DNA from: Pseudomonadota bacterium
GTDB taxonomy: Bacteria; Pseudomonadota; Alphaproteobacteria; Rhodospirillales; Casp-alpha2
Direction: 5' to 3'
NCBI GenBank assembly: GCA_027624235.1
Contig: JAQBYB010000003.1
Coordinates: 1 to 64,000 of the forward strand
DNA length: 64,000 bases
Each line of letters begins with the position of its first letter. Positions within the stretch are counted from its first letter, which is position 1. Shown one piece after another: positions 1 to 64,000 of this stretch. The translations under genes and the position numbers were made by a program. Below the pieces are notes generated by a model, which made no database searches, was not told where the DNA came from, and saw only the letters and a program-made list of their open reading frames with translations.

Positions 1-804
1 GCCCCCGGACGTCCCGCCGCCCGAACTTTCCGAGCCGCTGCCCGGAGAACCGGTGCTTTGACCCGACGAGGAGCCTCCCGAGGAACCGGGGGAAGAGCCG
101 AGCCGCGACAGGCCAAGGTCTGCCTGGACCTTGGAAACATTATTGGGATTGGTGAAGAACGTGACGGCTCCGATACGGCCGTATTCCTGTATCGCCTTAG
201 CCAGTTGAAAGCTTTTCGCAAATTCAGCTTGAGTCAGGGAAAGGTTTAACGCTAACCAAGGCGTGCTGATGGTAAGGAGTTGGAAAGGCCGGATCGTAAA
301 AGGCCAAAGCCTAAACGGCCAGAGGGTGAAGTTGCGGAACTGGACGGCAAATCTGTTCTCCCACGTGGCTTTATTTTTGTGCTCTTTAAAAAATTTTACC
401 GATGGCGGGGGAGACTGGGTAATGCCTACGCCTCCAAGCGCTTGCCCGGGCGTGGCGCCGATGGTGTTGACCTGATTGATGACATCCTGCGTGTTCGTGG
501 ATGATGTTCCGCTGTCGGTTGATCGTGCCGAAAAGCCCTTTAAATTTTCGGTTGGGGAAAATCCAAGCGGGGGAGTCGTGGCGTCGCTAGCTCCGCTTGC
601 GCCCTGGCTATCGCCGCCGCCACCGTCACTGCTGCTACCGCTGCTATCACCGCCACCGCCGCCACCGCCGCAGGCACAGGCCCCCCCGACGAAACTCAAA
701 GAATCAACAGCGGCCATCGGGCCCACTAGAACGAAGGCAACCAAGCAAACAGCCGCCAAAACTTTGGCGCCGAAGGGGCGTAAGACTTTAACCAGTGTAT
801 GCAC
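1..804 (-). CDS. Secreted Gly/Ser-rich protein, 3' end outside window
   Basis: An open frame of 268 codons runs from a GTG at 804 to the window edge without a stop. The start is chosen because GAGGTGG lies just upstream; a second in-frame GTG at 810 has no such signal. The N-terminus looks like a Sec signal peptide: basic residues, then a hydrophobic run (KVLAAVCLVAFVLVG). It is followed by a Cys-Ala-Cys-poly-Gly patch, a Gly/Ser/Asp-rich segment, a more ordinary middle with an aromatic stretch rich in WPF, and a second Gly/Ser tail (SSPGSSGGSSSGQ). I recognise no family. The low-complexity linkers suggest an exported or surface protein. It is a monocistronic-looking gene facing the same way as the ribosomal operon but separated from it by a terminator. 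Confidence 0.6.
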   Translation of the reverse strand, partial: MHTLVKVLRPFGAKVLAAVCLVAFVLVGPMAAVDSLSFVGGACACGGGGGGGDSSGSSSDGGGGDSQGASGASDATTPPLGFSPTENLKGFSARSTDSGTSSTNTQDVINQVNTIGATPGQALGGVGITQSPPPSVKFFKEHKNKATWENRFAVQFRNFTLWPFRLWPFTIRPFQLLTISTPWLALNLSLTQAEFAKSFQLAKAIQEYGRIGAVTFFTNPNNVSKVQADLGLSRLGSSPGSSGGSSSGQSTGSPGSGSESSGGGTSGG

Positions 805-1008
805 GACCACCTCGCTTGATAGGGTGGAGAGCGTGGGGCGAAGCTTTTAGTCTCCCAGACGTTGACCTTTTGCCGATTACCCCCTGAAAGCTTTATGGAT
901 GACAACCGATAAAGCGGGCGCATGGAATAGTATGTAGTCTTGATGGGTTGTTGGCTGGACGCCTGGACGGACATCTCACCTGATCAGCGCGACCCCGGGA
1001 TGAGGCTA

Positions 1009-1041
1009 AAACCAAAACGGCGCACCGATGAGGGTGCGCCG
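1009..1041 (-). terminator. Rho-independent terminator after rplI
   Basis: Reading the minus strand, a 9-bp GC-rich stem (CGGCGCACC / GGTGCGCCG, 1018-1026 with 1033-1041) closes a 6-nt loop and is followed by TTTTGGTTTT. It lies 36 bases past the rplI stop and ends the rpsF-rpsR-DUF2232-rplI operon. Confidence 0.8.
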
Positions 1042-1077
1042 ATTTGGCCGCTTGGTCTTATATATAGGAAGGTCGGC

Positions 1078-1767
1078 TTACTTTGATTTTTCTTCGGAGT
1101 CTTCGGCACTCTCCTCGGTGGCCCCGTCCGCTGCCGCGTCTTCGGATTCCATCCGCGGTGCGGCGCCTTCTTCGAAGATTTTTGCGGCTTGCTCGACAAC
1201 CGCTTCATCGGCGGCGAATTCGGCGTCGTTCTCGCCGGCCTTAGAGGTCATGGCGGCCTTGGCTTGATCCGCATCGGTGCCGACCATGGCGACGCCGGTT
1301 TTGGTCTGGGTATTGGCTTCGCCCACGGAACGGGCGATGTTGGCGACAACCGTGATCCTGACTTCGGGATGCAGCACCACCCTGACGTCGAAAAGGCCGA
1401 GGGACTTGATCGGATGCGCTAATTCAATTTGTTGGCGGGTAATCGTGAACCCGGCTTCGGTGACGCCATTGGCGATATCCCTGGCATTGACGGAACCATA
1501 AAGTTGCCCGGATTCGCCCGCTTGGCGGATCATGATGACGGAAAGCCCGTCCATCTTTTTACCCAGTTTTTCGGCTTCGCTGCGGTTCTCCAGGTTGCTG
1601 GTTTCCAATTGGGCGCGCTCGGCCTCGAAATGCTTTTTATTGGCCTCGGTGGCGCGCAGCGCCTTTTTTTGGGGCAGCAGGAAATTGCGGGCAAAACCCG
1701 GTTTGACATTAACCACATCGCCCATCTGACCGAGCCTGTTGATCCGTTCCAGTAAAATGACTTCCAT
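1078..1767 (-). CDS. rplI: 50S ribosomal protein L9
   Basis: Structural protein of the large ribosomal subunit that binds 23S rRNA. The N-terminal domain ([30 protein letters not shown]-type start, about residues 1-50) is the hallmark of L9, followed by the long connecting helix and a C-terminal domain to about residue 150. The protein is 229 residues, clearly longer than the roughly 150 of E. coli. The extra 70-80 residues are an acidic, Ala/Glu-rich tail, as in many alphaproteobacteria. The start is supported by AAGGAG upstream. It is the last gene of the rpsF operon, 56 bases after DUF2232. Confidence 0.97.
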
Positions 1768-1823
1768 CGTGTTTACTCCTTAATCCCCGTATGGGGTTTT
1801 CTGTTCCGGGCGCTGCCCGGAGG

Positions 1824-2765
1824 TTAATCGTTATCGTTTGAGGGTCCGTCCAATAACCTGCGAAGCCCGCTCCATAGCTCGAATATGCCAATTCCGGCGA
1901 CGATCAATGTCGCCCATCCCGATATCACCAGGATCATGTAGAAAGCCACCAGCACCATCGTGGTGTAGGCCGTTCGCCGGGCCCAGGTGTGAACCACGGC
2001 CAGCCCTAAAAAAAAGAACGGGACGGCCAGGATCATTGCCAGGTTGCGGCCGGTATACTCCATTTCCCCCGATCCCATCAATGCCAATAGTGCGGCGGCG
2101 ATCATCGGCCAGGATATCCATTGCGGAAGCTGAAGGTCGGCATAGGCAGGTGTCGGTCGAAGGGGGTTGCCCCACTTGACCAAAAAACCCTGCGCCAGGG
2201 TCGCGTTGACGACGGTCATGATCATCCATGAAACGCCGATGGCGCCGGGAAACAAAGGCGTCAGAATCTCGACCATCCTGGCCCGTTGGTCGGGTTCCCA
2301 TTGCGGCGCCATCGCCTGTAAAAGATTCTCCAGGTTGGTTGAAACCAGAGCCGACAAGCCTTCCCCGCCGCTATGACTGACCACCGTTGCGGCCACCAAC
2401 GCGGCGGCAGCCAGCATCGTCAGCCAGCAAAGAGTGTCGCCGGCGGGGTACCAATCGACGGCACCTCCGGGGCTTCCCTGGGGGCGCTGTAACAGCATTT
2501 GGCGAACCACCAGCCAGGCCGGGAGGATCTGGGTGATGCCAAAAATCGCGGCCGCCAAGCCGCCGCCGATCAAGCCCGCGGCCATAAAGCCGACGGCGCC
2601 GCTGATGGCTATGGCCTGGGGGCCGAGACCAAACCCGGCCATGAACAACGGCAGCTCGGCGAAATAGACCAGCATCATCGCCCCCGGCGCCCGGCTTAGA
2701 AAAGCGGTAGCGGCGAAAGCGCCTAAAACGCCGGCGCCAATGGCGATCAGCGTTTCCTTAGGCAT
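1824..2765 (-). CDS. DUF2232 family membrane protein
   Basis: A polytopic inner-membrane protein of 313 residues with about eight hydrophobic segments; the N-terminal half is Gly/Ala-rich (GLGPQAIAISGAVGFMAAGLIGGG). It lies between rpsR and rplI, which is where DUF2232 proteins are found in alphaproteobacteria. The molecular function is unknown. AGGGATA precedes the ATG. Assignment to DUF2232 rests on position and overall pattern, not on an alignment. Confidence 0.75.
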   Translation of the reverse strand: MPKETLIAIGAGVLGAFAATAFLSRAPGAMMLVYFAELPLFMAGFGLGPQAIAISGAVGFMAAGLIGGGLAAAIFGITQILPAWLVVRQMLLQRPQGSPGGAVDWYPAGDTLCWLTMLAAAALVAATVVSHSGGEGLSALVSTNLENLLQAMAPQWEPDQRARMVEILTPLFPGAIGVSWMIMTVVNATLAQGFLVKWGNPLRPTPAYADLQLPQWISWPMIAAALLALMGSGEMEYTGRNLAMILAVPFFFLGLAVVHTWARRTAYTTMVLVAFYMILVISGWATLIVAGIGIFELWSGLRRLLDGPSNDND

Positions 2766-2830
2766 GGTTTTATCCCTGATATGTTCCGATGAAATCCAGA
2801 TGAATTCCCCGATATGCTCCCCGGGGCGTC

Positions 2831-3154
2831 TTACTTGATGAGATAGGGAATCAATGCCAGGAAACGGGCTTTTTTGATGACCCGGGCCAATTCGCGCTGT
2901 TTTTTAGCCGATACGGCGGTAATGCGGCTGGGCACGATCTTGCCGCGTTCCGAAATATACCGGGACAGCAGTTTGGCGTCCTTATAATCGATTTTCGGCG
3001 CGTTTGGCCCGGAAAACGGACAGGACTTGCGGCGACGGAAAAACGATGGACGCTTGCCGTCGGGGCTATCGTCCCCGCCGGCTCGGGGTCCGCCACGAGG
3101 GGCTCCACCACGAGGGGCTCCACCACGAGGGGCTCCACCATAAGGGGGGGTCAT
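2831..3154 (-). CDS. rpsR: 30S ribosomal protein S18
   Basis: Small-subunit protein that pairs with S6 on the 16S rRNA platform. The core from [12 protein letters not shown] through [47 protein letters not shown] is typical S18. In front of it sits an unusual 26-residue Gly/Arg/Pro extension made of GGAPR units; at DNA level this is a near-perfect 15-bp tandem repeat around 3085-3142. The ATG overlaps the rpsF stop by 4 bases (ATGA), so the two partners are translationally coupled. Confidence 0.96.
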
Positions 3155-3696
3155 TTTTCGTCTCCTTTATCTTTGGTCTCGGCGTCATCGGCGTTTGCAT
3201 CTTCAGCCTCAGCCTTAACCTCAACCTTCGCCTCAGCCTTAACCTTAACCTCAACCTTCGCCTCAGCCTTAACCTCAACCTTCGCCTCAGCCTCAATCTT
3301 GGGCTTGTCGTCGGAATTGGCAAAGCCTCGGTCATCGCCGTGGTCGCTGCGGCGGGCACGATCATCGCCGCGTTCCTTGGCACGCAGCACGGCGGACGGG
3401 CCTGCCTCAAACTCGTCGACGCGGGTCACCAGATGGCGCAGCACGTCTTCATGAAGGTGCATTTGGCGTTCCAGCTCCTGAATGGCGACGCCGGTAGCGT
3501 CGATATTCATTAGCGCGTAATGGCCCTTGCGGTTTTTCTTGATCTTGTATGCCATCGACCGAAGCCCCCAGGACTCTTTCTTCGGCACGGTGCCGCCCTG
3601 GTCGGTGATGATTTTTTCGAAGGTTTCGGTCAGGCCGTCAGCCTGGGCCGGGGTAAGGTCTTGGCGTGCGATAAACACGGTCTCATAAAAAGGCAC
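3151..3696 (-). CDS. rpsF: 30S ribosomal protein S6
   Basis: Small-subunit protein forming a heterodimer with S18. The S6 domain covers about residues 1-100 ([14 protein letters not shown], then [23 protein letters not shown], then [11 protein letters not shown]). After residue 125 comes a low-complexity tail of repeated K-V-E-V-K-A-E-A units, encoded by a degenerate repeat at about 3205-3300. The start is GTG, preceded by AAAGGGAGAG. It is the first gene of the operon, with a good promoter and a structured leader upstream. Confidence 0.96.
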
Positions 3697-3720
3697 GGTA
3701 TTACTCTCCCTTTGGATTAT

Positions 3721-3796
3721 CTCAACCTCCCAGGACTGATTCTAAAAGCCTGGGCGGGCATAGCCGGGACCATCCCGGCAGGAAGCTTTTTAAAGC
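3721..3796 (-). promoter_or_regulatory. Structured 5' leader of rpsF (possible S6:S18 autoregulation)
   Basis: The predicted transcript leader can form two hairpins: a perfect 7-bp stem with a 3-nt loop (3763-3769 with 3773-3779) and a second stem CCCAGG/CCTGGG (3729-3734 with 3749-3754, 14-nt loop). Leaders of rpsF operons are bound by the S6:S18 complex in several bacteria. I do not see the described CCG-bulge consensus clearly, so a regulatory role is inference. Confidence 0.35.
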
Positions 3797-3802
3797 GCGC
3801 GC

Positions 3803-3830
3803 ACTATACAGGTTTGCCGGGACCAGGCAA
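3803..3830 (-). promoter_or_regulatory. Sigma-70-type promoter for rpsF operon
   Basis: On the minus strand TTGCCT (3825-3830) and TATAGT (3803-3808) are separated by 16 bases. Transcription would start near 3796, giving a leader of about 100 bases. This is the best promoter match in the window and fits a highly expressed ribosomal operon. Confidence 0.6.
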
Positions 3831-3877
3831 GCGCTGAAAAAGCCTTGGTTCAGACTGAAACTGAAGACGGCTGGGCC

Positions 3878-3906
3878 TTGACAGCCGCGCCGGGGCGGGC
3901 TTTACC
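3878..3906 (+). promoter_or_regulatory. Possible fabD promoter
   Basis: A perfect TTGACA (3878-3883) is followed after 17 bases by TTTACC (3901-3906), a poor -10. The position, about 40 bases before the fabD start and divergent from the rpsF promoter, makes it plausible. Confidence 0.35.
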
Positions 3907-3943
3907 TGCCAACCTTCGATTGTTTCAAAAAGGTGAACCATCA

Positions 3944-4885
3944 ATGACGCGAGCCTTTGTTTACCCAGGCCAAGGCAGCCAGGCCGTCGGCATGGGGCGT
4001 GATGTGGCTGAGGCCTTCCCCTGTGCCCGCGAGGTGTTTGAGGAAATCGACGCGGCGCTCGGCCAAAACCTGTCGAAACTGATGTTCGAAGGCCCCGACG
4101 AAGAGCTGATCCTGACCGAAAACGCGCAACCGGCAATTATGGCCGTCAGCTTGGCGGTGATGCGGGTGCTGCGGTCCGAGGGCGGGATGGACCTGGCCAC
4201 GACGGCGTCTTTCGTTTCCGGCCATTCACTGGGGGAGTATTCGGCGCTGGCTGCCGCCGGGTGTTTTTCCGTTGCCGACACTGCCCGGTTGTTGAAAACC
4301 CGTGGCCGCGCCATGCAAGAGGCGGTTGCCGTCGGCAAGGGCGCCATGGCGGCGTTGATGGGGCTCGACCTGGAAGACGTGATCGCGATTGCCGCCGAGG
4401 CGTCCACAGACGGCGTTTGCGCCACCGCCAACGATAATGCGCCGGGCCAGGTGGTGGTCTCCGGCGATGTTGCCGCGGTCGAACGGGCAATGGAAATTGC
4501 CAAGGAAAAAGGCGCCAAGCGGGCGATGCTGTTGCCGGTTTCCGCGCCCTTTCATTGCCCCTTAATGGCGCCCGCCGCTGAAGTTATGGCAGGCGCCCTG
4601 GCCAGGGTGGCCATGCAGCCGGTGACGGTGCCGCTGATCGCCAACGTCACCGCGGCTGAGGTCACCGACCCAATGGACATCCGGAGGCTTCTGGTCGAAC
4701 AGGTTACCGGGATGGTGCGTTGGCGCGAATGTGTGCTTACAATGAAGGATAAAGGCGTCGATCACTTGGTTGAGGTCGGTGGCGGCAAGGTTCTGGCGGG
4801 ACTGGCGCGCCGGATCGATAAGGAACTCAGCGCCGTTTCCGTCGGCACGCCGGACGGTATCGAAGAATTTCTGAAGGGGCTTTAA
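3944..4885 (+). CDS. fabD: Malonyl-CoA:ACP transacylase
   Basis: Transfers malonyl from CoA to acyl carrier protein, the entry step of type II fatty-acid synthesis. Motifs: FVYPGQGSQAVGMG at the N-terminus, the nucleophile in GHSLGEYSAL (Ser95), the catalytic His in SAPFHCPLM, and the C-terminal VEVGGGKVLAGL. It is 313 residues, normal for the family. The frame is open further upstream, but the ATG at 3944 is chosen because AGGTG precedes it and the protein starts at the conserved position. It heads fabD-fabG-acpP-fabF-mltG. Confidence 0.96.
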   Translation: MTRAFVYPGQGSQAVGMGRDVAEAFPCAREVFEEIDAALGQNLSKLMFEGPDEELILTENAQPAIMAVSLAVMRVLRSEGGMDLATTASFVSGHSLGEYSALAAAGCFSVADTARLLKTRGRAMQEAVAVGKGAMAALMGLDLEDVIAIAAEASTDGVCATANDNAPGQVVVSGDVAAVERAMEIAKEKGAKRAMLLPVSAPFHCPLMAPAAEVMAGALARVAMQPVTVPLIANVTAAEVTDPMDIRRLLVEQVTGMVRWRECVLTMKDKGVDHLVEVGGGKVLAGLARRIDKELSAVSVGTPDGIEEFLKGL

Positions 4886-4894
4886 AGGGTTTCC

Positions 4895-5632
4895 ATGTTT
4901 GATTTAACGGGTAAATGCGCCTTGATTACCGGGGCTTCGGGCGGCATCGGCGGCGCCATTGCCCGTGCTTTTCATGCCAACGGCGCCCGGGTCGGGCTGT
5001 CGGGCACCCGCAAAGACGCGCTCGACGCGCTGGCCAAGGATTTAGGCGACGGCGCTTATGCGCTGCCTGCCGATCTATCTTCGGCCGACGCCCCCGGACA
5101 GTTGATCAAGGATGCCGAGGCGGCCATGGGCGGGGTCGATATCCTGGTCAACAACGCCGGGTTGACCCGCGACCAACTGGCCATGCGGATGTCCGACGAG
5201 GATTGGAGCCAAGTCCTGGACGTCAACCTGACGGCGGCGTTTCGGTTGTCGAAGGCGTGCCTGCGGCCGATGATGAAAAAACGCTGGGGACGGATCATTT
5301 CCATTACCTCCATTGTCGGCGTCACCGGTAATCCGGGTCAGGCCAATTATGCGGCGTCGAAGGCGGCGTTGATCGGGATGTCCAAATCCATGGCCCAGGA
5401 GGTTGCCAGCCGGTCGATTACGATCAATTGCGTGGCGCCGGGATTTATCGCCACGCCGATGACCGACGCCTTGAGCGCCGACCAAAAAGAAGCCATCACC
5501 GGGCGCATTCCGGCGGCAAGATTAGGAGACCCCGACGACATCGCCGCGGCTTGTGTATATCTGGCCAGCGAAGAGGCGTCCTACGTCACCGGCCAGACAT
5601 TGCATGTCAACGGTGGAATGGCGATGATATAG
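4895..5632 (+). CDS. fabG: 3-oxoacyl-ACP reductase
   Basis: NADPH-dependent reduction of 3-oxoacyl-ACP in fatty-acid elongation. The short-chain dehydrogenase features are complete: ITGASGGIGGAIA cofactor loop, NNAG, catalytic Ser139 and Tyr152/Lys156 in YAASK, and the C-terminal LHVNGGMAMI typical of FabG. It is 245 residues and starts 9 bases after the fabD stop, so cotranscription is expected. Confidence 0.97.
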   Translation: MFDLTGKCALITGASGGIGGAIARAFHANGARVGLSGTRKDALDALAKDLGDGAYALPADLSSADAPGQLIKDAEAAMGGVDILVNNAGLTRDQLAMRMSDEDWSQVLDVNLTAAFRLSKACLRPMMKKRWGRIISITSIVGVTGNPGQANYAASKAALIGMSKSMAQEVASRSITINCVAPGFIATPMTDALSADQKEAITGRIPAARLGDPDDIAAACVYLASEEASYVTGQTLHVNGGMAMI

Positions 5633-5747
5633 CGCTGAATTCTTATGCAGGAGACCACTGGCCAAGGCAAAAAAAGTGTGTTACGTAGCGGCATATTCCC
5701 CGGGAATGAACGAATTTCAACAGTAAATATGTCAAGGAATTAAGACT

Positions 5748-5984
5748 ATGAGTGACGTTGCTGAACGCGTTAAAAAGATCGTTGTTGAACACTTGGGCGT
5801 TGATGAGTCCAAGGTCTCCGAAGGCACCAGCTTCATTGACGATCTGGGGGCCGATAGCCTCGATACCGTCGAATTGGTCATGGCCTTCGAGGAAGAATTC
5901 GGATGTGAAATTCCCGACGAGGAAGCCGAAAAAATCCAGACCATCAAAGACGCCATCACCTTTATTGAATCCCAAAGTTCTTAA
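5748..5984 (+). CDS. acpP: Acyl carrier protein
   Basis: Carries growing acyl chains on a phosphopantetheine arm. The 78-residue acidic protein contains the attachment motif [15 protein letters not shown] with the modified serine at residue 37. A 115-base gap after fabG, containing the small palindrome ATTCCCCGGGAAT (5694-5706), may hold its own promoter, as is common for acpP, which must be made in excess. Confidence 0.98.
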
Positions 5985-6082
5985 AGCTTGACCGAGTTGC
6001 ACCGGACGGTCGGTTTGTTTGTTCCGGTTGCTTGTCCCTGCAAGTGTTCTTGTTGCTTTTTGTCTTCGATTTGCGAGAAACC

Positions 6083-7345
6083 ATGAGACGTGTGGTCGTA
6101 ACCGGAATGGGCCTCGTTACCTCCTTGGGGGTCGGGGTCGAACACAACTGGAAGAACCTGCTAGCAGGGAAATCCGGTATTGGCTCCATTCAATCCTTCG
6201 ATACCAGCGACCTGTCGGCCAAGATCGGCGGCCAGGTGCCTGTCGGTGATACCGCCGATGGCCTTTTTTGCATCGACGATTGGATCGGCAGCAAAGAACA
6301 GCGCCGCATGGATGATTTCATCGTCTATGGCATGACCGCGGCGATCCAGGCGGTCACCGATTCAGGCTGGATGCCGGAAGCCGAAGAAGATCTGTTCCGC
6401 ACCGGCGTCATGATCGGCTCAGGCATCGGCGGCCTGAATGAGATCGCCAAAAACGCGGTCATGGCCGAAACCGGCAAAGTGCGTCGCATCAGCCCGTTTT
6501 TCATTCCCGCCTGCCTGATCAATCTGGTCTCCGGCCATGTGTCGATCAAATACGGTTTCAAAGGCCCCAATCATTCCGTAGTGACGGCGTGTTCCACCGG
6601 TGCGCACGCCATCGGCGACGCCGCCCGGATTATTATGTGGGACGATGCCGACGTGATGATCGCCGGCGGCACCGAGGCCGCCATCTGTCGCCTCGGCATG
6701 GCCGGGTTTTGTGCGGCCCGGGCGCTGTCGACCAACTTCAACGACACCCCCGAGAAGGCATCCCGGCCGTGGGACAAGGACCGCGACGGTTTTGTCATGG
6801 GCGACGGGTCCGGGGTTGTTGTGTTGGAGGAACTAGAACACGCAAAAGCGCGCGGCGCCAATATCCTGGCCGAGGTCGTCGGCTACGGCATGTCCGGCGA
6901 CGCCCATCACATCACCGCCCCTTCCGAAGACGGCGACGGCGCCCAGCGCTGCATGTCGGCGGCGTTGAAACGGGCGGAAATCAACCCGGAAGACATCGAT
7001 TACGTCAATGCGCATGGCACCTCGACGCCACTGGGCGATGAAATTGAATACGGCGCCATTCAAAAGGTCTTCGGCAACGCCTCGCAGGATATTTTCATGT
7101 CGTCGACGAAATCGGCGATCGGCCATCTTTTGGGCGCCGCCGGCGCGGTCGAGGCGATATTTTCCATTCTTGCCATGCGTGATGGGGTGGCCCCGCCGAC
7201 CTTGAACCTGGACAATCCTTCGGTCGATGGCGGCATCGAACTGGTTCCCCACACGCCCAAGGAACGCCCGATCAAGGCAGTGTTGTCGAATTCCTTCGGC
7301 TTCGGCGGCACCAACGCATCACTTGTTTTCAAGGCGTTCGACTAA
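6083..7345 (+). CDS. fabF: 3-oxoacyl-ACP synthase II
   Basis: Condensing enzyme that elongates acyl-ACP with malonyl-ACP. The Cys-His-His triad is visible: ACSTGAH (Cys170), VNAHGTSTPLGD and SAIGHLLGAAGAVEA; the C-terminal SFGFGGTNASLVF is also typical. The open frame extends to 6032, but the ATG at 6083 (MRRVVVTGMG) matches the family N-terminus and gives 420 residues. Confidence 0.97.
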   Translation: MRRVVVTGMGLVTSLGVGVEHNWKNLLAGKSGIGSIQSFDTSDLSAKIGGQVPVGDTADGLFCIDDWIGSKEQRRMDDFIVYGMTAAIQAVTDSGWMPEAEEDLFRTGVMIGSGIGGLNEIAKNAVMAETGKVRRISPFFIPACLINLVSGHVSIKYGFKGPNHSVVTACSTGAHAIGDAARIIMWDDADVMIAGGTEAAICRLGMAGFCAARALSTNFNDTPEKASRPWDKDRDGFVMGDGSGVVVLEELEHAKARGANILAEVVGYGMSGDAHHITAPSEDGDGAQRCMSAALKRAEINPEDIDYVNAHGTSTPLGDEIEYGAIQKVFGNASQDIFMSSTKSAIGHLLGAAGAVEAIFSILAMRDGVAPPTLNLDNPSVDGGIELVPHTPKERPIKAVLSNSFGFGGTNASLVFKAFD

Positions 7346-7360
7346 AGTCTAAACTGGCTC

Positions 7361-8341
7361 ATGGGCCGCACCCCAAAAATTATTTTGTTTTTCCTCATCG
7401 CGCTGGTTGTGACCGGTAGCGGCGTTATGTATTGGGGCAATGCCCAGTTCAAACAGCCGGGCCCGTTAGCCACCGATACAACCGTTCTTGTTGAGCGCGG
7501 CGCCGGCATCAATGCTATTGCCCGCGACCTGAACCGGGCAGGGGTTCTTGCCTATCCGCTGGTGTTTCGCATCGCCGCCCGGCTTTCGGGGACAGGCAAG
7601 CCGCTGAAGGCCGGAGAATATGCTTTCCCGGCCCGGATCAGTCCCGAAGCGGTGCTGGCGCTGCTTCGGTCCGGACGCACGGTTATCCGCCGGGTGACCT
7701 TCGCCGAGGGCCTGAGCACGGCGGAAATCCTGTCCCAATTGGGGCGCACCGAGGGGCTCACCGGCGGCATCAATTTTGCCCCCGGCGAAGGAACGCTGTT
7801 GCCGGAAACCTATCATTTTTCTTATGGCGATACGCGCCAAGGCATTGTCCGGCGGATGACCGACGCGCTTCAAGATATGCTTTCCAACTTGTGGAAAAAC
7901 CGGGTCGAGGGATTACCGCTGAAATCGCCGAAAGAAGCCCTGATCCTGGCCTCCATTGTTGAAAAGGAAACCGCCCTGGCGGTCGAACGGCCCCGCATCG
8001 CCGCCGTTTTCATTAACCGCTTGAAAAAGGGCATGCGGCTGCAATCGGACCCGACCGTTGTCTATGGCGTGACCGGCGGCAGGCGTCCTTTGGGCCGGGA
8101 TTTGTTGCGCGGCGACTTGAAAACGCCGTCGCCTTTTAACACCTATCTGATCGGTGGCCTGCCGCCTGGGCCGATCAGCAACCCCGGCGCCGCTGCGCTT
8201 GAAGCCGTGCTCAGGCCGGCGAAAACCCAGGATTTATACTTCGTCGCCGATGGTACCGGCGGGCATGTGTTCGCGAGCTCCCTGGCCGCGCACAACCGCA
8301 ACGTCGCCAAATGGCGGAAGCTGAACCGGGCCAGGCAATAG
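7361..8341 (+). CDS. mltG: Endolytic murein transglycosylase (YceG family)
   Basis: Inner-membrane enzyme that cleaves nascent peptidoglycan strands and helps set glycan chain length. One N-terminal membrane helix ([18 protein letters not shown]) is followed by a LysM-like region and the catalytic domain. The motif ASIVEKET places the catalytic glutamate near residue 201, and [10 protein letters not shown] and the final NPG(A) region fit YceG. It is 326 residues, beginning 15 bases after fabF. Confidence 0.93.
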
Positions 8342-8349
8342 GCGGCTCC

Positions 8350-10149
8350 CTACTCGGACATTTTCCGGGCTTGGCGTTGCCAAAGTTCGGCGTATAGGCC
8401 TTTTTTACTCAACAGCTCGGTGTGAATCCCGCGTTCAACGATGCGGCCCTGGTCGATCACCAGGATGATGTCGGCGTCGACGATGGTCGATAGGCGGTGG
8501 GCGATGACCAGGGTGGTGATGGTGGTGCCGATGTCCTTGAGACAAGCCTGAACGCCCTGTTCGGTGGTGCTGTCGAGCGCCGAGGTGGCTTCATCCAGAA
8601 TGAAAATGCGGGGGTTTTTCAAGAGCGCCCGGGCGATGGCGACGCGCTGTTTTTCGCCGCCGGAAAGCTTCAATCCGCGCTCGCCGACCCGGGTCGCGTA
8701 GCCATCCGGCAGTCCTTCGATGAAATCGTGGATATGGGCCGCGCGCGCCGCGTCCTCGACTTCCCTTTGCTCCGCCCCCGGTCGCCCGAAGCCGATGTTG
8801 TAGCCGATGGTATCGTTAAACAGCACCGGGTCCTGCGGCACCACGGCGATGGCGCCGCGCAGGCTGTCCAGGGTCAGGGTGCGGATTTCCCGGCCATCGA
8901 CGTAGACGCCGCCGGCATCGGGGTCATAGAATCGGTAGAGCAGCCGGGCGATGGTGGTTTCTCCGGCGCCGGTGGGGCCGACCAGGGCGACCTTGGCGCC
9001 GGGCGGGGCTTCGAAATCGAGGCCGTTCAGGGTCTGCAACCCGTTTCCGTAGGAAAATTTGACGTTCTCGAATTGAATGGCGCCGGGGCCATCCGGCAAG
9101 GCGAGCGCTCCCTTGCGGTCCGGAAGGTCCGGCGCCTCATCCAGCAACTCGACCAATTGTTCCAGTTCGACCAGGGACTGCTTGATCGACCGGTATAGAT
9201 TGCCCAATCGCTCCAGCGGCCGGACCAACTGCAAAAGGTAGGCGTTGACCAGGACCAACTCACCCAGGCTCATGGTGCCGGCCTCGAGGCGGGTTGCCGC
9301 CAACATGAAGATCGACAGCATACCGCCGGTCAGGAGGGTCATCATCAGAAAACCCAGGAGACTGCGGTAGGTGAAGGCGCGGACGGTCAAGCGCTCGACA
9401 ACGGCGAGGCTGGTGTCATAGCGTTCGGCGACAAACTGTTCGTTGCCGAAATACTTGACGGTTTCATAGTTGATCAAGGCGTCGATGGCTTCGCCGTGGG
9501 CCACGGCGCCCTTGGAAATGGCCAGCCGTTGGTGCTTGCGCAGGCGGTCCGATCCGACAATCAACACCACCACGTACAAAACGATGGTCGCCAGCAGAAC
9601 AAGGGTGAATACATAATCCAGGCGCACCAGCATGAAACCGGCGACGAACAAAATTTCAGCGGCGAACGGCAAAATCAAAAAGACCGCATCGAACAAAAAT
9701 TCCCGCAGCCCCCTCAGCCCGTTATCCATGACGCGGCTGATCTCACCGGTATTGCGGGTGAGGTGGAAGCCCAGCGACAGCCGCAACAAGTGTTCGCTGG
9801 ACCGCAGCGCCAGGGTGCGTTGGGCGCGTTGTTCGATCGGCCCAAACAGCATCCAGCGGGCTTCGTTGAACAGTTTCGATAGCCAATAGGTAAACACATA
9901 AGCGGCGAGGATGGTGGCCGGCGCGACCGCCCATGTGGGGATGCCCGGACCGCCGGAAAAAGCATCGACGGCGGCGGCGAAAAAGTTGGGAACAATGGCG
10001 TTCAACGCCGCCGCCGTGGTCAGCAACCCCAGGGTCAACAGGAACCGGTTGCGGAACCGGCCTTCGCCCCAGGGCAGGACGGTCATCATCAAGCGCAGCG
10101 CCGAATAGCTTTCGCCGTCACTGGACTTAGGTGGTTTGGTGGTTTCCAA
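8350..10149 (-). CDS. ATM1-type ABC exporter with altered Walker A
   Basis: A fused half-transporter of 599 residues: six-helix membrane domain (about 35-310) and C-terminal ATPase domain (about 360-595). The N-terminus (SALRLMMTVLPWGEGRFRNRF) resembles alphaproteobacterial AtmA-like exporters of glutathione/metal or sulfur species. The signature LSGGEKQRVAIARAL and Walker B IFILDEATSALD are intact. The Walker A loop, however, reads GPTGAGET: residue 397, which should be the phosphate-binding lysine, is glutamate (codon GAA at 8961-8959, one base from AAA). If real, ATP hydrolysis should be severely impaired. The start is TTG, 3 bases after the upstream dehydrogenase stop, with GAGG nearby. 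It ends 8 bases from the convergent mltG stop. Confidence 0.88.
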   Translation of the reverse strand: METTKPPKSSDGESYSALRLMMTVLPWGEGRFRNRFLLTLGLLTTAAALNAIVPNFFAAAVDAFSGGPGIPTWAVAPATILAAYVFTYWLSKLFNEARWMLFGPIEQRAQRTLALRSSEHLLRLSLGFHLTRNTGEISRVMDNGLRGLREFLFDAVFLILPFAAEILFVAGFMLVRLDYVFTLVLLATIVLYVVVLIVGSDRLRKHQRLAISKGAVAHGEAIDALINYETVKYFGNEQFVAERYDTSLAVVERLTVRAFTYRSLLGFLMMTLLTGGMLSIFMLAATRLEAGTMSLGELVLVNAYLLQLVRPLERLGNLYRSIKQSLVELEQLVELLDEAPDLPDRKGALALPDGPGAIQFENVKFSYGNGLQTLNGLDFEAPPGAKVALVGPTGAGETTIARLLYRFYDPDAGGVYVDGREIRTLTLDSLRGAIAVVPQDPVLFNDTIGYNIGFGRPGAEQREVEDAARAAHIHDFIEGLPDGYATRVGERGLKLSGGEKQRVAIARALLKNPRIFILDEATSALDSTTEQGVQACLKDIGTTITTLVIAHRLSTIVDADIILVIDQGRIVERGIHTELLSKKGLYAELWQRQARKMSE

Positions 10150-10152
10150 CCC

Positions 10153-10926
10153 TCAATCCTTTTTCGGCAGCCGCTTGAACAGCGCGTCCGTCCACGCCGG
10201 GGGACACGCGCCTAAAAACCACGCCATCGCGTACATCGGCCACGGGAAGGCGATCCGGGCTTGGTCTTTTTCCAACCCCTTGCGGATGATGCGCGCCGCC
10301 TTGCCGGCGTCCATCAGGAACGGCATCGGGTAGATGTTTTTCTCGGTCATCCGGGTGCGGACGAAGCCGGGGCAGATCACCGACACCCTGACGCCGTCGG
10401 CGGCGAGCCAGCCGCGTAACCCCTCGCCATAGTTTTTGACCGCCGCCTTGCTGGCGGCATAGGCGGGTGCGCCGGGCAGTCCCCGAAATGCGGCTACGGA
10501 ACTGACGATGGCGATTTGGCCTTGGCCGCGTTTGCGCATCGGCGTGATCGCCGGCCACACGGTGTTGAGGACGCCGGCCAGATTAACCGCGAAAATATCC
10601 CGCGCCTGTGTCTCGTCTTCACCGCGCCCGCCGCTTCCCGACGAGGTGCCGGCGTTGGCGATGACCAGATCAAGGGAGTGTTTGGCGTCGATGCCTTTGA
10701 TCCAGCGCGCCATGGCGTCACGATCAGCGACATCAATAGCCTTGGCCTCGACCTCGGCGCCGAAACCACGACACGCCTTGGCGATATCGTTCAGGCGCCC
10801 CTTGTCGCGACCGCAAAGGGCCAGGAACCGGCCCGGCCCGGCGTAATCGCGGGCCAGGGCCTCGCCGATGCCGCTGGAGGCGCCGGTAATCAGAATGGTC
10901 GTGGGGGGGGTGATTTTTTTGGCCAT
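10153..10926 (-). CDS. Short-chain dehydrogenase/reductase
   Basis: NAD(P)-dependent oxidoreductase with a classical Rossmann fold. ITGASSGIGEALA binds the cofactor; NAG, a catalytic Ser in VSSVAA and the YAASK Tyr/Lys pair are present, so it should be active. The substrate is unknown. The C-terminus ends with a hydrophobic, Trp/Pro-rich segment (PWPMYAMAWFLGACPP) that may associate with the membrane. It is 257 residues, directly upstream of and presumably cotranscribed with the ABC exporter, and divergent from yicC. Confidence 0.85.
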   Translation of the reverse strand: MAKKITPPTTILITGASSGIGEALARDYAGPGRFLALCGRDKGRLNDIAKACRGFGAEVEAKAIDVADRDAMARWIKGIDAKHSLDLVIANAGTSSGSGGRGEDETQARDIFAVNLAGVLNTVWPAITPMRKRGQGQIAIVSSVAAFRGLPGAPAYAASKAAVKNYGEGLRGWLAADGVRVSVICPGFVRTRMTEKNIYPMPFLMDAGKAARIIRKGLEKDQARIAFPWPMYAMAWFLGACPPAWTDALFKRLPKKD

Positions 10927-11047
10927 GATGAATGAACTTTAGGGCGAATTGAGCCTGCTGGCGAGTGGGTTCAGGTTGTTGCCGCCGCTGACCCGGCGTA
11001 TAAAACTAGTCAGTATCATTTCGAGGCAAGATTTTAACGGGGGCCGC

Positions 11048-11938
11048 GTGACGATTTCATCAATGACCGGTTTCGCCCGCGCCGAGGGCCGCAAAGATGC
11101 CTATTCGTGGACGTGGGAGATTAAAAGCGTCAACGCCAAGGGCCTGGATGTGCGCTGCCGCCTTCCCAATGGTTTTGAGGCACTGGAAAAACCGCTCCGG
11201 GACCGGGCCGACAAACACCTAAAACGCGGCAACGTGTCGGTGGCGCTGACCCTGCGCCGGCAAGAGGGAGAGGCCGGCGTCCGGATCAATCACGCGGTGT
11301 TGGAAAAATTGCTGTCGGCGCTACCTGAAATCCGCAAGCAAGTTCCCGATGCCCTGGCCCCCAGCCTCGACGGCCTGTTGGCGTTGCGCGGCGTTGTTGA
11401 GCCGGTCGAGGAAGACCTGGGCGATGAGGACCGCGGCGCGCTGGAAGCCGAAATTCTAAACGACTTCGGAACGGCCCTAGCGGCCCTAGCGGCGATGCGA
11501 GATGAAGAAGGGGCGCGGCTGGCGGACGCCCTTAAAGCCCGCCTTGATGAAATCGCCGGGCTCTGCGCGGAAGCGGAAAAGCTGGCGGCGATGCAGCCCG
11601 ACGCCATCCGTGCGCGTCTCAAGATGCAGATTCAGGCGCTGTTGGACGATATTCCCGCAATCCCGGAAGAACGCCTGGCTCAGGAGGCGGCGATTCTGAT
11701 GACCAAGGCCGATCTGCGCGAAGAACTGGACCGCCTGCAGGCGCACCAGGAAGCGGCGCGGGATTTGATCTCCGCCGATACCGCCATTGGCCGCAAACTC
11801 GATTTCCTGTGTCAGGAATTCAACCGCGAAGCCAACACGTTGTGTTCGAAGTCCCAGGACATCGATATGACCCGGATCGGGCTGGACCTGAAGGCCGCCA
11901 TCGAACAATTACGTGAGCAGGTACAGAATATCGAATAA
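11048..11938 (+). CDS. yicC: YicC family RNA-decay associated endoribonuclease
   Basis: YicC proteins are endoribonucleases/RNA-decay partners; in E. coli YicC promotes turnover of the sRNA RyhB. The N-terminal SSMTGFARAEG and C-terminal KLDFLCQEFNREANTLCSKSQD...IGLDLKAAIEQLREQVQNIE are diagnostic. The start is GTG at 11048 (MTISSMTG), after GGGGG; an upstream TTG at 10949 is rejected because it adds a non-conserved leader. It is 296 residues. The gene normally abuts gmk; here a 2.8-kb insert follows its stop, and the last eight codons recur in front of gmk with synonymous changes. Confidence 0.93.
   Translation: MTISSMTGFARAEGRKDAYSWTWEIKSVNAKGLDVRCRLPNGFEALEKPLRDRADKHLKRGNVSVALTLRRQEGEAGVRINHAVLEKLLSALPEIRKQVPDALAPSLDGLLALRGVVEPVEEDLGDEDRGALEAEILNDFGTALAALAAMRDEEGARLADALKARLDEIAGLCAEAEKLAAMQPDAIRARLKMQIQALLDDIPAIPEERLAQEAAILMTKADLREELDRLQAHQEAARDLISADTAIGRKLDFLCQEFNREANTLCSKSQDIDMTRIGLDLKAAIEQLREQVQNIE
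11915..11938 (+). repeat. Direct repeat, left copy: yicC 3' end
   Basis: These 24 bases encode EQVQNIE-stop at the end of yicC. The same peptide and stop are encoded at 14753-14776. The two copies differ at four positions, all third codon positions and all transitions. Together they bracket the 2.8-kb segment between yicC and gmk. Confidence 0.85.
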
Positions 11939-11971
11939 GGCTTTTTAGCCTTTTCTAGCCTAGCTTCTTCG

Positions 11972-11995
11972 TAACTTTACATGCGTGTAAAGTTA
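11972..11995. repeat. Perfect 10-bp inverted repeat at island edge
   Basis: TAACTTTACA and TGTAAAGTTA flank a TGCG loop. The half-site TAACTTTACA recurs at 14375-14384 and TGTAAAGTT at 14485-14493, at the other end of the inserted segment. No T-run follows on either strand, so it is not an obvious terminator. Confidence 0.6.
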
Positions 11996-12120
11996 GCAAA
12001 ATAAACATGTTATCATCTTATATAGTTTGCGCTTGTCCGATGTAATCCGGTTTGACGTGTGTAGCTACGCAAGCACGGCTGGACTCGATATGGCAATATT
12101 GGGAGTCGTTTAGAAAAATA

Positions 12121-12867
12121 TTAGCCGTACCGCAAGCTTTCAAGCATTGGAGTTAAATGCTTTTCATATCGTTTCCATGATTGAACGGAACTATTGTAAA
12201 TTGGCCTTCGCACTTGTGCGGCGCTTGCCGTCGCAACCGGCCTGTCTGTTTTATGGAACTCTAAACAAGCATTATCCCACTCAAGGCCGCAAAATTCCAA
12301 CAGAGCTTTTGTTTGCTCAGTTTGGTCCGCGACCATGTCTTCATAGTTGATGTCATAGATGAAGTCTGGGATCACGCTGTGCCAGTGTTCCATTAAGTCG
12401 GAATACAAGTTGTAATATTTCCCAATCTCACACAGGTCATAGGCATAATAATGCCCCCTAGCCGGAAAAAAAGATTTAAATAAGGATAGGCCGTTGTCCG
12501 CAGGGTTGCGCTTACAGTGAATGATCTTTGCATTGGGCAGGGCTAGTTTGATGATCCCCAAATAGTTCCGATTATCCGGCATTTTGTCCGTGATAAATTG
12601 AGCTTGGTCAGAATGGTTGCGAATTTCTCTGATGTATTCAGTTCCCAGCCACGTAAAGTCGGCATCGGAAAAGTTCTCAACACCATCAGGATATTGTCGA
12701 TCACCAAAAAATTTTGAAATTAGTCCGCTCAAAGTTGATAGTTCTCCTGCGCCATGAAGATCAGGGTGACTAGCCAGGACTTGTTCCACCAATGTCGTTC
12801 CCGAACGCGGCAGCCCAACAATGAAGATCGGTATTTTATCCTGCCCCCCCTTGTTTATGAGCGGCAA
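12121..12867 (-). pseudogene. Sulfotransferase domain, 3' part of a frameshifted TPR-sulfotransferase
   Basis: This is the C-terminal half of a protein whose N-terminal half is the TPR frame at 12836-14047. It begins with IFIVGLPRSGTTLVEQVLASHP, the PAPS-binding loop of sulfotransferases, and continues with ITDKMPDNRNYLGIIKLALPNAKIIHCKRNP, the 3'-phosphate site region. The nominal TTG start at 12867 lies inside the TPR frame and has no ribosome site. At the G7 run (12844-12850) removal of one G joins the two frames into a single 641-residue protein of the TPR-sulfotransferase type. Base composition is more AT-rich than the neighbours. Whether it is disrupted, phase-variable or a sequencing error cannot be told here. 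Confidence 0.75.
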
Positions 12868-14047
12868 ACAAGGACGGAGAAAAAATTGACTTCAGTTTTT
12901 CCAAAAAGCGGGCATCGTCCTCGATTGAGTAACTGAAACTTCCCCGTTTTATGGCGTTTCCGGTGGCAAAATAATCGAACGCTTCGTCATATTGTTGAAG
13001 ATCCTCAAAGGCCTTTCCGAGGCCAAATGCCAAATGCATTCGTTCTTCATTGCTGATGCCTGACTTTGCGTAGGCATTCTCCATAGACCGGACGTTATCG
13101 TCATATTCGGAATATTTTATAACGACGGAAAGGTGCCGATGCGCCTCAGCGTAATCGGGCTTGATGGCAAGTGCCTGGTGATAGCTTGCCACGGCCTCGT
13201 CCAGTTTCCCTAGGTCTTTAAGAGCATTGCCCAGGTTGGAATGCGCCTTAGCAAAATCAGGCTTGATGGCAAGTGCCTTGTGAAAGCTTGCCATGGCCTC
13301 GTCCAGTTTCCCAAGATCAGTAAGGACAGTGCCCAGGTTGGAATGCGCATCGGCGGAATTGGGCTCGATGGCGAGGGCCTTAAGATAGCATGCCACTGCC
13401 TCGTCCAGTTTCCCCAGGTCTCTAAGAGCATTGCCCAGGTTGGAATGCGCCTCAGTGTAATCGGGCTTGATGGCAAGTGCCTTGTGATAGCTTGCCACCG
13501 CCTCTTCCAGTTTCCCAAGATCAGAAAGAACAGTGCCCAGGTTGGAATGCGCATTGGCGTAATTGGGCTCGATGGCGAGGGCCTTGTGATAGCTTGCCAT
13601 TGCCTCGTCCAGTTTCCCCAGGTCTCTAAGAGCATTGCCCAGGTTGGAATGCGCCTCGGCGTAATTAGGCTTGATGGCCAGTGCCTTGTGATAGCTTGCC
13701 ACGGCCTCGTCCAGTTTCCCCAGGTCTTTAAGAGCATTGCCCAGGTTGGAATGGGCATCGGCGTAATTGGGCTCGATGGCGATGGCCTTAGTGATGAGAT
13801 CAACGGCAAGGTCGCTTTTCCCCCCTTGAGCGGCAATCACTCCAAGCAAATGCAAAGCGTCAGGTTGGTTGGGGTCGGCCTGCAATATCTGTTGATATAA
13901 GCTCTCCGCTTCAGACAGGCGACCTGCGCTGTGATGCTGCATAGCGAGGCTTAGGGTTTGATGGCTGGCTATAGAATGATGATTAGGAGGCCTGCTTGCT
14001 GCTTTTTTGGCCAATTTTTTTTGACGGCGCTTTTCCGCTCTATTCAT
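12836..14047 (-). CDS. TPR protein, 5' part of a frameshifted TPR-sulfotransferase
   Basis: Start ATG at 14047 with a strong AGGAAGA site (MNRAEKRRQKK). It encodes a basic N-terminus, an initial TPR pair and then six nearly identical 34-residue TPR units (pattern AHSNLGNALKDLGKLDEAVASYHKALAIKP), followed by a linker typical of sulfotransferase-fused TPR proteins (GLGKAFEDLQQYDEAFDYFATGN). The frame ends at a TAA just past a G7 run; one G fewer would continue into the sulfotransferase frame. The TPRs probably recruit a partner or substrate for sulfation of surface glycans or proteins; this is inference. The gene lies in the insert between yicC and gmk. Confidence 0.8.
   Translation of the reverse strand: MNRAEKRRQKKLAKKAASRPPNHHSIASHQTLSLAMQHHSAGRLSEAESLYQQILQADPNQPDALHLLGVIAAQGGKSDLAVDLITKAIAIEPNYADAHSNLGNALKDLGKLDEAVASYHKALAIKPNYAEAHSNLGNALRDLGKLDEAMASYHKALAIEPNYANAHSNLGTVLSDLGKLEEAVASYHKALAIKPDYTEAHSNLGNALRDLGKLDEAVACYLKALAIEPNSADAHSNLGTVLTDLGKLDEAMASFHKALAIKPDFAKAHSNLGNALKDLGKLDEAVASYHQALAIKPDYAEAHRHLSVVIKYSEYDDNVRSMENAYAKSGISNEERMHLAFGLGKAFEDLQQYDEAFDYFATGNAIKRGSFSYSIEDDARFLEKLKSIFSPSLFAAHKQGGAG
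13160..13775 (-). repeat. Six tandem 102-bp repeats encoding TPR units
   Basis: The phrase GCCCAGGTTGGAATG recurs every 102 bases (about 13229, 13331, 13433, 13535, 13637 and 13739). The period equals exactly one 34-residue TPR. The near identity at DNA level, including silent positions, indicates recent amplification or ongoing conversion and makes the copy number prone to change. Confidence 0.9.
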
Positions 14048-14752
14048 TATTCTTCCTAAACAATGCCCCTTGAGATGCTGAAACAATAAACAACCTGGCA
14101 GGAATTGCGAAGGGGGAAGTCCGATTGAGATGCAGTGGATGCCCCCCACCCAACGGCAACACGATGGGCAAAAATGCGGTTACAATGCTCAAAAGATGCC
14201 ACACATTAGCTATCCCTAATGGGCTGTTCATGGTTAATAAGCGAAGTCCCAGCCACCCTTCGAAAGGCCAGCTTACGGGGGCTAAAGCGGTCACTCAATG
14301 TCCGTTATTGCCACCGCGCATCCACCTACATTGAAGAGCGCGGGCAGCAAGCCGTAGTCGATAATTGATAGGCATAACTTTACACGACCAAAAAACACCC
14401 TGTGGTTCAAGAGGCATATTTCATAAGGGGGGAGGGGTCATATCTTCAAGCCATGTGTCCCCCGTCTCGCTCTCCTTACATCGCTGTAAAGTTTGGAACA
14501 GCAAGAAGTAAATGGATGGCTACCTTGAAGGGGAAGTTTCCTGAGAAGGCCAGCTAGTGGTTAGGCCTGCGAATGCCAAAGCACGCCGATAATGCAGGAC
14601 ATTTTGTGTTGGCTAAGACATGAGTGCTAGTACAGTCTGTCAATCAGCCGTGATGGGTTGGTTGCCAAAGCGTATTATGTAGCTAACCGTGTAGTTTTCA
14701 TAGTACCTAGGTTATAATATATTGATAATAAAAGAATATATTAGAATATTAC
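14048..14752. other. Non-coding right part of the yicC/gmk insert
   Basis: About 700 AT-richer bases without a convincing gene on either strand. It contains TAACTTTACA (14375-14384), the imperfect palindrome TTACATCGCTGTAA (14476-14489) followed by AGTT, stretches of A/T near 14700-14750 and a possible gmk promoter. No integrase or transposase remnant was recognised. Confidence 0.6.
14690..14718 (+). promoter_or_regulatory. Possible gmk promoter inside the insert
   Basis: A perfect TATAAT (14713-14718) sits 51 bases before the gmk start, with a weak TGTAGT 17 bases upstream. If used, it would replace the read-through from yicC that the insertion interrupts. Confidence 0.35.
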
Positions 14753-14776
14753 GAGCAGGTGCAGAACATTGAGTAA
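14753..14776 (+). repeat. Direct repeat, right copy: orphan yicC 3' end carrying the gmk ribosome site
   Basis: The bases encode EQVQNIE-stop with different codons from the intact yicC end (20 of 24 identical). The segment includes AGGTG, the ribosome site of gmk, and its stop overlaps the gmk TTG region. It therefore looks like the original yicC-gmk junction left behind after an insertion that brought its own yicC end. Confidence 0.85.
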
Positions 14777-15425
14777 CGATAAAAATTCCCCCGTCGTGAC
14801 CATTCCCAGGCGCGGCCTGATGCTGGTGTTGTCGTCGCCGTCGGGCGCCGGCAAATCGACGATCTCGAGGGCGTTGCTGGAACGCGACACCGATGTCATC
14901 ATGTCGGTGTCGATGACGACCCGGCCGATGCGTCCGGGGGAGGTCGATGGTAAGGATTATGTCTTCGCCGACCAGAAAACCTTCGATGACATGGTTGTGG
15001 GCGGCGAGTTCCTCGAACACGCGACGGTGTTCGAGAATTCCTACGGCACGCCCAAGGCGCCGGTGGAAAAATTATTGCGTGAAGGCCGGGATGTGTTATT
15101 CGACGTCGATTGGCAAGGCACGCAGGAACTGGCGCAAAATGCAGCCAAGGACCTAGTCAGTATCTTTATCCTACCGCCGTCCATAGAAGAGCTCGAACGC
15201 CGCTTGATTGGCCGTGGTCAGGATTCTGATGAGGTGATCCAAAAACGTATGGCCAAGGCTACGTCGGAAATGAGCCACTGGTCGGATTATGACTACATCA
15301 TCATCAACGAAGAAGTTGATGAAAGCGTCGCCAGGGTCGAGGAGATACTCACCGCCGAACGCTTGAAACGTACCCGCTACCCAGGAATGGTGGACTTCGT
15401 CCGGGGCATGGGGGTCAGTCAGTAA
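14769..15425 (+). CDS. gmk: Guanylate kinase
   Basis: Phosphorylates GMP to GDP. The P-loop SSPSGAGKST (Lys29) is near the N-terminus, followed by the GMP-binding SVSMTTRPMRPGEVDGKDYVF and the DVDWQGTQEL segment. It is 218 residues. The start is TTG, 5-6 bases after AGGTG; no ATG lies in the right place. In related genomes gmk directly follows yicC, and here the ribosome site is still within a yicC-tail copy. Confidence 0.95.
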   Translation: MSNDKNSPVVTIPRRGLMLVLSSPSGAGKSTISRALLERDTDVIMSVSMTTRPMRPGEVDGKDYVFADQKTFDDMVVGGEFLEHATVFENSYGTPKAPVEKLLREGRDVLFDVDWQGTQELAQNAAKDLVSIFILPPSIEELERRLIGRGQDSDEVIQKRMAKATSEMSHWSDYDYIIINEEVDESVARVEEILTAERLKRTRYPGMVDFVRGMGVSQ

Positions 15426-15427
15426 TC

Positions 15428-15463
15428 GCGCTTTATTTGCCGCAGGCGCTTTATTTGCCGCAG
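15428..15463. repeat. 18-bp tandem duplication at the rsmA stop
   Basis: GCGCTTTATTTGCCGCAG occurs twice in direct tandem (15428-15445, 15446-15463). On the minus strand this repeats the last codons and stop of rsmA (ACGK-stop, then ACGK-stop again), so the protein is unaffected. Confidence 0.9.
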
Positions 15464-16260
15464 GCGCGGGCAATCGCGCAGAACTGTTGCACCGATAATT
15501 CCTCGGCCCTGGCCGTCGGCGCGATCCCGAGAGCGTCAAAATCCAAATTCAGCGGCTTCAGGCTGGAACGCAGCATCTTGCGGCGTTGGCCAAAAGCTTG
15601 CGCGGTGACCTTCTCAAGGCTTGCCCATTCGGCCGGCGCCAGCGGGACAGGCCGCGGGATCAGGGATACCAACGACGAGGCGACCTTCGGCGGTGGCGTG
15701 AAGGCCTGCTTTGAAATGTTGAACTCAAAGCGGACCTCGCATAACCACTGGGTAATGATCGAAAGCCGTCCGTAGGTTTTGCCCCCCGGTGCGGCGGTCA
15801 GGCGTTCGGCAACCTCTTTCTGGAACATCAACGTCAGTCCGTCGAAGGCGGTGATCCGGTGAAGCCAGCCCAGCAGCAACGGCGTCGCGATATTGTACGG
15901 CAGGTTGGCGACAATCCGACGCGGCGCCGGAACCAAGGCTGCGACATCGATTTCAAGGGCATCGGCCTCGATAATTTCGAGGCGATCCGGATACCCGTCC
16001 TGCAATTCCGCCAACGCGGCGACGCAGCGACTGTCGTGCTCGACAGCAACGACCCTGGCGGCGCCGGCATCCAACAGCGCCCGGGTTAAACCGCCCGGAC
16101 CCGGCCCAATTTCGATGACGTTGGCGCCGTTCAGGTTTCCCGCCGCGCGGGCAATGCGGGCGCATAGGTTGAGGTCGAGTAGGAAATGCTGGCCCAGGGA
16201 CTTCCGCGCCCCAAGGTCGAACCGTTTGATGACGTCGCGAAGCGGGGGAAGGCCGTTCAT
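15451..16260 (-). CDS. rsmA: 16S rRNA dimethyladenosine transferase
   Basis: Methylates two adjacent adenosines in helix 45 of 16S rRNA during small-subunit maturation. Motifs: KSLGQHFLLD at the N-terminus, SAM-binding VIEIGPGPGGLTRALL, and the catalytic NLPYNIATPLL. It is 269 residues from ATG 16260; the open frame upstream overlaps pdxA and is rejected. It starts 7 bases after the pdxA stop, forming the end of the lptF-to-rsmA run. Confidence 0.96.
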   Translation of the reverse strand: MNGLPPLRDVIKRFDLGARKSLGQHFLLDLNLCARIARAAGNLNGANVIEIGPGPGGLTRALLDAGAARVVAVEHDSRCVAALAELQDGYPDRLEIIEADALEIDVAALVPAPRRIVANLPYNIATPLLLGWLHRITAFDGLTLMFQKEVAERLTAAPGGKTYGRLSIITQWLCEVRFEFNISKQAFTPPPKVASSLVSLIPRPVPLAPAEWASLEKVTAQAFGQRRKMLRSSLKPLNLDFDALGIAPTARAEELSVQQFCAIARACGK

Positions 16261-16267
16261 GGCGTTC

Positions 16268-17281
16268 CTAGGGATTTGCGGAAGCGCGGTATCGGACCAT
16301 TGCCGCCGCCAGGTCGAGCGCCGCCAACAGGCTGGTTTCCGACGCCTGGCCGGTGCCGGCGATATCAAACGCGGTGCCGTGGTCCGGCGATGTGCGGACA
16401 AACGGTAACCCCAGGGTAACGTTGACGGCGGTTTCAAAGGCCACCGTCTTGATCGGGATCAAGGCTTGGTCGTGATACATGCAGAGCGCCGCGTCATAGG
16501 TGTCGCGGGCCTGGGGCGTGAACAAACTGTCAGGCGCAATCGGCCCGAAGGCGTTAATGCCAACCTCGGTCAGCGCCGCCACCGCGGGCGCAATGATTTG
16601 GTCTTCCTCGGAACCCATGGCGCCGCCTTCGCCGGCATGGGGGTTAAGCCCGGCAACCGCGATACGCGGATGGGGCAGACCGAAGTCCCTTATTAACGCC
16701 GCATGGGTTATCAAGCCGGCTTCGGTGATGATACCTGTATTCAGGGATTTAAGCGCTTCGACGAGGCTTTGATGAACGGTGACCGGGACAACCCTGAAAC
16801 CGCCCGCCGCCAACATCATCACCGGGATTATATTGTCGCCGGCCAGAGCCGCCAGATATTCGGTGTGGCCGGGATACGGGAAATTTGCCGCATACAGGGT
16901 TTTCTTGTGGATCGGGTTGGTAACGACGGCGCCGGCGTCGCCGGACATAACCAAGCGGACTGCCGTCTCGATCGAGGACAGCACCGCCGGGGCATTGGCC
17001 GGGTCGGGCTTGCCGGGAACGGCCGCGACGGACAAGGCGTTGCCCAGGACGGGCAGGGCATGCGGGAATACATCCCTGGCCTCGCCCGGTGATTGAATGA
17101 TCTTGATGGCCGTCATCACGCCAATCCGACGCGATAGGTCCGACAAACGGCCGGGGTCGTCGATAACAAAAAACGGCGCCGTGCCGTCGCTACGTCCGGC
17201 CCAGGCATTAATGGTGATCTCGCCACCGATGCCGGCAGGGTCTCCCATGGTCAAGGCCAGGGGTAATGCTGTTGCGGTCAC
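16268..17281 (-). CDS. pdxA: 4-hydroxythreonine-4-phosphate dehydrogenase
   Basis: NAD-dependent step of the DXP-dependent pyridoxal phosphate pathway. The N-terminal LALTMGDPAGIGGEI, metal-binding GHTEYLA and C-terminal MYHDQALIPIKTVAFETAVNVTLGLPFVRTSPDHGTAFDIAG are all present. It is 337 residues. The start is GTG, overlapping the surA TAG by one base, so translation is coupled. Confidence 0.96.
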   Translation of the reverse strand: MTATALPLALTMGDPAGIGGEITINAWAGRSDGTAPFFVIDDPGRLSDLSRRIGVMTAIKIIQSPGEARDVFPHALPVLGNALSVAAVPGKPDPANAPAVLSSIETAVRLVMSGDAGAVVTNPIHKKTLYAANFPYPGHTEYLAALAGDNIIPVMMLAAGGFRVVPVTVHQSLVEALKSLNTGIITEAGLITHAALIRDFGLPHPRIAVAGLNPHAGEGGAMGSEEDQIIAPAVAALTEVGINAFGPIAPDSLFTPQARDTYDAALCMYHDQALIPIKTVAFETAVNVTLGLPFVRTSPDHGTAFDIAGTGQASETSLLAALDLAAAMVRYRASANP

Positions 17282-18558
17282 TAGCGGATCTCGATGAAAG
17301 CGGTTCGGCGAATGTCGCGCAAATATTGTTGCGCCAGGATCGACAAGCGTTCACCGGTCAGCCGATTGGCGATGCGTTCGCGAAGGTCTACATTTGCCAA
17401 GTCGGGAGACTTTGGTTCATCGCGCCGACAAATCATCAATACAACGACACCATCGGCTGTTCTAAACGGTCGGCTGGCCTTGAAGACGGGAAGCCCCCTG
17501 ATCATGGTCCTTTGTTGGGGCGCCAGGGAAATGGTTTTAATGTCTCCCAGATTGCCGGAAAGGGGCGACTCGAATACTTTGGCGGACTTTTCCAAGTCGG
17601 TGCAATTTTTCGCATTTTCGGCGGCAATTTTGGCGCCTTCCATGGCGTCATCTACGATGGCGGGGTCGGCGCCTTTTGGGATTGGCAGGAACAGTTGTTG
17701 TAAATTGACCACGGCGGAATCGACTTTGGTGTCGCCTAAGGCATTGGCGGTACGCTGTCCAATGAGAAACAGGATGGCATATCCGTCGATGGTGCGAATG
17801 GGCGGTGATACCTGGCCCGGCTTCAGATTGACCATGGCGTTGTCATATTCGGCACCCAACTGACCGAGCTTATTCCAACCCAGATTGCCGGCATTTTCGG
17901 CGGTCGGGCTTTTTGAGAAGTTTTGAGCCAATGCGCCAAAGATGGCTCCTGCCCGGACCTGCTGGATTAACCGCTCGGCCTGGGCAAGGATTTCCTTTTC
18001 CTTATCCTGGTTATTCACGGGCAGGAAAATTTCGGCGATATTGTATTCTGGCTTGCCCTCATTTTTTTTCATTTCGGCTAACACCCCGTTGATTTCCTCG
18101 TCGGCGATGATAACCGTCGAACGAAAACGTAAATTGACCAGTTGATTCCAGAGCTGGCTGGCCCTGATCTGGTTGGTCAGGGTATTTTCTTCGATCTGCC
18201 TATTGGCCAGAAAGGTTTTCAGTCCCCCTTTGCCCAGTTTATTGCCCTTCTCCAATTTTTCTACGGAGGCCTGAACATCTCGTTCATCGACTTTGATTTT
18301 AAGCCGCTTGGCCTCTTGGCGTTTTAGCTCATCGTCAATTAGCGACTGCAGAACCTGGGGGGCCAAACGTGTCCGGGTTTCAGGGGTATTGGGAAGGCCC
18401 GTAAAGATCGTGACCAGGCTTAAGCGCATGCCAAGGTCATAGACGGTAATGACTTTGTCGTTGACCACGGCGGCAATGCTCAAAGTGTCCTGCGCCCGGG
18501 AGACCGGCGTCAGCATTAGAATAACCAGCACCAGTGCGCAAATCGACAACCGATTCAT
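17281..18558 (-). CDS. surA: Periplasmic chaperone / peptidyl-prolyl isomerase SurA
   Basis: Assists folding of outer-membrane proteins such as LptD, its neighbour. It has a signal peptide (MNRLSICALVLVILMLTPVSRAQ), the SurA N-domain with IAAVVNDKVITVYDL, and a parvulin-type region around residues 170-265 (FGALAQNFSKSPTAENAGNLGW). A second isomerase-like part is degenerate. The ATG at 18558 is chosen over a TTG 21 bases upstream because it gives a clean signal peptide. It is 425 residues. Confidence 0.9.
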   Translation of the reverse strand: MNRLSICALVLVILMLTPVSRAQDTLSIAAVVNDKVITVYDLGMRLSLVTIFTGLPNTPETRTRLAPQVLQSLIDDELKRQEAKRLKIKVDERDVQASVEKLEKGNKLGKGGLKTFLANRQIEENTLTNQIRASQLWNQLVNLRFRSTVIIADEEINGVLAEMKKNEGKPEYNIAEIFLPVNNQDKEKEILAQAERLIQQVRAGAIFGALAQNFSKSPTAENAGNLGWNKLGQLGAEYDNAMVNLKPGQVSPPIRTIDGYAILFLIGQRTANALGDTKVDSAVVNLQQLFLPIPKGADPAIVDDAMEGAKIAAENAKNCTDLEKSAKVFESPLSGNLGDIKTISLAPQQRTMIRGLPVFKASRPFRTADGVVVLMICRRDEPKSPDLANVDLRERIANRLTGERLSILAQQYLRDIRRTAFIEIR

Positions 18559-18627
18559 GATCAAGCCTGTAAGTTCCAAGGAACCGAAACAATTTTTAAT
18601 TTTTTAGAAACGGTTTTCATCTCGATC

Positions 18628-21336
18628 TTATTTTTGGAAAATATTCGTACGGATTTCACCCAGTGTCTTCAGCGTGACGTTTAGGGTAACTTGATCCGTC
18701 GGCCTTAGGTCCCGGTCTTCAAAGAATGTTCGAGATGCTCTTGTGGTTAAGACGACACATTCATTTTCGTAAATCAACGAGGCGCCATACTGGCGCGCTT
18801 CTCCGGCGGCAATATCCCGTACGCCTGAGAAGCCTGCTCGCCAGAACTTGTTGAGCTGGGAATTCACTGAGAAATTGATTTCTTCGCGGCCTGAAAATTC
18901 ACTGTCCTCCTGCGATTCGAGAAAGACATAACTGGCGTTGGCTTTTAAAGCCGGCACGCCTGCGGAAAGTGTCGCTTCGTTCCGTTTCGGGGTGAAATTA
19001 TCGCTGGCGAAGCGGGTCCGGTAGAGAAGATTTAGATAAGGCCCCGGTGTAATATGGACCCGCCCGACAATGTCAGAAAAATTATCTTCCAGGCCCGATC
19101 TGGAGGGAAAGGTATCATCGGATCTGGGCCGCCAGGATTGGCCGAGGAAGAAGGTCGAACTTCCGCCGCCTTTGCCGTAGGCGCCCCACTTGAGGCCATA
19201 GGAGAGGCGCGGCCCGCCCTCCACCCTGTCGAGACCGGAAAACTTGTTGGCGGCGAATAGGTTGGTGTCATCGAACTCCAACTCGGTGCTGTCTTCGTTG
19301 GGTATCTTGGTCGAGTTGCCGCCGTAGGGACTGTATGTCGCAGCGGCCACCGGTTCGAGGACTTGACTGATATTGCCATCCGTTTTGACAAAGGGAAGCC
19401 GCCAATCGAGCATGACCTGGGGGTGGAGGCGGCCGCTAACGCCGTTAAAGTTAGCTTCTCCATCCCGTTTCAGGTGGTCGACTTGATAGAGATTACCGTT
19501 GAGCGAAAGTGACAGCTTATAGGCATCGCCGAGCGGTCCCATGAAGGGTAATTGCCAACCCGGCTGGACCGATAGCCGGCGGATGTCGGTGCCTTCATGA
19601 CGGGCGATTGCCAAAAAGTTGACGTCCAACACCGTTTGGCCGCCATATTTATCGGGTTTACCCAGGTGGTTGAAGTCGATCAACGGCAGGACGAGGGGCT
19701 CAAGGTCGGCGTCGTCCGTCGACCGCAGGCCCTGGAAGGCATAACCGTTGGCGGAAAAATAATTGCGCCCGCGGAATCCCTCGACAAAAAGCCGACTGTT
19801 GAGAGAGTTCGGGGATCCAAACCCATAGCGTCTCAGGTACGTATCGTCGGTGGCGCGGTTGATGTCGAACCCGCCCCGCCAAGTATTGTCGAAATCAAAC
19901 CGGCCCTCGCTTTTGATATGGGCTCTGAAGTCTTCGTCGTCATCGCCGCCGATGAGGCTCGCGGTGGCGTCAAAAGTGCCGTTGCGGAATCGTTGACGAT
20001 ATTCCCCGATCATCCCTGATCCGCCATCGCCGGTGACGAGCGCCGTGATGGTTGCATCCCGGGTCGGATCGATATTGATGAAATAGGGAACCTGGGTGAC
20101 GGAACCTAAGTCTGAAGACCGGCCGAAGGATGGCACCAGAAGACCGCTTTGGCGTTTAACCGTCGGGTCGGGATGAGACAGGTAGGGCGTATAGGCAACC
20201 GGTACGCCTAAGACCTCAAGCCAGGCATCACGGTATTCGATGGTCTTGGAATTCTTGTTATGAATTATTTTCACCGCCTTAATCTGCCACAGGGGCGGGC
20301 GCGTCGGGTCGTTCTTACACAGGTTGCACGGTGAATAAACGCCTTGGCGCATTTCCGTGACGTTTCCGTCGGATCGTCTGGCGCCGGTGGCGGCGATGCG
20401 GGAGCGATCGGTCAGGATGATCCCCAGACTTTCGATGAGGGCATCCTTGAGATCACCGGAAATCTGCATTTGGTCACCGAATAGCTTCTCGCCTCCCGGC
20501 TCGCTCAATTGAATATTACCGGCCGCCGTCACGACGTCTGATTTCTGGTTATACAGGATGCGGTCGGCGATCAGCTTCCGTTGACCGTGGATGATTTCGA
20601 CGTTGCCGGTGGCGGTCACTAAACCATTTTCCTGATCAAAACTGATGTCATCGGCGCTCAAGTGAACAGGAAGGTCGAGTTCAATCTGCCCGGTGGTCTC
20701 AGTTGGTCCGGCGGGGGTGGGTAGCGTTTCTGAGGCGTCCTTGAGTGAAGAAGGCGGCAGCGGCGGGGCCGCCTTCGGTTCGGCGACGACAGGGGGGACA
20801 ACAGGGGTGACGGGCTGGGCCAGGGCCGGGACCGGAATCGGGACTGCCCCTGGACCAGGAACAGGCGTCGGTCGGGACGGCGCGTTGGCGTTATAGGGGC
20901 CTGGATACCACAACGTCCCCAAAGGTTTTGTGTTCAGCACCGGCGGTAGTGGCTGAGATTGAGGCGGCGCCGGTTGTGGGTCGAGTACGGGTGCCGGCAA
21001 GGGCTGGGTGACGGTGGAATTGGGATTGTACACGCCCGGATACCACAGTGTGCCCAACGGTTTGTCCTGGCGAGAAATGGCCGGGGCCGGCTCCGGAAAT
21101 TTAACGTCCGCCGGGTATATTGCCGGCGGGTTCGCGGTCGGCGAAAGAACCGACTTAGGCGCGCCGATCGGGGTTTGGTAAGGGCCGGGATACCACAGCG
21201 TTCCTAACGGCTTGCTCGGCGTGGCCGCGCTGGCGCCGGGTTGCGTTGCCGCCTCGGCGACGTCGGAAAATCCCCATGCGCAGGTAATGGCCAACAGGAC
21301 CGAAGAGGTTAGGTGATGTCCCAGGCGGCGGCGCAT
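18628..21336 (-). CDS. lptD: LPS-assembly protein LptD with repeat-bearing N-terminal extension
   Basis: Outer-membrane beta-barrel that inserts lipopolysaccharide into the outer leaflet. A signal peptide ends near AEA-A (about residue 30). The OstA/LptA-like domain starts about residue 215 (LSADDISFDQENGLVTATGNVEI), contains a Cys pair (SPCNLCKND), and is followed by the barrel with alternating aromatic strands. It is 902 residues. Between signal peptide and OstA domain lie about 185 Pro/Ala-rich residues carrying three copies of K-P-L-G-T-L-W-Y-P-G-P/V-Y (residues 42, 92, 137). I know no function for this repeat. It is followed by surA and preceded by lptG. Confidence 0.93.
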   Translation of the reverse strand: MRRRLGHHLTSSVLLAITCAWGFSDVAEAATQPGASAATPSKPLGTLWYPGPYQTPIGAPKSVLSPTANPPAIYPADVKFPEPAPAISRQDKPLGTLWYPGVYNPNSTVTQPLPAPVLDPQPAPPQSQPLPPVLNTKPLGTLWYPGPYNANAPSRPTPVPGPGAVPIPVPALAQPVTPVVPPVVAEPKAAPPLPPSSLKDASETLPTPAGPTETTGQIELDLPVHLSADDISFDQENGLVTATGNVEIIHGQRKLIADRILYNQKSDVVTAAGNIQLSEPGGEKLFGDQMQISGDLKDALIESLGIILTDRSRIAATGARRSDGNVTEMRQGVYSPCNLCKNDPTRPPLWQIKAVKIIHNKNSKTIEYRDAWLEVLGVPVAYTPYLSHPDPTVKRQSGLLVPSFGRSSDLGSVTQVPYFINIDPTRDATITALVTGDGGSGMIGEYRQRFRNGTFDATASLIGGDDDEDFRAHIKSEGRFDFDNTWRGGFDINRATDDTYLRRYGFGSPNSLNSRLFVEGFRGRNYFSANGYAFQGLRSTDDADLEPLVLPLIDFNHLGKPDKYGGQTVLDVNFLAIARHEGTDIRRLSVQPGWQLPFMGPLGDAYKLSLSLNGNLYQVDHLKRDGEANFNGVSGRLHPQVMLDWRLPFVKTDGNISQVLEPVAAATYSPYGGNSTKIPNEDSTELEFDDTNLFAANKFSGLDRVEGGPRLSYGLKWGAYGKGGGSSTFFLGQSWRPRSDDTFPSRSGLEDNFSDIVGRVHITPGPYLNLLYRTRFASDNFTPKRNEATLSAGVPALKANASYVFLESQEDSEFSGREEINFSVNSQLNKFWRAGFSGVRDIAAGEARQYGASLIYENECVVLTTRASRTFFEDRDLRPTDQVTLNVTLKTLGEIRTNIFQK

Positions 21337-21343
21337 GGCTTTA

Positions 21344-22444
21344 CTATCCGTCCTCGAGATGCAGCAAGGTGGCTAGACCCAGCAAGGTGGCGACGCCTGA
21401 CGGAGTCCAGGCGGCAAGGGTGACAGGGATGCTATCAGATAAACCCAAGGCGAAGACAATGTCGGAGAAAAAATAAAGAATAAATCCGGTCAGCACGCCG
21501 CCGGCGATAATGTAGATGCCGCCACCTTGGCGGGAATGACGCAGCGTGAAGGTGGCGGCAATCAAAACCATCGCGCACATCAGAAACGGTGAGGCCAACA
21601 ACGAGTGCCAGTAAAGTCTGTGTCTGACGGCGGAAAATCCTGCTTTTTCAAGAGTTCCGATGAAACCGGAAAGGTCCCAAAAAGACATCGTCTCCGGCGG
21701 CGCGAAACTATCCTGAATCCGGTTGAGCGTCAGGTCGGTGGCCAGCCAGTAATCTTTTTCGAAGCGGGGTTGTTCATTCGGGATATGCACCCAGGCGTTG
21801 GTGATGTGCCAGAACCCGTCTTCCAGGCGGGCATATTCCGCATCGATGCGTCCGGCGAACTGGTCGTTGCCTTTGTAGTTGAAAACGATGACCTCTCTGA
21901 GTTCAACATCCTTTCCGGCTTGCAGGATGAAATCGGAATGCACCACCGATTGTCCTTCGGTATTGGCTTGGCGGAGCCATAGGCCGGTTTGCGACAGGGC
22001 AAGGAAGCTTTTTTGGCCTTTCAGGTTGACCGCCTCAAGGCGCTCATAGCGGGTGATCGTCGTTGACGCCAGCGGGTTGAGGATTCCGATCTGGAATAAA
22101 CCCAACAGGAATGAAATGCCGAGGACCGGCAACAAGAATTGCCAAACCGAGACCCCGGCGGCTCGGGTGATGACCAGCTCCTGGGTTCGCGTCAACCGCC
22201 AGAACGCCATCATGCCGCCGAACAGGATGGCAAACGGAAATGTCTGCTGGGCCATATGAGGAAGCTTCAGGAGCGCCATTTCCATGACCAGGGAGAACGG
22301 AATATCTGGCTTGGCGGCGGCTCTCCGCATGAGCTCTACCGTGTCGAAAAGAAAGATCAACAGCAGGAACAAGCCAAACAGAGCGGTAAAGCTCAGTAAA
22401 AAATTGCGGCCGATATAGCCGGAAAGGGTGGTCGATAGGCGCAC
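21344..22444 (-). CDS. lptG: LPS export ABC transporter permease LptG
   Basis: Inner-membrane permease that with LptF and LptB extracts LPS from the membrane. It has N-terminal helices (GRNFLLSFTALFGLFLLLIFLFDTVELMRR), a periplasmic beta-jellyroll-like middle, and C-terminal helices. It is 366 residues. The start is GTG at 22444 with GGAAGGGAT upstream; the longer open frame overlaps lptF and is not conserved-looking. It starts 20 bases after lptF. Confidence 0.93.
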   Translation of the reverse strand: MRLSTTLSGYIGRNFLLSFTALFGLFLLLIFLFDTVELMRRAAAKPDIPFSLVMEMALLKLPHMAQQTFPFAILFGGMMAFWRLTRTQELVITRAAGVSVWQFLLPVLGISFLLGLFQIGILNPLASTTITRYERLEAVNLKGQKSFLALSQTGLWLRQANTEGQSVVHSDFILQAGKDVELREVIVFNYKGNDQFAGRIDAEYARLEDGFWHITNAWVHIPNEQPRFEKDYWLATDLTLNRIQDSFAPPETMSFWDLSGFIGTLEKAGFSAVRHRLYWHSLLASPFLMCAMVLIAATFTLRHSRQGGGIYIIAGGVLTGFILYFFSDIVFALGLSDSIPVTLAAWTPSGVATLLGLATLLHLEDG

Positions 22445-22464
22445 GGGCTTATATCCCTTCCATC

Positions 22465-23586
22465 TCAGACCGTGACCGGTTCGGTACTGGGTGTACGACG
22501 GCGTTGATTTCCAACCAGGAACCCATAGCCAAGAATGATCGGCGCCAGGGCCAGGGCGTAGAGTAACGGGATCAGGTCCAAATTCTTGGCGATCAGGTTT
22601 TCCATGCCCAAGGCGCCGCCTTGCAGGGCGACCATAATGGCGATCGCGAGAATGACTTGGCGGGACTGGGTGCGGCGGCTGAAAGAACTGGAAACCAGAC
22701 ACGCCAATCCGATCAAGGTAAAGCCAATGGCCGATAGCGGTGATGCCAGCCGTTTATGGCCTTCGACGATAAATTTGCCGAATTCCTTGTCGTTCATTGT
22801 TGGTTCGGCCTGTCTGATATTGAACAATTCGCCCAGGCTTCGCTCGCGGGGTTCGCGGTACCGCTCACCGACTTTTTCGGCGCCGGACGAGAGGTCAAAA
22901 ACGTAGCGGTCGAAATAGAGGATCGACATTTTATTGGTTTTTTTATCCACGGATTGTCGATTGCCGTTGAACATCACGACCCGGGCGCCTTCTTCGGTGT
23001 TGACCATCGCCCCCTTGCCCGCCATCAGCGTGAAGGGGCGGGCCTTGTCGCGTTGATCGTGGACTAAAAGCCCCAGTAATTGCCCATCATTTGTGCGTTG
23101 GCGCACGTACACGGTGATGTCTTTGCTGACCGGGTTGAAGGTGCCTTCGCGCAGCAGGATGTGGCTGTAGTTGTAGCGAATGTCCCACTGCATTTCGCGG
23201 AATTTTTTATACGACTGCGGCACCAGTTGCAGGTTCAGCGCATACCCGAAGACCATCACGATCAACGCTAAAATCAGCGCCGGTTTGGCCAACGCAAATT
23301 GGCTCAGGCCGGCGGCCCGCATGACCACCAGTTCCCGGTCCGTAATCAGTTTGGAATAGGTAAATACGATCACCGTAAACAGGGCGATCGGCAGCACGAT
23401 GACCAGGAAATTCGGCAACAGAAGAACGGTCAGGTAAACGAACATCCCCCCCGAAAGCCCACGGTTGACGATCATTTCGATGAATCGAAGCGACTGCGAA
23501 AGCCAGATGATGCCGGTCAGACCCGAAGTCACCAGAATCATCCCCACGATCAACTGCCGCAGAATGTATTTTGTAAAGCCGTTCAT
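22465..23586 (-). CDS. lptF: LPS export ABC transporter permease LptF
   Basis: Partner of LptG. It begins MNGFTKYILRQL and carries the typical loop ITDRELVVMRAAGLSQFALAKP, with helices at both ends and a periplasmic domain between. It is 373 residues. It is the first gene of the lptF-lptG-lptD-surA-pdxA-rsmA series; an AT-rich stretch and a terminator separate it from the acyl-CoA dehydrogenase upstream. Confidence 0.94.
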   Translation of the reverse strand: MNGFTKYILRQLIVGMILVTSGLTGIIWLSQSLRFIEMIVNRGLSGGMFVYLTVLLLPNFLVIVLPIALFTVIVFTYSKLITDRELVVMRAAGLSQFALAKPALILALIVMVFGYALNLQLVPQSYKKFREMQWDIRYNYSHILLREGTFNPVSKDITVYVRQRTNDGQLLGLLVHDQRDKARPFTLMAGKGAMVNTEEGARVVMFNGNRQSVDKKTNKMSILYFDRYVFDLSSGAEKVGERYREPRERSLGELFNIRQAEPTMNDKEFGKFIVEGHKRLASPLSAIGFTLIGLACLVSSSFSRRTQSRQVILAIAIMVALQGGALGMENLIAKNLDLIPLLYALALAPIILGYGFLVGNQRRRTPSTEPVTV

Positions 23587-23629
23587 AGCCCGGTATTTGT
23601 AGTTGAATTTGGCTAAAAATGTGTGAAAA

Positions 23630-23664
23630 AAGCCAAAAAATCAAGGACTAACGATATTTAGTCC
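23630..23664 (-). terminator. Rho-independent terminator after acyl-CoA dehydrogenase
   Basis: On the minus strand GGACTAA and TTAGTCC (23645-23651 with 23658-23664) form a 7-bp stem with a 6-nt loop, followed by TTGATTTTTT. It separates the dehydrogenase from lptF. Confidence 0.7.
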
Positions 23665-23686
23665 GATCCGAATGATAATCGGGGTT

Positions 23687-25492
23687 CTAGTTGCCGTCGG
23701 GTTTGAATCTGCTGACGGCATTCCAACCACGGGTGACGGTGGCGGCAAGGGACGCCGCCTGGATCAGGAATTGATCGGCAAAAAACCGGGCAGACACAAT
23801 TTTTGCAGGGAAAAAGTCGCTCCCGTCTTGACCTCCACCGCCTTGGCTCAGGTGGTTCTCGGCGGCCAGCGCGGCGCGGGCCATCATCCAGCCACCGGCG
23901 ACGATGCCGAACAGCCGCAAATATGGAACCGCCCCCGCGGCCACGGCATCGGGGTTTTCAGGGTGGGTTTTGACGATCCAGTCGGTGGCTTCGGAAAGCG
24001 CCCGGACAGCGTCGGCCAGGGCCGCACGGATGACCTCAAGGTCGTCGCCGGATTTTTCGCTTAAATCACCATCCAGGGCCTGGATGTCGGAAATCAGGGC
24101 CTTGGCGGCGACGCCCTGGTCGCGGGCGACCTTGCGCCCGACCAGGTCCAAGGCCTGAATGCCGTTGGTGCCTTCATAAATGGCCGTAATCCGAACATCG
24201 CGCAGGAATTGCGGAGCGCCGGATTCCTCGATGTATCCGGCCCCGCCAAAGACCTGGATGCCGGTGTTGGCGACATCGATGCCGGTATCGGTGCTCCATG
24301 CCTTGACCACGGGGATCAGCAAATCGACGAGCGCTTGTTTTTCCTGACGGACCGCTTCTTCGGGGTGGCGTTTAGCGGTATCAAGGGCGGCCGCGGCGTA
24401 ATAATCCAGCGCCCGGATCGCTTCGGTCTGGGCGCGCATGGACAGCAGCATGCGTCGAACGTCCGGGTGGTGGTCGATGGAGACGGCGGTGTCGCCGCCG
24501 CCCTGGAGCCGGTCGGCGGCATAGGCCCGGGCATGTTGATAGGCGCGCTCAGCAACGCCGACGCCTTCAATGCCGATGGCCAGACGGGCATTGTTCATCA
24601 TCGTGAACATGTATTCGATGCCCCGGTTTTCCTTCCCCAACAGATAGCCGACGGCGCCGCCGGTATTATCGGCATCGTCGCCGAACGACATCACGCAGGT
24701 GGGGCTGGCGTTAATCCCCATCTTGTGTTCCAGGGAAACGCACCGGAGGTCGTTACGCTCACCCAAAGCCCCGTCGTCCTTGACCAGAAATTTCGGCACC
24801 ACGAACAACGACAATCCCTTGATTCCATCGGGGCCGTCCGGAGATCGGGCGAGGACCATGTGAATGATGTTTTCGGTGAAGTCCTGTTCACCGTGGGTAA
24901 TGAAAATCTTCTGGCCGGTGAGTCGGTATGATCCATCGGCGGCATCCTTGACCGCCTTGGTCCGCACCTTGGACAGGTCGGACCCGGCCTGGGGTTCGGT
25001 CAGGTTCATGGTGCCGGACCAAACGCCGGACACCAGTTTTTCCATGAACACGGCCTTCAAATCATCGGAGCCGTGGACGGTCAACAGCTCGACCGCGGCC
25101 TGCGTCAACGTCGGGCAAATGGCGAAGGCCATGTTGGCGGCCTGCCAGATTTCAAACGTTGCTGCTGTCACCAGATAGGGCAGGCCCATGCCGCCGTATT
25201 CGGGATCGAATGGAACGCCGTTCCAGCCGCCTTCGACGAAACGGGCATAGGCTTCGCGGAACCCTTTCGGGGTGCGGACGACGCCGTTCTCCAGGACGCA
25301 GCCCTCTTCATCGCCGCTTTTGTTGAGCGGCGCCAGAACCTCGGACGCCAGTTTGCCGGCTTCTTCCAGGATCGCGTCGATCAGGTCCGGCGTTGCTTCC
25401 CCATAACCGGGAAGTTTGGAAATGCCGTCAAGGTCCGCCAGTTCGTTCAACACGAACCGCATGTCAGCCAAAGGTGCTCGATATTCGCTCAT
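23687..25492 (-). CDS. Long acyl-CoA dehydrogenase (DmdC-like size class)
   Basis: FAD-dependent oxidation of an acyl-CoA to the 2-enoyl-CoA. At 601 residues it belongs to the long class with an extra C-terminal domain, the class that includes 3-methylmercaptopropionyl-CoA dehydrogenase (DmdC). Visible motifs: MNLTEPQAGSDL, GEQDFTENI near the flavin, IRITAIYEGTNGIQALDL-type segment containing the catalytic Glu, and VFGGAGYIEESG. The real substrate cannot be read from the sequence; no other dmd gene is nearby. Start ATG 25492. It lies 48 bases after yaaA. Confidence 0.88.
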   Translation of the reverse strand: MSEYRAPLADMRFVLNELADLDGISKLPGYGEATPDLIDAILEEAGKLASEVLAPLNKSGDEEGCVLENGVVRTPKGFREAYARFVEGGWNGVPFDPEYGGMGLPYLVTAATFEIWQAANMAFAICPTLTQAAVELLTVHGSDDLKAVFMEKLVSGVWSGTMNLTEPQAGSDLSKVRTKAVKDAADGSYRLTGQKIFITHGEQDFTENIIHMVLARSPDGPDGIKGLSLFVVPKFLVKDDGALGERNDLRCVSLEHKMGINASPTCVMSFGDDADNTGGAVGYLLGKENRGIEYMFTMMNNARLAIGIEGVGVAERAYQHARAYAADRLQGGGDTAVSIDHHPDVRRMLLSMRAQTEAIRALDYYAAAALDTAKRHPEEAVRQEKQALVDLLIPVVKAWSTDTGIDVANTGIQVFGGAGYIEESGAPQFLRDVRITAIYEGTNGIQALDLVGRKVARDQGVAAKALISDIQALDGDLSEKSGDDLEVIRAALADAVRALSEATDWIVKTHPENPDAVAAGAVPYLRLFGIVAGGWMMARAALAAENHLSQGGGGQDGSDFFPAKIVSARFFADQFLIQAASLAATVTRGWNAVSRFKPDGN

Positions 25493-25540
25493 CGCTTCAT
25501 CTGAACACCAACAGCCGGGGCGTGTCCAGTCAGCAAGTCT

Positions 25541-26314
25541 TTAAGTCCTGTCGCGGGTGAACACCCAGGTGTTGCCTTCTGAAAGATCGCGGCGAAAGCC
25601 GTAGCCGTCCACGGCGAAGGATTTTAACTGTTCGGGGTCCTCAAGGCGGTTATTGATGATGTAGCGCGCCATCGCCCCCCTGGCCCGTTTGGCGAACATG
25701 CCGAGCACCTTGGCGACGCCCGACTTAACCTCCTTGAACACCGGCGTGATGACCGGCCCAATGAGGCTTTTTTCATGGACGGCCTTGAAATATTCCACCG
25801 ACGCCAAATTGATGACGCTTCGGTTCGGTTGCTTGGCGGTCGCTTCGTTGATCGCCGCCGTCAATTGTCCATCCCAAAATCCGTACAGGTTTTCGGCCTG
25901 GGGCGGCTGAAACCGGGCGCCCATCTCCAGCCGGTAGGGTTGAATCAGGTCGAGGGGGCGGAGCAGCCCGTAAAGGCCCGACAGAATTCTTAAATGATTT
26001 TGGGCGAAATCCATATCGGCGGGCTTCAGGGTCTTGGCATCGAGCCCGACGTAGGTGTCGCCGTTGAACACCCATGCCGCCTGCTTGGCGTTGGCCAGCG
26101 TGAACGGCGTCGAAAAGTCCTGGAACCGCCGGAAATTGAGGTCCGCCAGCTTGTCGCTGAGTTTCATGGTCCGGCCGAGGTCGGCGCGGCTGAGGCGGCG
26201 CGCCTTCTTAACCAGGATGTTGGCCTTGTCCAGAAATTCCGGCTGGGTATGCTGCTGGGAACGCGGTTCGGTGTCGAAATCGAGTTTCTTGGCGGGGGAA
26301 ATCACGGCGAGCAT
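25541..26314 (-). CDS. yaaA: YaaA family peroxide-stress protein
   Basis: In E. coli YaaA lowers free iron and limits DNA damage under peroxide stress. The opening MLAVISPAKKLDFD and the motifs FNGDTYVGLDA, LRILSGLYGLLRPLDLIQPYRLEMG and the C-terminal FAVDGYGFRRDLSEGNTWVF are characteristic. It is 257 residues from ATG 26314; the open frame upstream is not family-like. It is divergent from the ArsC-like gene. Confidence 0.93.
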   Translation of the reverse strand: MLAVISPAKKLDFDTEPRSQQHTQPEFLDKANILVKKARRLSRADLGRTMKLSDKLADLNFRRFQDFSTPFTLANAKQAAWVFNGDTYVGLDAKTLKPADMDFAQNHLRILSGLYGLLRPLDLIQPYRLEMGARFQPPQAENLYGFWDGQLTAAINEATAKQPNRSVINLASVEYFKAVHEKSLIGPVITPVFKEVKSGVAKVLGMFAKRARGAMARYIINNRLEDPEQLKSFAVDGYGFRRDLSEGNTWVFTRDRT

Positions 26315-26397
26315 GAGGCGGTGTCCATGGTGTCGGGCAGGGCGGGTTCGGCTTTGATATAATACCGTTGCCGCCAACCTTAAAGGGACAAAATATT

Positions 26398-26745
26398 GTG
26401 ATCACCGTCTATGGGCTAAAAAACTGCGATACCTGCGGCAAGGCGCTCACGTGGCTTGACGCGGAAGGGTTGGAACACCGCTTCCACGATGTCCGCAAGG
26501 ACGGTGTCGGGGTAGATACGATCCAGGGTTGGATCACCGCCTGTGGCTGGGAAACGGTCCTCAATAAACGCGGCGCCACCTGGCGTGGTTTGGATAACGC
26601 CGAAAAGGATGTGGTTGATGGGACCAATGCGGCGGCCCTGATGGCGGCCCATCCGGCGTTGATCAAACGCCCGGTGTTCGAAATAGGTGGTCGCGTCATC
26701 GTCGGCTTCAAGGATCAACAAAAAACGCAAATCAAGGGTGGTTAG
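26398..26745 (+). CDS. ArsC/Spx-like thioredoxin-fold protein (YffB type)
   Basis: A 115-residue thioredoxin-fold protein beginning VITVYGLKNCDTCGKALTWL. The CxxC pair and the C-terminal IKRPVFEIGGRVIVGF match the ArsC/Spx family, YffB branch. These are probably glutathione-dependent thiol reductases rather than arsenate reductases or Spx regulators. The start is GTG at 26398 after AAAGGGA. The stop overlaps the convergent FAD oxidase stop by 4 bases. Confidence 0.85.
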   Translation: MITVYGLKNCDTCGKALTWLDAEGLEHRFHDVRKDGVGVDTIQGWITACGWETVLNKRGATWRGLDNAEKDVVDGTNAAALMAAHPALIKRPVFEIGGRVIVGFKDQQKTQIKGG

Positions 26746-28139
26746 AGAACCTTGCCGGGGTTCATGATGCCCTTGGGGTCGAGCGTCTGCTTCAGGGCTT
26801 GCATCAGCTCTAACTCCACCGCCGAAGTATAGCGTTTGAGGTCGTCACGTTTCAGCACCCCGATGCCGTGTTCGGCGCTGAAACTGCCGCCCATTTCGTG
26901 GACCAGATCATGGACCAGGCGGTTGATTTTTTTCCATTCGGCCAAAAAGGCTTCGCCGTCAGCAGCTTTCGGCTGGCTTAGGTTGAAATGAATGTTGCCG
27001 TCGCCAAGGTGGCCGAAGGCGCATACCCGGACGCCGGGGATCTCTTTCTCGACGATCTGTTGCGCGCGGACCAGGAATTCCGGCACCTTCGACACCGGCA
27101 CCGAGACATCGTGCTTGATGCTGGCGCCGGCGGTGATCTGCGCCTCGGGAATGGTTTCGCGAATACGCCAAAGCTCCGCCGCCTGGGCGCCACTGGCGGC
27201 GATCACGGCGTCTTCGACGATGCCGTCTTCCATCGCCCCGGCTAGAACCTGCTCCAGGGCATCTTTGATGCCGTCCGCTCCTGACAGTTCGATCAAGGCA
27301 TAACAATCGTGCGCTGCCTCAAGCGGGTCTTTCAGTCCGGGGATATGGGTGACGGTGATATCCAGGCTTTGGCGGCTGATGTATTCAAAGGCGGTCAGGG
27401 CGTCGCCGGCCTCAGACCCGGCGCGCAGGAAAAGCCGAAGCGCGTCGTCGGCGTTGCCAAGGGCGGCCAAGGCGGTTTCGCGGCTTTGCGGCAGGGGATA
27501 CAGCTTCAAGACGGCTGCGGTAATGACGCCCAGCGTTCCTTCGGCGCCGATGAACAGATGTTTGAGATCATAGCCGGTGTTGTCCTTGCGCAGCGCCTTC
27601 AGGCCTTCCCAGACGCGGCCATCGGGCAACACCACCTCCAGCCCCAACACCAGATCGCGGGCGTTGCCATAGCGCAGTACCTGGACCCCGCCGGCGTTGG
27701 TGGCCAGATTGCCGCCGATCTGACAGCTACCCTCGGCGCCCAGGCTGAGGGGGAACAGCCGATCCTCGGCCGCGGCGGCGGCCTGGACGTCGGCCAGGAT
27801 GCAGCCGGCATCGACCGTCATGGTGTTGTTGGCCGCATCAATGTTGCGAATCGAATTGAGCCGGGACAACGACAGGGCGATGCCGCCTTCTGGCACGCCG
27901 CCGCCGACCAACCCGGTGTTGCCGCCCTGGGGAACGACGGCGATCCCGGCGTCATGGCAGATCGACATGACTTGCGCGACCTCATCGGTGGACGCCGGGC
28001 TGACGACAAGGTCGCAGTGGCCGTGCCACAGACCACGCCGTTCGGTGACATGGGCCTCGATGCGCTCAGAGTCCGTGGACCAGCCCTTTGGCCCGACGGC
28101 GTCCTTGATGGCGCTTGAAATTGTTGCGGTGAGAGTCAT
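26742..28139 (-). CDS. FAD-linked 2-hydroxyacid oxidase/dehydrogenase
   Basis: A 465-residue flavoprotein of the FAD_binding_4 plus FAD-oxidase C type (GlcD, D-lactate or D-2-hydroxyglutarate dehydrogenase group). The FAD site is seen in VVPQGGNTGLVGGGVPEGG and SLGAEGSCQIGGNLATNAGG, and the C-terminal metal/substrate motif in FGHLGDGNIHFNLSQP and FSAEHGIGVLK. The substrate is not resolvable. The start is taken as ATG 28139 (MTLTATISSAIKD), although no clear ribosome site precedes it; its first base overlaps a possible start of the divergent gene. Confidence 0.85.
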   Translation of the reverse strand: MTLTATISSAIKDAVGPKGWSTDSERIEAHVTERRGLWHGHCDLVVSPASTDEVAQVMSICHDAGIAVVPQGGNTGLVGGGVPEGGIALSLSRLNSIRNIDAANNTMTVDAGCILADVQAAAAAEDRLFPLSLGAEGSCQIGGNLATNAGGVQVLRYGNARDLVLGLEVVLPDGRVWEGLKALRKDNTGYDLKHLFIGAEGTLGVITAAVLKLYPLPQSRETALAALGNADDALRLFLRAGSEAGDALTAFEYISRQSLDITVTHIPGLKDPLEAAHDCYALIELSGADGIKDALEQVLAGAMEDGIVEDAVIAASGAQAAELWRIRETIPEAQITAGASIKHDVSVPVSKVPEFLVRAQQIVEKEIPGVRVCAFGHLGDGNIHFNLSQPKAADGEAFLAEWKKINRLVHDLVHEMGGSFSAEHGIGVLKRDDLKRYTSAVELELMQALKQTLDPKGIMNPGKVL

Positions 28140-28199
28140 TGATAAATTTGATATATTTCCGGGGCTGGCCAGTGCTTCTGAAGATGGGCACGAAACGAA

Positions 28200-28771
28200 T
28201 TGAGAATAAAGGGCTTCCGCCGTGGACGCTACCTTCAGAATTTTTTTATCGTGACCTTCTCGGTCGCGGTATTTTTTTACCGGGCCTGGTCCAGGCCGCC
28301 GGGCAGGATACATCCCGTCAATTTACGCTGATAATCCCAGATTTAAACGTTTATCCGTTGAGTATTCGATTCAAGGGTGACGGCACCGCCTACAAGGGGC
28401 ATCAGGCCTACTGGTTGTTGGACCCGTGGTTCGTTGGCGGCAATGGTAAGATGGTCCGGGGTTGTCTCGACAAACTTTACCAGGATTGCATCAAGGCCTT
28501 CGGACCAAATGCGCGCACCGAGGCGCTACTCAAGGCGCAATGTTCGCGGGCGGCGCAATGGCGGGTTTCCGATACCTTCAATGCCAACGCCGGCGACAAC
28601 AACACAAAGTGGACCATCTATAAAACGAAAAATTCGAAGCTGATGAATTCGGTCGAATGTCTCAGCGACACCGACGGCAGAGTCACCGGTAAACTAGGCT
28701 GCCGCAACATTACCTTCCGTCCGAATATCAAGATCAACCTGCTTTTCGGCCAAGACAAGTCGCGCCAATAG
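28200..28771 (+). pseudogene. Small exported protein, apparently frameshifted
   Basis: From about 28277 the frame LPGLVQAAGQDTSRQF to SRQ-stop encodes roughly 165 residues with five cysteines and no recognised family. Read in its own frame upstream it has no signal peptide, with candidate starts at 28139 (TTG) or 28184 (ATG). In another frame, starting at TTG 28200, comes a basic then hydrophobic run (RIKGFRRGRYLQNFF, IVTFSVAVFF). One extra T in the T7 run at 28272-28278 would join the two into a 190-residue protein with a signal peptide ending VQA-AG. I therefore annotate one gene with an apparent one-base deletion. Function unknown. Confidence 0.55.
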
Positions 28772-28829
28772 GTTGGGCGGCGTTTCGTCGCGGCTTTCCC
28801 GTCGGCGGTAATATGGTATGGTCTGGCCC

Positions 28830-30050
28830 ATGATTGCGTTAACCGACCAGCGTATCCGATTCCTGTTCCTGAACGTCGGCCATTTTGTCGATCACCTGTT
28901 CATGCTGATCTTCGCCAAGGCCGCTTACAGCGCGGGCCTTTCCTTCGGTTTGGCCAAGGACGGCGCCTATGCTGAAATGATTCCCTATGGGGTGCCGTCA
29001 CTGGTTTTGTTCGGTGCCTGTGCGCCCATTGCCGCGCACCTGGCCGATAAATGGAGCCGCACGGGAATGATCGCCGTGTTTTTAATCGGCATCGGGGCGG
29101 CGTCCATCGCCACCAGTTTCGCGACAAGCCCGCTCGAGATCGGCATTGGTCTCGCCGGGATCGGTATGTTCGCCGCCATTTATCATCCGATCGGCATCGC
29201 CATGGTCGTCGAGGGCGGCGGCAACGTCGGCTGGCGGCTTGGCGCCAACGGGGTGTGGGGCAACATGGGCGTGGCGGCGGCACCGCTGATTACTGGGTTC
29301 ATCCTCGCCGATTACGACTGGCGGCTGGCCTTTGCTTTGCCCGGGGGCATCGCCATTCTCATCGGGATCGTGTTTGCCGTCTTTGCCAGAACGGGCCGCT
29401 TGCGCCCGCCGGAATCGTGTCCACGGGAAAAGGCAATGGTCGGCTTCATGCCCGGCTGGAAACGGGCGCTGTTGGCGCTGGCAATGGTGTCGTCCGCCGG
29501 CGGGTTCCTTTTTGGCTCCTTGACTTTTGTCATCCCGCGCATGTTCGAGGTCTCGATGCCTGGTATCAGCGTCGATGTTGCCGTGACCGGCGTGTTGGCG
29601 GGCATCGTCTATGCCGTTGCCGCCTGGGCACAACTCGGCGTCGGGCGCATCATCGACCACCGCCCGATCAAGCCGGTGTTGTTGACCATCGCGCTGGGAC
29701 AGCCGGTGATGATCGGGGTGATGTCGACGCAAAGCGATTACGGGCTTCTGGCCGCGACGGTGCTGGCCTTGGCCTTCGTCTTTGGCCAAATCCCCATCAC
29801 CGATGCGGTGATATCACGCTACGTGCCGGATATCTGGCGGACCAAAGTGATGTCGGTGAAATTCATGCTTAATTTGGTGATCGGGGCGCTATCGCTGTTG
29901 ACGGCGCGGGCGATCCTGGCTGCCGGGGGCGGTTTTGATACGTTGATGGTGGTGCTTGCCATCGTCGCCGGTCTCGTCTTCCTGTCCGCGCTGCTGCTTC
30001 CGGCTCAGGATGCCTACTCCACCGTGCCCGCACCCAGCCCGGCGGAATAA
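28830..30050 (+). CDS. MFS transporter
   Basis: A 406-residue, twelve-helix major facilitator protein. The N-terminus FLNVGHFVDHLFMLIFAKAAY and ADKWSRTGMI resemble the fosmidomycin-resistance/'FSR-like' MFS branch. The substrate is unknown. ATG 28830 is preferred over GTG/ATG a few codons upstream. The stop codon lies inside the left copy of a 32-bp direct repeat. Confidence 0.85.
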   Translation: MIALTDQRIRFLFLNVGHFVDHLFMLIFAKAAYSAGLSFGLAKDGAYAEMIPYGVPSLVLFGACAPIAAHLADKWSRTGMIAVFLIGIGAASIATSFATSPLEIGIGLAGIGMFAAIYHPIGIAMVVEGGGNVGWRLGANGVWGNMGVAAAPLITGFILADYDWRLAFALPGGIAILIGIVFAVFARTGRLRPPESCPREKAMVGFMPGWKRALLALAMVSSAGGFLFGSLTFVIPRMFEVSMPGISVDVAVTGVLAGIVYAVAAWAQLGVGRIIDHRPIKPVLLTIALGQPVMIGVMSTQSDYGLLAATVLALAFVFGQIPITDAVISRYVPDIWRTKVMSVKFMLNLVIGALSLLTARAILAAGGGFDTLMVVLAIVAGLVFLSALLLPAQDAYSTVPAPSPAE

Positions 30051-30074
30051 TCCGGGCGCCGCCGTTTTTCTTGC
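30043..30074 (+). repeat. 32-bp direct repeat, left copy
   Basis: The sequence starting CGGAATAATCC and ending GCCGTTTTTCTTGC spans the stop of the MFS gene. It recurs at 30775-30806 with one mismatch (g/a at position 12). The two copies bracket the exonuclease gene. Confidence 0.95.
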
Positions 30075-30652
30075 TAAAATTTTCCCTGCTTGCGGAAGAT
30101 TCTGAATGTTTCGGCGATGCAATAACAGTCGTCGATCCCCTGGTGCGCGGTTCCGGGGGGTGGAAAGCCGACGGCCTCGGGCAGGCCGCTGCTGTAGACG
30201 TCGTTCAGGGCGCTGTCTACGGTTCGGCTTAGTAATTCACGGGCATTGATGAATAGCGTCTCGTCCAGGGGAAAGAAAAGATTGTTCAGTTGGCAATTTT
30301 CCTTGATGACCTTGAAGTCCGTGCCCCAGGAATAAACGGCTTTCGTGTCGCCCCCAAAAAACGCAACCAACTGTTTCAAGGCGACGGGAAAACTGACGCC
30401 CTCGGCATTCAGGCGCGACTGGGTGATGCCGGTAAAGTTGATAATGTAATCGCTGAGTTCCGGGTTGATCGTGGGTTTGACCATGACATCGAAGGAATCC
30501 AGTTCCGTGAGAGCGTCGGTATTATCCAGCTTGATGGCGCCGATTTGGATAATTTCCCTTTCTTCGCCGGGGCCGCTCCATTTTCGGGCGTGCGAGCCCT
30601 CCCAGGCGGTCCATTCCAGGTCCATGACGGCGATGACCTCATTTGCGGACAT
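30074..30652 (-). CDS. DEDDh 3'-5' exonuclease
   Basis: A 192-residue exonuclease of the RNase T/ERI-1-like type. VMDLEWT supplies the first Asp/Glu, the middle contains VKPTINPELSDYIINFTGI and SWGTDFKVI with an Asp, and HQGIDDCYCIAETFRIF supplies the His/Asp of the DEDDh set, so it should be catalytically competent. The short length suggests an RNA-processing or small nucleic-acid role. It is the only gene in a 732-bp unit bounded by 32-bp direct repeats, on the opposite strand to both neighbours, and ends within the left repeat. Confidence 0.82.
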   Translation of the reverse strand: MSANEVIAVMDLEWTAWEGSHARKWSGPGEEREIIQIGAIKLDNTDALTELDSFDVMVKPTINPELSDYIINFTGITQSRLNAEGVSFPVALKQLVAFFGGDTKAVYSWGTDFKVIKENCQLNNLFFPLDETLFINARELLSRTVDSALNDVYSSGLPEAVGFPPPGTAHQGIDDCYCIAETFRIFRKQGKF

Positions 30653-30774
30653 TATATTAGTCCCCCACCGGTTGAATGGCGTTCTTGTCGGCGTTCAGTA
30701 ACTGTTGAGAGGTCATCATTTTCAATGGCAATATAGTATGAGGAAAAAGAATGCGTAAGAGATTTACGAAACCA

Positions 30775-30806
30775 CGGAATAATCCAGGCGCCGCCGTTTT
30801 TCTTGC
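30775..30806 (+). repeat. 32-bp direct repeat, right copy
   Basis: 31 of 32 bases match 30043-30074. This copy lies in non-coding DNA between the exonuclease and the O-antigen ligase-like gene. Confidence 0.95.
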
Positions 30807-30910
30807 ACTTTTGGAATTGATTCTGATTATGTCCGTTGACTGATGCCGGGGGTTTGACTGTAAATCGCCAGCAAAGCATTAACCGAATTTATGAACAAAA
30901 AAAATTACTG

Positions 30911-32164
30911 ATGCGTATTGATTTTCCTAGACCCACCCCCCTGCTGGTGGGGGTACTGTGCGGCATGGCGGTTCCCAGTATCGCTTATGGCAGAGCGGTG
31001 CTGGCCATCCCCTTGCTGTTGGCGGTCCTGATCTTGGCCCTGTTGCCGGAAAGGCGAGCCTACTGGCGGGCGATGATCGAACGGGCGCGTTCTCCGATCG
31101 GCGTGCTTTTCCTGGTCACGTTGGTCCTGTGGCTGCCCAGTATGTTTTTCTCGCCGCTCCCCTTGCGGTCCTTTGAGGCCTGGGCTCGGATTCCTGTTTT
31201 CGTTGGCTTGATGACGCTTCTTTGGGCGTTGTTGTCGCGTGACCGCGCGGCTCTGACGCTGGCCCTCAAGGCGCTCATCGTGACCAGCGCCGTCAGTGTT
31301 GTGTACGCCCTCAGCGCGCTCACCTTCCTGCCCGAGATTTTGTCCTTTGTCCGGATGTTGGGCTGGACGGCTACGCCGTATTACGGGTTCCGACCGCCGG
31401 ATCTTTTCAAGGTGTTTGCCAGTGTGGGGATGCTGCTGGTGCCGGTCTTGGTGTGGGCAGGGCGCCACCTGGGCGGTCGCTGGCAGGGACTGGCGGCGGC
31501 CATCGCCGTCGGGTTCCTCGCCATTATCTGGCTTACCTATAACCGCTCGGCGATGGCCGGGTTGTTCGCGATGTTATTTGTCGGCGGCGTCTTGATCATG
31601 GTCATGCGCCGGAACGTTGCGGTTAATGTAGCGATTTCCATCGGGTTCATCGCCGTGACGGTGGTCTTGTTGGTGTGGCTGCACACCACGCGCGGATATA
31701 TCGAAGCCCCGGCAGGCACCGTCGCGGTTCTGCCGCCCTGGTTGATCGATTACCAACGTCAAACGATCTGGTCGCATGCCATCGATATCGCGATGCGCTC
31801 GCCCTGGTTCGGCAACGGCATCAACGTCATCAACCTGCTGCCCGGGGCCGATGCGTTGATGCCGCGCAATACCCTTAACGTCATCCCGTCTCATCCGCAT
31901 AGCTGGCTGGTCGAGGTGTTCGCCGAGACCGGCGTCTTCGGCGCCCTGGCCCTGCTGACCCTGGTCGTTGCGTCGTGCCTGAAACTGGCTGGCGATTATT
32001 TAAAAAACGGTGATACGGCGCTTTTCGCTGCGTTGCTGGTCAACGTCGGATACTGGTCGTCGGGGCTGCTCAACGTCTCATTCTGGTCGGCCTGGTGGCA
32101 GATCAGCTATCTTTTGTTGACGGCGTTGTGCCTGGCCGGCTTGCGGCCTGCGGTCAAAAGTTAG
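30911..32164 (+). CDS. O-antigen ligase-like (Wzy_C) membrane protein
   Basis: A 417-residue protein with about eleven membrane segments and one long periplasmic loop. The loop holds the features of the O-antigen ligase/polymerase group: NRSAMAG, YQRQTIWSHAIDIAMRSPWFGNGINVINLLP and PSHPHSWLVEVFAETGVFG (the last His-containing stretch is the family hallmark). It probably joins or polymerises surface glycan on the periplasmic side. Start ATG 30911; TTG starts upstream are less likely. Its stop overlaps the convergent fkbM stop. Confidence 0.82.
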   Translation: MRIDFPRPTPLLVGVLCGMAVPSIAYGRAVLAIPLLLAVLILALLPERRAYWRAMIERARSPIGVLFLVTLVLWLPSMFFSPLPLRSFEAWARIPVFVGLMTLLWALLSRDRAALTLALKALIVTSAVSVVYALSALTFLPEILSFVRMLGWTATPYYGFRPPDLFKVFASVGMLLVPVLVWAGRHLGGRWQGLAAAIAVGFLAIIWLTYNRSAMAGLFAMLFVGGVLIMVMRRNVAVNVAISIGFIAVTVVLLVWLHTTRGYIEAPAGTVAVLPPWLIDYQRQTIWSHAIDIAMRSPWFGNGINVINLLPGADALMPRNTLNVIPSHPHSWLVEVFAETGVFGALALLTLVVASCLKLAGDYLKNGDTALFAALLVNVGYWSSGLLNVSFWSAWWQISYLLLTALCLAGLRPAVKS

Positions 32165-32892
32165 TCCGGCAGCCAGAAGCCGTCCCCTTCCAGCGGCGTT
32201 TCGCTGGGCCTGAGGGTCTGGGCGTCAATAAAGACCTCCTGGTGATAGCCCCAAGATTGCAGAAGCGCCCATGCTTCTTCCAGGCTGTCGCCGGCGCGGG
32301 CCAGTTGTGATCCGACCAGTTCGATCATCATCACCGGCCGGAATCGTTGGATGGTCTCGGCGCCGCCTGACAGGATCCGTAATTCCCAGCCCTCGACATC
32401 CATCTTGATGAAATCCAGGCGTTTCAACCCGACCTCGGTGGCGAAGGCGTCGATGGTGGTCAGCGCCACCTGTTCATGGTGACCGGCGTCATTATTTGTC
32501 CCGTCGCCCATGTGGGCGAGACCATACTTGAAGGTGCCGTACGATTTAATTGGTGTCGTCAAGGTCAGCGTTCCCGGCGCGTCGCCCAACCCCTTCGCAA
32601 CCACATTGATGTTTTTAAAGCGGTTGACCTTGATGGCAAGGTTGAGGATTGAGCGCGAATAGCTGCTTGGTTCAAACGAATAGACGCGGCCGCGTTTGGC
32701 GAGGCGGGCCAGCAATTTTGCATATTGGCCGGAATGGCCGCCGATGTCGAAAATGACGCTTTCATCATCCAGCATCGGCGCGAAGATCGGGTTCATCCAT
32801 GTGTGGTGTTGTTTGAACGCCGCCTTGAAAGCATGGGCGATGTAGGACGCCTTGGCCCGCAACGGCAGATCACCGAAATTAAAGCCGGTCAC
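32161..32892 (-). CDS. FkbM family methyltransferase
   Basis: A 243-residue SAM-dependent O-methyltransferase. VIFDIGGHSGQYAKLLA is the SAM loop, FEPSSYSRSILNLAI the acidic motif, and DFIKMDVEGWELRILSGG the FkbM hallmark. These enzymes often methylate sugars of surface glycans, which would fit the neighbouring ligase. GTG start overlaps the tsaC stop (GTGA). Confidence 0.87.
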   Translation of the reverse strand: MTGFNFGDLPLRAKASYIAHAFKAAFKQHHTWMNPIFAPMLDDESVIFDIGGHSGQYAKLLARLAKRGRVYSFEPSSYSRSILNLAIKVNRFKNINVVAKGLGDAPGTLTLTTPIKSYGTFKYGLAHMGDGTNNDAGHHEQVALTTIDAFATEVGLKRLDFIKMDVEGWELRILSGGAETIQRFRPVMMIELVGSQLARAGDSLEEAWALLQSWGYHQEVFIDAQTLRPSETPLEGDGFWLPD

Positions 32893-33869
32893 GAAGACCG
32901 ATCCTTCGGTTGGGCGGCGCGCCGCAGCCGGTCGTTGATGGCGCGACCGAGGCCCTGGTCCGGCACCGCCATCACCGCGATGGCGTCAAACGGCGGCCCG
33001 TCCACGGCCCTGATCATTGAAAACAGATTGGCTGCCGCTTCGCTGAGGTCCCCCGACTGGCTCAGGTTGATGGCCTCAATGGGTGCATCGGGGCCGAACC
33101 CTAGTAACGCTTCGCCGGGGCGGGCGTCGATGGCGTCCAGGCGGATCGGCAGCGCCGGGGCGTAGTGACGCTCCAACATGCCTGGCGACTTTTTCGCCTC
33201 TCCGTTGGTTGCCGGCGGCGGGGCGAGGGGGCCGATCACCGCCTCGATATCCTCGGCGGTGACGCCGCCGTGACGGAGCAGAACGGGAACGGCGGTGGAC
33301 AGGTCAACCACCGTCGATTCGACGCCGACAGTACACGGGCCGCCGTCAAGAATCATATCCGGCCCGCCGGTCCCAGGGCCGGGCAGGGAAAACACCACGT
33401 GGCCCGCCGCTGTCGGGCTGATGCGTCCGGCCATGTTGGCGCTGGGGGCCGCCACCGGCACCCCGGCCTCGACCAGCAGCGCGTGTGCCACGGGGTGGCC
33501 AGGAACGCGGACCGCTAACGTGTCCAGCCCGGCGCTGACCAGCAGCGAGATACGCTCATCCCGGCGCGGCAGCACCAACGTCAGCGGGCCGGGCCAAAAG
33601 GCGCCGGCCAGTTTGCGGGCGGTATCGTTAAAAGTTGCCGCGGCCTCGGCGGCGGCGGTGTCCTTGACGTGGACGATCAGTGGATTGAATTGGGGCCGTT
33701 GTTTGGCCGCGAACACGCGGGTCACGGCGTCGCCATTGGTGGCGTCCGCGCCCAGGCCATAGACGGTTTCAGTGGGAAAGGCGACCAGACCGCCGTCCCG
33801 AAGATGCTTCGCCGCCGAGGTGATGGAAATGCTGTCGGCAGGGATGATAGGGGCACGGTCCTTTGTCAC
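32889..33869 (-). CDS. tsaC: L-threonylcarbamoyladenylate synthase (Sua5 type)
   Basis: Makes threonylcarbamoyl-AMP for the universal t6A37 tRNA modification. The YrdC domain is clear: GGLVAFPTETVYGLGADA, KQRPQFNPLIVHV, FWPGPLTLVL, VAAPSANMAGRISPT, GPCTVGVESTVVDL. After about residue 215 a further domain (SPGMLERHYAP linker) makes it the longer Sua5 form, 326 residues. GTG start, 9 bases after cysQ. Confidence 0.94.
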   Translation of the reverse strand: MTKDRAPIIPADSISITSAAKHLRDGGLVAFPTETVYGLGADATNGDAVTRVFAAKQRPQFNPLIVHVKDTAAAEAAATFNDTARKLAGAFWPGPLTLVLPRRDERISLLVSAGLDTLAVRVPGHPVAHALLVEAGVPVAAPSANMAGRISPTAAGHVVFSLPGPGTGGPDMILDGGPCTVGVESTVVDLSTAVPVLLRHGGVTAEDIEAVIGPLAPPPATNGEAKKSPGMLERHYAPALPIRLDAIDARPGEALLGFGPDAPIEAINLSQSGDLSEAAANLFSMIRAVDGPPFDAIAVMAVPDQGLGRAINDRLRRAAQPKDRSS

Positions 33870-33878
33870 GTTACGGGG

Positions 33879-34664
33879 TCACGTCGCTTTGGCGACCCCA
33901 GGGCCCTTGGCGATGAAGTTGGGGTTTTCAAACCCCGGCTTGCCGTAGCGCATTTCGTTGCCGTCCATATCGGTGACATTGCCACCGGCAAAATGGACGA
34001 TGGCGTGGCCGGCGGCGATGTCCCATTCCATGGTCCGGCCGATGCGGGGATAAATATCGGCATGGCCTTCGGCGACGCGGCAGAATTTGATCGAACTGCC
34101 CGATGTGGCCTCGTCGGCGATATTGTAATCGGCGAGGAAGGTTTCCATGTCGTCGCCGCGGTGCGACCGGCTGACCATGGCGGTCAACCCGCCCGCCGGG
34201 GCCTGGCGGCAGGCAATAGTGCGCTCTTCTTTGTCGCCGTTCTGGCTGAAGACGCCGATCTCGGCGCCCCAATAGGTTAGTCCAAGCGCCGGCGCGTGAA
34301 TCACACCCAGCACCGGCTTGCCGACATCGATGAGGGCGATGTTGACGGTGAATTCGCCGTTACGGTTGACGAATTCCTTGGTGCCGTCGAGCGGATCAAC
34401 CAGCCAGAATGGGGTGCCGGTGACATCGGGCGCGTGACCGTCTTCGAAGGCCTCTTCGCTGATGATCGGGTATTTGTTGGAGATGCCGCTGCGGATGGAG
34501 CGGATAATCAGTTCTTCGGCGGCCTTGTCGGCTTTCGTGACCGGGGACTTATCGGTCTTTTCCTCGACCTGGAAATCGGTTTCGTAGACCTTCATGATTT
34601 CCTTGCCGGCCCGCTTGGTGATGTCGCCGACCTGGGTCAAAAGGTCCAATGAAATGTTGAGCAC
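33879..34664 (-). CDS. cysQ: 3'(2'),5'-bisphosphate nucleotidase CysQ
   Basis: Hydrolyses PAP, the by-product of PAPS use, to AMP. The inositol-phosphatase fold motifs are present: ISEE, the metal site VDPLDGTKEFVNRNGEF, and EWDIAAGHAI. It is 261 residues. GTG start after GGAGGG. PAP removal is relevant here because a sulfotransferase gene lies elsewhere in the window; a direct link is only inference. Confidence 0.94.
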   Translation of the reverse strand: MLNISLDLLTQVGDITKRAGKEIMKVYETDFQVEEKTDKSPVTKADKAAEELIIRSIRSGISNKYPIISEEAFEDGHAPDVTGTPFWLVDPLDGTKEFVNRNGEFTVNIALIDVGKPVLGVIHAPALGLTYWGAEIGVFSQNGDKEERTIACRQAPAGGLTAMVSRSHRGDDMETFLADYNIADEATSGSSIKFCRVAEGHADIYPRIGRTMEWDIAAGHAIVHFAGGNVTDMDGNEMRYGKPGFENPNFIAKGPGVAKAT

Positions 34665-34733
34665 GCGCGTTTCCCTCCATCCGCCCCTGTTCCAGGGTCC
34701 GGTCTGATGATTTTCACCGCCGGGGCTTGGATG

Positions 34734-35360
34734 TCAATTGCCCCAGATCGACGCCGGATCGCCAAACGAGTCCTGGGATATCTCGTCGGCGCTATAACGC
34801 CATGCCTTGAAGGTCTCGGACCAGTGACCCTTGGCCATCCCAGCCTTGGCTTTCAGGCGTTCGACAAAGGCTTTGGGCTCCGGCAGTTGCGCCCAAACCG
34901 ACGGCAGGAACAGGGCGCGGCGCCCACCGTCTTCAATGATCAGGCCATCGATATTGGGCCGCAGGGATTGCAGAAAGTTCGCCTCGTCTGAAAACGACAT
35001 TGGTGATTTCGGGCTGAGCACCGAGATTGAAAGATGCAGGCCATCAATCTCGGCGGGGGTAAGGGCCGGAAAGCGGGGGTCCTTGAAGGCGGCGCGAAAA
35101 CCGTTTTCGGAGACATCGGTGATCAACGGCCGATAGGCTTCGGATGAGCCGATGCACCCCCTCAGTTTTCCGTCCCGTTTCAAGGTAACGAAACTGGCGC
35201 CGCGTTCCGCCAACTCGGGCGGATAGTCATCAGGACTGACGGCTAACGGCTTGGCGTTTTCAAGGCCGTATTTAATAGACATGGCGGCCAGTTTTAGCAG
35301 CGCTTCGCCGTGATCGTTCAGGATCGCCTGGGTGGATTGGGATTCTTCGTCGTCAGTCAT
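34734..35360 (-). CDS. amrA: AmmeMemoRadiSam system protein A (AMMECR1 domain)
   Basis: A 208-residue AMMECR1 protein. FVTLKRDGKLRGCIGSSEAYRPL contains the invariant LRGCIG, followed by FPALTPAEIDGLHLSISVLS and the C-terminal LPSVWAQLPEPKAFVERLKAKAGM. The biochemical role is unsettled; it occurs with AmrB and AmrS as a three-part set. The ATG overlaps the amrB stop (TGATG), so the two are coupled. The 69-base gap to cysQ leaves room for continued transcription. Confidence 0.92.
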   Translation of the reverse strand: MTDDEESQSTQAILNDHGEALLKLAAMSIKYGLENAKPLAVSPDDYPPELAERGASFVTLKRDGKLRGCIGSSEAYRPLITDVSENGFRAAFKDPRFPALTPAEIDGLHLSISVLSPKSPMSFSDEANFLQSLRPNIDGLIIEDGGRRALFLPSVWAQLPEPKAFVERLKAKAGMAKGHWSETFKAWRYSADEISQDSFGDPASIWGN

Positions 35361-36199
35361 CAACCGGTTTCCGCCTCTTGAAACATCCACGACCCGTAGC
35401 CGACGACCTGGTCCTTGGACCCGGCGGTGTCGCCGGAATTGCGAAGGTCGAGCGTCGTCACCGTCATCCCGCGTTGTTTAGCGACCTGCAACAACCCGCC
35501 GACGGGAAACCGCCCGCAGGCGCCGTGGCTGGAAATGGCCGACGGGTCCAGGTCTTCGATGGCCTTGCAGGTGGCCAGATCCATGGCGCGCGCCTGGTCA
35601 TATTCAAGATAGTGGCTGAGGTCGGAACTGACGACGATCACCGTCTCCGGTCCGCCCCACAGGGCCTCAATCACCTCGGCAACATCGCCGGACGCCGCTT
35701 CGCCGACGACCAGCGGCACCAGGGAAAATTCATCCAACACCACCTGCAGGAACGGCAGGTGCACCTCCAGGCTATGCTCCTGGGCATGGGTGGCGTCGAA
35801 GATTTCGACCTGCGGCAGTTTCAGAATTTCAGTAGCGGCGGCCAGGTCGACCGGGATATCGCCCAAGGGCGTGCGGAATACCTCGGCGCTACTCAACGCC
35901 AGGCCGCGGACGGCGACCCGATGGCACGGTCCCATCAGCACTACCCGCTTGATGATTGAGGCCGCCGGGATCAATCGCGCATAGGCGCTGGCGGCGATGG
36001 CGCCGGAATAGACATATCCCGCATGCGGCGCAATGATGGCTTTGGGGACGCCTTGGGGGTCTCCTTGGGAGCCGCCTTGGGAGCCTGGGCCTTGTCCCGC
36101 ATCCGCGGCATCAAGAAAGCCTCGCACCGTGGCCTCCAGTTCTGTTTTGGAGCCGGGATAAAACTGGCCGGCCACGGCAGCTTCTTTAATAAAATTCAT
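35360..36199 (-). CDS. amrB: AmmeMemoRadiSam system protein B (Memo-like)
   Basis: A 279-residue Memo family protein, related in fold to class III extradiol dioxygenases. IIAPHAGYVYSG, GPCHRV, THAQEHSLEVHLPFLQ, VVSSDLSHYLEYDQA and HGACGR give the conserved His/Asp/Cys positions. Near residues 32-52 there is a Gly/Gln/Pro-rich insertion (GQGPGSQGGSQGDPQG) of repeated units that is not part of the fold. It is the first gene of the amrB-amrA-cysQ-tsaC-fkbM run. Confidence 0.92.
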   Translation of the reverse strand: MNFIKEAAVAGQFYPGSKTELEATVRGFLDAADAGQGPGSQGGSQGDPQGVPKAIIAPHAGYVYSGAIAASAYARLIPAASIIKRVVLMGPCHRVAVRGLALSSAEVFRTPLGDIPVDLAAATEILKLPQVEIFDATHAQEHSLEVHLPFLQVVLDEFSLVPLVVGEAASGDVAEVIEALWGGPETVIVVSSDLSHYLEYDQARAMDLATCKAIEDLDPSAISSHGACGRFPVGGLLQVAKQRGMTVTTLDLRNSGDTAGSKDQVVGYGSWMFQEAETG

Positions 36200-36313
36200 G
36201 GCGCCTTCCAGGTAGCGGATTGTCTAAATAAACCCGCATCGGCTAACCTGTAAAGGGAACCGCTTGGTTCCTGTCGCGGCTGTGAATTTTTCGTCATCCA
36301 AAACGGCAAGCCC

Positions 36314-36499
36314 ATGTATGTTTACGCTCTCTATTACAAAAAACCGGACGGCTCAATTGATGGCGCGGCTGTCGGTCTTTTCGAAAGTGACCTCCAGGCC
36401 CGGCACTACCTATTCAACGACGGCAGTTGCCCGCACACCGAATTCGAAATCATCAAGCATAAGGTCCATTCGGACGAAGATGATCTAATAGACGATTAA
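36314..36499 (+). CDS. Small hypothetical protein
   Basis: A 61-residue acidic protein (MYVYALYYKKPDGSIDGAAVGLFE to DDLIDD-stop). It has a balanced amino-acid mix and a Tyr-rich start, no signal or membrane segment, and no family I recognise. No strong ribosome site precedes the ATG. The gene sits between divergent amrB and the convergent GT41 gene, whose stop it overlaps by 4 bases. It may be a real gene, but support is only codon character and position. Confidence 0.5.
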   Translation: MYVYALYYKKPDGSIDGAAVGLFESDLQARHYLFNDGSCPHTEFEIIKHKVHSDEDDLIDD

Positions 36500-38490
36500 T
36501 CGCTTTTCCCGGAACACCACGCCTGCCAAACATTCCGCATGGCATCGGCGAAATTGCGGGCGAACCGAGGCTCGTCGCATAAAGGCGAAGCGGCCATGCG
36601 CTCTCTAAGCCCGGCCCGCAAACCGGTTAAGCGGGGGGGGTCATTGGCCAGTTTCACGGTCAGCGCCACATACGCCTCCGTATCCTCTGCCGCCAGTTCC
36701 GCCAACCCGACGGTCGACAGATGACTGAGCGCATGACGTCCGGCAAATATATTACCGACCAGCGTGACCACCGGCACCCCCATCCACAATGCCTCGCACG
36801 TGGTCAGGCCGCCGTTGTAGGGGAACGTGTCGAGCGCGATGTCGATGTCGTTATAACGCGCCATCATTTCTTCGGGCGTTGCCGCGCCTTCCAAAATCAG
36901 GCGGGAAGGGTCCAACCCGGCGGCGGCGAAGGCATCTTGAAAACGACTGCTGTTGGCCACGGAATCAACGCCTTTGTATTTTAATACCAATCGTGAATTA
37001 GGCACCGCGTTCAGGATTGTCATCCAGGTTTCCAGGGTCACGGCATTGATCTTGGCCGGATTGTTGAAGACGCCGAAGGTCAGAAAGCCGTTTTTTTCCA
37101 GCGGCGGCGGTCCCACGGCAGGGGCGAAATCAGGCGGCGTATAAGTGACATAGGCGTCGGGCATATAGATGATCGATTCCGTGTAAAACCGTTCGCCGCC
37201 ATCAGGGATGTAATGGCGATCGGCCAAAAGGTAGTCCATGGCCTTGAGCCCGGTGGTGCCGACATACCCGGCCCAGGTGATCTGAATGGGGGCCGGTTTG
37301 CGGGCAAACATGAGCAGGCGTGAGCCCCGGGAGTGGGCGGAAAGATCGAACAGGATATCAATGCCATCGGCGCGGATTTTCTCGGCCAGCTCGATGTCTG
37401 AAAGGCCGCGGGTTTCATGCCAGCCGTCGGATGCAGCCTTGAGCCGTTCGGAGATCGAGTCGGGTTCGCGGGCGGAATAGCAAATCAAGGCGATCTCGTC
37501 CGCGGGTTTGTTCTCAAACAGGCCGAGGCTGAAATATCCAACCGGGTGAACGCCCAGGTCCGAAGACACCAGCCCGATATTGAGCTTTCTTGCCGGGTCG
37601 CGGTCATTGGTGTGCGGGGTCCAGGTGCTGCGGAGCGGTTCGGCATGGCGTTGGCCCCATTCTGAATGGGCCTCAAAAAGTGTTTCCGCCGTCGATCCGG
37701 CCCGGTACTGATAGCAGAATAAAAGGCTCGAATGTGCCTCCGGAAAATCCGGGTTGAGGGCCAGCGCCTTGCCGTAACAGGCGGCGGCTTCATCATGCCT
37801 GCCCAGACTTTGCAGGACATTGCCCAGATTGTTTTGGGCTTCGGGAAGATCGGGTTGGAGGGCAAGGGCGCGTTGATAACTAACGACGGCTTCATCCAGG
37901 AGCCCGATTTCCTTGAGCGTTGCGCCCAGGTTGCTATGCGCTTCAGCCAGATCCGGTTTGAGCGCCACCGCTTTTTCCAGACTAAGGCGGGCTTCGGTAT
38001 AACGGCCAAGTTCCTTTAAGGCGTTGCCGAGATTATTATGCGCTTCGGCGAAGCCGGGGGTCAGCGCGATGGCTTTGGCGTAGCCGGCGACGGCGTCTTC
38101 CATACGCCCTAAATCCTGCATCACGTTGGCCAGATTGATGTGGGCCTCGGGGAAGTCGGGATTGAGCTCGAGCGCGCGTTGGTAGCTGTCATCGGCGTCT
38201 TGCAACCGCCCCAGCCCTTGCAGGGCGAGGCCCAGGATATTGTGACAAACCGGATGATCCGGGGCGGCGGCGATGGCCCTGGAAACCAAATCCACCGCGT
38301 CCGCAAAATTGCCGGCGTGGTAGGCGAGGGCGCCGAGCAGGTAATTGGCGTCGGCGTTATCCGCATCCTGCGCAAGGACTTGGCGGAATGTTTTTTCGGC
38401 GTCCTGCAACTGACCCGCCTGGTGCAGTTGAAGCCCTAGTTGAATAAGATCGGCAGGGTTTGTTACGTCTGCGGACATGGTGCGGTTCAT
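36496..38490 (-). CDS. TPR-containing GT41 (OGT/SPINDLY-like) glycosyltransferase
   Basis: A 664-residue protein with about eight TPRs (residues 15-285) and a C-terminal GT41 catalytic domain (about 300-650). Features: KLNIGLVSSDLGVHPVGYF, DILFDLSAHSRGSRL, PAPIQITWAGYVGTTGLKAMDYLLAD, FLTFGVFNNPAKINAVTLETW, NDIDIALDTFPYNGGLTTCEALWMGVPVVTL. Such proteins add sugars to proteins, in bacteria often flagellin or adhesins. The ATG overlaps the stop of the ABC permease (ATGA). Confidence 0.9.
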   Translation of the reverse strand: MNRTMSADVTNPADLIQLGLQLHQAGQLQDAEKTFRQVLAQDADNADANYLLGALAYHAGNFADAVDLVSRAIAAAPDHPVCHNILGLALQGLGRLQDADDSYQRALELNPDFPEAHINLANVMQDLGRMEDAVAGYAKAIALTPGFAEAHNNLGNALKELGRYTEARLSLEKAVALKPDLAEAHSNLGATLKEIGLLDEAVVSYQRALALQPDLPEAQNNLGNVLQSLGRHDEAAACYGKALALNPDFPEAHSSLLFCYQYRAGSTAETLFEAHSEWGQRHAEPLRSTWTPHTNDRDPARKLNIGLVSSDLGVHPVGYFSLGLFENKPADEIALICYSAREPDSISERLKAASDGWHETRGLSDIELAEKIRADGIDILFDLSAHSRGSRLLMFARKPAPIQITWAGYVGTTGLKAMDYLLADRHYIPDGGERFYTESIIYMPDAYVTYTPPDFAPAVGPPPLEKNGFLTFGVFNNPAKINAVTLETWMTILNAVPNSRLVLKYKGVDSVANSSRFQDAFAAAGLDPSRLILEGAATPEEMMARYNDIDIALDTFPYNGGLTTCEALWMGVPVVTLVGNIFAGRHALSHLSTVGLAELAAEDTEAYVALTVKLANDPPRLTGLRAGLRERMAASPLCDEPRFARNFADAMRNVWQAWCSGKSD

Positions 38491-41018
38491 TCGTTCCTAA
38501 GGTGCGGGGCCGCTTTGTGGCCCAAGGCCCGCCAGGTGCCGATCAGGCCCATGGAAAGGGTGACGGCAAGGCAAATCCCGGTGGTGGCGGCGACGACGTT
38601 GCCCAGGAACGTCCATTCGGTCTCCATCATAAAACGGATCACCGCCCATGCGGTCAAGGTTCCGATGGCCGCCGCGATCACCGCCGTAATCAGGCCCAGA
38701 ACGCCGTACTCCAACAGATAGAGACCGACCACGCGGCGTCGAGTCGCGCCCAGCACCTTATAGACGATGGCGTCGTAGACCCGGCGTTGATGTTCCGAGG
38801 CAATGACCCCGGCCAACACCACGGCGCCGGCCAACAACGTCAACGCCGCCGTTCCGGTGATCGCCGCGCCGACTCCTTTTAAGATACTTGCCGCCGCCTG
38901 CAGCGCTTCGCGAACCCGAATTGCGGAAACGTTGGGAAAGGCATCGGTGGCGGCACGTTCGACCGCGTCCTCGCGGTCGCGGGGCGCTTCGATGGCGGCG
39001 ATCGACGTGTGCGGGGCGGCTTCCAGGGCGCCCGGCGCGAAGATGATGGCGAAATCAAACCGTAGGCTGCGCCAGTCGATGTCGCGCAGGCTGGCAATCT
39101 TGGCGGTTATCTCCCGGCCGAGAATATTGAGGGTCAGGGTGTCGCCGAGGCCGATGCCGAAGCCTTTGGCCAATCCGGCGTCCAGGGAAATGATCGGCGG
39201 CCCGGCGTACTCGGCGGGCCACCATTTTCCGGCGACGATTTTTGTATCGGCGCGGGCGACGGCGGCGAAGGTCAACGCCCGGTCGCCGTGGGTGGCCCAG
39301 CGGCTTGCGTGGGCGACGTTGACATTCTCGACCGGGACGCCGGCGATTTTGACGATGCGGCCTCTGAGTGTCGGCACGCGCTGGTAGCCCGAAGTGCCGG
39401 GAACGGCGGTGACGGCGGCGTCGAAGGCGGCGGTCTGGCTCGGTTGGATATCAATGAAGAAAAAAGCCGGGGCCTGGTCCGGCAGCCGCTCTTCGATCTG
39501 GCGGCGCAGGTTGCCTTCGATCAGGGCGATGGCGACGAGCACCGATAGCCCCAGCCCCAACGAGATGATGATGTTCGGCGTCGCCGCGCCGCGCCGATGC
39601 AGGTTGGCCTGAACCAGCCGCCAGGGGCCTGCGGTGACGGGCTTAAAACGGGCCGCCGCGGCCATGACCACGGCGGCGCCGCCGCGCAGCAGCGCCAACG
39701 ATACCACCGCGCCGCCGATGAACCAGGCGGCGAAAGTACGGTCGTTGGCGGTCAATACTGTCAGCGCCGCCAGCATGCCGACGCCCACTATGGCAGCCGC
39801 GACAAAGCCGCTTCCGGGGCGTCCGCTGACCGGGGCGACGCGGGCGCGAAATAATTCCGCCGCCTTGACCGTTCGAGCCCGCGCCACCGGCAACAAGGCG
39901 AAGGTTATCGTCGCCAGCAGACCGAAGGCGGCGGCGTTGGCAATGGCGTTGCCATAAATCCCGGCGACCGGAGCGACCGGCAGTTGCTGGCCGGCGATTC
40001 CTATCAGCAAAAATGGTGTCCCTACACCGAAAATAAGCCCGATCACCACGCCGAGCCCGCCGAGGACCAGAATTTGCATCATATAGACGGTGAAGATCAG
40101 CCGCCCCGAGGCGCCCAGGCATTTGAAGGTGGCGATGGTGGCGGCCTTGCCGTCCAGGTAACTGCGCACGGCGCTGGTGATGCCCAGGCCGCCGACCAGC
40201 AGCACCGTCAGCCCGACGAAGGTCATGAACAGGGTCATCCGGTCGATAAAACGGCGCACCCCGTGGGCGGCGTCCTTGGCGGTGCTGACCCGCCACCCGG
40301 CGGTGGGAAAGGCCGCCTGCAACCCGTCGCTCCAGTCCTCGGCCCGGAGGCCGGGTTTCATCATCATCCGGTAATGGTAGTTAATCTGGCTGCCCGGCTG
40401 CACCAGCCCCGTTGCTTCTAAGGCCTTGGAATAAATCAGCAGCCGTGGGCCGAAGCTGAACACGCTAGCGACCCGGTCAGGCTCGATATCGACGGTGGCG
40501 CGCATCTGCAAGGTGGCGGCGCCGAGGCGGATGGTGTCGCCGAGCTTAAGCCCTAAGCGGGTCATCAGGTTGGCGTCGACGGCCGCGCCCCAGACGCCAT
40601 TCAGGTTGCCGAGCAGTTGAGCCATCGGCAGTGGTGGGGTGGTTTCCAGTTGGCCGATCAGCGGATAGGCCTGATCGACGGCCTTGAGTTCGACCATTGC
40701 CCGCTTGTCGAGGGTGTTTGCCGGGCGGACCATGGCGCGCATTATAATGGCGGTCGACAGGATTTGGGTTTGCGCTTCAAGATAGGCAATCTGGTCCGGG
40801 GAAGCCGGGCTGTGCAACAGTCGCAGATCGACCTCGCCGCCCAACAGCCGCGTGCCGTTGGCATCCAGCCCGGCGATGATGGACGCACTCAGACCACCGA
40901 CGGCGGCGATGGCGCCGACACCGAGCGCAAGGCAGGTCAGAAAAACCCGAAACCCGGCAAGACCGCCGCGCAATTCGCGCCGCGCCAGACGCCAGGCGAG
41001 GCTGAAATCATTCGTCAT
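38487..41018 (-). CDS. FtsX-domain ABC permease (YbbP-like)
   Basis: A large permease of 843 residues with ten predicted helices and two FtsX domains: an N-terminal helix (FLTCLALGVGAIAAVGGLSASIIAGL), a long periplasmic domain, a first helix cluster (FVGLTVLLVGGLGITSAVRSYL...KCLGASGRLIF) and a last cluster (VIYKVLGATRRRVVGLYLLEY). The start is ATG 41018, overlapping the ATPase stop by 11 bases; the open frame beyond it is a shadow of the ATPase gene. In E. coli ybbA-ybbP sit beside tesA as here. The substrate is unknown. Confidence 0.87.
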   Translation of the reverse strand: MTNDFSLAWRLARRELRGGLAGFRVFLTCLALGVGAIAAVGGLSASIIAGLDANGTRLLGGEVDLRLLHSPASPDQIAYLEAQTQILSTAIIMRAMVRPANTLDKRAMVELKAVDQAYPLIGQLETTPPLPMAQLLGNLNGVWGAAVDANLMTRLGLKLGDTIRLGAATLQMRATVDIEPDRVASVFSFGPRLLIYSKALEATGLVQPGSQINYHYRMMMKPGLRAEDWSDGLQAAFPTAGWRVSTAKDAAHGVRRFIDRMTLFMTFVGLTVLLVGGLGITSAVRSYLDGKAATIATFKCLGASGRLIFTVYMMQILVLGGLGVVIGLIFGVGTPFLLIGIAGQQLPVAPVAGIYGNAIANAAAFGLLATITFALLPVARARTVKAAELFRARVAPVSGRPGSGFVAAAIVGVGMLAALTVLTANDRTFAAWFIGGAVVSLALLRGGAAVVMAAAARFKPVTAGPWRLVQANLHRRGAATPNIIISLGLGLSVLVAIALIEGNLRRQIEERLPDQAPAFFFIDIQPSQTAAFDAAVTAVPGTSGYQRVPTLRGRIVKIAGVPVENVNVAHASRWATHGDRALTFAAVARADTKIVAGKWWPAEYAGPPIISLDAGLAKGFGIGLGDTLTLNILGREITAKIASLRDIDWRSLRFDFAIIFAPGALEAAPHTSIAAIEAPRDREDAVERAATDAFPNVSAIRVREALQAAASILKGVGAAITGTAALTLLAGAVVLAGVIASEHQRRVYDAIVYKVLGATRRRVVGLYLLEYGVLGLITAVIAAAIGTLTAWAVIRFMMETEWTFLGNVVAATTGICLAVTLSMGLIGTWRALGHKAAPHLRNE

Positions 41019-41718
41019 CGGGGCTACCTTCGGCGCCGACAATGCGGCCGTCGGCCAGCCGCACGATGCGGGTGCAGCGCGCCGCCAGTTCCTGGGCATG
41101 GGTGACGAGAATGAGGGTGGTGCCGAGCCGTTCATGCAATTGAAACAGAAGATCGATGATCGCGTCTCCGGTCGCCTGGTCGAGGCTGCCGGTCGGCTCA
41201 TCGGCGAGAAGAATCTTAGGCCCGGTGACGAAGGCCCTGGCCAGCGCGACGCGTTGTTGTTCGCCGCCGGAAAGCTGACCGGGATAATGCGCCAAGCGGT
41301 GGCCGAGGCCGACGGCTTCCAATTCGACCTCGGCGCGAGCGAAAGCGTTGTCGCAACCTGAAAATTCCAAGGGCAGGGCGACGTTCTCCAGCGCCGACAT
41401 GGTCGGCACCAGATGAAAGTTTTGAAACACGATGCCGATGTGATCGCGCCGGAACCGAGCCAGGGAATCTTCGTCCATCCCGGAGATTTCCGTCCCCGCC
41501 GCGGTGATCCGCCCGGCGGTGGTTTTCTCCAGCCCGGCAACGACCATCAGCAGCGACGTCTTCCCCGAACCGGATGGCCCGATGACGCCGACGGTCTCCC
41601 CCGTGGCCACCTGGAGGTCGATGCCGCGCAGGATCGACACCGGCCCGGCGTCACTGCTGAGTTGCAGTTGAACGCCCTCAAGGGTTAGAACCGGGTCGGA
41701 GGAGTTTTGTTCTGTCAT
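41008..41718 (-). CDS. ABC transporter ATPase (YbbA/LolD type)
   Basis: A 236-residue ATPase of the MacB/LolD branch. Walker [11 protein letters not shown] is intact, the signature is [14 protein letters not shown] and Walker [13 protein letters not shown]. It pairs with the FtsX-type permease downstream. Its ATG (41718-41716) overlaps the ATG of the divergent tesA gene (41717-41719), leaving no intergenic DNA. Confidence 0.92.
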
Positions 41719-42397
41719 GGATCAGGTCCGTAAAATTTTCCGCAATACAAGGCGTGCGGCTTTCTGGCGGGTTGTCAACGGCGGCCTCCTGGCGTTGCTG
41801 GTGATGGCGGCGGTTCCAAGGATGGTGGCGGCGGAACAACCGATCCGTATTCTGATGCTCGGCGACAGCCTGACTTCTGGGCATGGCCTGATCAAGGGCG
41901 AATCGCTTCCCGACCGGCTTCAAGAAGCCCTGCAAAATGTGGCACCAGGAGGGCAAGTTCTCAACGCAGGCGTTTCCGGCGACACCACGGCAGGTGGACG
42001 CTCTCGTCTGGCGTGGTCGCTGGCCAACCGCCCGGATGCGTTGATCGTCGCCCTGGGCGCTAACGACGGTCTCCGGGGGCTGGCCCCGGAACAGACCTAT
42101 TCAAACCTGGATGCCATTCTCAACGCCGCGAAAAAGGCCGGGTTGCCGGTGTTGCTGGCGGGTATGCGCGCGCCGCCCAACTTAGGGACAGAATACGGGG
42201 CCGCCTTCAATGCCGTATTTCCCAGGCTGGCGGCGGCGCACGGCGTCGGTTTGTATCCGTTCCTGCTGGACGGTGTCGTCGCCGAGCCGGCGCTGAATCA
42301 GGACGACGGCATTCACCCGAATCCCAAGGGCGTCGCCGTCATCGTCAAAAAAATGCTGCCCTTCGTCCTAAAACTCATCGAACGGGCCGGGCATTAG
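41717..42397 (+). CDS. tesA: SGNH/GDSL esterase (TesA type)
   Basis: A periplasmic acyl-CoA thioesterase I/lysophospholipase L1-like arylesterase of 226 residues. The signal peptide is AFWRVVNGGLLALLVMAAVPRMVAA. Catalytic features: ILMLGDSLTSGHG (Ser), GANDGLRGL, and DDGIHPNPKG (Asp/His). GGAGGAG lies about 13 bases before the ATG, inside the divergent ATPase gene. Confidence 0.92.
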   Translation: MDQVRKIFRNTRRAAFWRVVNGGLLALLVMAAVPRMVAAEQPIRILMLGDSLTSGHGLIKGESLPDRLQEALQNVAPGGQVLNAGVSGDTTAGGRSRLAWSLANRPDALIVALGANDGLRGLAPEQTYSNLDAILNAAKKAGLPVLLAGMRAPPNLGTEYGAAFNAVFPRLAAAHGVGLYPFLLDGVVAEPALNQDDGIHPNPKGVAVIVKKMLPFVLKLIERAGH

Positions 42398-42442
42398 ACA
42401 AGGGCTATTCCCATGCTCGGGAGAATTGGCTAGGCTTGAAAG

Positions 42443-43447
42443 ATGAACAGCGCCATCAATCCTGATACCGGCAAGTACGACCGTATTCCGATCCTCGACA
42501 TGGGTTCGTATCTGGCCGGCGATGCCGGCGCCCGGGAAAAACTGGCCTCCGAAATCCGCCACGTGCAGGAAAACATCGGCTTTTCCGTCTTCATCAATCA
42601 CGGCGTTAATTTCGGCCTGTTGGACGGCGCCTATGCGGCGATGAAGAAATTTTTTGCCTTGCCGTTGGAAGAAAAGAAAAAACACACCATCGACGATACG
42701 TCGCTGGGCTACGTGCCGATCCGCTCGACCATGTACGTTTCTTCGGTGATTAACAGAAACACCAAAAAAGACCTTAATGAGACCCTAACCATCGCCCGCG
42801 ACCGTCCCGACGACCACCCGGCGGTCCAGGAACGCCGACGCTTTCACGGCCCCAATCGGTGGCCCGAGATCGACGGTTTTCGCGGCGCCATCGTTGCCTA
42901 TCAGGAAGCCATCGAGGTCATGGGTCATAATCTGCTGCCGCTGTACGCGCTGGCATTGGACAAGCCCGCCGATTTTTTCGCGCCCTTTTTCACCGACCCC
43001 ATCATGTGGAGCCGCAATGCCTACTATCCGCCGGTGCAACCCGAGGATAACCAGTTCGGCATCGCCCCTCATTGCGACCACAGCTTCCTGACCATGCTGC
43101 CGCTGGCGGATGAGCCGGGTTTGCAGGTGCTGGGTCGGGATGGCCAATGGATGTGGCCGGACCCGGTGGAAGGGGGCATCGTCGTCAATACCGGCGAATT
43201 CCTCAACCGCTGGTCCAACGGGCGGTTCTTAGCCACCCCGCACCGGGTGGTGCAGCCATCGCGCGAGCGCTATTCCATCGCCACCTTTTTCAATCCCGAC
43301 TCCGACACCTCGTCCGAGGCGCTGGATACCTGTGTGGACGAAGATAATCCGCCGAAGTTCGAGCCGATGACCATGCAGGCCTACGTCGAACACTACATCG
43401 ACAGCAATTACCTGCGCGGCGCCGGCGGCACCCAGGATAATGACTAA
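42443..43447 (+). CDS. 2-oxoglutarate/Fe(II) oxygenase, isopenicillin-N-synthase-like
   Basis: A 334-residue non-heme iron oxygenase with a DIOX_N region (RIPILDMGSYL, HGVNFGLLDG) and a jelly-roll core. The iron ligands His210-x-Asp212 (PHCDHS) and His267 (TPHRV) are visible, as is the 2-oxoglutarate-binding Arg276-x-Ser278. The substrate is unknown. Its last 8 bases overlap the start of amrS, suggesting coupled expression. Confidence 0.87.
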   Translation: MNSAINPDTGKYDRIPILDMGSYLAGDAGAREKLASEIRHVQENIGFSVFINHGVNFGLLDGAYAAMKKFFALPLEEKKKHTIDDTSLGYVPIRSTMYVSSVINRNTKKDLNETLTIARDRPDDHPAVQERRRFHGPNRWPEIDGFRGAIVAYQEAIEVMGHNLLPLYALALDKPADFFAPFFTDPIMWSRNAYYPPVQPEDNQFGIAPHCDHSFLTMLPLADEPGLQVLGRDGQWMWPDPVEGGIVVNTGEFLNRWSNGRFLATPHRVVQPSRERYSIATFFNPDSDTSSEALDTCVDEDNPPKFEPMTMQAYVEHYIDSNYLRGAGGTQDND

Positions 43448-44537
43448 GGACCGCATCGAAGGACACCCGACCCACTACTGGCACACTCTTGATGACGGCC
43501 GCGTCCAGTGTGATGTTTGTCCACGCTTGTGCAAGATGCGCGAAGGCCAGCGGGGCCTGTGTTTCGTGCGCGGTGTCGCCGGTGGCGCGGTGGTGCTGAC
43601 CACCTACGGGCGGTCTTCCGGGTTCTGCATCGACCCCATCGAAAAAAAACCGCTCAACCATTTCCTGCCCGGAACCCCGGTGCTGTCGTTCGGCACCGCC
43701 GGCTGTAACCTGACCTGCAAATTCTGCCAGAACTGGGACATCTCCAAATCCCGCGAATTCGATAAGTTGCAGGACAAGGCGACGCCGGAGGCGATTGCCG
43801 ACGCCGCCGTCAGGACCGGCTGCAAGTCGGTCGCCGTCACCTACAACGACCCGGTGATCTTTATGGAGTACGCCATCGACGTCGCCCAGGCCTGTCGTGA
43901 AAAAGGCATCAAGATGGTGGCGGTGACGGCAGGCTACATGTGCGACGAGCCGAGGACCGAGTTTTACAAGTACATGGACGCCGCCAACGTCGACCTCAAG
44001 GCATTCACCGAGAGTTTCTACAAAAATATTTGCACCGGCTCCCTGGCGCCGGTGCTGGAAACGCTGAAATACCTCAAGCACGAGACCGACGTCTGGTTCG
44101 AGATCACCGACCTGCTGATCCCCGGCGAAAACGATGGCGAGGCCGAGATCGAGGAGATGACCGGCTGGGTGATGGAAAATCTCGGCCCCGACGTGCCGAT
44201 GCATTTTTCCGCCTTCCACCCGGACTGGAAAATGACCGACAAGCCGAACACGCCGCTGGAGACGGTGGTCCGGGCGCGGCGCATCGCCATGAAAAACGGG
44301 ATTCGATACGCCTATACGGGCAACGTCCACGACCCCGAAGGTGACGCCACCTTGTGCCATCAATGCGGCGAAGTTTTAATCGGGCGCGATTGGTACGACA
44401 TCACCGCCTGGGCGCTCAAAACGGAAGGCAATTACACCGGCAATTGCGGAAACTGCGGCACCCCGGTGGCCGGGATCTTCGACGGCCCGCCCGGTGACTG
44501 GGGCCGCAAGCGACTACCGGTGCGAATCGGTTCGTGA
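43440..44537 (+). CDS. amrS: AmmeMemoRadiSam system radical SAM enzyme
   Basis: A 365-residue radical SAM protein. The [4Fe-4S] cluster motif is CNLTCKFC (Cys89, 93, 96). An N-terminal Cys group (CDVCPRLC) and a C-terminal zinc-ribbon-like part (CHQCG ... CGNCG) are present. The substrate of AmrS is unestablished. Its companions amrA and amrB lie 7-8 kb away on the opposite strand instead of next to it. The ATG lies inside the end of the 2OG oxygenase gene. Confidence 0.92.
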   Translation: MTKDRIEGHPTHYWHTLDDGRVQCDVCPRLCKMREGQRGLCFVRGVAGGAVVLTTYGRSSGFCIDPIEKKPLNHFLPGTPVLSFGTAGCNLTCKFCQNWDISKSREFDKLQDKATPEAIADAAVRTGCKSVAVTYNDPVIFMEYAIDVAQACREKGIKMVAVTAGYMCDEPRTEFYKYMDAANVDLKAFTESFYKNICTGSLAPVLETLKYLKHETDVWFEITDLLIPGENDGEAEIEEMTGWVMENLGPDVPMHFSAFHPDWKMTDKPNTPLETVVRARRIAMKNGIRYAYTGNVHDPEGDATLCHQCGEVLIGRDWYDITAWALKTEGNYTGNCGNCGTPVAGIFDGPPGDWGRKRLPVRIGS

Positions 44538-44545
44538 TGTTTATG

Positions 44546-44710
44546 AACCACCGAGATCGCAGAGAGAATAAAGAAGGGGAAAGGAGATGTGGGGATAAAG
44601 GGAGATAAGGACGGATAATCTCTTCGCGCCACCGGCGCAGTTTTTTTCTTATCCCCCTATCCCCAAAAATCCCCACATCTCCTTTTCCCTTCTCTGTGAT
44701 CTCTGTGGTT
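44546..44710. repeat. Long imperfect inverted repeat (dispersed-repeat type)
   Basis: Left arm 44546-44610 and right arm 44648-44710 are imperfect reverse complements; both contain AAGGAGATGTGGGGAT and begin with AACCAC(C/A)GAGATC. Purine-rich sequences beginning AACCAC-AGAGA are a common class of dispersed intergenic repeat in proteobacteria. The arms enclose a terminator-like hairpin. Confidence 0.8.
44626..44647 (+). terminator. Rho-independent terminator after amrS
   Basis: GCGCC-ACC-GGCGC is followed by AG and seven T. It lies in the centre of the inverted repeat, about 90 bases past the amrS stop. Confidence 0.6.
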
Positions 44711-44803
44711 GCGCATTCTTTTCTCGGGTTTTGGCGGGTGACACCATCCCGTTGACCTGTTAAAAGTCCGCGGCGAATTGCGGTAAATTTCATCGGGTAT
44801 CCT

Positions 44804-45787
44804 ATGTCGAAAAAATTACTGGCCCTGGCCCTGAAGTTCCTGGTGTCGGGTTTCCTGATCTGGTTTCTGATCTCAAAAATCGACCTCGGCGAGGCTAAGG
44901 AGAGGCTGCTCGACGCCGACCCGTTAATGTTAGCCGCCGCGTTGCTGGTCATCCTGATTCAGATCTGCGTCGGCGGCTTGCGCTGGCAGGCGGTGATGAA
45001 GGCGATCGGCTCCCCGATTAGCACCCTTAAATCCATTCAGCTTTTCTATATCGGCGCATTTTTCAGCCAAATCCTGCCGTCGTCGGTGGGCGGCGACGCG
45101 GTTCGTATCTACAAGATTTACCGCGAGGGGATCGGGCTCCGGGCCTCGGTCAATGGGGTTCTGCTGGAGCGCGCCGTCACCGTCGTGGCGCTGGTGGTGC
45201 TGGTCGACATCACATTCCCCTGGTTCATGCCCCGCGTCGATGCGGCGACCATGAAGCTGATTTTGCCCGGTATTATTATGGTCACCCTGGCCGGCGCCGT
45301 CGGTCTCGGCTTCCTGATGATGCTGGACCGTCTGCCGGAAGGATTAAGGCGGTGGCGGATATTTCGCGGCCTCGGCAATTTGGGCGTTGATGCCCGCCAA
45401 GTGTTTCTTTCCGTTCCTCACCTGATCCCGGTGCTTGCCTTGGGGATTATCACGCATATCAATATTTCCTTTTGCGTCTTTCTTCTGGCCATGAGTCTCA
45501 ATCTGGATGTGACCTGGCTCGATTGTCTGGTGTTGGTGCCGCCGGTCTTGCTGGTGATGACGCTGCCCATTTCCATTGCCGGGTGGGGGGTGCGCGAGAC
45601 CGCCATGGTCGCGGCCTTCGGCCTGATCGGCGTGCCGGAGGGCGGCGCCGCCGTGCTCGGCTTCCTGCTCGGTCTGGTCGGGATCGCGTCCGCCGCGCCG
45701 GGCGGGGTTATCTGGTTGGTGAGCCGCGACAAGGGGGAAACCATGGATTATCCTGAACCGGACATCATAAAGGCAGAGGAAACATAG
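44804..45787 (+). CDS. Lysylphosphatidylglycerol synthase-type flippase domain protein (YbhN/UPF0104)
   Basis: A 327-residue inner-membrane protein with about eight helices. LRWQAVMKAIG, FYIGAFFSQILPSSVGGDAVRIYKIYREG and LLERAVTVVAL are the family's conserved loop; GWGVRETAMVAAFGLIGVPEGGA is the C-terminal one. Members may move lipids or lipid-linked sugars across the membrane; the exact role is unknown. No strong ribosome site precedes ATG 44804. Confidence 0.87.
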   Translation: MSKKLLALALKFLVSGFLIWFLISKIDLGEAKERLLDADPLMLAAALLVILIQICVGGLRWQAVMKAIGSPISTLKSIQLFYIGAFFSQILPSSVGGDAVRIYKIYREGIGLRASVNGVLLERAVTVVALVVLVDITFPWFMPRVDAATMKLILPGIIMVTLAGAVGLGFLMMLDRLPEGLRRWRIFRGLGNLGVDARQVFLSVPHLIPVLALGIITHINISFCVFLLAMSLNLDVTWLDCLVLVPPVLLVMTLPISIAGWGVRETAMVAAFGLIGVPEGGAAVLGFLLGLVGIASAAPGGVIWLVSRDKGETMDYPEPDIIKAEET

Positions 45788-45866
45788 GGGCTTTTTAACT
45801 AACCCTTTTCTTTGCCGCCTGTCGGGCTAGAGTCTTGCATCGAATTTCAAACAAAAGAGGCAATCC

Positions 45867-47375
45867 ATGAAAATCGTCTTTTCCGGGCCTGGGTCCGCCG
45901 CAACGGGAGCATTGGTGGTTGGTGTTCTCGAAGACAATACGCTGACGCTTTCGGCGAAGGCGCTGGACAAAAAAATCAACGGTGGGCTGCGGCGCGCCTT
46001 TAAGACGAGCCGCTTCAAGGGCAAGGTGGGGCAAAGCCTTACCGTCGTCACTCCGGCGGGGACCCGGCTCGACCGTTTATTGATCGTCGGCCTGGGCAAG
46101 GCCAAGGATGTGGATGAGCAGGCGCTTTGCAAACTCGGCGGCCGCATTTATGCGGGACTGGCGGCGTCCGGATCAAAAACCGCGACGATCCTGGTTGATT
46201 CGTTGGACGGCTTGACGCTGAAGCCGGACCATATGGCGGCGGCGATCGCCGAAGGCGCGTTGCTTCGCTCTTACCGTTTCACCAAGTACCAGACCAAGAA
46301 CGAAGATGACGCCAAGCCGACGCTGACAACGATGACAATTCGCTGTCGAGGCTCGGCCAAGGCCCAGGCGGAATTCCGGGCCAGGGACAAGGTCGTTCAG
46401 GGCGTCTTCATGACCCGCGACCTGGTGACGGAACCGCCCAACGTGATTTATCCCGATAGCCTGGCGAAACGCTGCAAGGCGCTGACCAAACTGGGCGTCA
46501 AGGTCGAGATTCTGGGTGAGGCGCAGATGAAGCGCCTCGGCATGGGCGCGTTGCTCGGCGTCGGCCAGGGCTCGGTCCGGGAAAGCAAGCTGGTGGTGAT
46601 GCGCTGGGACGGTAAACGGGGCGCGAAGGCCAAAGCCGATAAGCCGGTCTGTTTCGTCGGCAAGGGCATTACCTTCGATACCGGCGGCATCTCGCTGAAA
46701 CCATCCGCCGGCATGGAAGACATGAAATATGACATGGGCGGGTCCGCCGTTGTCATCGGCTTGATGAAGGCGCTGGCGGGACGCAAAGCCAAGGTCAACG
46801 CCGTCGGCGTCGTGGCGCTTGCCGAAAACATGCCCGGCCCCAACGCCCAACGCCCCAGCGACGTGGTCACGTCGATGTCGGGGCAAACCATCGAGGTCCT
46901 CAACACCGACGCCGAAGGCCGCCTGGTGCTGGCCGATGCGCTGCATTACGCCAACACCCGGTTTAAGCCGCAATTCATTGTCGATCTGGCGACCTTGACC
47001 GGCGCCATCGTTGTCGCGCTCGGCAGTGAATACGCCGGTCTTTTTTCCAACAACGACAAGCTTTCCGAACGCCTGACCGATGCCGGTGAAGAGGTCGGCG
47101 AGTTGTTGTGGCGGCTGCCCCAGGGCGAGGTCTACGATAAGATGTTGAAATCTGATATCGCCGACATGAAAAATATTTCAGGCGGACGCGGCGCCGGTTC
47201 GATCACGGCGGCGCAGTTCCTCGGCCGCTTCATCGGCAAGACGCCGTGGGCGCATCTGGATATCGCCGGCGTGACCTGGGACAAAGCCGACACGCCGTTG
47301 TCGCCCAAGGGTGCGACCGCCTTCGGCGTGCGCCTGTTGAACCGCCTGGTCGCGGATCATTACGAGGCAAAATAA
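45867..47375 (+). CDS. pepA: Leucyl aminopeptidase
   Basis: A cytosolic M17 metallopeptidase, 502 residues. The two-metal site is seen in FVGKGITFDTGGISLKPSAGMEDMKYDMGGSA and the catalytic NTDAEGRLVLADAL. In E. coli PepA also acts as a DNA-binding regulator. It is followed closely by holC, an arrangement common in proteobacteria. AAAGAGG precedes the ATG. Confidence 0.97.
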   Translation: MKIVFSGPGSAATGALVVGVLEDNTLTLSAKALDKKINGGLRRAFKTSRFKGKVGQSLTVVTPAGTRLDRLLIVGLGKAKDVDEQALCKLGGRIYAGLAASGSKTATILVDSLDGLTLKPDHMAAAIAEGALLRSYRFTKYQTKNEDDAKPTLTTMTIRCRGSAKAQAEFRARDKVVQGVFMTRDLVTEPPNVIYPDSLAKRCKALTKLGVKVEILGEAQMKRLGMGALLGVGQGSVRESKLVVMRWDGKRGAKAKADKPVCFVGKGITFDTGGISLKPSAGMEDMKYDMGGSAVVIGLMKALAGRKAKVNAVGVVALAENMPGPNAQRPSDVVTSMSGQTIEVLNTDAEGRLVLADALHYANTRFKPQFIVDLATLTGAIVVALGSEYAGLFSNNDKLSERLTDAGEEVGELLWRLPQGEVYDKMLKSDIADMKNISGGRGAGSITAAQFLGRFIGKTPWAHLDIAGVTWDKADTPLSPKGATAFGVRLLNRLVADHYEAK

Positions 47376-47393
47376 GGGGGGTAGCGGCTAACC

Positions 47394-47864
47394 GTGACCG
47401 AGATCGCCTTTTATCACCTGGAAAAATCACCGCTGGAACGGGTTCTGCCGAAGCTTCTGGAAAAGACCCTGGCGGCAGGCAAGCGTGCCTTGGTGCTGGC
47501 CGGCTCCGAGGGCCGCGTCGAGGCGCTGGCCGGCCACCTCTGGACCTATGAAGAGGGATCGTGGCTGCCGCATGGTACGGCCAAGGATGGATCGCCCGAA
47601 GAGCAACCGGTATGGCTGGCGACGAAGGACGAAAACGCCAACGACGCCCAGTTCCTGTTCCTCACCGACGGCGCCCAGTCCGGCGCCGTCGATGGGTTCG
47701 AGCGGTGTTTCGAATTGTTTGACGGCGGCGATCTTGAAGCCGTCAATGCCGCCCGCGGCCGCTGGAAGGCTTACGCCGACGCCGGTCACGACCTGACCTA
47801 TTGGCGCCAAGGCGATGATGGCCGTTGGGAGTTGAGCAGCCATGTTCAGAAAGCTGGGGCGTGA
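47394..47864 (+). CDS. holC: DNA polymerase III subunit chi
   Basis: Links the clamp loader to SSB. A 156-residue protein with IAFYHLEKSPLERVLPKLLEKTLAAGKRALVL at the N-terminus and LWTYEEGSWLPHGTA ... QPVWLATKDENANDAQFLFL, typical of alphaproteobacterial HolC. GTG start. It ends overlapping the start of the next gene's first frame. Confidence 0.93.
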   Translation: MTEIAFYHLEKSPLERVLPKLLEKTLAAGKRALVLAGSEGRVEALAGHLWTYEEGSWLPHGTAKDGSPEEQPVWLATKDENANDAQFLFLTDGAQSGAVDGFERCFELFDGGDLEAVNAARGRWKAYADAGHDLTYWRQGDDGRWELSSHVQKAGA

Positions 47865-48836
47865 CGCCAATTCAAAGGACTTGGAGTTACGCGAAGCCGT
47901 CAATAAGGCGATAGGCCACTTCGAGGCGAAAAGCTATTTTCTGGCTGACGAGAGCATCGTTGCCGTATGGAATATTTTTTTTCCCGCCACGGCGGTTTCT
48001 GCACTGACGTTGATGTGCTGAAGATGTTGGAAAAAATTTCCCGCACCATCGCCAACGAAAAAAATGCCCGCCTGTTCCGCCGCGAAATTAACATTCTGCG
48101 CGGTCACGACACGGCCGAGAACTACGACAGGCCGACGGTTGATGTGTTGTGTTCCGAGGACAAGCGTAACGAGATCAAGCGTCATGGCAGCCCGGGGGAT
48201 GGCTATCTGGACTACCTGATAAAATTCGACCACAAATTTGATGATAATCGGGACCTGTTTTGTGATCTCGCGCCGGAACCGGGGGACGCGGTTTTGGATG
48301 TGGGATCCGGCGCCGGCTTCCTGACCTATATTCTGAAACGTAACGGTGTTGATGTGGTCGAAGCCCTCGATATGCCGGAACCCTCCGGCGTTTTTAATAA
48401 TTCCTGCCGGATATTGGGGGTCGAGAAGAAAGAGTTCACCATCGAAAAGCGTAAACCGATGATGAGCTTCGGTCGCAAGTTCGATATCATAGCCTGCGGG
48501 TTGCTGCAGTTTGACGGCCATTCCCTGGCCGCCATCGCCCATGGCAAGGGGGAGGGCGGTGGCGAATTTGAATGGGGAACGACCGACTGGTTATGCTTTC
48601 TGAAAGATATGCACGACAATCTATTGACGGATGATGGATATATCTGGCTCGGCTTTACCGAAACCTGGCTGGGCACGACCGTCATCGACGCCAACAAGGA
48701 ACAGGCGGCGGCCATCCGGGAAATGTTCGAGCCGTATCTAGTTAAGGATAAAAGATCCTCGGGCGAACCGGTGAAGCTGAGCCGCCGGGATATCGCGGGG
48801 CTACTCACGGATCGGGAAAGCCGGCAAGAGGGATAG
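47842..48836 (+). pseudogene. Class I SAM methyltransferase, apparently frameshifted
   Basis: The ATG at 47842, overlapping the holC stop, opens a frame (MFRKLGRDANSKDLELR ... SIVAVWNIFF) that ends at 48021. The remaining protein (SRHGGFCTDVDVLKMLEK to RESRQEG) is in the next frame, 47967-48836, whose own ATG has no ribosome site. One extra T in the T8 run (47975-47982) would join them into a 331-residue protein. The methyltransferase core is seen in AVLDVGSGAGFLTYIL and the acidic VEALDMPEP. The target is unknown. It lies 7 bases before the cyclase gene and may be cotranscribed with it. Confidence 0.7.
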
Positions 48837-48843
48837 CAACAAT

Positions 48844-49860
48844 ATGACGAAACGCTGGAAAATAAGACCCGAGGGCTCGACCTGGGGCGATTGGGGCAAC
48901 GACGACCAAAAGGGCCGCATGAACCTGCTGACGCCGGAACGCATCAAGGCGGCGGCCTTGGAGGTCAAGGACGGGCGCTGCTTCTGCCTCAGCCTGCCGT
49001 TGGATCTGCCCGGCGGCAACGCCGTCAATCCAAAACGCCACCCGCCGCAACTGGGTCCTGTGTTCGTCGGCGACGATGTCTATTTCAACTATGTCTGGGA
49101 TAATCATAAGCCCGGCGACATGGATGTTAGCTGCGACGAGGCGATCACTCTTTACAGCCAGTATTCGACGCAATGGGACAGCCTCTGTCACATCGGCTCC
49201 AAGTTCGATGCCGACGGCGACGGCGAGCCCGAACCCCTCTATTACAACGGCTTCCGGCCCGGCGAACACATCGGCGGCACGCCCGGCGACGGACAGCTCG
49301 GCGCCCGCGCGCTGGGCATTGAAAACATGGCCGAGGCGTGCGTCCAGGGCCGCGGCGTCATGGTCAACCTGCATGCCCACTTCGGCGATGCGCGCGTCGC
49401 CGTCGGCTACGACCAGTTAATGGACGTATTCGCCAAGGACGGCATCAGCGTCGAAGAGGGCGACATGCTGACGCTCTATACCGGTTGGGGCGATATGATC
49501 TGGGCCATGGGCGGCGACCCGGACGCCGAGAAACTGCATGCATCGTGCGCCGTTCTCGATGGTTATGATCCGGAACTGCTGCAATGGATTACCGACAGCG
49601 GCTTATCGGTGATCGTGTCCGACAACATGGCGGTCGAAAACGCCCACGGCGACGGCGACACCCAGGGCGGCCGGTCGCACCTGCCGATCCACCGCCATTG
49701 CCTGTTCCGTCTCGGCGTGCATTTGGGCGAGCTTTGGAATCTCGGTGAATTGGCAACCGAGCTTCGCCGCCAGAACCGGTTTCGCTATCTGTTGACGGCG
49801 CCGCCGCTGCGCATGCCGGGCGCCGTCGGCTCACCGGTGACGCCGATCGGGACGATCTGA
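48844..49860 (+). CDS. Cyclase/kynurenine-formamidase-like metal hydrolase
   Basis: A 338-residue protein of the cyclase family (kynurenine formamidase-like). The metal-binding stretch reads YSTQWDSLCHIGSKFDADG, a variant of the HxGTHxDxxxH pattern with Gln/Trp in place of the first histidines, as in the longer branch of this family. GRGVMVNLHAHFG and SDNMAVENAHGDGDTQGGRSHLPIHRHCLFRLGVHLGELWNL are also family-like. It is the first of three tightly packed genes with a CoA-transferase and a CoA-ester lyase. Confidence 0.8.
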   Translation: MTKRWKIRPEGSTWGDWGNDDQKGRMNLLTPERIKAAALEVKDGRCFCLSLPLDLPGGNAVNPKRHPPQLGPVFVGDDVYFNYVWDNHKPGDMDVSCDEAITLYSQYSTQWDSLCHIGSKFDADGDGEPEPLYYNGFRPGEHIGGTPGDGQLGARALGIENMAEACVQGRGVMVNLHAHFGDARVAVGYDQLMDVFAKDGISVEEGDMLTLYTGWGDMIWAMGGDPDAEKLHASCAVLDGYDPELLQWITDSGLSVIVSDNMAVENAHGDGDTQGGRSHLPIHRHCLFRLGVHLGELWNLGELATELRRQNRFRYLLTAPPLRMPGAVGSPVTPIGTI

Positions 49861-49863
49861 TCC

Positions 49864-51069
49864 ATGGCTAAATTCAATCCTGACAATAAAGGCCCGCTCG
49901 ACGGCGTTCGTGTCCTCGACATGACACGCCTGATCGCCGGCAACATGTTAACCCTGCAACTGGCCGATTTCGGCGCCGAGGTCATCAAGATCGAAACGCC
50001 GGGCAAGGGCGACCCGCTGCGCGCCTGGCAGGATAACGGCGTCGCGTGCCATTGGAAGACTTACGCCCGCAACAAAAAAAGCCTGACCCTCAACCTGCGT
50101 GAGCCGGACGCCATCGATATTCTGTTGGGGCTGGTCGAAGGCGCCGACGTCATGGTCGAAAATTTCCGCCCTGGACGGCTGGAGGAAATGGGCCTCGGCC
50201 CGGACGCGTTGCATCAGCGCAATCCGAAGCTGGTGTTGGCGCGCATTTCCGGGTTCGGCCAGACCGGGCCGTATCGGGAAAAGCCGGGCTTTGGCTCGTT
50301 GGTCGAGGCAATGTCCGGGTTCGCCGACCGCAACGGATTTCCAGACCGCGAACCGGTGCTGCCGCCGTTGGCCCTGGCCGATATGATCGCCGGGTTATAT
50401 GGCGCGATGGCGGTGATGATCGCGGTGCGTGAGGTCGAGGTCAAAGGCGGCAACGGTCAGGTCATCGACCTGTCGCTGCTGGAACCGATTTTCTCGGTTC
50501 TCGGCCCCGAGGCGATGACCCATATGGTTACCGGCAAGGTAAAACAACGGATGGGCAGCGGTTCAAACACCTCCTCGCCGCGCAACGCCTATGCGACGAA
50601 GGACGGCAAATGGGTGGCGCTGTCGGCGTCGATCCAGTCCATGGCCGAACGGGTGTTCCGGGTCATCGGTCGCGACGACATGAACGACGATCCCCGTTTC
50701 CGCACCAACCCGGACCGGGTCAAGCACCGCGACCAGGTCGACGAAATCCTCGGTGGCTGGATCAAGGAACGCGATCAGGCCGAAGTTTTGGATATTTTCG
50801 GCAGAGGCGAGGTGACGGCGGCTCCCATTTACGACATTTCCGACATCATCAAAGACGAACATTTCCAGGGCCGCGAAATCCTGGTTGATCTGCCGGACAA
50901 GGACTTGGGCGAAGTGCCCATGCACAACGTCATCCCGCGGCTGTCGGAAACGCCCGGCGGCTTCCGCCTGGCCGCGCCGGAGCTGGGCGAGCACACCCAG
51001 GCGCTGTTGACGGAATACGGCATCGAGGCCGAGCGTCTTGCGGATTTGAAGAAAAGGGGCGTTGTTTAA
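49864..51069 (+). CDS. Class III CoA-transferase (CaiB/Frc family)
   Basis: A 401-residue protein. GPLDGVRVLDMTRLIAGNMLTLQLADFGAEVIKIE is the family start; the catalytic Asp is in the LALADMIAGLYGA region. The CoA donor and acceptor are unknown. It begins 3 bases after the cyclase stop and ends directly at the lyase start, so the three form one operon. Confidence 0.9.
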   Translation: MAKFNPDNKGPLDGVRVLDMTRLIAGNMLTLQLADFGAEVIKIETPGKGDPLRAWQDNGVACHWKTYARNKKSLTLNLREPDAIDILLGLVEGADVMVENFRPGRLEEMGLGPDALHQRNPKLVLARISGFGQTGPYREKPGFGSLVEAMSGFADRNGFPDREPVLPPLALADMIAGLYGAMAVMIAVREVEVKGGNGQVIDLSLLEPIFSVLGPEAMTHMVTGKVKQRMGSGSNTSSPRNAYATKDGKWVALSASIQSMAERVFRVIGRDDMNDDPRFRTNPDRVKHRDQVDEILGGWIKERDQAEVLDIFGRGEVTAAPIYDISDIIKDEHFQGREILVDLPDKDLGEVPMHNVIPRLSETPGGFRLAAPELGEHTQALLTEYGIEAERLADLKKRGVV

Positions 51070-51969
51070 ATGAGTGCTACCTCGGAAGGAAAACTCCTGG
51101 TTTGGCGCTCATTGCTGTACGTGCCGGCCAACAATCAACGCTTCATCGACAAGGCCCACACCCGGGGCGCCGACGCCATCATCCTTGATCTTGAAGACAG
51201 CGTGCCGATGGCCGAAGGCGACCGGGCGCGGGCCATGCTGGCGGCCTCGGCGGCCTCGGTTCGACAATCGGGCGCCGATGTGGTGGTCCGCATCAATCGC
51301 CCCGGCGCCGAAGCTAAAAGCGACCTGGACGCCGCCGTGATCGAGGGCGTTGATGCGTTGATGCTGCCCAAGGTGGACGATGCCGCCCATGTTCTGGCGC
51401 TGGCCGATGCGGTCGGGAAACTGGAAGGCGAACGGGGCCTGGCGCCCGGCGGGATTCGGTTCGTGGTCATGGTCGAAAGCCCGGCGGCGTTGTTTAAAGC
51501 GCCGGAAATTGCCGCCGCCCATCCCCGTAATACCGCTGCCTTCCTCGGCGGTGAAGACTTCGCCACCGCCGCCGGCATGGTGCCCGACCCGGAAACCCTG
51601 TTTCTGCCCAAGATTCTGACACTGTATGCGGCGCGGGCCGCCGGGATCACCCCGTTGGGGATGCTCGGCACCGTCGCCGATTATCAGAATCTGGATGCGG
51701 TTCGCGAAATTATCCGGCGTTCACGCAAGTTCGGGTTTGAAGGGGCGTCGTGCATCCATCCCAGCGTGGTGCCGATATTGAACCAGGAAATGGCGCCCTC
51801 CGGGGAAGAGGTGGATCAGGCCAGCCGCATTGTCGAGGCCTACGCCGCGGCGGAAAAGGACGGCCTCGGCGCCATTACTGTCGATGGCATGATGGTTGAT
51901 GTGCCGGTGGCGGTGCGCGCCGAGGCGTTGCTGAAACGCCATGCCGCCATCCAGGCGCGCGGCGCCTAG
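51070..51969 (+). CDS. CitE/HpcH-type CoA-ester lyase
   Basis: A 299-residue Mg-dependent C-C lyase or aldolase. RSLLYVPANNQRFIDKA, DAIILDLEDSVP, VRINRPG and FVVMVESPAALFKA are the family motifs, and FEGASCIHPSVVPILN the C-terminal one. Together with the CoA-transferase it resembles the pairing in citramalate or itaconate breakdown (CoA activation then cleavage of a citramalyl-CoA-type ester), but the hydratase of that pathway is absent here. Confidence 0.88.
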   Translation: MSATSEGKLLVWRSLLYVPANNQRFIDKAHTRGADAIILDLEDSVPMAEGDRARAMLAASAASVRQSGADVVVRINRPGAEAKSDLDAAVIEGVDALMLPKVDDAAHVLALADAVGKLEGERGLAPGGIRFVVMVESPAALFKAPEIAAAHPRNTAAFLGGEDFATAAGMVPDPETLFLPKILTLYAARAAGITPLGMLGTVADYQNLDAVREIIRRSRKFGFEGASCIHPSVVPILNQEMAPSGEEVDQASRIVEAYAAAEKDGLGAITVDGMMVDVPVAVRAEALLKRHAAIQARGA

Positions 51970-51972
51970 TCT

Positions 51973-52422
51973 TTATTTTTCCCCGCCGTCTTTCTCGGCT
52001 TTATCGGAACTGGCGCCTTTTCTCTCTAATTCTGCTAATCGGCGGCCTTCTTTCTCCAATTCCTCGATCTTGGCGCCCATGGCGACATGGATCAGCTGCG
52101 AGCCGATGGCCGCCAGCAACGGCGTCGCCAGGATGACAAAAGCCCAGTAAATGATCTGCGCCGTCTCGATCCCGGGGAACAGGACGGTGTGGTAGTAGAC
52201 GACATAGATAATCAGGAACAGCTCTGATACCAGGGCAAGGCGGAAGGACGTCCGCCCGGTCAGCTTGCTCGGTTTGATCGGGCCGCCGAAGGCACGGATG
52301 ATGCTGGTGAACAGGCCGCCGGCAAAATTGGCCATCATCACCAGGACGCAAATGATGATGATGGTTAAGGCGTCATTCTGGGAAAAGCCGAATGTCTTCA
52401 TGAAGTCTTCGATGCCGCCCAT
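51973..52422 (-). CDS. Small membrane protein with C-terminal coiled coil
   Basis: A 149-residue protein: three hydrophobic segments (ALTIIIICVLVMMANFAGGLFT, LALVSELFLIIYVVYYHTVLF, IIYWAFVILATPLLAAIGSQLI) and a charged heptad-like tail (AKIEELEKEGRRLAELERKG). No family recognised. It is transcribed alone, convergent with the lyase gene, 3 bases from its stop. Confidence 0.65.
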   Translation of the reverse strand: MGGIEDFMKTFGFSQNDALTIIIICVLVMMANFAGGLFTSIIRAFGGPIKPSKLTGRTSFRLALVSELFLIIYVVYYHTVLFPGIETAQIIYWAFVILATPLLAAIGSQLIHVAMGAKIEELEKEGRRLAELERKGASSDKAEKDGGEK

Positions 52423-52541
52423 GGTTCGTGCCTCTTAGGTAATAGGGGTCGAGTAATAGTGACTATGCCGCCGGAGCCGCGTTCCTGCGAATCATTGAAG
52501 TATTACACCAAACAACCCGAAACAATTCCACACTTACCTTT

Positions 52542-53723
52542 TCAGCCTTTACCGCGCCTAATAATGAACACCGCCACAAAGCCTCCCAATGCCGCCATCA
52601 CGGCCATGGACTGATAGGCGGCGGGGCCATAAAGGCCGTACAGTTTTCCCGATGCCAGCATCGCCACCCCCATCGCCAATCCCATGACCACGGCGGAATA
52701 AAGGCTCTGTGCCGACGCCGACACCGCGTGAGGAACACGGCGCGAGATGAAATAGATCGCGCCGAGATGGGTGGCGGAAAAAGAGAATGCGTGCAGAGCC
52801 TGCATGACAATCAGCACCTCCAGGCCTCCGGCTGTCCCCGTCACCGACCAGCGTACCGCGCCCGCGACGCCGCCGAGGACGATGAGTTTGGCCGGGCCAA
52901 AGCGGCGGACCAGACGGACGCCAAAGGCAAACAAGATGATCTCGGCGATCACGCCTTCCGCCCACAGTAAGCCGATGACGGTTTCCGAATAGCCTTGCGC
53001 TTTCCAGTTCAACGTTCCGAAACCGTAGTAGACGCTATGGCTGGCCTGAATTAAGGCGGTGGCGATCAGAAACAGGCCGAATTGGGGCTCGTGGAGAACG
53101 GCGAAGGCGGCGAAGCGGGTTTCACTGGCGACCGGGGCCTGGGTCGCGGGCAGGGCCAGGGTGACGGCGATGACCATGGCGAGTAAGCAAAGCACGATCC
53201 AGTAGACGATGTCGGCGGATCCGTCGGTCAGGAGATACCCGGTGCCGACGACGGTGGCGATGAAGGTTAACGATCCCCACAGTCTGACCCTGCCGTAATC
53301 CAGTTCCTTTGGCCCGCCTTCTTGCCCTGGCAGCATGGCCAGACTTTCCCCCAACGGCATGATCGGCGACCAAAAGGCGAAAAACAGGATACTGACCAGC
53401 AGGATCGGCCAGAAATGATCGGTTCCCGCGTACAAGGTGAAGGAGGCGAATGCCAACATCGCCAGGGCGACGATGATCGGTCGGCGTTGCCCACGGCGGT
53501 CGGCGATGTGGGCAATCAGTGGGTTGGAGATGACCTTGATGCCGACACTGGCGGCGATAATGACGCCGATTTCGGTCGGCCCCAAGCCCTTCGCCGCCAG
53601 CCACACCGGCCAGAACGGCATTAAAACGCCTATCGTGGCGAAGACGGCGCCGTAAAAGAACGCCAAACGCAGCGCGGTTCGTGTGTTGTCTCGGGTGTTG
53701 TCTGGAGGGACCGGGTCGTGCAT
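52542..53723 (-). CDS. MFS transporter (phenylpropionate-permease HcaT-like)
   Basis: A 393-residue, twelve-helix transporter. FYGAVFATIGVLMPFWPVWLAAKGLGPTEIGVIIA and LIAHIADRRGQRRPIIV resemble the HcaT/MFS_1-like branch; HAFSFSATHLGAIYFISR is also typical. The substrate is unknown. ATG 53723 (MHDPVPPDNT) is chosen; the open frame further upstream overlaps the divergent reductase gene. Confidence 0.85.
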   Translation of the reverse strand: MHDPVPPDNTRDNTRTALRLAFFYGAVFATIGVLMPFWPVWLAAKGLGPTEIGVIIAASVGIKVISNPLIAHIADRRGQRRPIIVALAMLAFASFTLYAGTDHFWPILLVSILFFAFWSPIMPLGESLAMLPGQEGGPKELDYGRVRLWGSLTFIATVVGTGYLLTDGSADIVYWIVLCLLAMVIAVTLALPATQAPVASETRFAAFAVLHEPQFGLFLIATALIQASHSVYYGFGTLNWKAQGYSETVIGLLWAEGVIAEIILFAFGVRLVRRFGPAKLIVLGGVAGAVRWSVTGTAGGLEVLIVMQALHAFSFSATHLGAIYFISRRVPHAVSASAQSLYSAVVMGLAMGVAMLASGKLYGLYGPAAYQSMAVMAALGGFVAVFIIRRGKG

Positions 53724-53786
53724 GATTCTAAAAGGAGGCCTCGAAAGCCTCCAACGGGTCAACAGAAATCCGAGGACACCAGATCG

Positions 53787-54707
53787 ATGAAGATTGTATT
53801 TTTCGGCGCCGGCGGCATTGGCGGGTATTTCGGCGCCCGATTGGCGGCGGCTGGTGAAGACGTCCATTTCATCGCCCGCGGTTCGCACTTGGCGGCAATG
53901 AAAAGCCGTGGCCTTAAGGTCAACAGCCCGCTTGGCAACCTCCACATCAAATCCCCTCAGGTCACCGACGATGCGGCCCAGTGCGGCCCCGGTGACCTGA
54001 TCGTGGTCGGGGTCAAGCTCTATGACACCGAGGCGGCGGCGGACGCCATTAAACCTTTGGTCGGGCCGCAGACCACGGTAGTGTCGTTCCAGAACGGCGT
54101 CTTCGCCGGTGATTTGTTTTCCGACGCCTTCGGCCGCGACAAGGTGATCGGCGGCTCGTCGTCGATCGCCGCCCAAATCCAGGAACCGGGCGTCATTCTG
54201 CACACCGGCACCATGGCCAGCATGGCCTTCGGTGAATGGGACGGTACCAAAAGCGCCCGCACCGATGCCTTTTTGGCCGCCTGTACGGGGGCCGGGATTA
54301 ACGCAACCCTGTTCGACGACATTAACGCGGTGATTTGGTCGAAGTTCGTGTTCCTGTCGTCCTTTAGCGGCGCTACCTGCCGGTTCCGCCAATCCATCGG
54401 CCCAATCCGTGAGGATCCGGAAAAACGGGCGCTGTACCGCCAGGCCCTGGAAGAGACCTTCGCCGTCGCCATCGCCAAGGGGGTAAACCTGAAGGCCGAT
54501 CTGGTCGAAAAACGCATGGCCTTTACCGACGGCCTGCCGGCGGAGATGACGGCTTCCATGTATCACGATTTGACGGCCGGCAAGCGGCTGGAACTGCCTT
54601 GGTTATCGGGCGCGGTGGTCGATATGGGGCGGCAGTTGGGGATCGAAACCCCGGCGCACCAGGACTTCACCGCCGCCCTGATGCCCTACGTTAATGGGCA
54701 AAACTAA
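53787..54707 (+). CDS. 2-dehydropantoate 2-reductase family protein
   Basis: A 306-residue NADPH-dependent reductase of the PanE/ApbA family. FFGAGGIGGYFGARLAAAGEDVHFIARG is the cofactor loop; VVSFQNGVFAG, the catalytic-Lys segment DDINAVIWSKFVFLSSFSGATC, and the AEMTASMYHDLTAGKRLELPWLSGAVV region match. It may make pantoate for CoA synthesis or act on another 2-oxo acid; paralogues are common. ATG 53787 follows GAGGA. Confidence 0.88.
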   Translation: MKIVFFGAGGIGGYFGARLAAAGEDVHFIARGSHLAAMKSRGLKVNSPLGNLHIKSPQVTDDAAQCGPGDLIVVGVKLYDTEAAADAIKPLVGPQTTVVSFQNGVFAGDLFSDAFGRDKVIGGSSSIAAQIQEPGVILHTGTMASMAFGEWDGTKSARTDAFLAACTGAGINATLFDDINAVIWSKFVFLSSFSGATCRFRQSIGPIREDPEKRALYRQALEETFAVAIAKGVNLKADLVEKRMAFTDGLPAEMTASMYHDLTAGKRLELPWLSGAVVDMGRQLGIETPAHQDFTAALMPYVNGQN

Positions 54708-55112
54708 AAATCGCCGGTTTCCTTGGGTTAATAGGTTTATTGGAGGTGTGACGGTCGTCACACCCAAATTACTTTTGATTTTACTATAATTGCCGCCAGT
54801 TTCGGCCATACCTTACTTTTGGCATATGGTTTTTTTTCCTCGAGTTCTATAAGAAAGGATATGCTTTTCGATAGTATTGGTTGTTAATTTGTTTATTGAA
54901 TGAAAGAGATTAAACACTAATGCCGTGTAAGCGGCATGCCCTGGGAAGTTGCGACGCGCCGGATAAAACTGACTAATTCCTTTGGCCGGAAAATTAAAAC
55001 GAAATTACTTCAGTAAGGATATCGAATCCTTCCTGCCTTGTCTATGATGTTGGAATTACCAGGTTGTTTACTTACCTTTTGGTTTTGGACCCGGTTCTTG
55101 CGGTAGAGAAAT
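54708..55112. other. 405-base AT-rich intergenic region
   Basis: No gene is visible. It holds the perfect palindrome at 54745-54764, a small stem ATGCCG/CGGCAT near 54920, another AAGGAT/ATCCTT near 55015, and many A/T runs. It probably carries the control region of the GGDEF-EAL gene. Confidence 0.7.
54745..54764. promoter_or_regulatory. Perfect CRP/FNR-family type operator
   Basis: GGTGTGACGGTCGTCACACC is a perfect 9-bp inverted repeat around GT and contains TGTGA-N6-TCACA (54747-54762), the exact E. coli CRP consensus. It lies 38 bases after the reductase stop and about 350 bases before the GGDEF-EAL gene. It could also be a terminator stem, but no T-run follows directly. Confidence 0.5.
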
Positions 55113-56876
55113 ATGACTAATCGTTTGGAACATTTAATCGCCGCCAACGAGGCCTTGAAGGCCGAGATTGCAAAGCGTATCGTAGACACGGCGCGGTCCG
55201 AATGTGACGCCCTGATTTCAGAGGAAAACCCCAATCCCGTGATGCGGGTGACGTCGGACGGTGCTGTCCTGTACGCCAACCAGTCGGCCAGTGTTTTGCT
55301 TGCCCATTGGCATATTAATATTGGTGACCGATTGCCGGATGAGTGGCGTGTGATCGTTGTCGAAGCCGCCAACGGCAAGCAGGCCGACGAACACGAGTTG
55401 CGGTGCGCCGGCAAGATCTTCTCCCTGACCGTGCTGGCGGTGGTGGACGCCGATTACGTCAACATCTACGGCCGTGATATCACGTCATTCAAGGAAACCG
55501 AGGATCAAATCGTCAATTTCGACGACCTCACCGGACTTCCCAACCGGGCGCTTTTTCAGGACCGTTTGCATCAGGTTCTCAGCTATGCCCGGCGTAGCGG
55601 CAAATTGGCGGCGGTCCATCTCATCAACCTTGACCGCTTTAAAGAAATCAATGAAACCCTGGGCAGGAATATCGGCGATGCGCTGTTGCAAGGCATCGCG
55701 TCCCGGCTTCTGAATTGCATCCGTACATCCGATACGGTGGCCCGTTTGGGCGGTGATGAATTCGGCATCATTCAGGTCGAACCCAATGACAACGACGGCG
55801 TCGCCATCCTCGCGCAAAAACTTCTTTCTTCCCTGAAACAACCGTTCGAAATCGACGGCCACACGATCTACAGCGCCGCCAGCATCGGCATCACCGTCTT
55901 CCCCGATGACGCCCAAAGCCCGGATGACGTATTACGGAATGCCGACCTGGCCCTTTCCTATGGCAAGAGCAACGATCGCGGCAACTATCGTTTCTTCGTT
56001 GCCCAGATGCATGACGATATCCAGCGCCGCCGTAGCATCGAAGAAGATATGCGCGGCGGTCTGGAACGCGGTGAATTCGTCCTTCATTACCAGCCGAAGC
56101 TGCATATCGGATCCAACCGCATTACCGGGATGGAGGCGCTGATCCGCTGGAATCATCCTGAACAGGGTTTCATGTCACCGGCGGAATTCATTCCGGTGGC
56201 GGAGCGTTCCAAATTGATCGTGCCGATGGGCGAATGGGTGCTGCGCGAAGCCTGCACCAGAAACAAAGCCTGGACCGATGCCGGCCTGGGCCCGGTCAAG
56301 GTCGCGGTCAACCTGTCGGCGGTGCAATTCCATCAGGACGGACTGGTGGAAATGATCAAACATACCCTCGATGACACCGGTCTTGATCCCACCCAGTTGG
56401 AGCTTGAGATCACCGAAAGCCTGGCCATGCGCGACGCCGAGGCTTCGATCGAATTATGCACCAGGCTTTCTGAATTCGGGGTCTCGCTGTCCATCGATGA
56501 TTTCGGCACCGGGTATTCCAGCCTCAGCTACCTGAAAAACTTCCCGGTTCAACGAATCAAGATCGACAAGGCGTTCGTCGACGATATCGATGGAAAGGAT
56601 GATTCCGGCGGCATTGCCCGCGCGGTGACGACGCTGGGCCACAGCTTCGGCATGGAAATCACCGCCGAAGGGGTGGAGACCGAAGAACAGTTGGTTTTCC
56701 TGGATTCGCTGGGGTGTGATGAAATCCAGGGCTATTACTTCTCCCGACCGTTGCCGGACGCTGAGTTCGAGGAATTCCTGAAAAATTTTGAGAACACCTG
56801 GGCGTTGCGCCTCAGTCAGGAACGCCGCCAGGGCATCGACCGCCGCAATTGGCTAAAAGCGCAATCAACGTCTTAA
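55113..56876 (+). CDS. GGDEF-EAL cyclic-di-GMP protein with PAS-like sensor
   Basis: A 587-residue cytosolic protein. The N-terminal part (about 35-125) resembles PAS (NPVMRVTSDGAVLYANQSA ... VNIYGRDITSFKE). GGDEF (residues 213-217, RLGGDEFGII) and EAL (331-333, MEALIRW) motifs are both intact, with NLS, DDFGTGYSS and EGVETEEQ in the EAL domain, so both synthesis and hydrolysis of c-di-GMP are possible. No membrane helix. Monocistronic; followed by a MITE-like repeat. Confidence 0.92.
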   Translation: MTNRLEHLIAANEALKAEIAKRIVDTARSECDALISEENPNPVMRVTSDGAVLYANQSASVLLAHWHINIGDRLPDEWRVIVVEAANGKQADEHELRCAGKIFSLTVLAVVDADYVNIYGRDITSFKETEDQIVNFDDLTGLPNRALFQDRLHQVLSYARRSGKLAAVHLINLDRFKEINETLGRNIGDALLQGIASRLLNCIRTSDTVARLGGDEFGIIQVEPNDNDGVAILAQKLLSSLKQPFEIDGHTIYSAASIGITVFPDDAQSPDDVLRNADLALSYGKSNDRGNYRFFVAQMHDDIQRRRSIEEDMRGGLERGEFVLHYQPKLHIGSNRITGMEALIRWNHPEQGFMSPAEFIPVAERSKLIVPMGEWVLREACTRNKAWTDAGLGPVKVAVNLSAVQFHQDGLVEMIKHTLDDTGLDPTQLELEITESLAMRDAEASIELCTRLSEFGVSLSIDDFGTGYSSLSYLKNFPVQRIKIDKAFVDDIDGKDDSGGIARAVTTLGHSFGMEITAEGVETEEQLVFLDSLGCDEIQGYYFSRPLPDAEFEEFLKNFENTWALRLSQERRQGIDRRNWLKAQSTS

Positions 56877-56888
56877 CGGATTGATGAT

Positions 56889-57153
56889 CTAGAGTCATTC
56901 TGGTTGATATTGATCCATTCTGATGGCCTGTGGCGAGTCGGTCCGTTAGTCGCGCGGCGCGATGCGGGGCATCGGGCAACCGGCGCAACGCGGCGGATGG
57001 CGGCCACGGGCCACCCCTTCGGGGCCGGGGCGTTTGGGCTTGGCGGGCGTCGCGCTTATTGACCGTAGCACCGCTACGCTCTGCCAAGCGCTCCTCCTCC
57101 AAGCCCAAAGGCCCTCGGTCAGAATGGGTCTATATCAACCAGAAAGACTCTAG
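56889..57153. mobile_element. MITE-like element, 35-bp terminal inverted repeats
   Basis: The 265-bp segment is bounded by 35-bp inverted repeats (56889-56923 and 57119-57153) with three mismatches; both outer ends read CTAG. Inside, TTTGGGCTTGG pairs with CCAAGCCCAAA and there is a small GTAGC/GCTAC hairpin. No protein is encoded, so any movement would need a transposase elsewhere. The right end contains the stop codon of the convergent MFS gene. Confidence 0.75.
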
Positions 57154-58358
57154 CGTCGCCCGCCGGCCAGCTTTCGGGAATCCGGATGCGCACGCAGCCG
57201 CGCCATCGCCCAAACCCCGAAGACCGGGCCGGGGGCCAGAATCAAAAACGCGTATCGCCATCCCAAGCAGTCAACCGCCAATGGCATCAGGTGAATGGTG
57301 AACAGGGTCAACAGGAAGCCCATGGCGGTTTGCATGGTCAGCATGGTGCCGACCCGGTCCGGGTCCGATAATTCTGCGATGGAGGCGGAAAATTGTGCCG
57401 AATCGGCGACGATGGTCACTCCCCATACAAAACACAGGGCGAACAGCAGGGCCGGGTTGCCGCCGAACAGGAATCCAACCAGCACCGCGCAGGTGCCGCT
57501 GATGGTCATGGCGCCGATGGTGATGGTGGTGCGCCCGAAACGGTCGGCCAGGAACCCGGCGCCGAGGCTGCCGATGCCGCCGCCGATGCCGATCACCGCG
57601 AATGTCGCCGCGCGCGCCCAAAATGTCGCATCGCCGCCGCTCAGGCTGAGCCGGTAACTGGCATCCAGGAACACACCCAGCCACGCCCACATGGCATATA
57701 GCTCCCACATGTGCCCCAGATAGCCGAAATTGGCGAGCCGCAGTGATTTGACCCTGAACCCGGAAAAGGCGACGTGCGGGTCGAAGGGCGGCGACTTGCC
57801 GTGATTGGGGCCCATCCTGAACAGGTTAATCAGGAGGGCGGCGGCAAAGGAGCCGGAGGAGCCGGCGATCACCGTGAATCGCCAGTCAACGCCGCCATAA
57901 GCGTTGAACAGGTGCGGGGCCGCGGACCCCAGCGTCAACGCCCCGACCAAGATGCCGATCAGCAATCCGATATCGTCCTTTGCCCAGGTTGCCGCCATTT
58001 TCATGCCCAGCGGATAGACGCCTGCCATGCAGGCACCGGTAACGAAGCGAAGCACGATGATGGAGTTTCCGGCCGGGTCAACGGTCAGAATGGCGGAATT
58101 TGCCGCCGTTGCCACTAAGGCAGAAACCATGAAAAAGCGGCGCGCATCGACTCGGTCGGCAAGCCCCAAGACAGCGCTTGTCAGGGTGCCGAAGACAAAC
58201 CCGGCTTGTACGGCGCTGGTCAGCAGCGAGGCCTGCGCCGCGCCGATGGAAAATTCGGCTTCCAGGGAAGGCACCACCGCGGTGGCGGAAAACCAAAGCG
58301 CCATCGTCGCAATCTGGCAGATTGCCAGCAGGGTCAGGGATGCGGCTTTATTGTTCAA
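57150..58358 (-). CDS. MFS transporter
   Basis: A 402-residue, twelve-helix permease starting LTLLAICQIATMALWFSATAVVPSLEAEF, with GFVFGTLTSAVLGLADRVDARR after helix 2 and LADRFGRTTI between helices 8 and 9. This resembles the cyanate/nitrate-like MFS group, but the substrate is not clear. TTG start after GGAGA. The stop lies inside the MITE end. Confidence 0.83.
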   Translation of the reverse strand: MNNKAASLTLLAICQIATMALWFSATAVVPSLEAEFSIGAAQASLLTSAVQAGFVFGTLTSAVLGLADRVDARRFFMVSALVATAANSAILTVDPAGNSIIVLRFVTGACMAGVYPLGMKMAATWAKDDIGLLIGILVGALTLGSAAPHLFNAYGGVDWRFTVIAGSSGSFAAALLINLFRMGPNHGKSPPFDPHVAFSGFRVKSLRLANFGYLGHMWELYAMWAWLGVFLDASYRLSLSGGDATFWARAATFAVIGIGGGIGSLGAGFLADRFGRTTITIGAMTISGTCAVLVGFLFGGNPALLFALCFVWGVTIVADSAQFSASIAELSDPDRVGTMLTMQTAMGFLLTLFTIHLMPLAVDCLGWRYAFLILAPGPVFGVWAMARLRAHPDSRKLAGGRR

Positions 58359-58479
58359 GGTTGGAATCTCCGGGTTCGGGTGGATGCATTGTTATCGCCG
58401 GGGCTTTGCCTTGCAAGGGCCGGGGGATGTCGGTATTAACCCATCCAAAGCAACCAATCATCCATAAGGAATTCGCCCC

Positions 58480-58902
58480 ATGGCCGTCGAGAGAACGCTC
58501 TCCATCATCAAACCGGATGCCACCCGCCGCAATCTGACCGGCGCCGTTAACAAGTGTTTCGAGGACGCCGGCCTTCGCATCGTCGCCCAGAAACGCATCC
58601 AACTGAGCCGTGCGCAAGCCGAAGGCTTCTATGAAGTCCACAAGGAACGCCCGTTTTACGGCGACCTGTGTGATTTCATGACGTCCGGCCCGGTGGTCGT
58701 GCAGGTGTTGGAGGGCGACGACGCCATCGCCAAGAACCGTGAAGTCATGGGCGCCACCAACCCCGACGATGCCGCCGAAGGCACCATCCGCAAGCTGTTC
58801 GCCGAAAACATTGAAGCCAATTCGGTGCACGGCTCCGACAGCGCCGAAAACGCCGCCATCGAAATCAAGTATTTCTTCGAAGACTCTGAGATCGTCGGCT
58901 AG
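58480..58902 (+). CDS. ndk: Nucleoside diphosphate kinase
   Basis: Balances nucleoside triphosphates through a phospho-histidine. [18 protein letters not shown] at the start, [19 protein letters not shown], and the active-site NSVHGSD (His117). It is 140 residues, normal length. It stands alone; the palindrome TCGGCTAGCCGA spans its stop. Confidence 0.98.
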
Positions 58903-58999
58903 CCGAAGCGCCAGCCGGGGGAAATCGTCGGCTCGCGATCTGCCCGGGCCGGTATTTCGTAAATGGGATCGCACCATGTCGGCCCATTGCGGACAGCCG

Positions 59000-59659
59000 T
59001 CAACCATTGCTGAGAATGATGAAGAGCGGCACCGGCAACGCCGCCAGGGCCACGGATGCCAAGAAACGCGGAAAAATAAAAAGGCCGCTCATGCCTGCCA
59101 GCATGGCAATGCCGCCTCCGCCTCCGATGACGGCATTGCCAGGCACATTGAGCGCGATGATGATGGCGACATAGCGGTGTTTCAGTAACGTCGGAACAAC
59201 CCGTTTCGGAGCCTGCGCCAGCAGAACTTCGAATCTTGACCCGGCATCCAGGGGCTGAAGACTCCGAACAAGGGAGACGGCCCGGGTCAGGCCAAGCAAT
59301 CCGAATATCTTGGCGATCAGGTCGAGGGGGATCAGTCTGCCAATGAGGTAGGAAAGGCCCAAGGCGGCCACGGTGGCGGCGTAAATCGGCATCGCGACTT
59401 TCGCGCCGAAAAGGGCCAGAAGAGCCAAGCTTATTTCTATGCCGGGCACGAATGGAATGGCCATCAGTACGGCGAATAACACGATGCCTGCGAGTATCAC
59501 ATGGAATTCGTGCGATTGAACGGCGGGCCCGAAGTCGGTGCTAAAAATATTACTCAACCAGCCGCCGCCCCATTGACCAGCGGCTAACAAGCCGCCGTAG
59601 ATCAACACCATGACGGCGATACGCGCCCAGCGGGGGCTAGGCCTTATTGTCGGGGACAT
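59000..59659 (-). CDS. DedA/VTT-like membrane protein
   Basis: A 219-residue membrane protein. FVPGIEISLALLALFGAKVAMPIYAATVAALGLSYLIGRLIP resembles the re-entrant loop and helix of the SNARE-associated/VTT (DedA) superfamily, and NVPGNAVIGGGGGIAMLAGMSG the second loop. DedA relatives scramble or flip lipids. The start overlaps the end of purN by 23 bases, so it is probably cotranscribed with purM-purN. Confidence 0.7.
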   Translation of the reverse strand: MSPTIRPSPRWARIAVMVLIYGGLLAAGQWGGGWLSNIFSTDFGPAVQSHEFHVILAGIVLFAVLMAIPFVPGIEISLALLALFGAKVAMPIYAATVAALGLSYLIGRLIPLDLIAKIFGLLGLTRAVSLVRSLQPLDAGSRFEVLLAQAPKRVVPTLLKHRYVAIIIALNVPGNAVIGGGGGIAMLAGMSGLFIFPRFLASVALAALPVPLFIILSNG

Positions 59660-60269
59660 CGGCGGGCCTGGCGTCGATCAACGTCTGCTCACCCTCGACC
59701 GTCACCCGGCCTTCGGCGATCAGGCGCACCGCCTTGGGGTAGATGACGTGTTCCTGTTCCAATACGCGGGCCGCCAGCATGTCGGCGTCGTCGTCGGCGA
59801 GAACCGGAACCCTGGCCTGTATAATAATCGGGCCGGTGTCCATTTCGGCGCGCACGAAGTGAACGGTGCAGCCGGCTTCCTTCTCGCCCGCGTCGAGAAC
59901 GCGTTGCGGCACGTTCAGCCCCTTGTAAGCGGGCAGCAGCGACGGGTGAATATTAATCAGCCGGTCGCGCCAATGGTCGATGAAGGGCGTCGATAACAGC
60001 CGCATGAAGCCGGCCAGACAGACCAATTCCGCACCGGATGCCTCAATCGCCTCGGTCATCGCCGCATCGAAGGTCACGCGGTCTTGGAAATCCTGATGAT
60101 TGATGATGGTGGTCGGAATGCCGGCTGCTTCGGCCCGCTTCAGCCCGTGGGCATCGGCGACGTTTGAGAGCACCAGCACAATCTCACCCGGCCCGCCGGG
60201 TTTCGATACGTCGTCGATCAAGGCTTGCAGGTTGCTTCCCCGCCCGGAGATCAGCACCGCGATTTTCAT
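59637..60269 (-). CDS. purN: Phosphoribosylglycinamide formyltransferase
   Basis: Third step of purine synthesis, using 10-formyl-THF. [24 protein letters not shown] with downstream [13 protein letters not shown] (catalytic Asn/His), and [19 protein letters not shown] are all present. It is 210 residues. ATG overlaps the purM stop (ATGA). Confidence 0.96.
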
Positions 60270-61369
60270 GATGGCCAGGTATCCTTCAGGTTTTCCAAAA
60301 TGACAACGGCGGGGGCGGCGGCGGCGGCGGTCTCATTTACAGTACCGATGCGATAGACGTACTCGCCGGCCTCGCTGAGGGCGCGTTCCACCGCGTCTGC
60401 CTTATCCTTGGCGGCGATGACGGCCATGCCGATGCCGCAGTTGAACGTTCGCGCCAATTCAAGCGGCGCAATGGCGCCGGCTTTCGCCAACCAGCCAAAC
60501 ACCGAGGGCAGCGGCCACGTCGAAACATTGATGCTTGCGGTCAGTCCATCGGCCAGGACGCGGGGAATGTTTTCGAGCAGACCGCCACCGGTGATATGGG
60601 CGAAGCCGTGAACGCCGCCGGTTTTCAGCGCCGCCAGACAGCTTTTGACGTAAATTCTGGTCGGCGTCAGCAACGCCCGGCCGAGGGACGTTCCCGGATA
60701 AAACGGCGCGTCTTCGGCGTAATCGTAGCCACCGTTCTCGACGATGCGACGGACCAGGGAATAGCCGTTGGAATGAAGCCCCGAAGACGCCAGCCCCAGG
60801 ATCACATCGCCGGGCTGGGCTTCGTTGCCGGTCAGCACGGCGCCCCGTTCGACGGCGCCGACGGCGAATCCGGCCAGGTCATATTGGCCGGGCGCGTACA
60901 TACCGGGCATTTCCGCGGTCTCGCCGCCGATCAGCGCACATCCGGCCTGTAGGCAGCCTTCGGCGATGCCCGCGACCAATTGCCGCCCGGCCTCGACATC
61001 CAGTTTGCCGGTCGCCATGTAATCGAGAAAGAACAATGGCTCGGCGCCCTGGACAACCAGATCATTGACGCACATGGCAACCAGATCGATGCCGACGCTG
61101 GCATGATCGTTCGCGGCCTCGGCAATCATCAGCTTGGTGCCGACGCCGTCGGTGGCGGCGACCAGCAGGGGGTCGATGTAGCCGGCGGCCTTCAGGTCGA
61201 ACAGACCGCCGAAACCGCCGAGTTCGGAATTGGCGCCGGGCCGCTTGGTTGCCGCCGCTAACGGCTTGATGGCTTCAACCAGGGCGTTCCCGGCATCAAT
61301 ATCGACACCGGAGTCCTTATAGGTGCCCGCGGCTGAACCAATGCCGTTTTTAGGCCTTTTTTGGGTAAT
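60266..61369 (-). CDS. purM: Phosphoribosylformylglycinamidine cyclo-ligase, ATT start
   Basis: Forms AIR from FGAM with ATP. The frame from 61369 gives 367 residues: [35 protein letters not shown], then [54 protein letters not shown] and [11 protein letters not shown], all expected for PurM. Between the upstream in-frame TGA (near 61396) and ATG 61129 there is no ATG, GTG or TTG; starting at 61129 would remove the conserved first 80 residues. An ATT at 61369-61367 lies 5 bases after a perfect AGGAGG (61380-61375). A single-base error in an ATG is the alternative. Confidence 0.88.
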
Positions 61370-61417
61370 ATCTTCCTCCTCGGGTGCGTTATGGTTATAT
61401 CAATCCTTGGTATTATT

Positions 61418-61433
61418 GCCCCGACGACGGGGC
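61418..61433. repeat. Small perfect hairpin between purM and the DUF2066 gene
   Basis: GCCCCG-ACGA-CGGGGC lies in the divergent control region, upstream of the purM ribosome site. It may be an operator or an RNA element; no function can be assigned. Confidence 0.5.
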
Positions 61434-61495
61434 CAGGGGGAATATCCTGAGGAAGAAGATAATGTATCCACGACCTTTTGTAATGGGTGATGTTA

Positions 61496-62626
61496 ATGCC
61501 TAAGCGGGGATTCTTAAATTGCCTGGGGTTGGCCCTTGTTTTCGCCGCCGTGGTGGCAGGCCCGGTTCATGCCGAGAGCGTTAATGTTTTTGAGGTTCGC
61601 GACGTCGTCGTTGATGTCACCGCGGAAACCGCCAACGCGGCCCGTGAACAAGCGCGGGCCGAAGGCGAGAAGAAGGCGTTCCAACGGTTGATGGAACTTC
61701 TCACCTTGCGGATCGAACATTCGGGTCTGCCGAAGCTGTCGACCGAGGAAATTTCCACCTACGTCAGTGATTTCTCGGTCGCCGATGAAAAAACCTCTTC
61801 TGTTCGGTATCTGGCGCGATTAACCTTCCGCTTTAAGCCGAAGGAAGTGCGCGGATTGTTGATTGAATCCGGTTTCAGCTTCGCCGAAACCGTCTCCAAA
61901 CCGGTGTTGGTGCTGCCGGTGTTCCAGAATGCCGGTGCGCTTATTTTGTGGGATGACCCAAACCCGTGGCGCGACGCCTGGGCGGCAAGGCCGAAAAGGC
62001 GAAGCCTGGTGCCGACCCTACTTCCCAAGGGCGACTTGGCCGATATCGCCGCCATCGGCGCCGATCAGGCGATGGATGGGGATCAACAACGGCTTGCGGT
62101 GCTGGCCAATCGGTATGGCGCCAGTGATGCGTTGGTCGTCTTCGGGGTCATGCGAATTGAAGCGGCCAAGGCCAGGCGGGTACTGGATGTTTATTTCACC
62201 CGCTTCGGGCGTCAACTTAAGGAGCAGACCGAAGTCATCAGCTTCCCCCAGAACAAGGACGAGACGGTCCCCGCCCTGTTGGCCCGCGCCGCGTTGGAGC
62301 TGACGTATGTGGTCGAGGATAACTGGAAACGCGACAATTTGCTTCGCTTCGACCGCGCCGGCATGATCCCTGTGGTGGTGGCGATCACTGGTCTTAAAGA
62401 CTGGATCAGGGTTCGCGCCCGGCTCGGCGGCGTCGCCGTGTTGCAGCGCACGGAAATGGTGTTGCTGTCCAAGGACCTGGTCCATCTCAACCTGCATTAC
62501 ATCGGCGGGACCAACCAGCTGGCACTGGCCCTGGAACAGGCGGACATTAAGCTGGTCCAGGAAAACGACCAATGGCGGTTGAGTCTCGCTGAGCCCATTA
62601 CATCGCCACGCCCGAAGCCAAAATGA
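61496..62626 (+). CDS. DUF2066 family exported protein
   Basis: A 376-residue protein with a signal peptide (FLNCLGLALVFAAVVAGPVHAES). The body starts VNVFEVRDVVVDVTAETANAAREQARAEGEKKAFQRLMELL, typical of DUF2066. The function is unknown, but in alphaproteobacteria it sits here, between the purM/purN divergence and the CDP-alcohol transferase. ATG 61496 is chosen over GTG/ATG 6-9 bases upstream because GGGTG is then well placed. Its stop overlaps the next ATG by 4 bases. Confidence 0.85.
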   Translation: MPKRGFLNCLGLALVFAAVVAGPVHAESVNVFEVRDVVVDVTAETANAAREQARAEGEKKAFQRLMELLTLRIEHSGLPKLSTEEISTYVSDFSVADEKTSSVRYLARLTFRFKPKEVRGLLIESGFSFAETVSKPVLVLPVFQNAGALILWDDPNPWRDAWAARPKRRSLVPTLLPKGDLADIAAIGADQAMDGDQQRLAVLANRYGASDALVVFGVMRIEAAKARRVLDVYFTRFGRQLKEQTEVISFPQNKDETVPALLARAALELTYVVEDNWKRDNLLRFDRAGMIPVVVAITGLKDWIRVRARLGGVAVLQRTEMVLLSKDLVHLNLHYIGGTNQLALALEQADIKLVQENDQWRLSLAEPITSPRPKPK

Positions 62627-63198
62627 ATATCCCCAATTTTATCACCCTGACCCGTTTGGCGGCGGTGCCGGTGGTCATTTGGCTGATTTTGAATGGCAAT
62701 ATGAAAATCGCCTTCTGGGTGTTTTTCGCCGCCGCGGTCTCGGACGCCCTTGACGGTTTTATCGCCAAGCATTTCAACCTTGAGACCGTGTTCGGCACTT
62801 ATCTTGACCCGATCGCCGATAAGGCCCTGTTGGTCGGGGTTTACCTGACCCTCGGCAACGAAGGCTACATCCATACATGGTTGGTGATTTTGGTGGTGTT
62901 TCGCGATCTGGTTATCGTCGGCGGCGCCGTCCTGTTCCAGACGATGACCCAGGAACTGACCATGCGCCCGTTGCTGATTTCCAAGGTCAATACGTTCTTT
63001 CAGCTGCTATTGGCCATCGGCGTGCTTTGGATCGAGGCCTATGGAATCGATGATGGCCTTGGCCTTGAGGTTATGGGATATATAGTCGCGGCAACGACGG
63101 TGTGGTCCGGGACCAGTTATGTGATTACCTGGAGCCGCCGCGCCACGATGATGGCGGGCGTGCCGAAGGATCAAGATACCGACCGGACGGAGGATTAA
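62623..63198 (+). CDS. CDP-alcohol phosphatidyltransferase
   Basis: A 191-residue inner-membrane enzyme. The signature D-x2-D-G-x2-A-x8-G-x3-D-x3-D is seen in SDALDGFIAKHFNLETVFG followed by TYLDPIADKALL. It is PgsA/Cls-like, transferring a phosphatidyl group to an alcohol such as glycerol phosphate, but the exact acceptor is unknown; a genome would usually also have a dedicated PgsA. Coupled to the DUF2066 gene and followed after 3 bases by the PerM-like gene. Confidence 0.9.
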   Translation: MNIPNFITLTRLAAVPVVIWLILNGNMKIAFWVFFAAAVSDALDGFIAKHFNLETVFGTYLDPIADKALLVGVYLTLGNEGYIHTWLVILVVFRDLVIVGGAVLFQTMTQELTMRPLLISKVNTFFQLLLAIGVLWIEAYGIDDGLGLEVMGYIVAATTVWSGTSYVITWSRRATMMAGVPKDQDTDRTED

Positions 63199-63201
63199 GA
63201 C

Positions 63202-64000
63202 GTGAGTGGTGATAAAAAGACCATGTTCTGGCTTGCCGGTCTGGTCGTCTTCATCCTGATTTTGAATTCCTTGTCGGGCGTCCTGTTGCCTTTTGTCGCC
63301 GGCATGGCGATTGCCTATTTCCTCGACCCGATCGCCGATAAGCTGGAGCGTTGGGGCGCCTCCAGAACCTTGGCGACGACGGTGATTGTCGTCGGGTTTT
63401 TTGCCGTCGTCGTCGGTATTCTGGTTTTATTGTTTCCCTTGCTGCAGGCCCAGATCGTCGCGCTGACGGCATTGATTCCGGACCTGATCGAAAAGATCCG
63501 TGGTTATGCGGCGCCGTTGCTGGAGCGGCTGCAATCGGACTTGACGCCGGATGCGCTGGAGCGTCTGAAGGGCGCCGCCGGTTCCTACGCCGGCACCGCC
63601 ATCAAGTGGGTTTCCGGCGTCGTCGGCGACATTTGGAAGAGTGGGGTTGCGTTCTTCAACCTGCTGTCGCTGATGATCATTACCCCGGTGGTGGCTTTTT
63701 ACCTGCTTCGCGATTACGACTCTATCGTCAAATGGGTCGATAGCTATCTTCCCCGCGCGGCGCTGGCGACCATCCATGAACAGGTTCGCGCCATTGATGC
63801 CGCCATCGCCGGGTTTGTCCGTGGTCAGGCCAGTGTGTGTCTGGTGCTGGCGACCTGGTACGGCGCTTCGTTGACGGTGGTCGGGCTGGACGCCGGGCTT
63901 CTGGTCGGGCTCGGCGCCGGGGCGATTTCCTTCATTCCCTATGTCGGCGCCTCGATCGGATTGGTGGTCGGGGTTTCCATCGCCCTGGCGCAATTTTCCG
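63202..64000 (+). CDS. AI-2E/PerM family transporter, 3' end outside window
   Basis: The frame from GTG 63202 is open to the window edge (266 codons). The N-terminus has two helices (WLAGLVVFILILNSLSGVLLPFVAGMAIAYFLDPIADKLE), then a helical extramembrane region, then PVVAFYLLRDYDSIVKWVDSYLPRA and GFVRGQASVCLVLATWYGASLTVVGLDAGLLVGLGAGAISFIPYVG, all typical of PerM/UPF0118. Some members export AI-2 or act as Na+/H+ antiporters; the role here is unknown. In related genomes a DnaA-like hdaA gene often follows. Confidence 0.88.
   Translation, partial: MSGDKKTMFWLAGLVVFILILNSLSGVLLPFVAGMAIAYFLDPIADKLERWGASRTLATTVIVVGFFAVVVGILVLLFPLLQAQIVALTALIPDLIEKIRGYAAPLLERLQSDLTPDALERLKGAAGSYAGTAIKWVSGVVGDIWKSGVAFFNLLSLMIITPVVAFYLLRDYDSIVKWVDSYLPRAALATIHEQVRAIDAAIAGFVRGQASVCLVLATWYGASLTVVGLDAGLLVGLGAGAISFIPYVGASIGLVVGVSIALAQFS

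Follow-up and report, generated by a model that had tools for sequence, protein, structure and literature searches.

Two partners stabilise the mobile beta-taco of LptD in E. coli: the translocon subunit LptY (YedD), which attaches to its external surface, and LptM (YifL, PF13627), which sits at the lateral gate (PMC12644819, PMC10567701). What holds and gates the beta-taco, and how it connects to LptA, is under active study. In Pseudomonas, LptD has an extra N-terminal domain of ~100 residues whose structure and function are described as unknown (PMC6372539). The LptD that we analyse here shares its beta-taco and barrel (PF04453, PF03968) and a fold matching LptDE with its counterparts in E. 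coli and other proteobacteria, yet differs from them by an N-terminal arm bearing PLGxL motifs, which they lack. Like the Pseudomonas protein it has an extra periplasmic segment ahead of the jellyroll, but going by the descriptions the two can be set apart, the Pseudomonas segment being an insert domain and ours a predicted disordered stretch with repeated motifs. No described family covers the arm, which is an addition to a known protein and may represent a case where a subunit function has moved into LptD itself.

The gene lies at positions 18628-21336 on the minus strand of the window - the whole 64,000-nucleotide stretch of alphaproteobacterial DNA that we analysed - as do all LptD features given below. 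It encodes 902 aa and is recognised by Pfam (PF04453 at 7.6e-66, PF03968 at 2.7e-5), with an LptD_N match at residues 226-267 (20536-20661) marking the start of the beta-taco/jellyroll and an LptD match at residues 470-832 (18841-19929) covering the barrel. The best Foldseek matches of its predicted fold are LptDE structures (8h1s: E 3.2e-38; TM ~0.64-0.70). Residues 1-29 (21250-21336) form the signal peptide, with the cleavage site inferred by eye from MRRRLGHHLTSSVLLAITCAWGFSDVAEA preceding ATQ. Two LptF/LptG-family genes lie upstream of lptD, and surA and pdxA downstream. An LptE partner is encoded in the same genome (G000:C152; PF04390, 1.3e-9), so we rejected the idea that the arm substitutes for LptE. 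Invariant in this LptD are three cysteines, a CxxC in the beta-taco region (residues 337 and 340, mature C308 and C311) and a single barrel Cys (residue 860, mature C831). In E. coli LptD the cysteines of the interdomain disulfides come as two plus two, the barrel pair being adjacent; the disulfide scheme may differ here.

Encoded in the reading frame of LptD, the arm comprises ~190 residues ahead of the first jellyroll strand, of which 50 are proline. It contains three near-identical 12-mers, KPLGTLWYPG[P/V]Y: copy 1, KPLGTLWYPGPY, at residues 42-53 (21178-21213); copy 2, KPLGTLWYPGVY, at residues 92-103 (21028-21063); and copy 3, again KPLGTLWYPGPY and the last, at residues 137-148 (20893-20928). 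The best self-match reached 12/12 positions, while 200 shuffles of the arm gave at most 8/12. A preliminary description had placed three such copies, some 45-50 residues apart, at 20893-21213 in front of the OstA domain; shuffling and coordinates bear this out, with measured spacings of 50 and 45 residues, and the arm itself extends beyond the copies, from about residue 30 to 219 (20680-21249). Between copies, 27-28 of 36 nucleotides are identical and 8-9 differ.

In a codon alignment of ten LptDs from the window's genus and its closest genus, the motif columns keep 91.9% identity with zero gaps and a pN/pS of 0.084, whereas the linker between motifs falls to 40.1% identity, is 27% gapped and has a pN/pS of 0.654; the LptD core lies between them (69.8%, 0.293). 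The motif is thus conserved beyond the functional core of LptD while the linker drifts, and the copies are under strong purifying selection that targets the peptide rather than the underlying DNA, much as the preliminary description had proposed from the varied codons (motif 0.084 vs linker 0.65).

The 12-mer itself is a local form of a wider element, its WYPGPY tail being confined to the genus of the window and near relatives. In most genera of the family (f1) the element occurs one to five times, as [RKP]-P-L-G-x-L-hydrophobic ([WILF]), in an arm that is similarly Pro-rich, and outside the window's genus and its close relatives it mostly reads RPLGxL[ILF]. Of the motif as previously described the copies and their span stand, but the core that is invariant throughout the family is P-L-G-x-L and not the full 12-mer, and the view that its aromatic-rich character is essential is not supported. 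The KPLGTLWYPGPY form belongs to genera g1 and g12, and the last copy in genus g3 follows PLGTLLxPG[ST]Y. Among proteins outside g1/g12 with at least three copies, Thr occupies position x in 17/19 last copies vs 7/56 other copies (p ~1.6e-9, a value that ignores relatedness). On the strength of this last-copy signature the copies seem to derive from distinct ancestral copies that have been maintained separately, which argues for a multivalent function. Together with the occurrence of copies in relatives across the family, it also supports the earlier view that they are no recent duplication. Copy 3 of the window is presumed to be the orthologue of the PLGTL copy in other genera.

Copy number varies, with one copy in several genomes of genus g7. 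Two long LptD arms from this genus (L140 and L142, genomes G061 and G065) carry two PLGxL copies and also short stretches of RLFNAP, which resemble motif copies that have decayed. In genus g13, the LptD of G021 (L014) has WYxxPY-type motifs near the g1 form, although its core clusters with g3/g6, which may be due to convergence, to an ancestral form having been retained or to the arm having recombined.

Could the arm be a neutral, functionless expansion of low complexity? Its linkers evolve fast, are rich in Pro and Ala and heavily gapped, and copies in g7 look degenerate, all of which would fit such drift. It would not readily produce the low pN/pS and high identity of the motif next to those linkers, P-L-G-x-L kept across the family or the copy-specific signature (even if relatedness is uncorrected there). 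Neutral expansion is already disfavoured by these selection data, and we give it very little credence.

A search profile made from 36 motif instances gave matches that we judged convincing only within LptD in the 48 family genomes; the preliminary description had suggested looking for the motif in other envelope proteins, and none of these yielded a convincing match in the same set. Wider searches at E 0.002, a threshold that misses some divergent in-family copies (e.g. G019, G027) and could pass over a weak copy elsewhere, found no match outside the family among 317 genomes of the order and none among 385 genomes of the class except in the window's own genome. When we read the N-termini of 18 outgroup LptDs directly, none contained PLG. 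At the DNA level, a PLGxLW pattern hit the three LptD copies and three other sites in the window's genome, and its reversed control 18.

In a maximum-likelihood tree built from 51 LptD cores, the 29 arm-bearing sequences fell into one clade (support 99/97), with four armless LptDs from g2, g10 and g14 as its sister (100/100) and the outgroup families outside. Since the arm is lacking in the sister clade and in the other families that were sampled, the simplest reading of this tree is that the arm was gained once, within one family. Two findings that would, by the preliminary description, have refuted its proposal did not materialise: the motif is not missing from all relatives, as most family genera carry copies, and no known domain covers the arm by Pfam or NCBIfam, nor does any PDB chain match the motif with significance. 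The preliminary description knew of no role, and the literature that we searched likewise contained no paper describing this LptD arm.

As for where the motifs might act, we looked for columns fixed in arm-bearing sequences and different elsewhere (cut-off 75% vs 10%). Only two of 676 aligned LptD core columns pass, 305 and 287. Gly occupies 305 (codon 20422-20424) in 38/38 arm-bearing sequences (39/39 in the jellyroll alignment) vs 1/28 others, where Arg prevails; at 287 (codon 20476-20478) it is found in 30/38 (30/39 in the jellyroll alignment) vs 2/28 others, mostly Ala. So both changes, from Arg and from Ala, go with gain of the arm. A287 is retained in nine arm-bearing sequences, namely G019 and eight from g7, whose readable arms have only one or two motif copies, which we count in favour of the link. 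Since the armless G038 also has G305, the R305G switch can occur independently of the arm. From the strands that AlphaFold assigns, the two residues are predicted to be direct cross-strand partners in one beta-taco hairpin and, judging from residue alternation, to form a patch that faces outward. Consecutive strands are reported to pair in Lpt jellyrolls. For a random pair of columns, the chance of being cross-strand partners on that assumption is 0.0015, or 0.007 when a two-residue register error is allowed; column cut-offs and cross-strand test alike were picked after viewing the data. The co-switch is also a single evolutionary event on one branch, and its association with the arm could be coincidence.

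The same column comparison produced no arm-specific switched columns in LptA or LptC and one weak arm-specific column in SurA, and we dropped all three as partners adapted to the arm. Two beta-taco columns switched and none did in LptA or LptC; LptD itself is, to our minds, the best-supported candidate for the partner. The preliminary description, which had envisaged tethered motifs docking to peptidoglycan, LptA/LptC or another envelope partner, is supported as to the kind of mechanism, while its LptA and LptC partners lack a co-switched site. Our favoured reading, to which we assign a probability of roughly 40%, is that LptD's own beta-taco is the docking surface of the motifs, which would steady it or assist in building the Lpt bridge, in a manner reminiscent of LptY. 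The peptide, the selection on it, its specificity to LptD and the co-switched residues are what the data establish, along with a single origin on the simplest reading; the docking, its cis geometry and an effect on LPS transport are what we infer.

Mechanistically, the arm may be envisaged as a flexible periplasmic tether with an array of short linear motifs that fold back onto the beta-taco, either near the R305G/A287G patch or at the exposed N-terminal edge strand. There they would hold or cap the mobile beta-taco, lending stability to the translocon and adjusting how LptA docks, a job parallel to that of the separate E. coli lipoprotein LptY together with LptM, and several copies on one tether would raise local concentration and permit exchange during LPS handover. 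The likeness to LptY is a proposed analogy only, as LptY is a separate lipoprotein with a lipocalin-like fold, unlike our tethered peptide (PMC12644819). A more specific version, in which PLGxL motifs bind the Gly-Gly patch, regulate beta-taco mobility or LptA docking and thereby replace LptY-like lipoproteins in most genera of one family, is tentative and somewhat on the unlikely side. The G305/G287 co-switch makes the docking idea testable by one point mutation, and a natural peptide selected for docking here would supply a ready-made ligand to locate the contact surface.

AlphaFold modelled full-length mature LptD with a good LptD fold, yet the arm came out at a mean pLDDT of ~30, without secondary structure, and docking was not seen. 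When only the N-terminal part was modelled, GTLWY of copy 3 was drawn as a low-confidence strand (mature residues 111-115; block pLDDT ~42), in a truncation that creates an artificial edge and with only three aligned proteins carrying the arm or motif, which gave the prediction little to go on. The first jellyroll strand is longer in this model (195-199) than in the full-length one (196-198), which may reflect pairing of the motif with that strand.

Such pairing need not be confined to LptD, and the motifs might instead bind jellyroll edges of LptA (or LptC/LptF/LptG) in trans by beta-augmentation, as grappling arms that build or lengthen the Lpt bridge. The arm departs from LptD just before the N-terminal strand, the place where LptA docks. 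Thanatin, an insect peptide that binds Lpt jellyroll edges, lays its N-terminal strand (I8, I9 and Y10 being key) parallel to the first jellyroll strand of LptA (PMC10208570), and a structurally conserved site is expected in LptD (PMC6372539). Like the arm, thanatin and its analogues have a K-P-aliphatic stretch, although thanatin is an antimicrobial hairpin with a disulfide and as such unlike the arm. The thanatin stretch reads KPVPIIY. Its resemblance to RPLGILF, at equal length, is no more than a lead, and the residues differ just where the motif has its invariant L, G and L. With LptA and LptC devoid of arm-specific fixed residues and with relatives (G044, G037) that have a similar LptA but no motif, we regard docking in trans as unlikely.

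Short motifs repeated on a disordered tether are typically used for recruitment, and the arm could therefore call in a family-specific partner that is periplasmic or peptidoglycan-bound - a scaffold, SurA or a BAM subunit - to bring LptD to its assembly site or anchor it to the wall. SurA binds aromatic-rich peptides, and surA adjoins lptD. But the aromatic part is mostly confined to one genus and its relatives, SurA shows just the one weak column mentioned above, and we found no candidate partner; recruitment is doubtful to us, if worth bearing in mind.

A built-in mimic of LptM, finally, would place the motif at the lateral gate and the barrel/LptE interface, where it could imitate LPS and aid disulfide maturation. 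LptM resembles the arm in that it, too, is a short conserved peptide acting on LptD through an LptD-binding motif (PMC10567701), and differs from it in being lipidated, in having its own gene and in its lateral-gate site. The LptM_cons model (PF13627) finds no match in LptD, and the arm has neither a lipobox nor a Cys, leaving the arm as LptM unsupported. As LptE is present too and the genome has a lipoprotein of its own that weakly matches LptM_cons, we consider such mimicry quite improbable. That small lipoprotein (L073, G000:C62, near 32759-32824; CGVKSSPDFPKDGNYPRQYP...) is encoded between genes that we take by eye to be argH and lysA, and is a candidate for this lineage's LptM. LptA (L151, G000:C1:6399-7250) is, at ~285 aa, longer than its E. 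coli counterpart and has two successive LptD_N matches. Perhaps it serves as a bridge unit of double length, and this long form is found in arm-bearing and armless clades, with similar length in the outgroup families.
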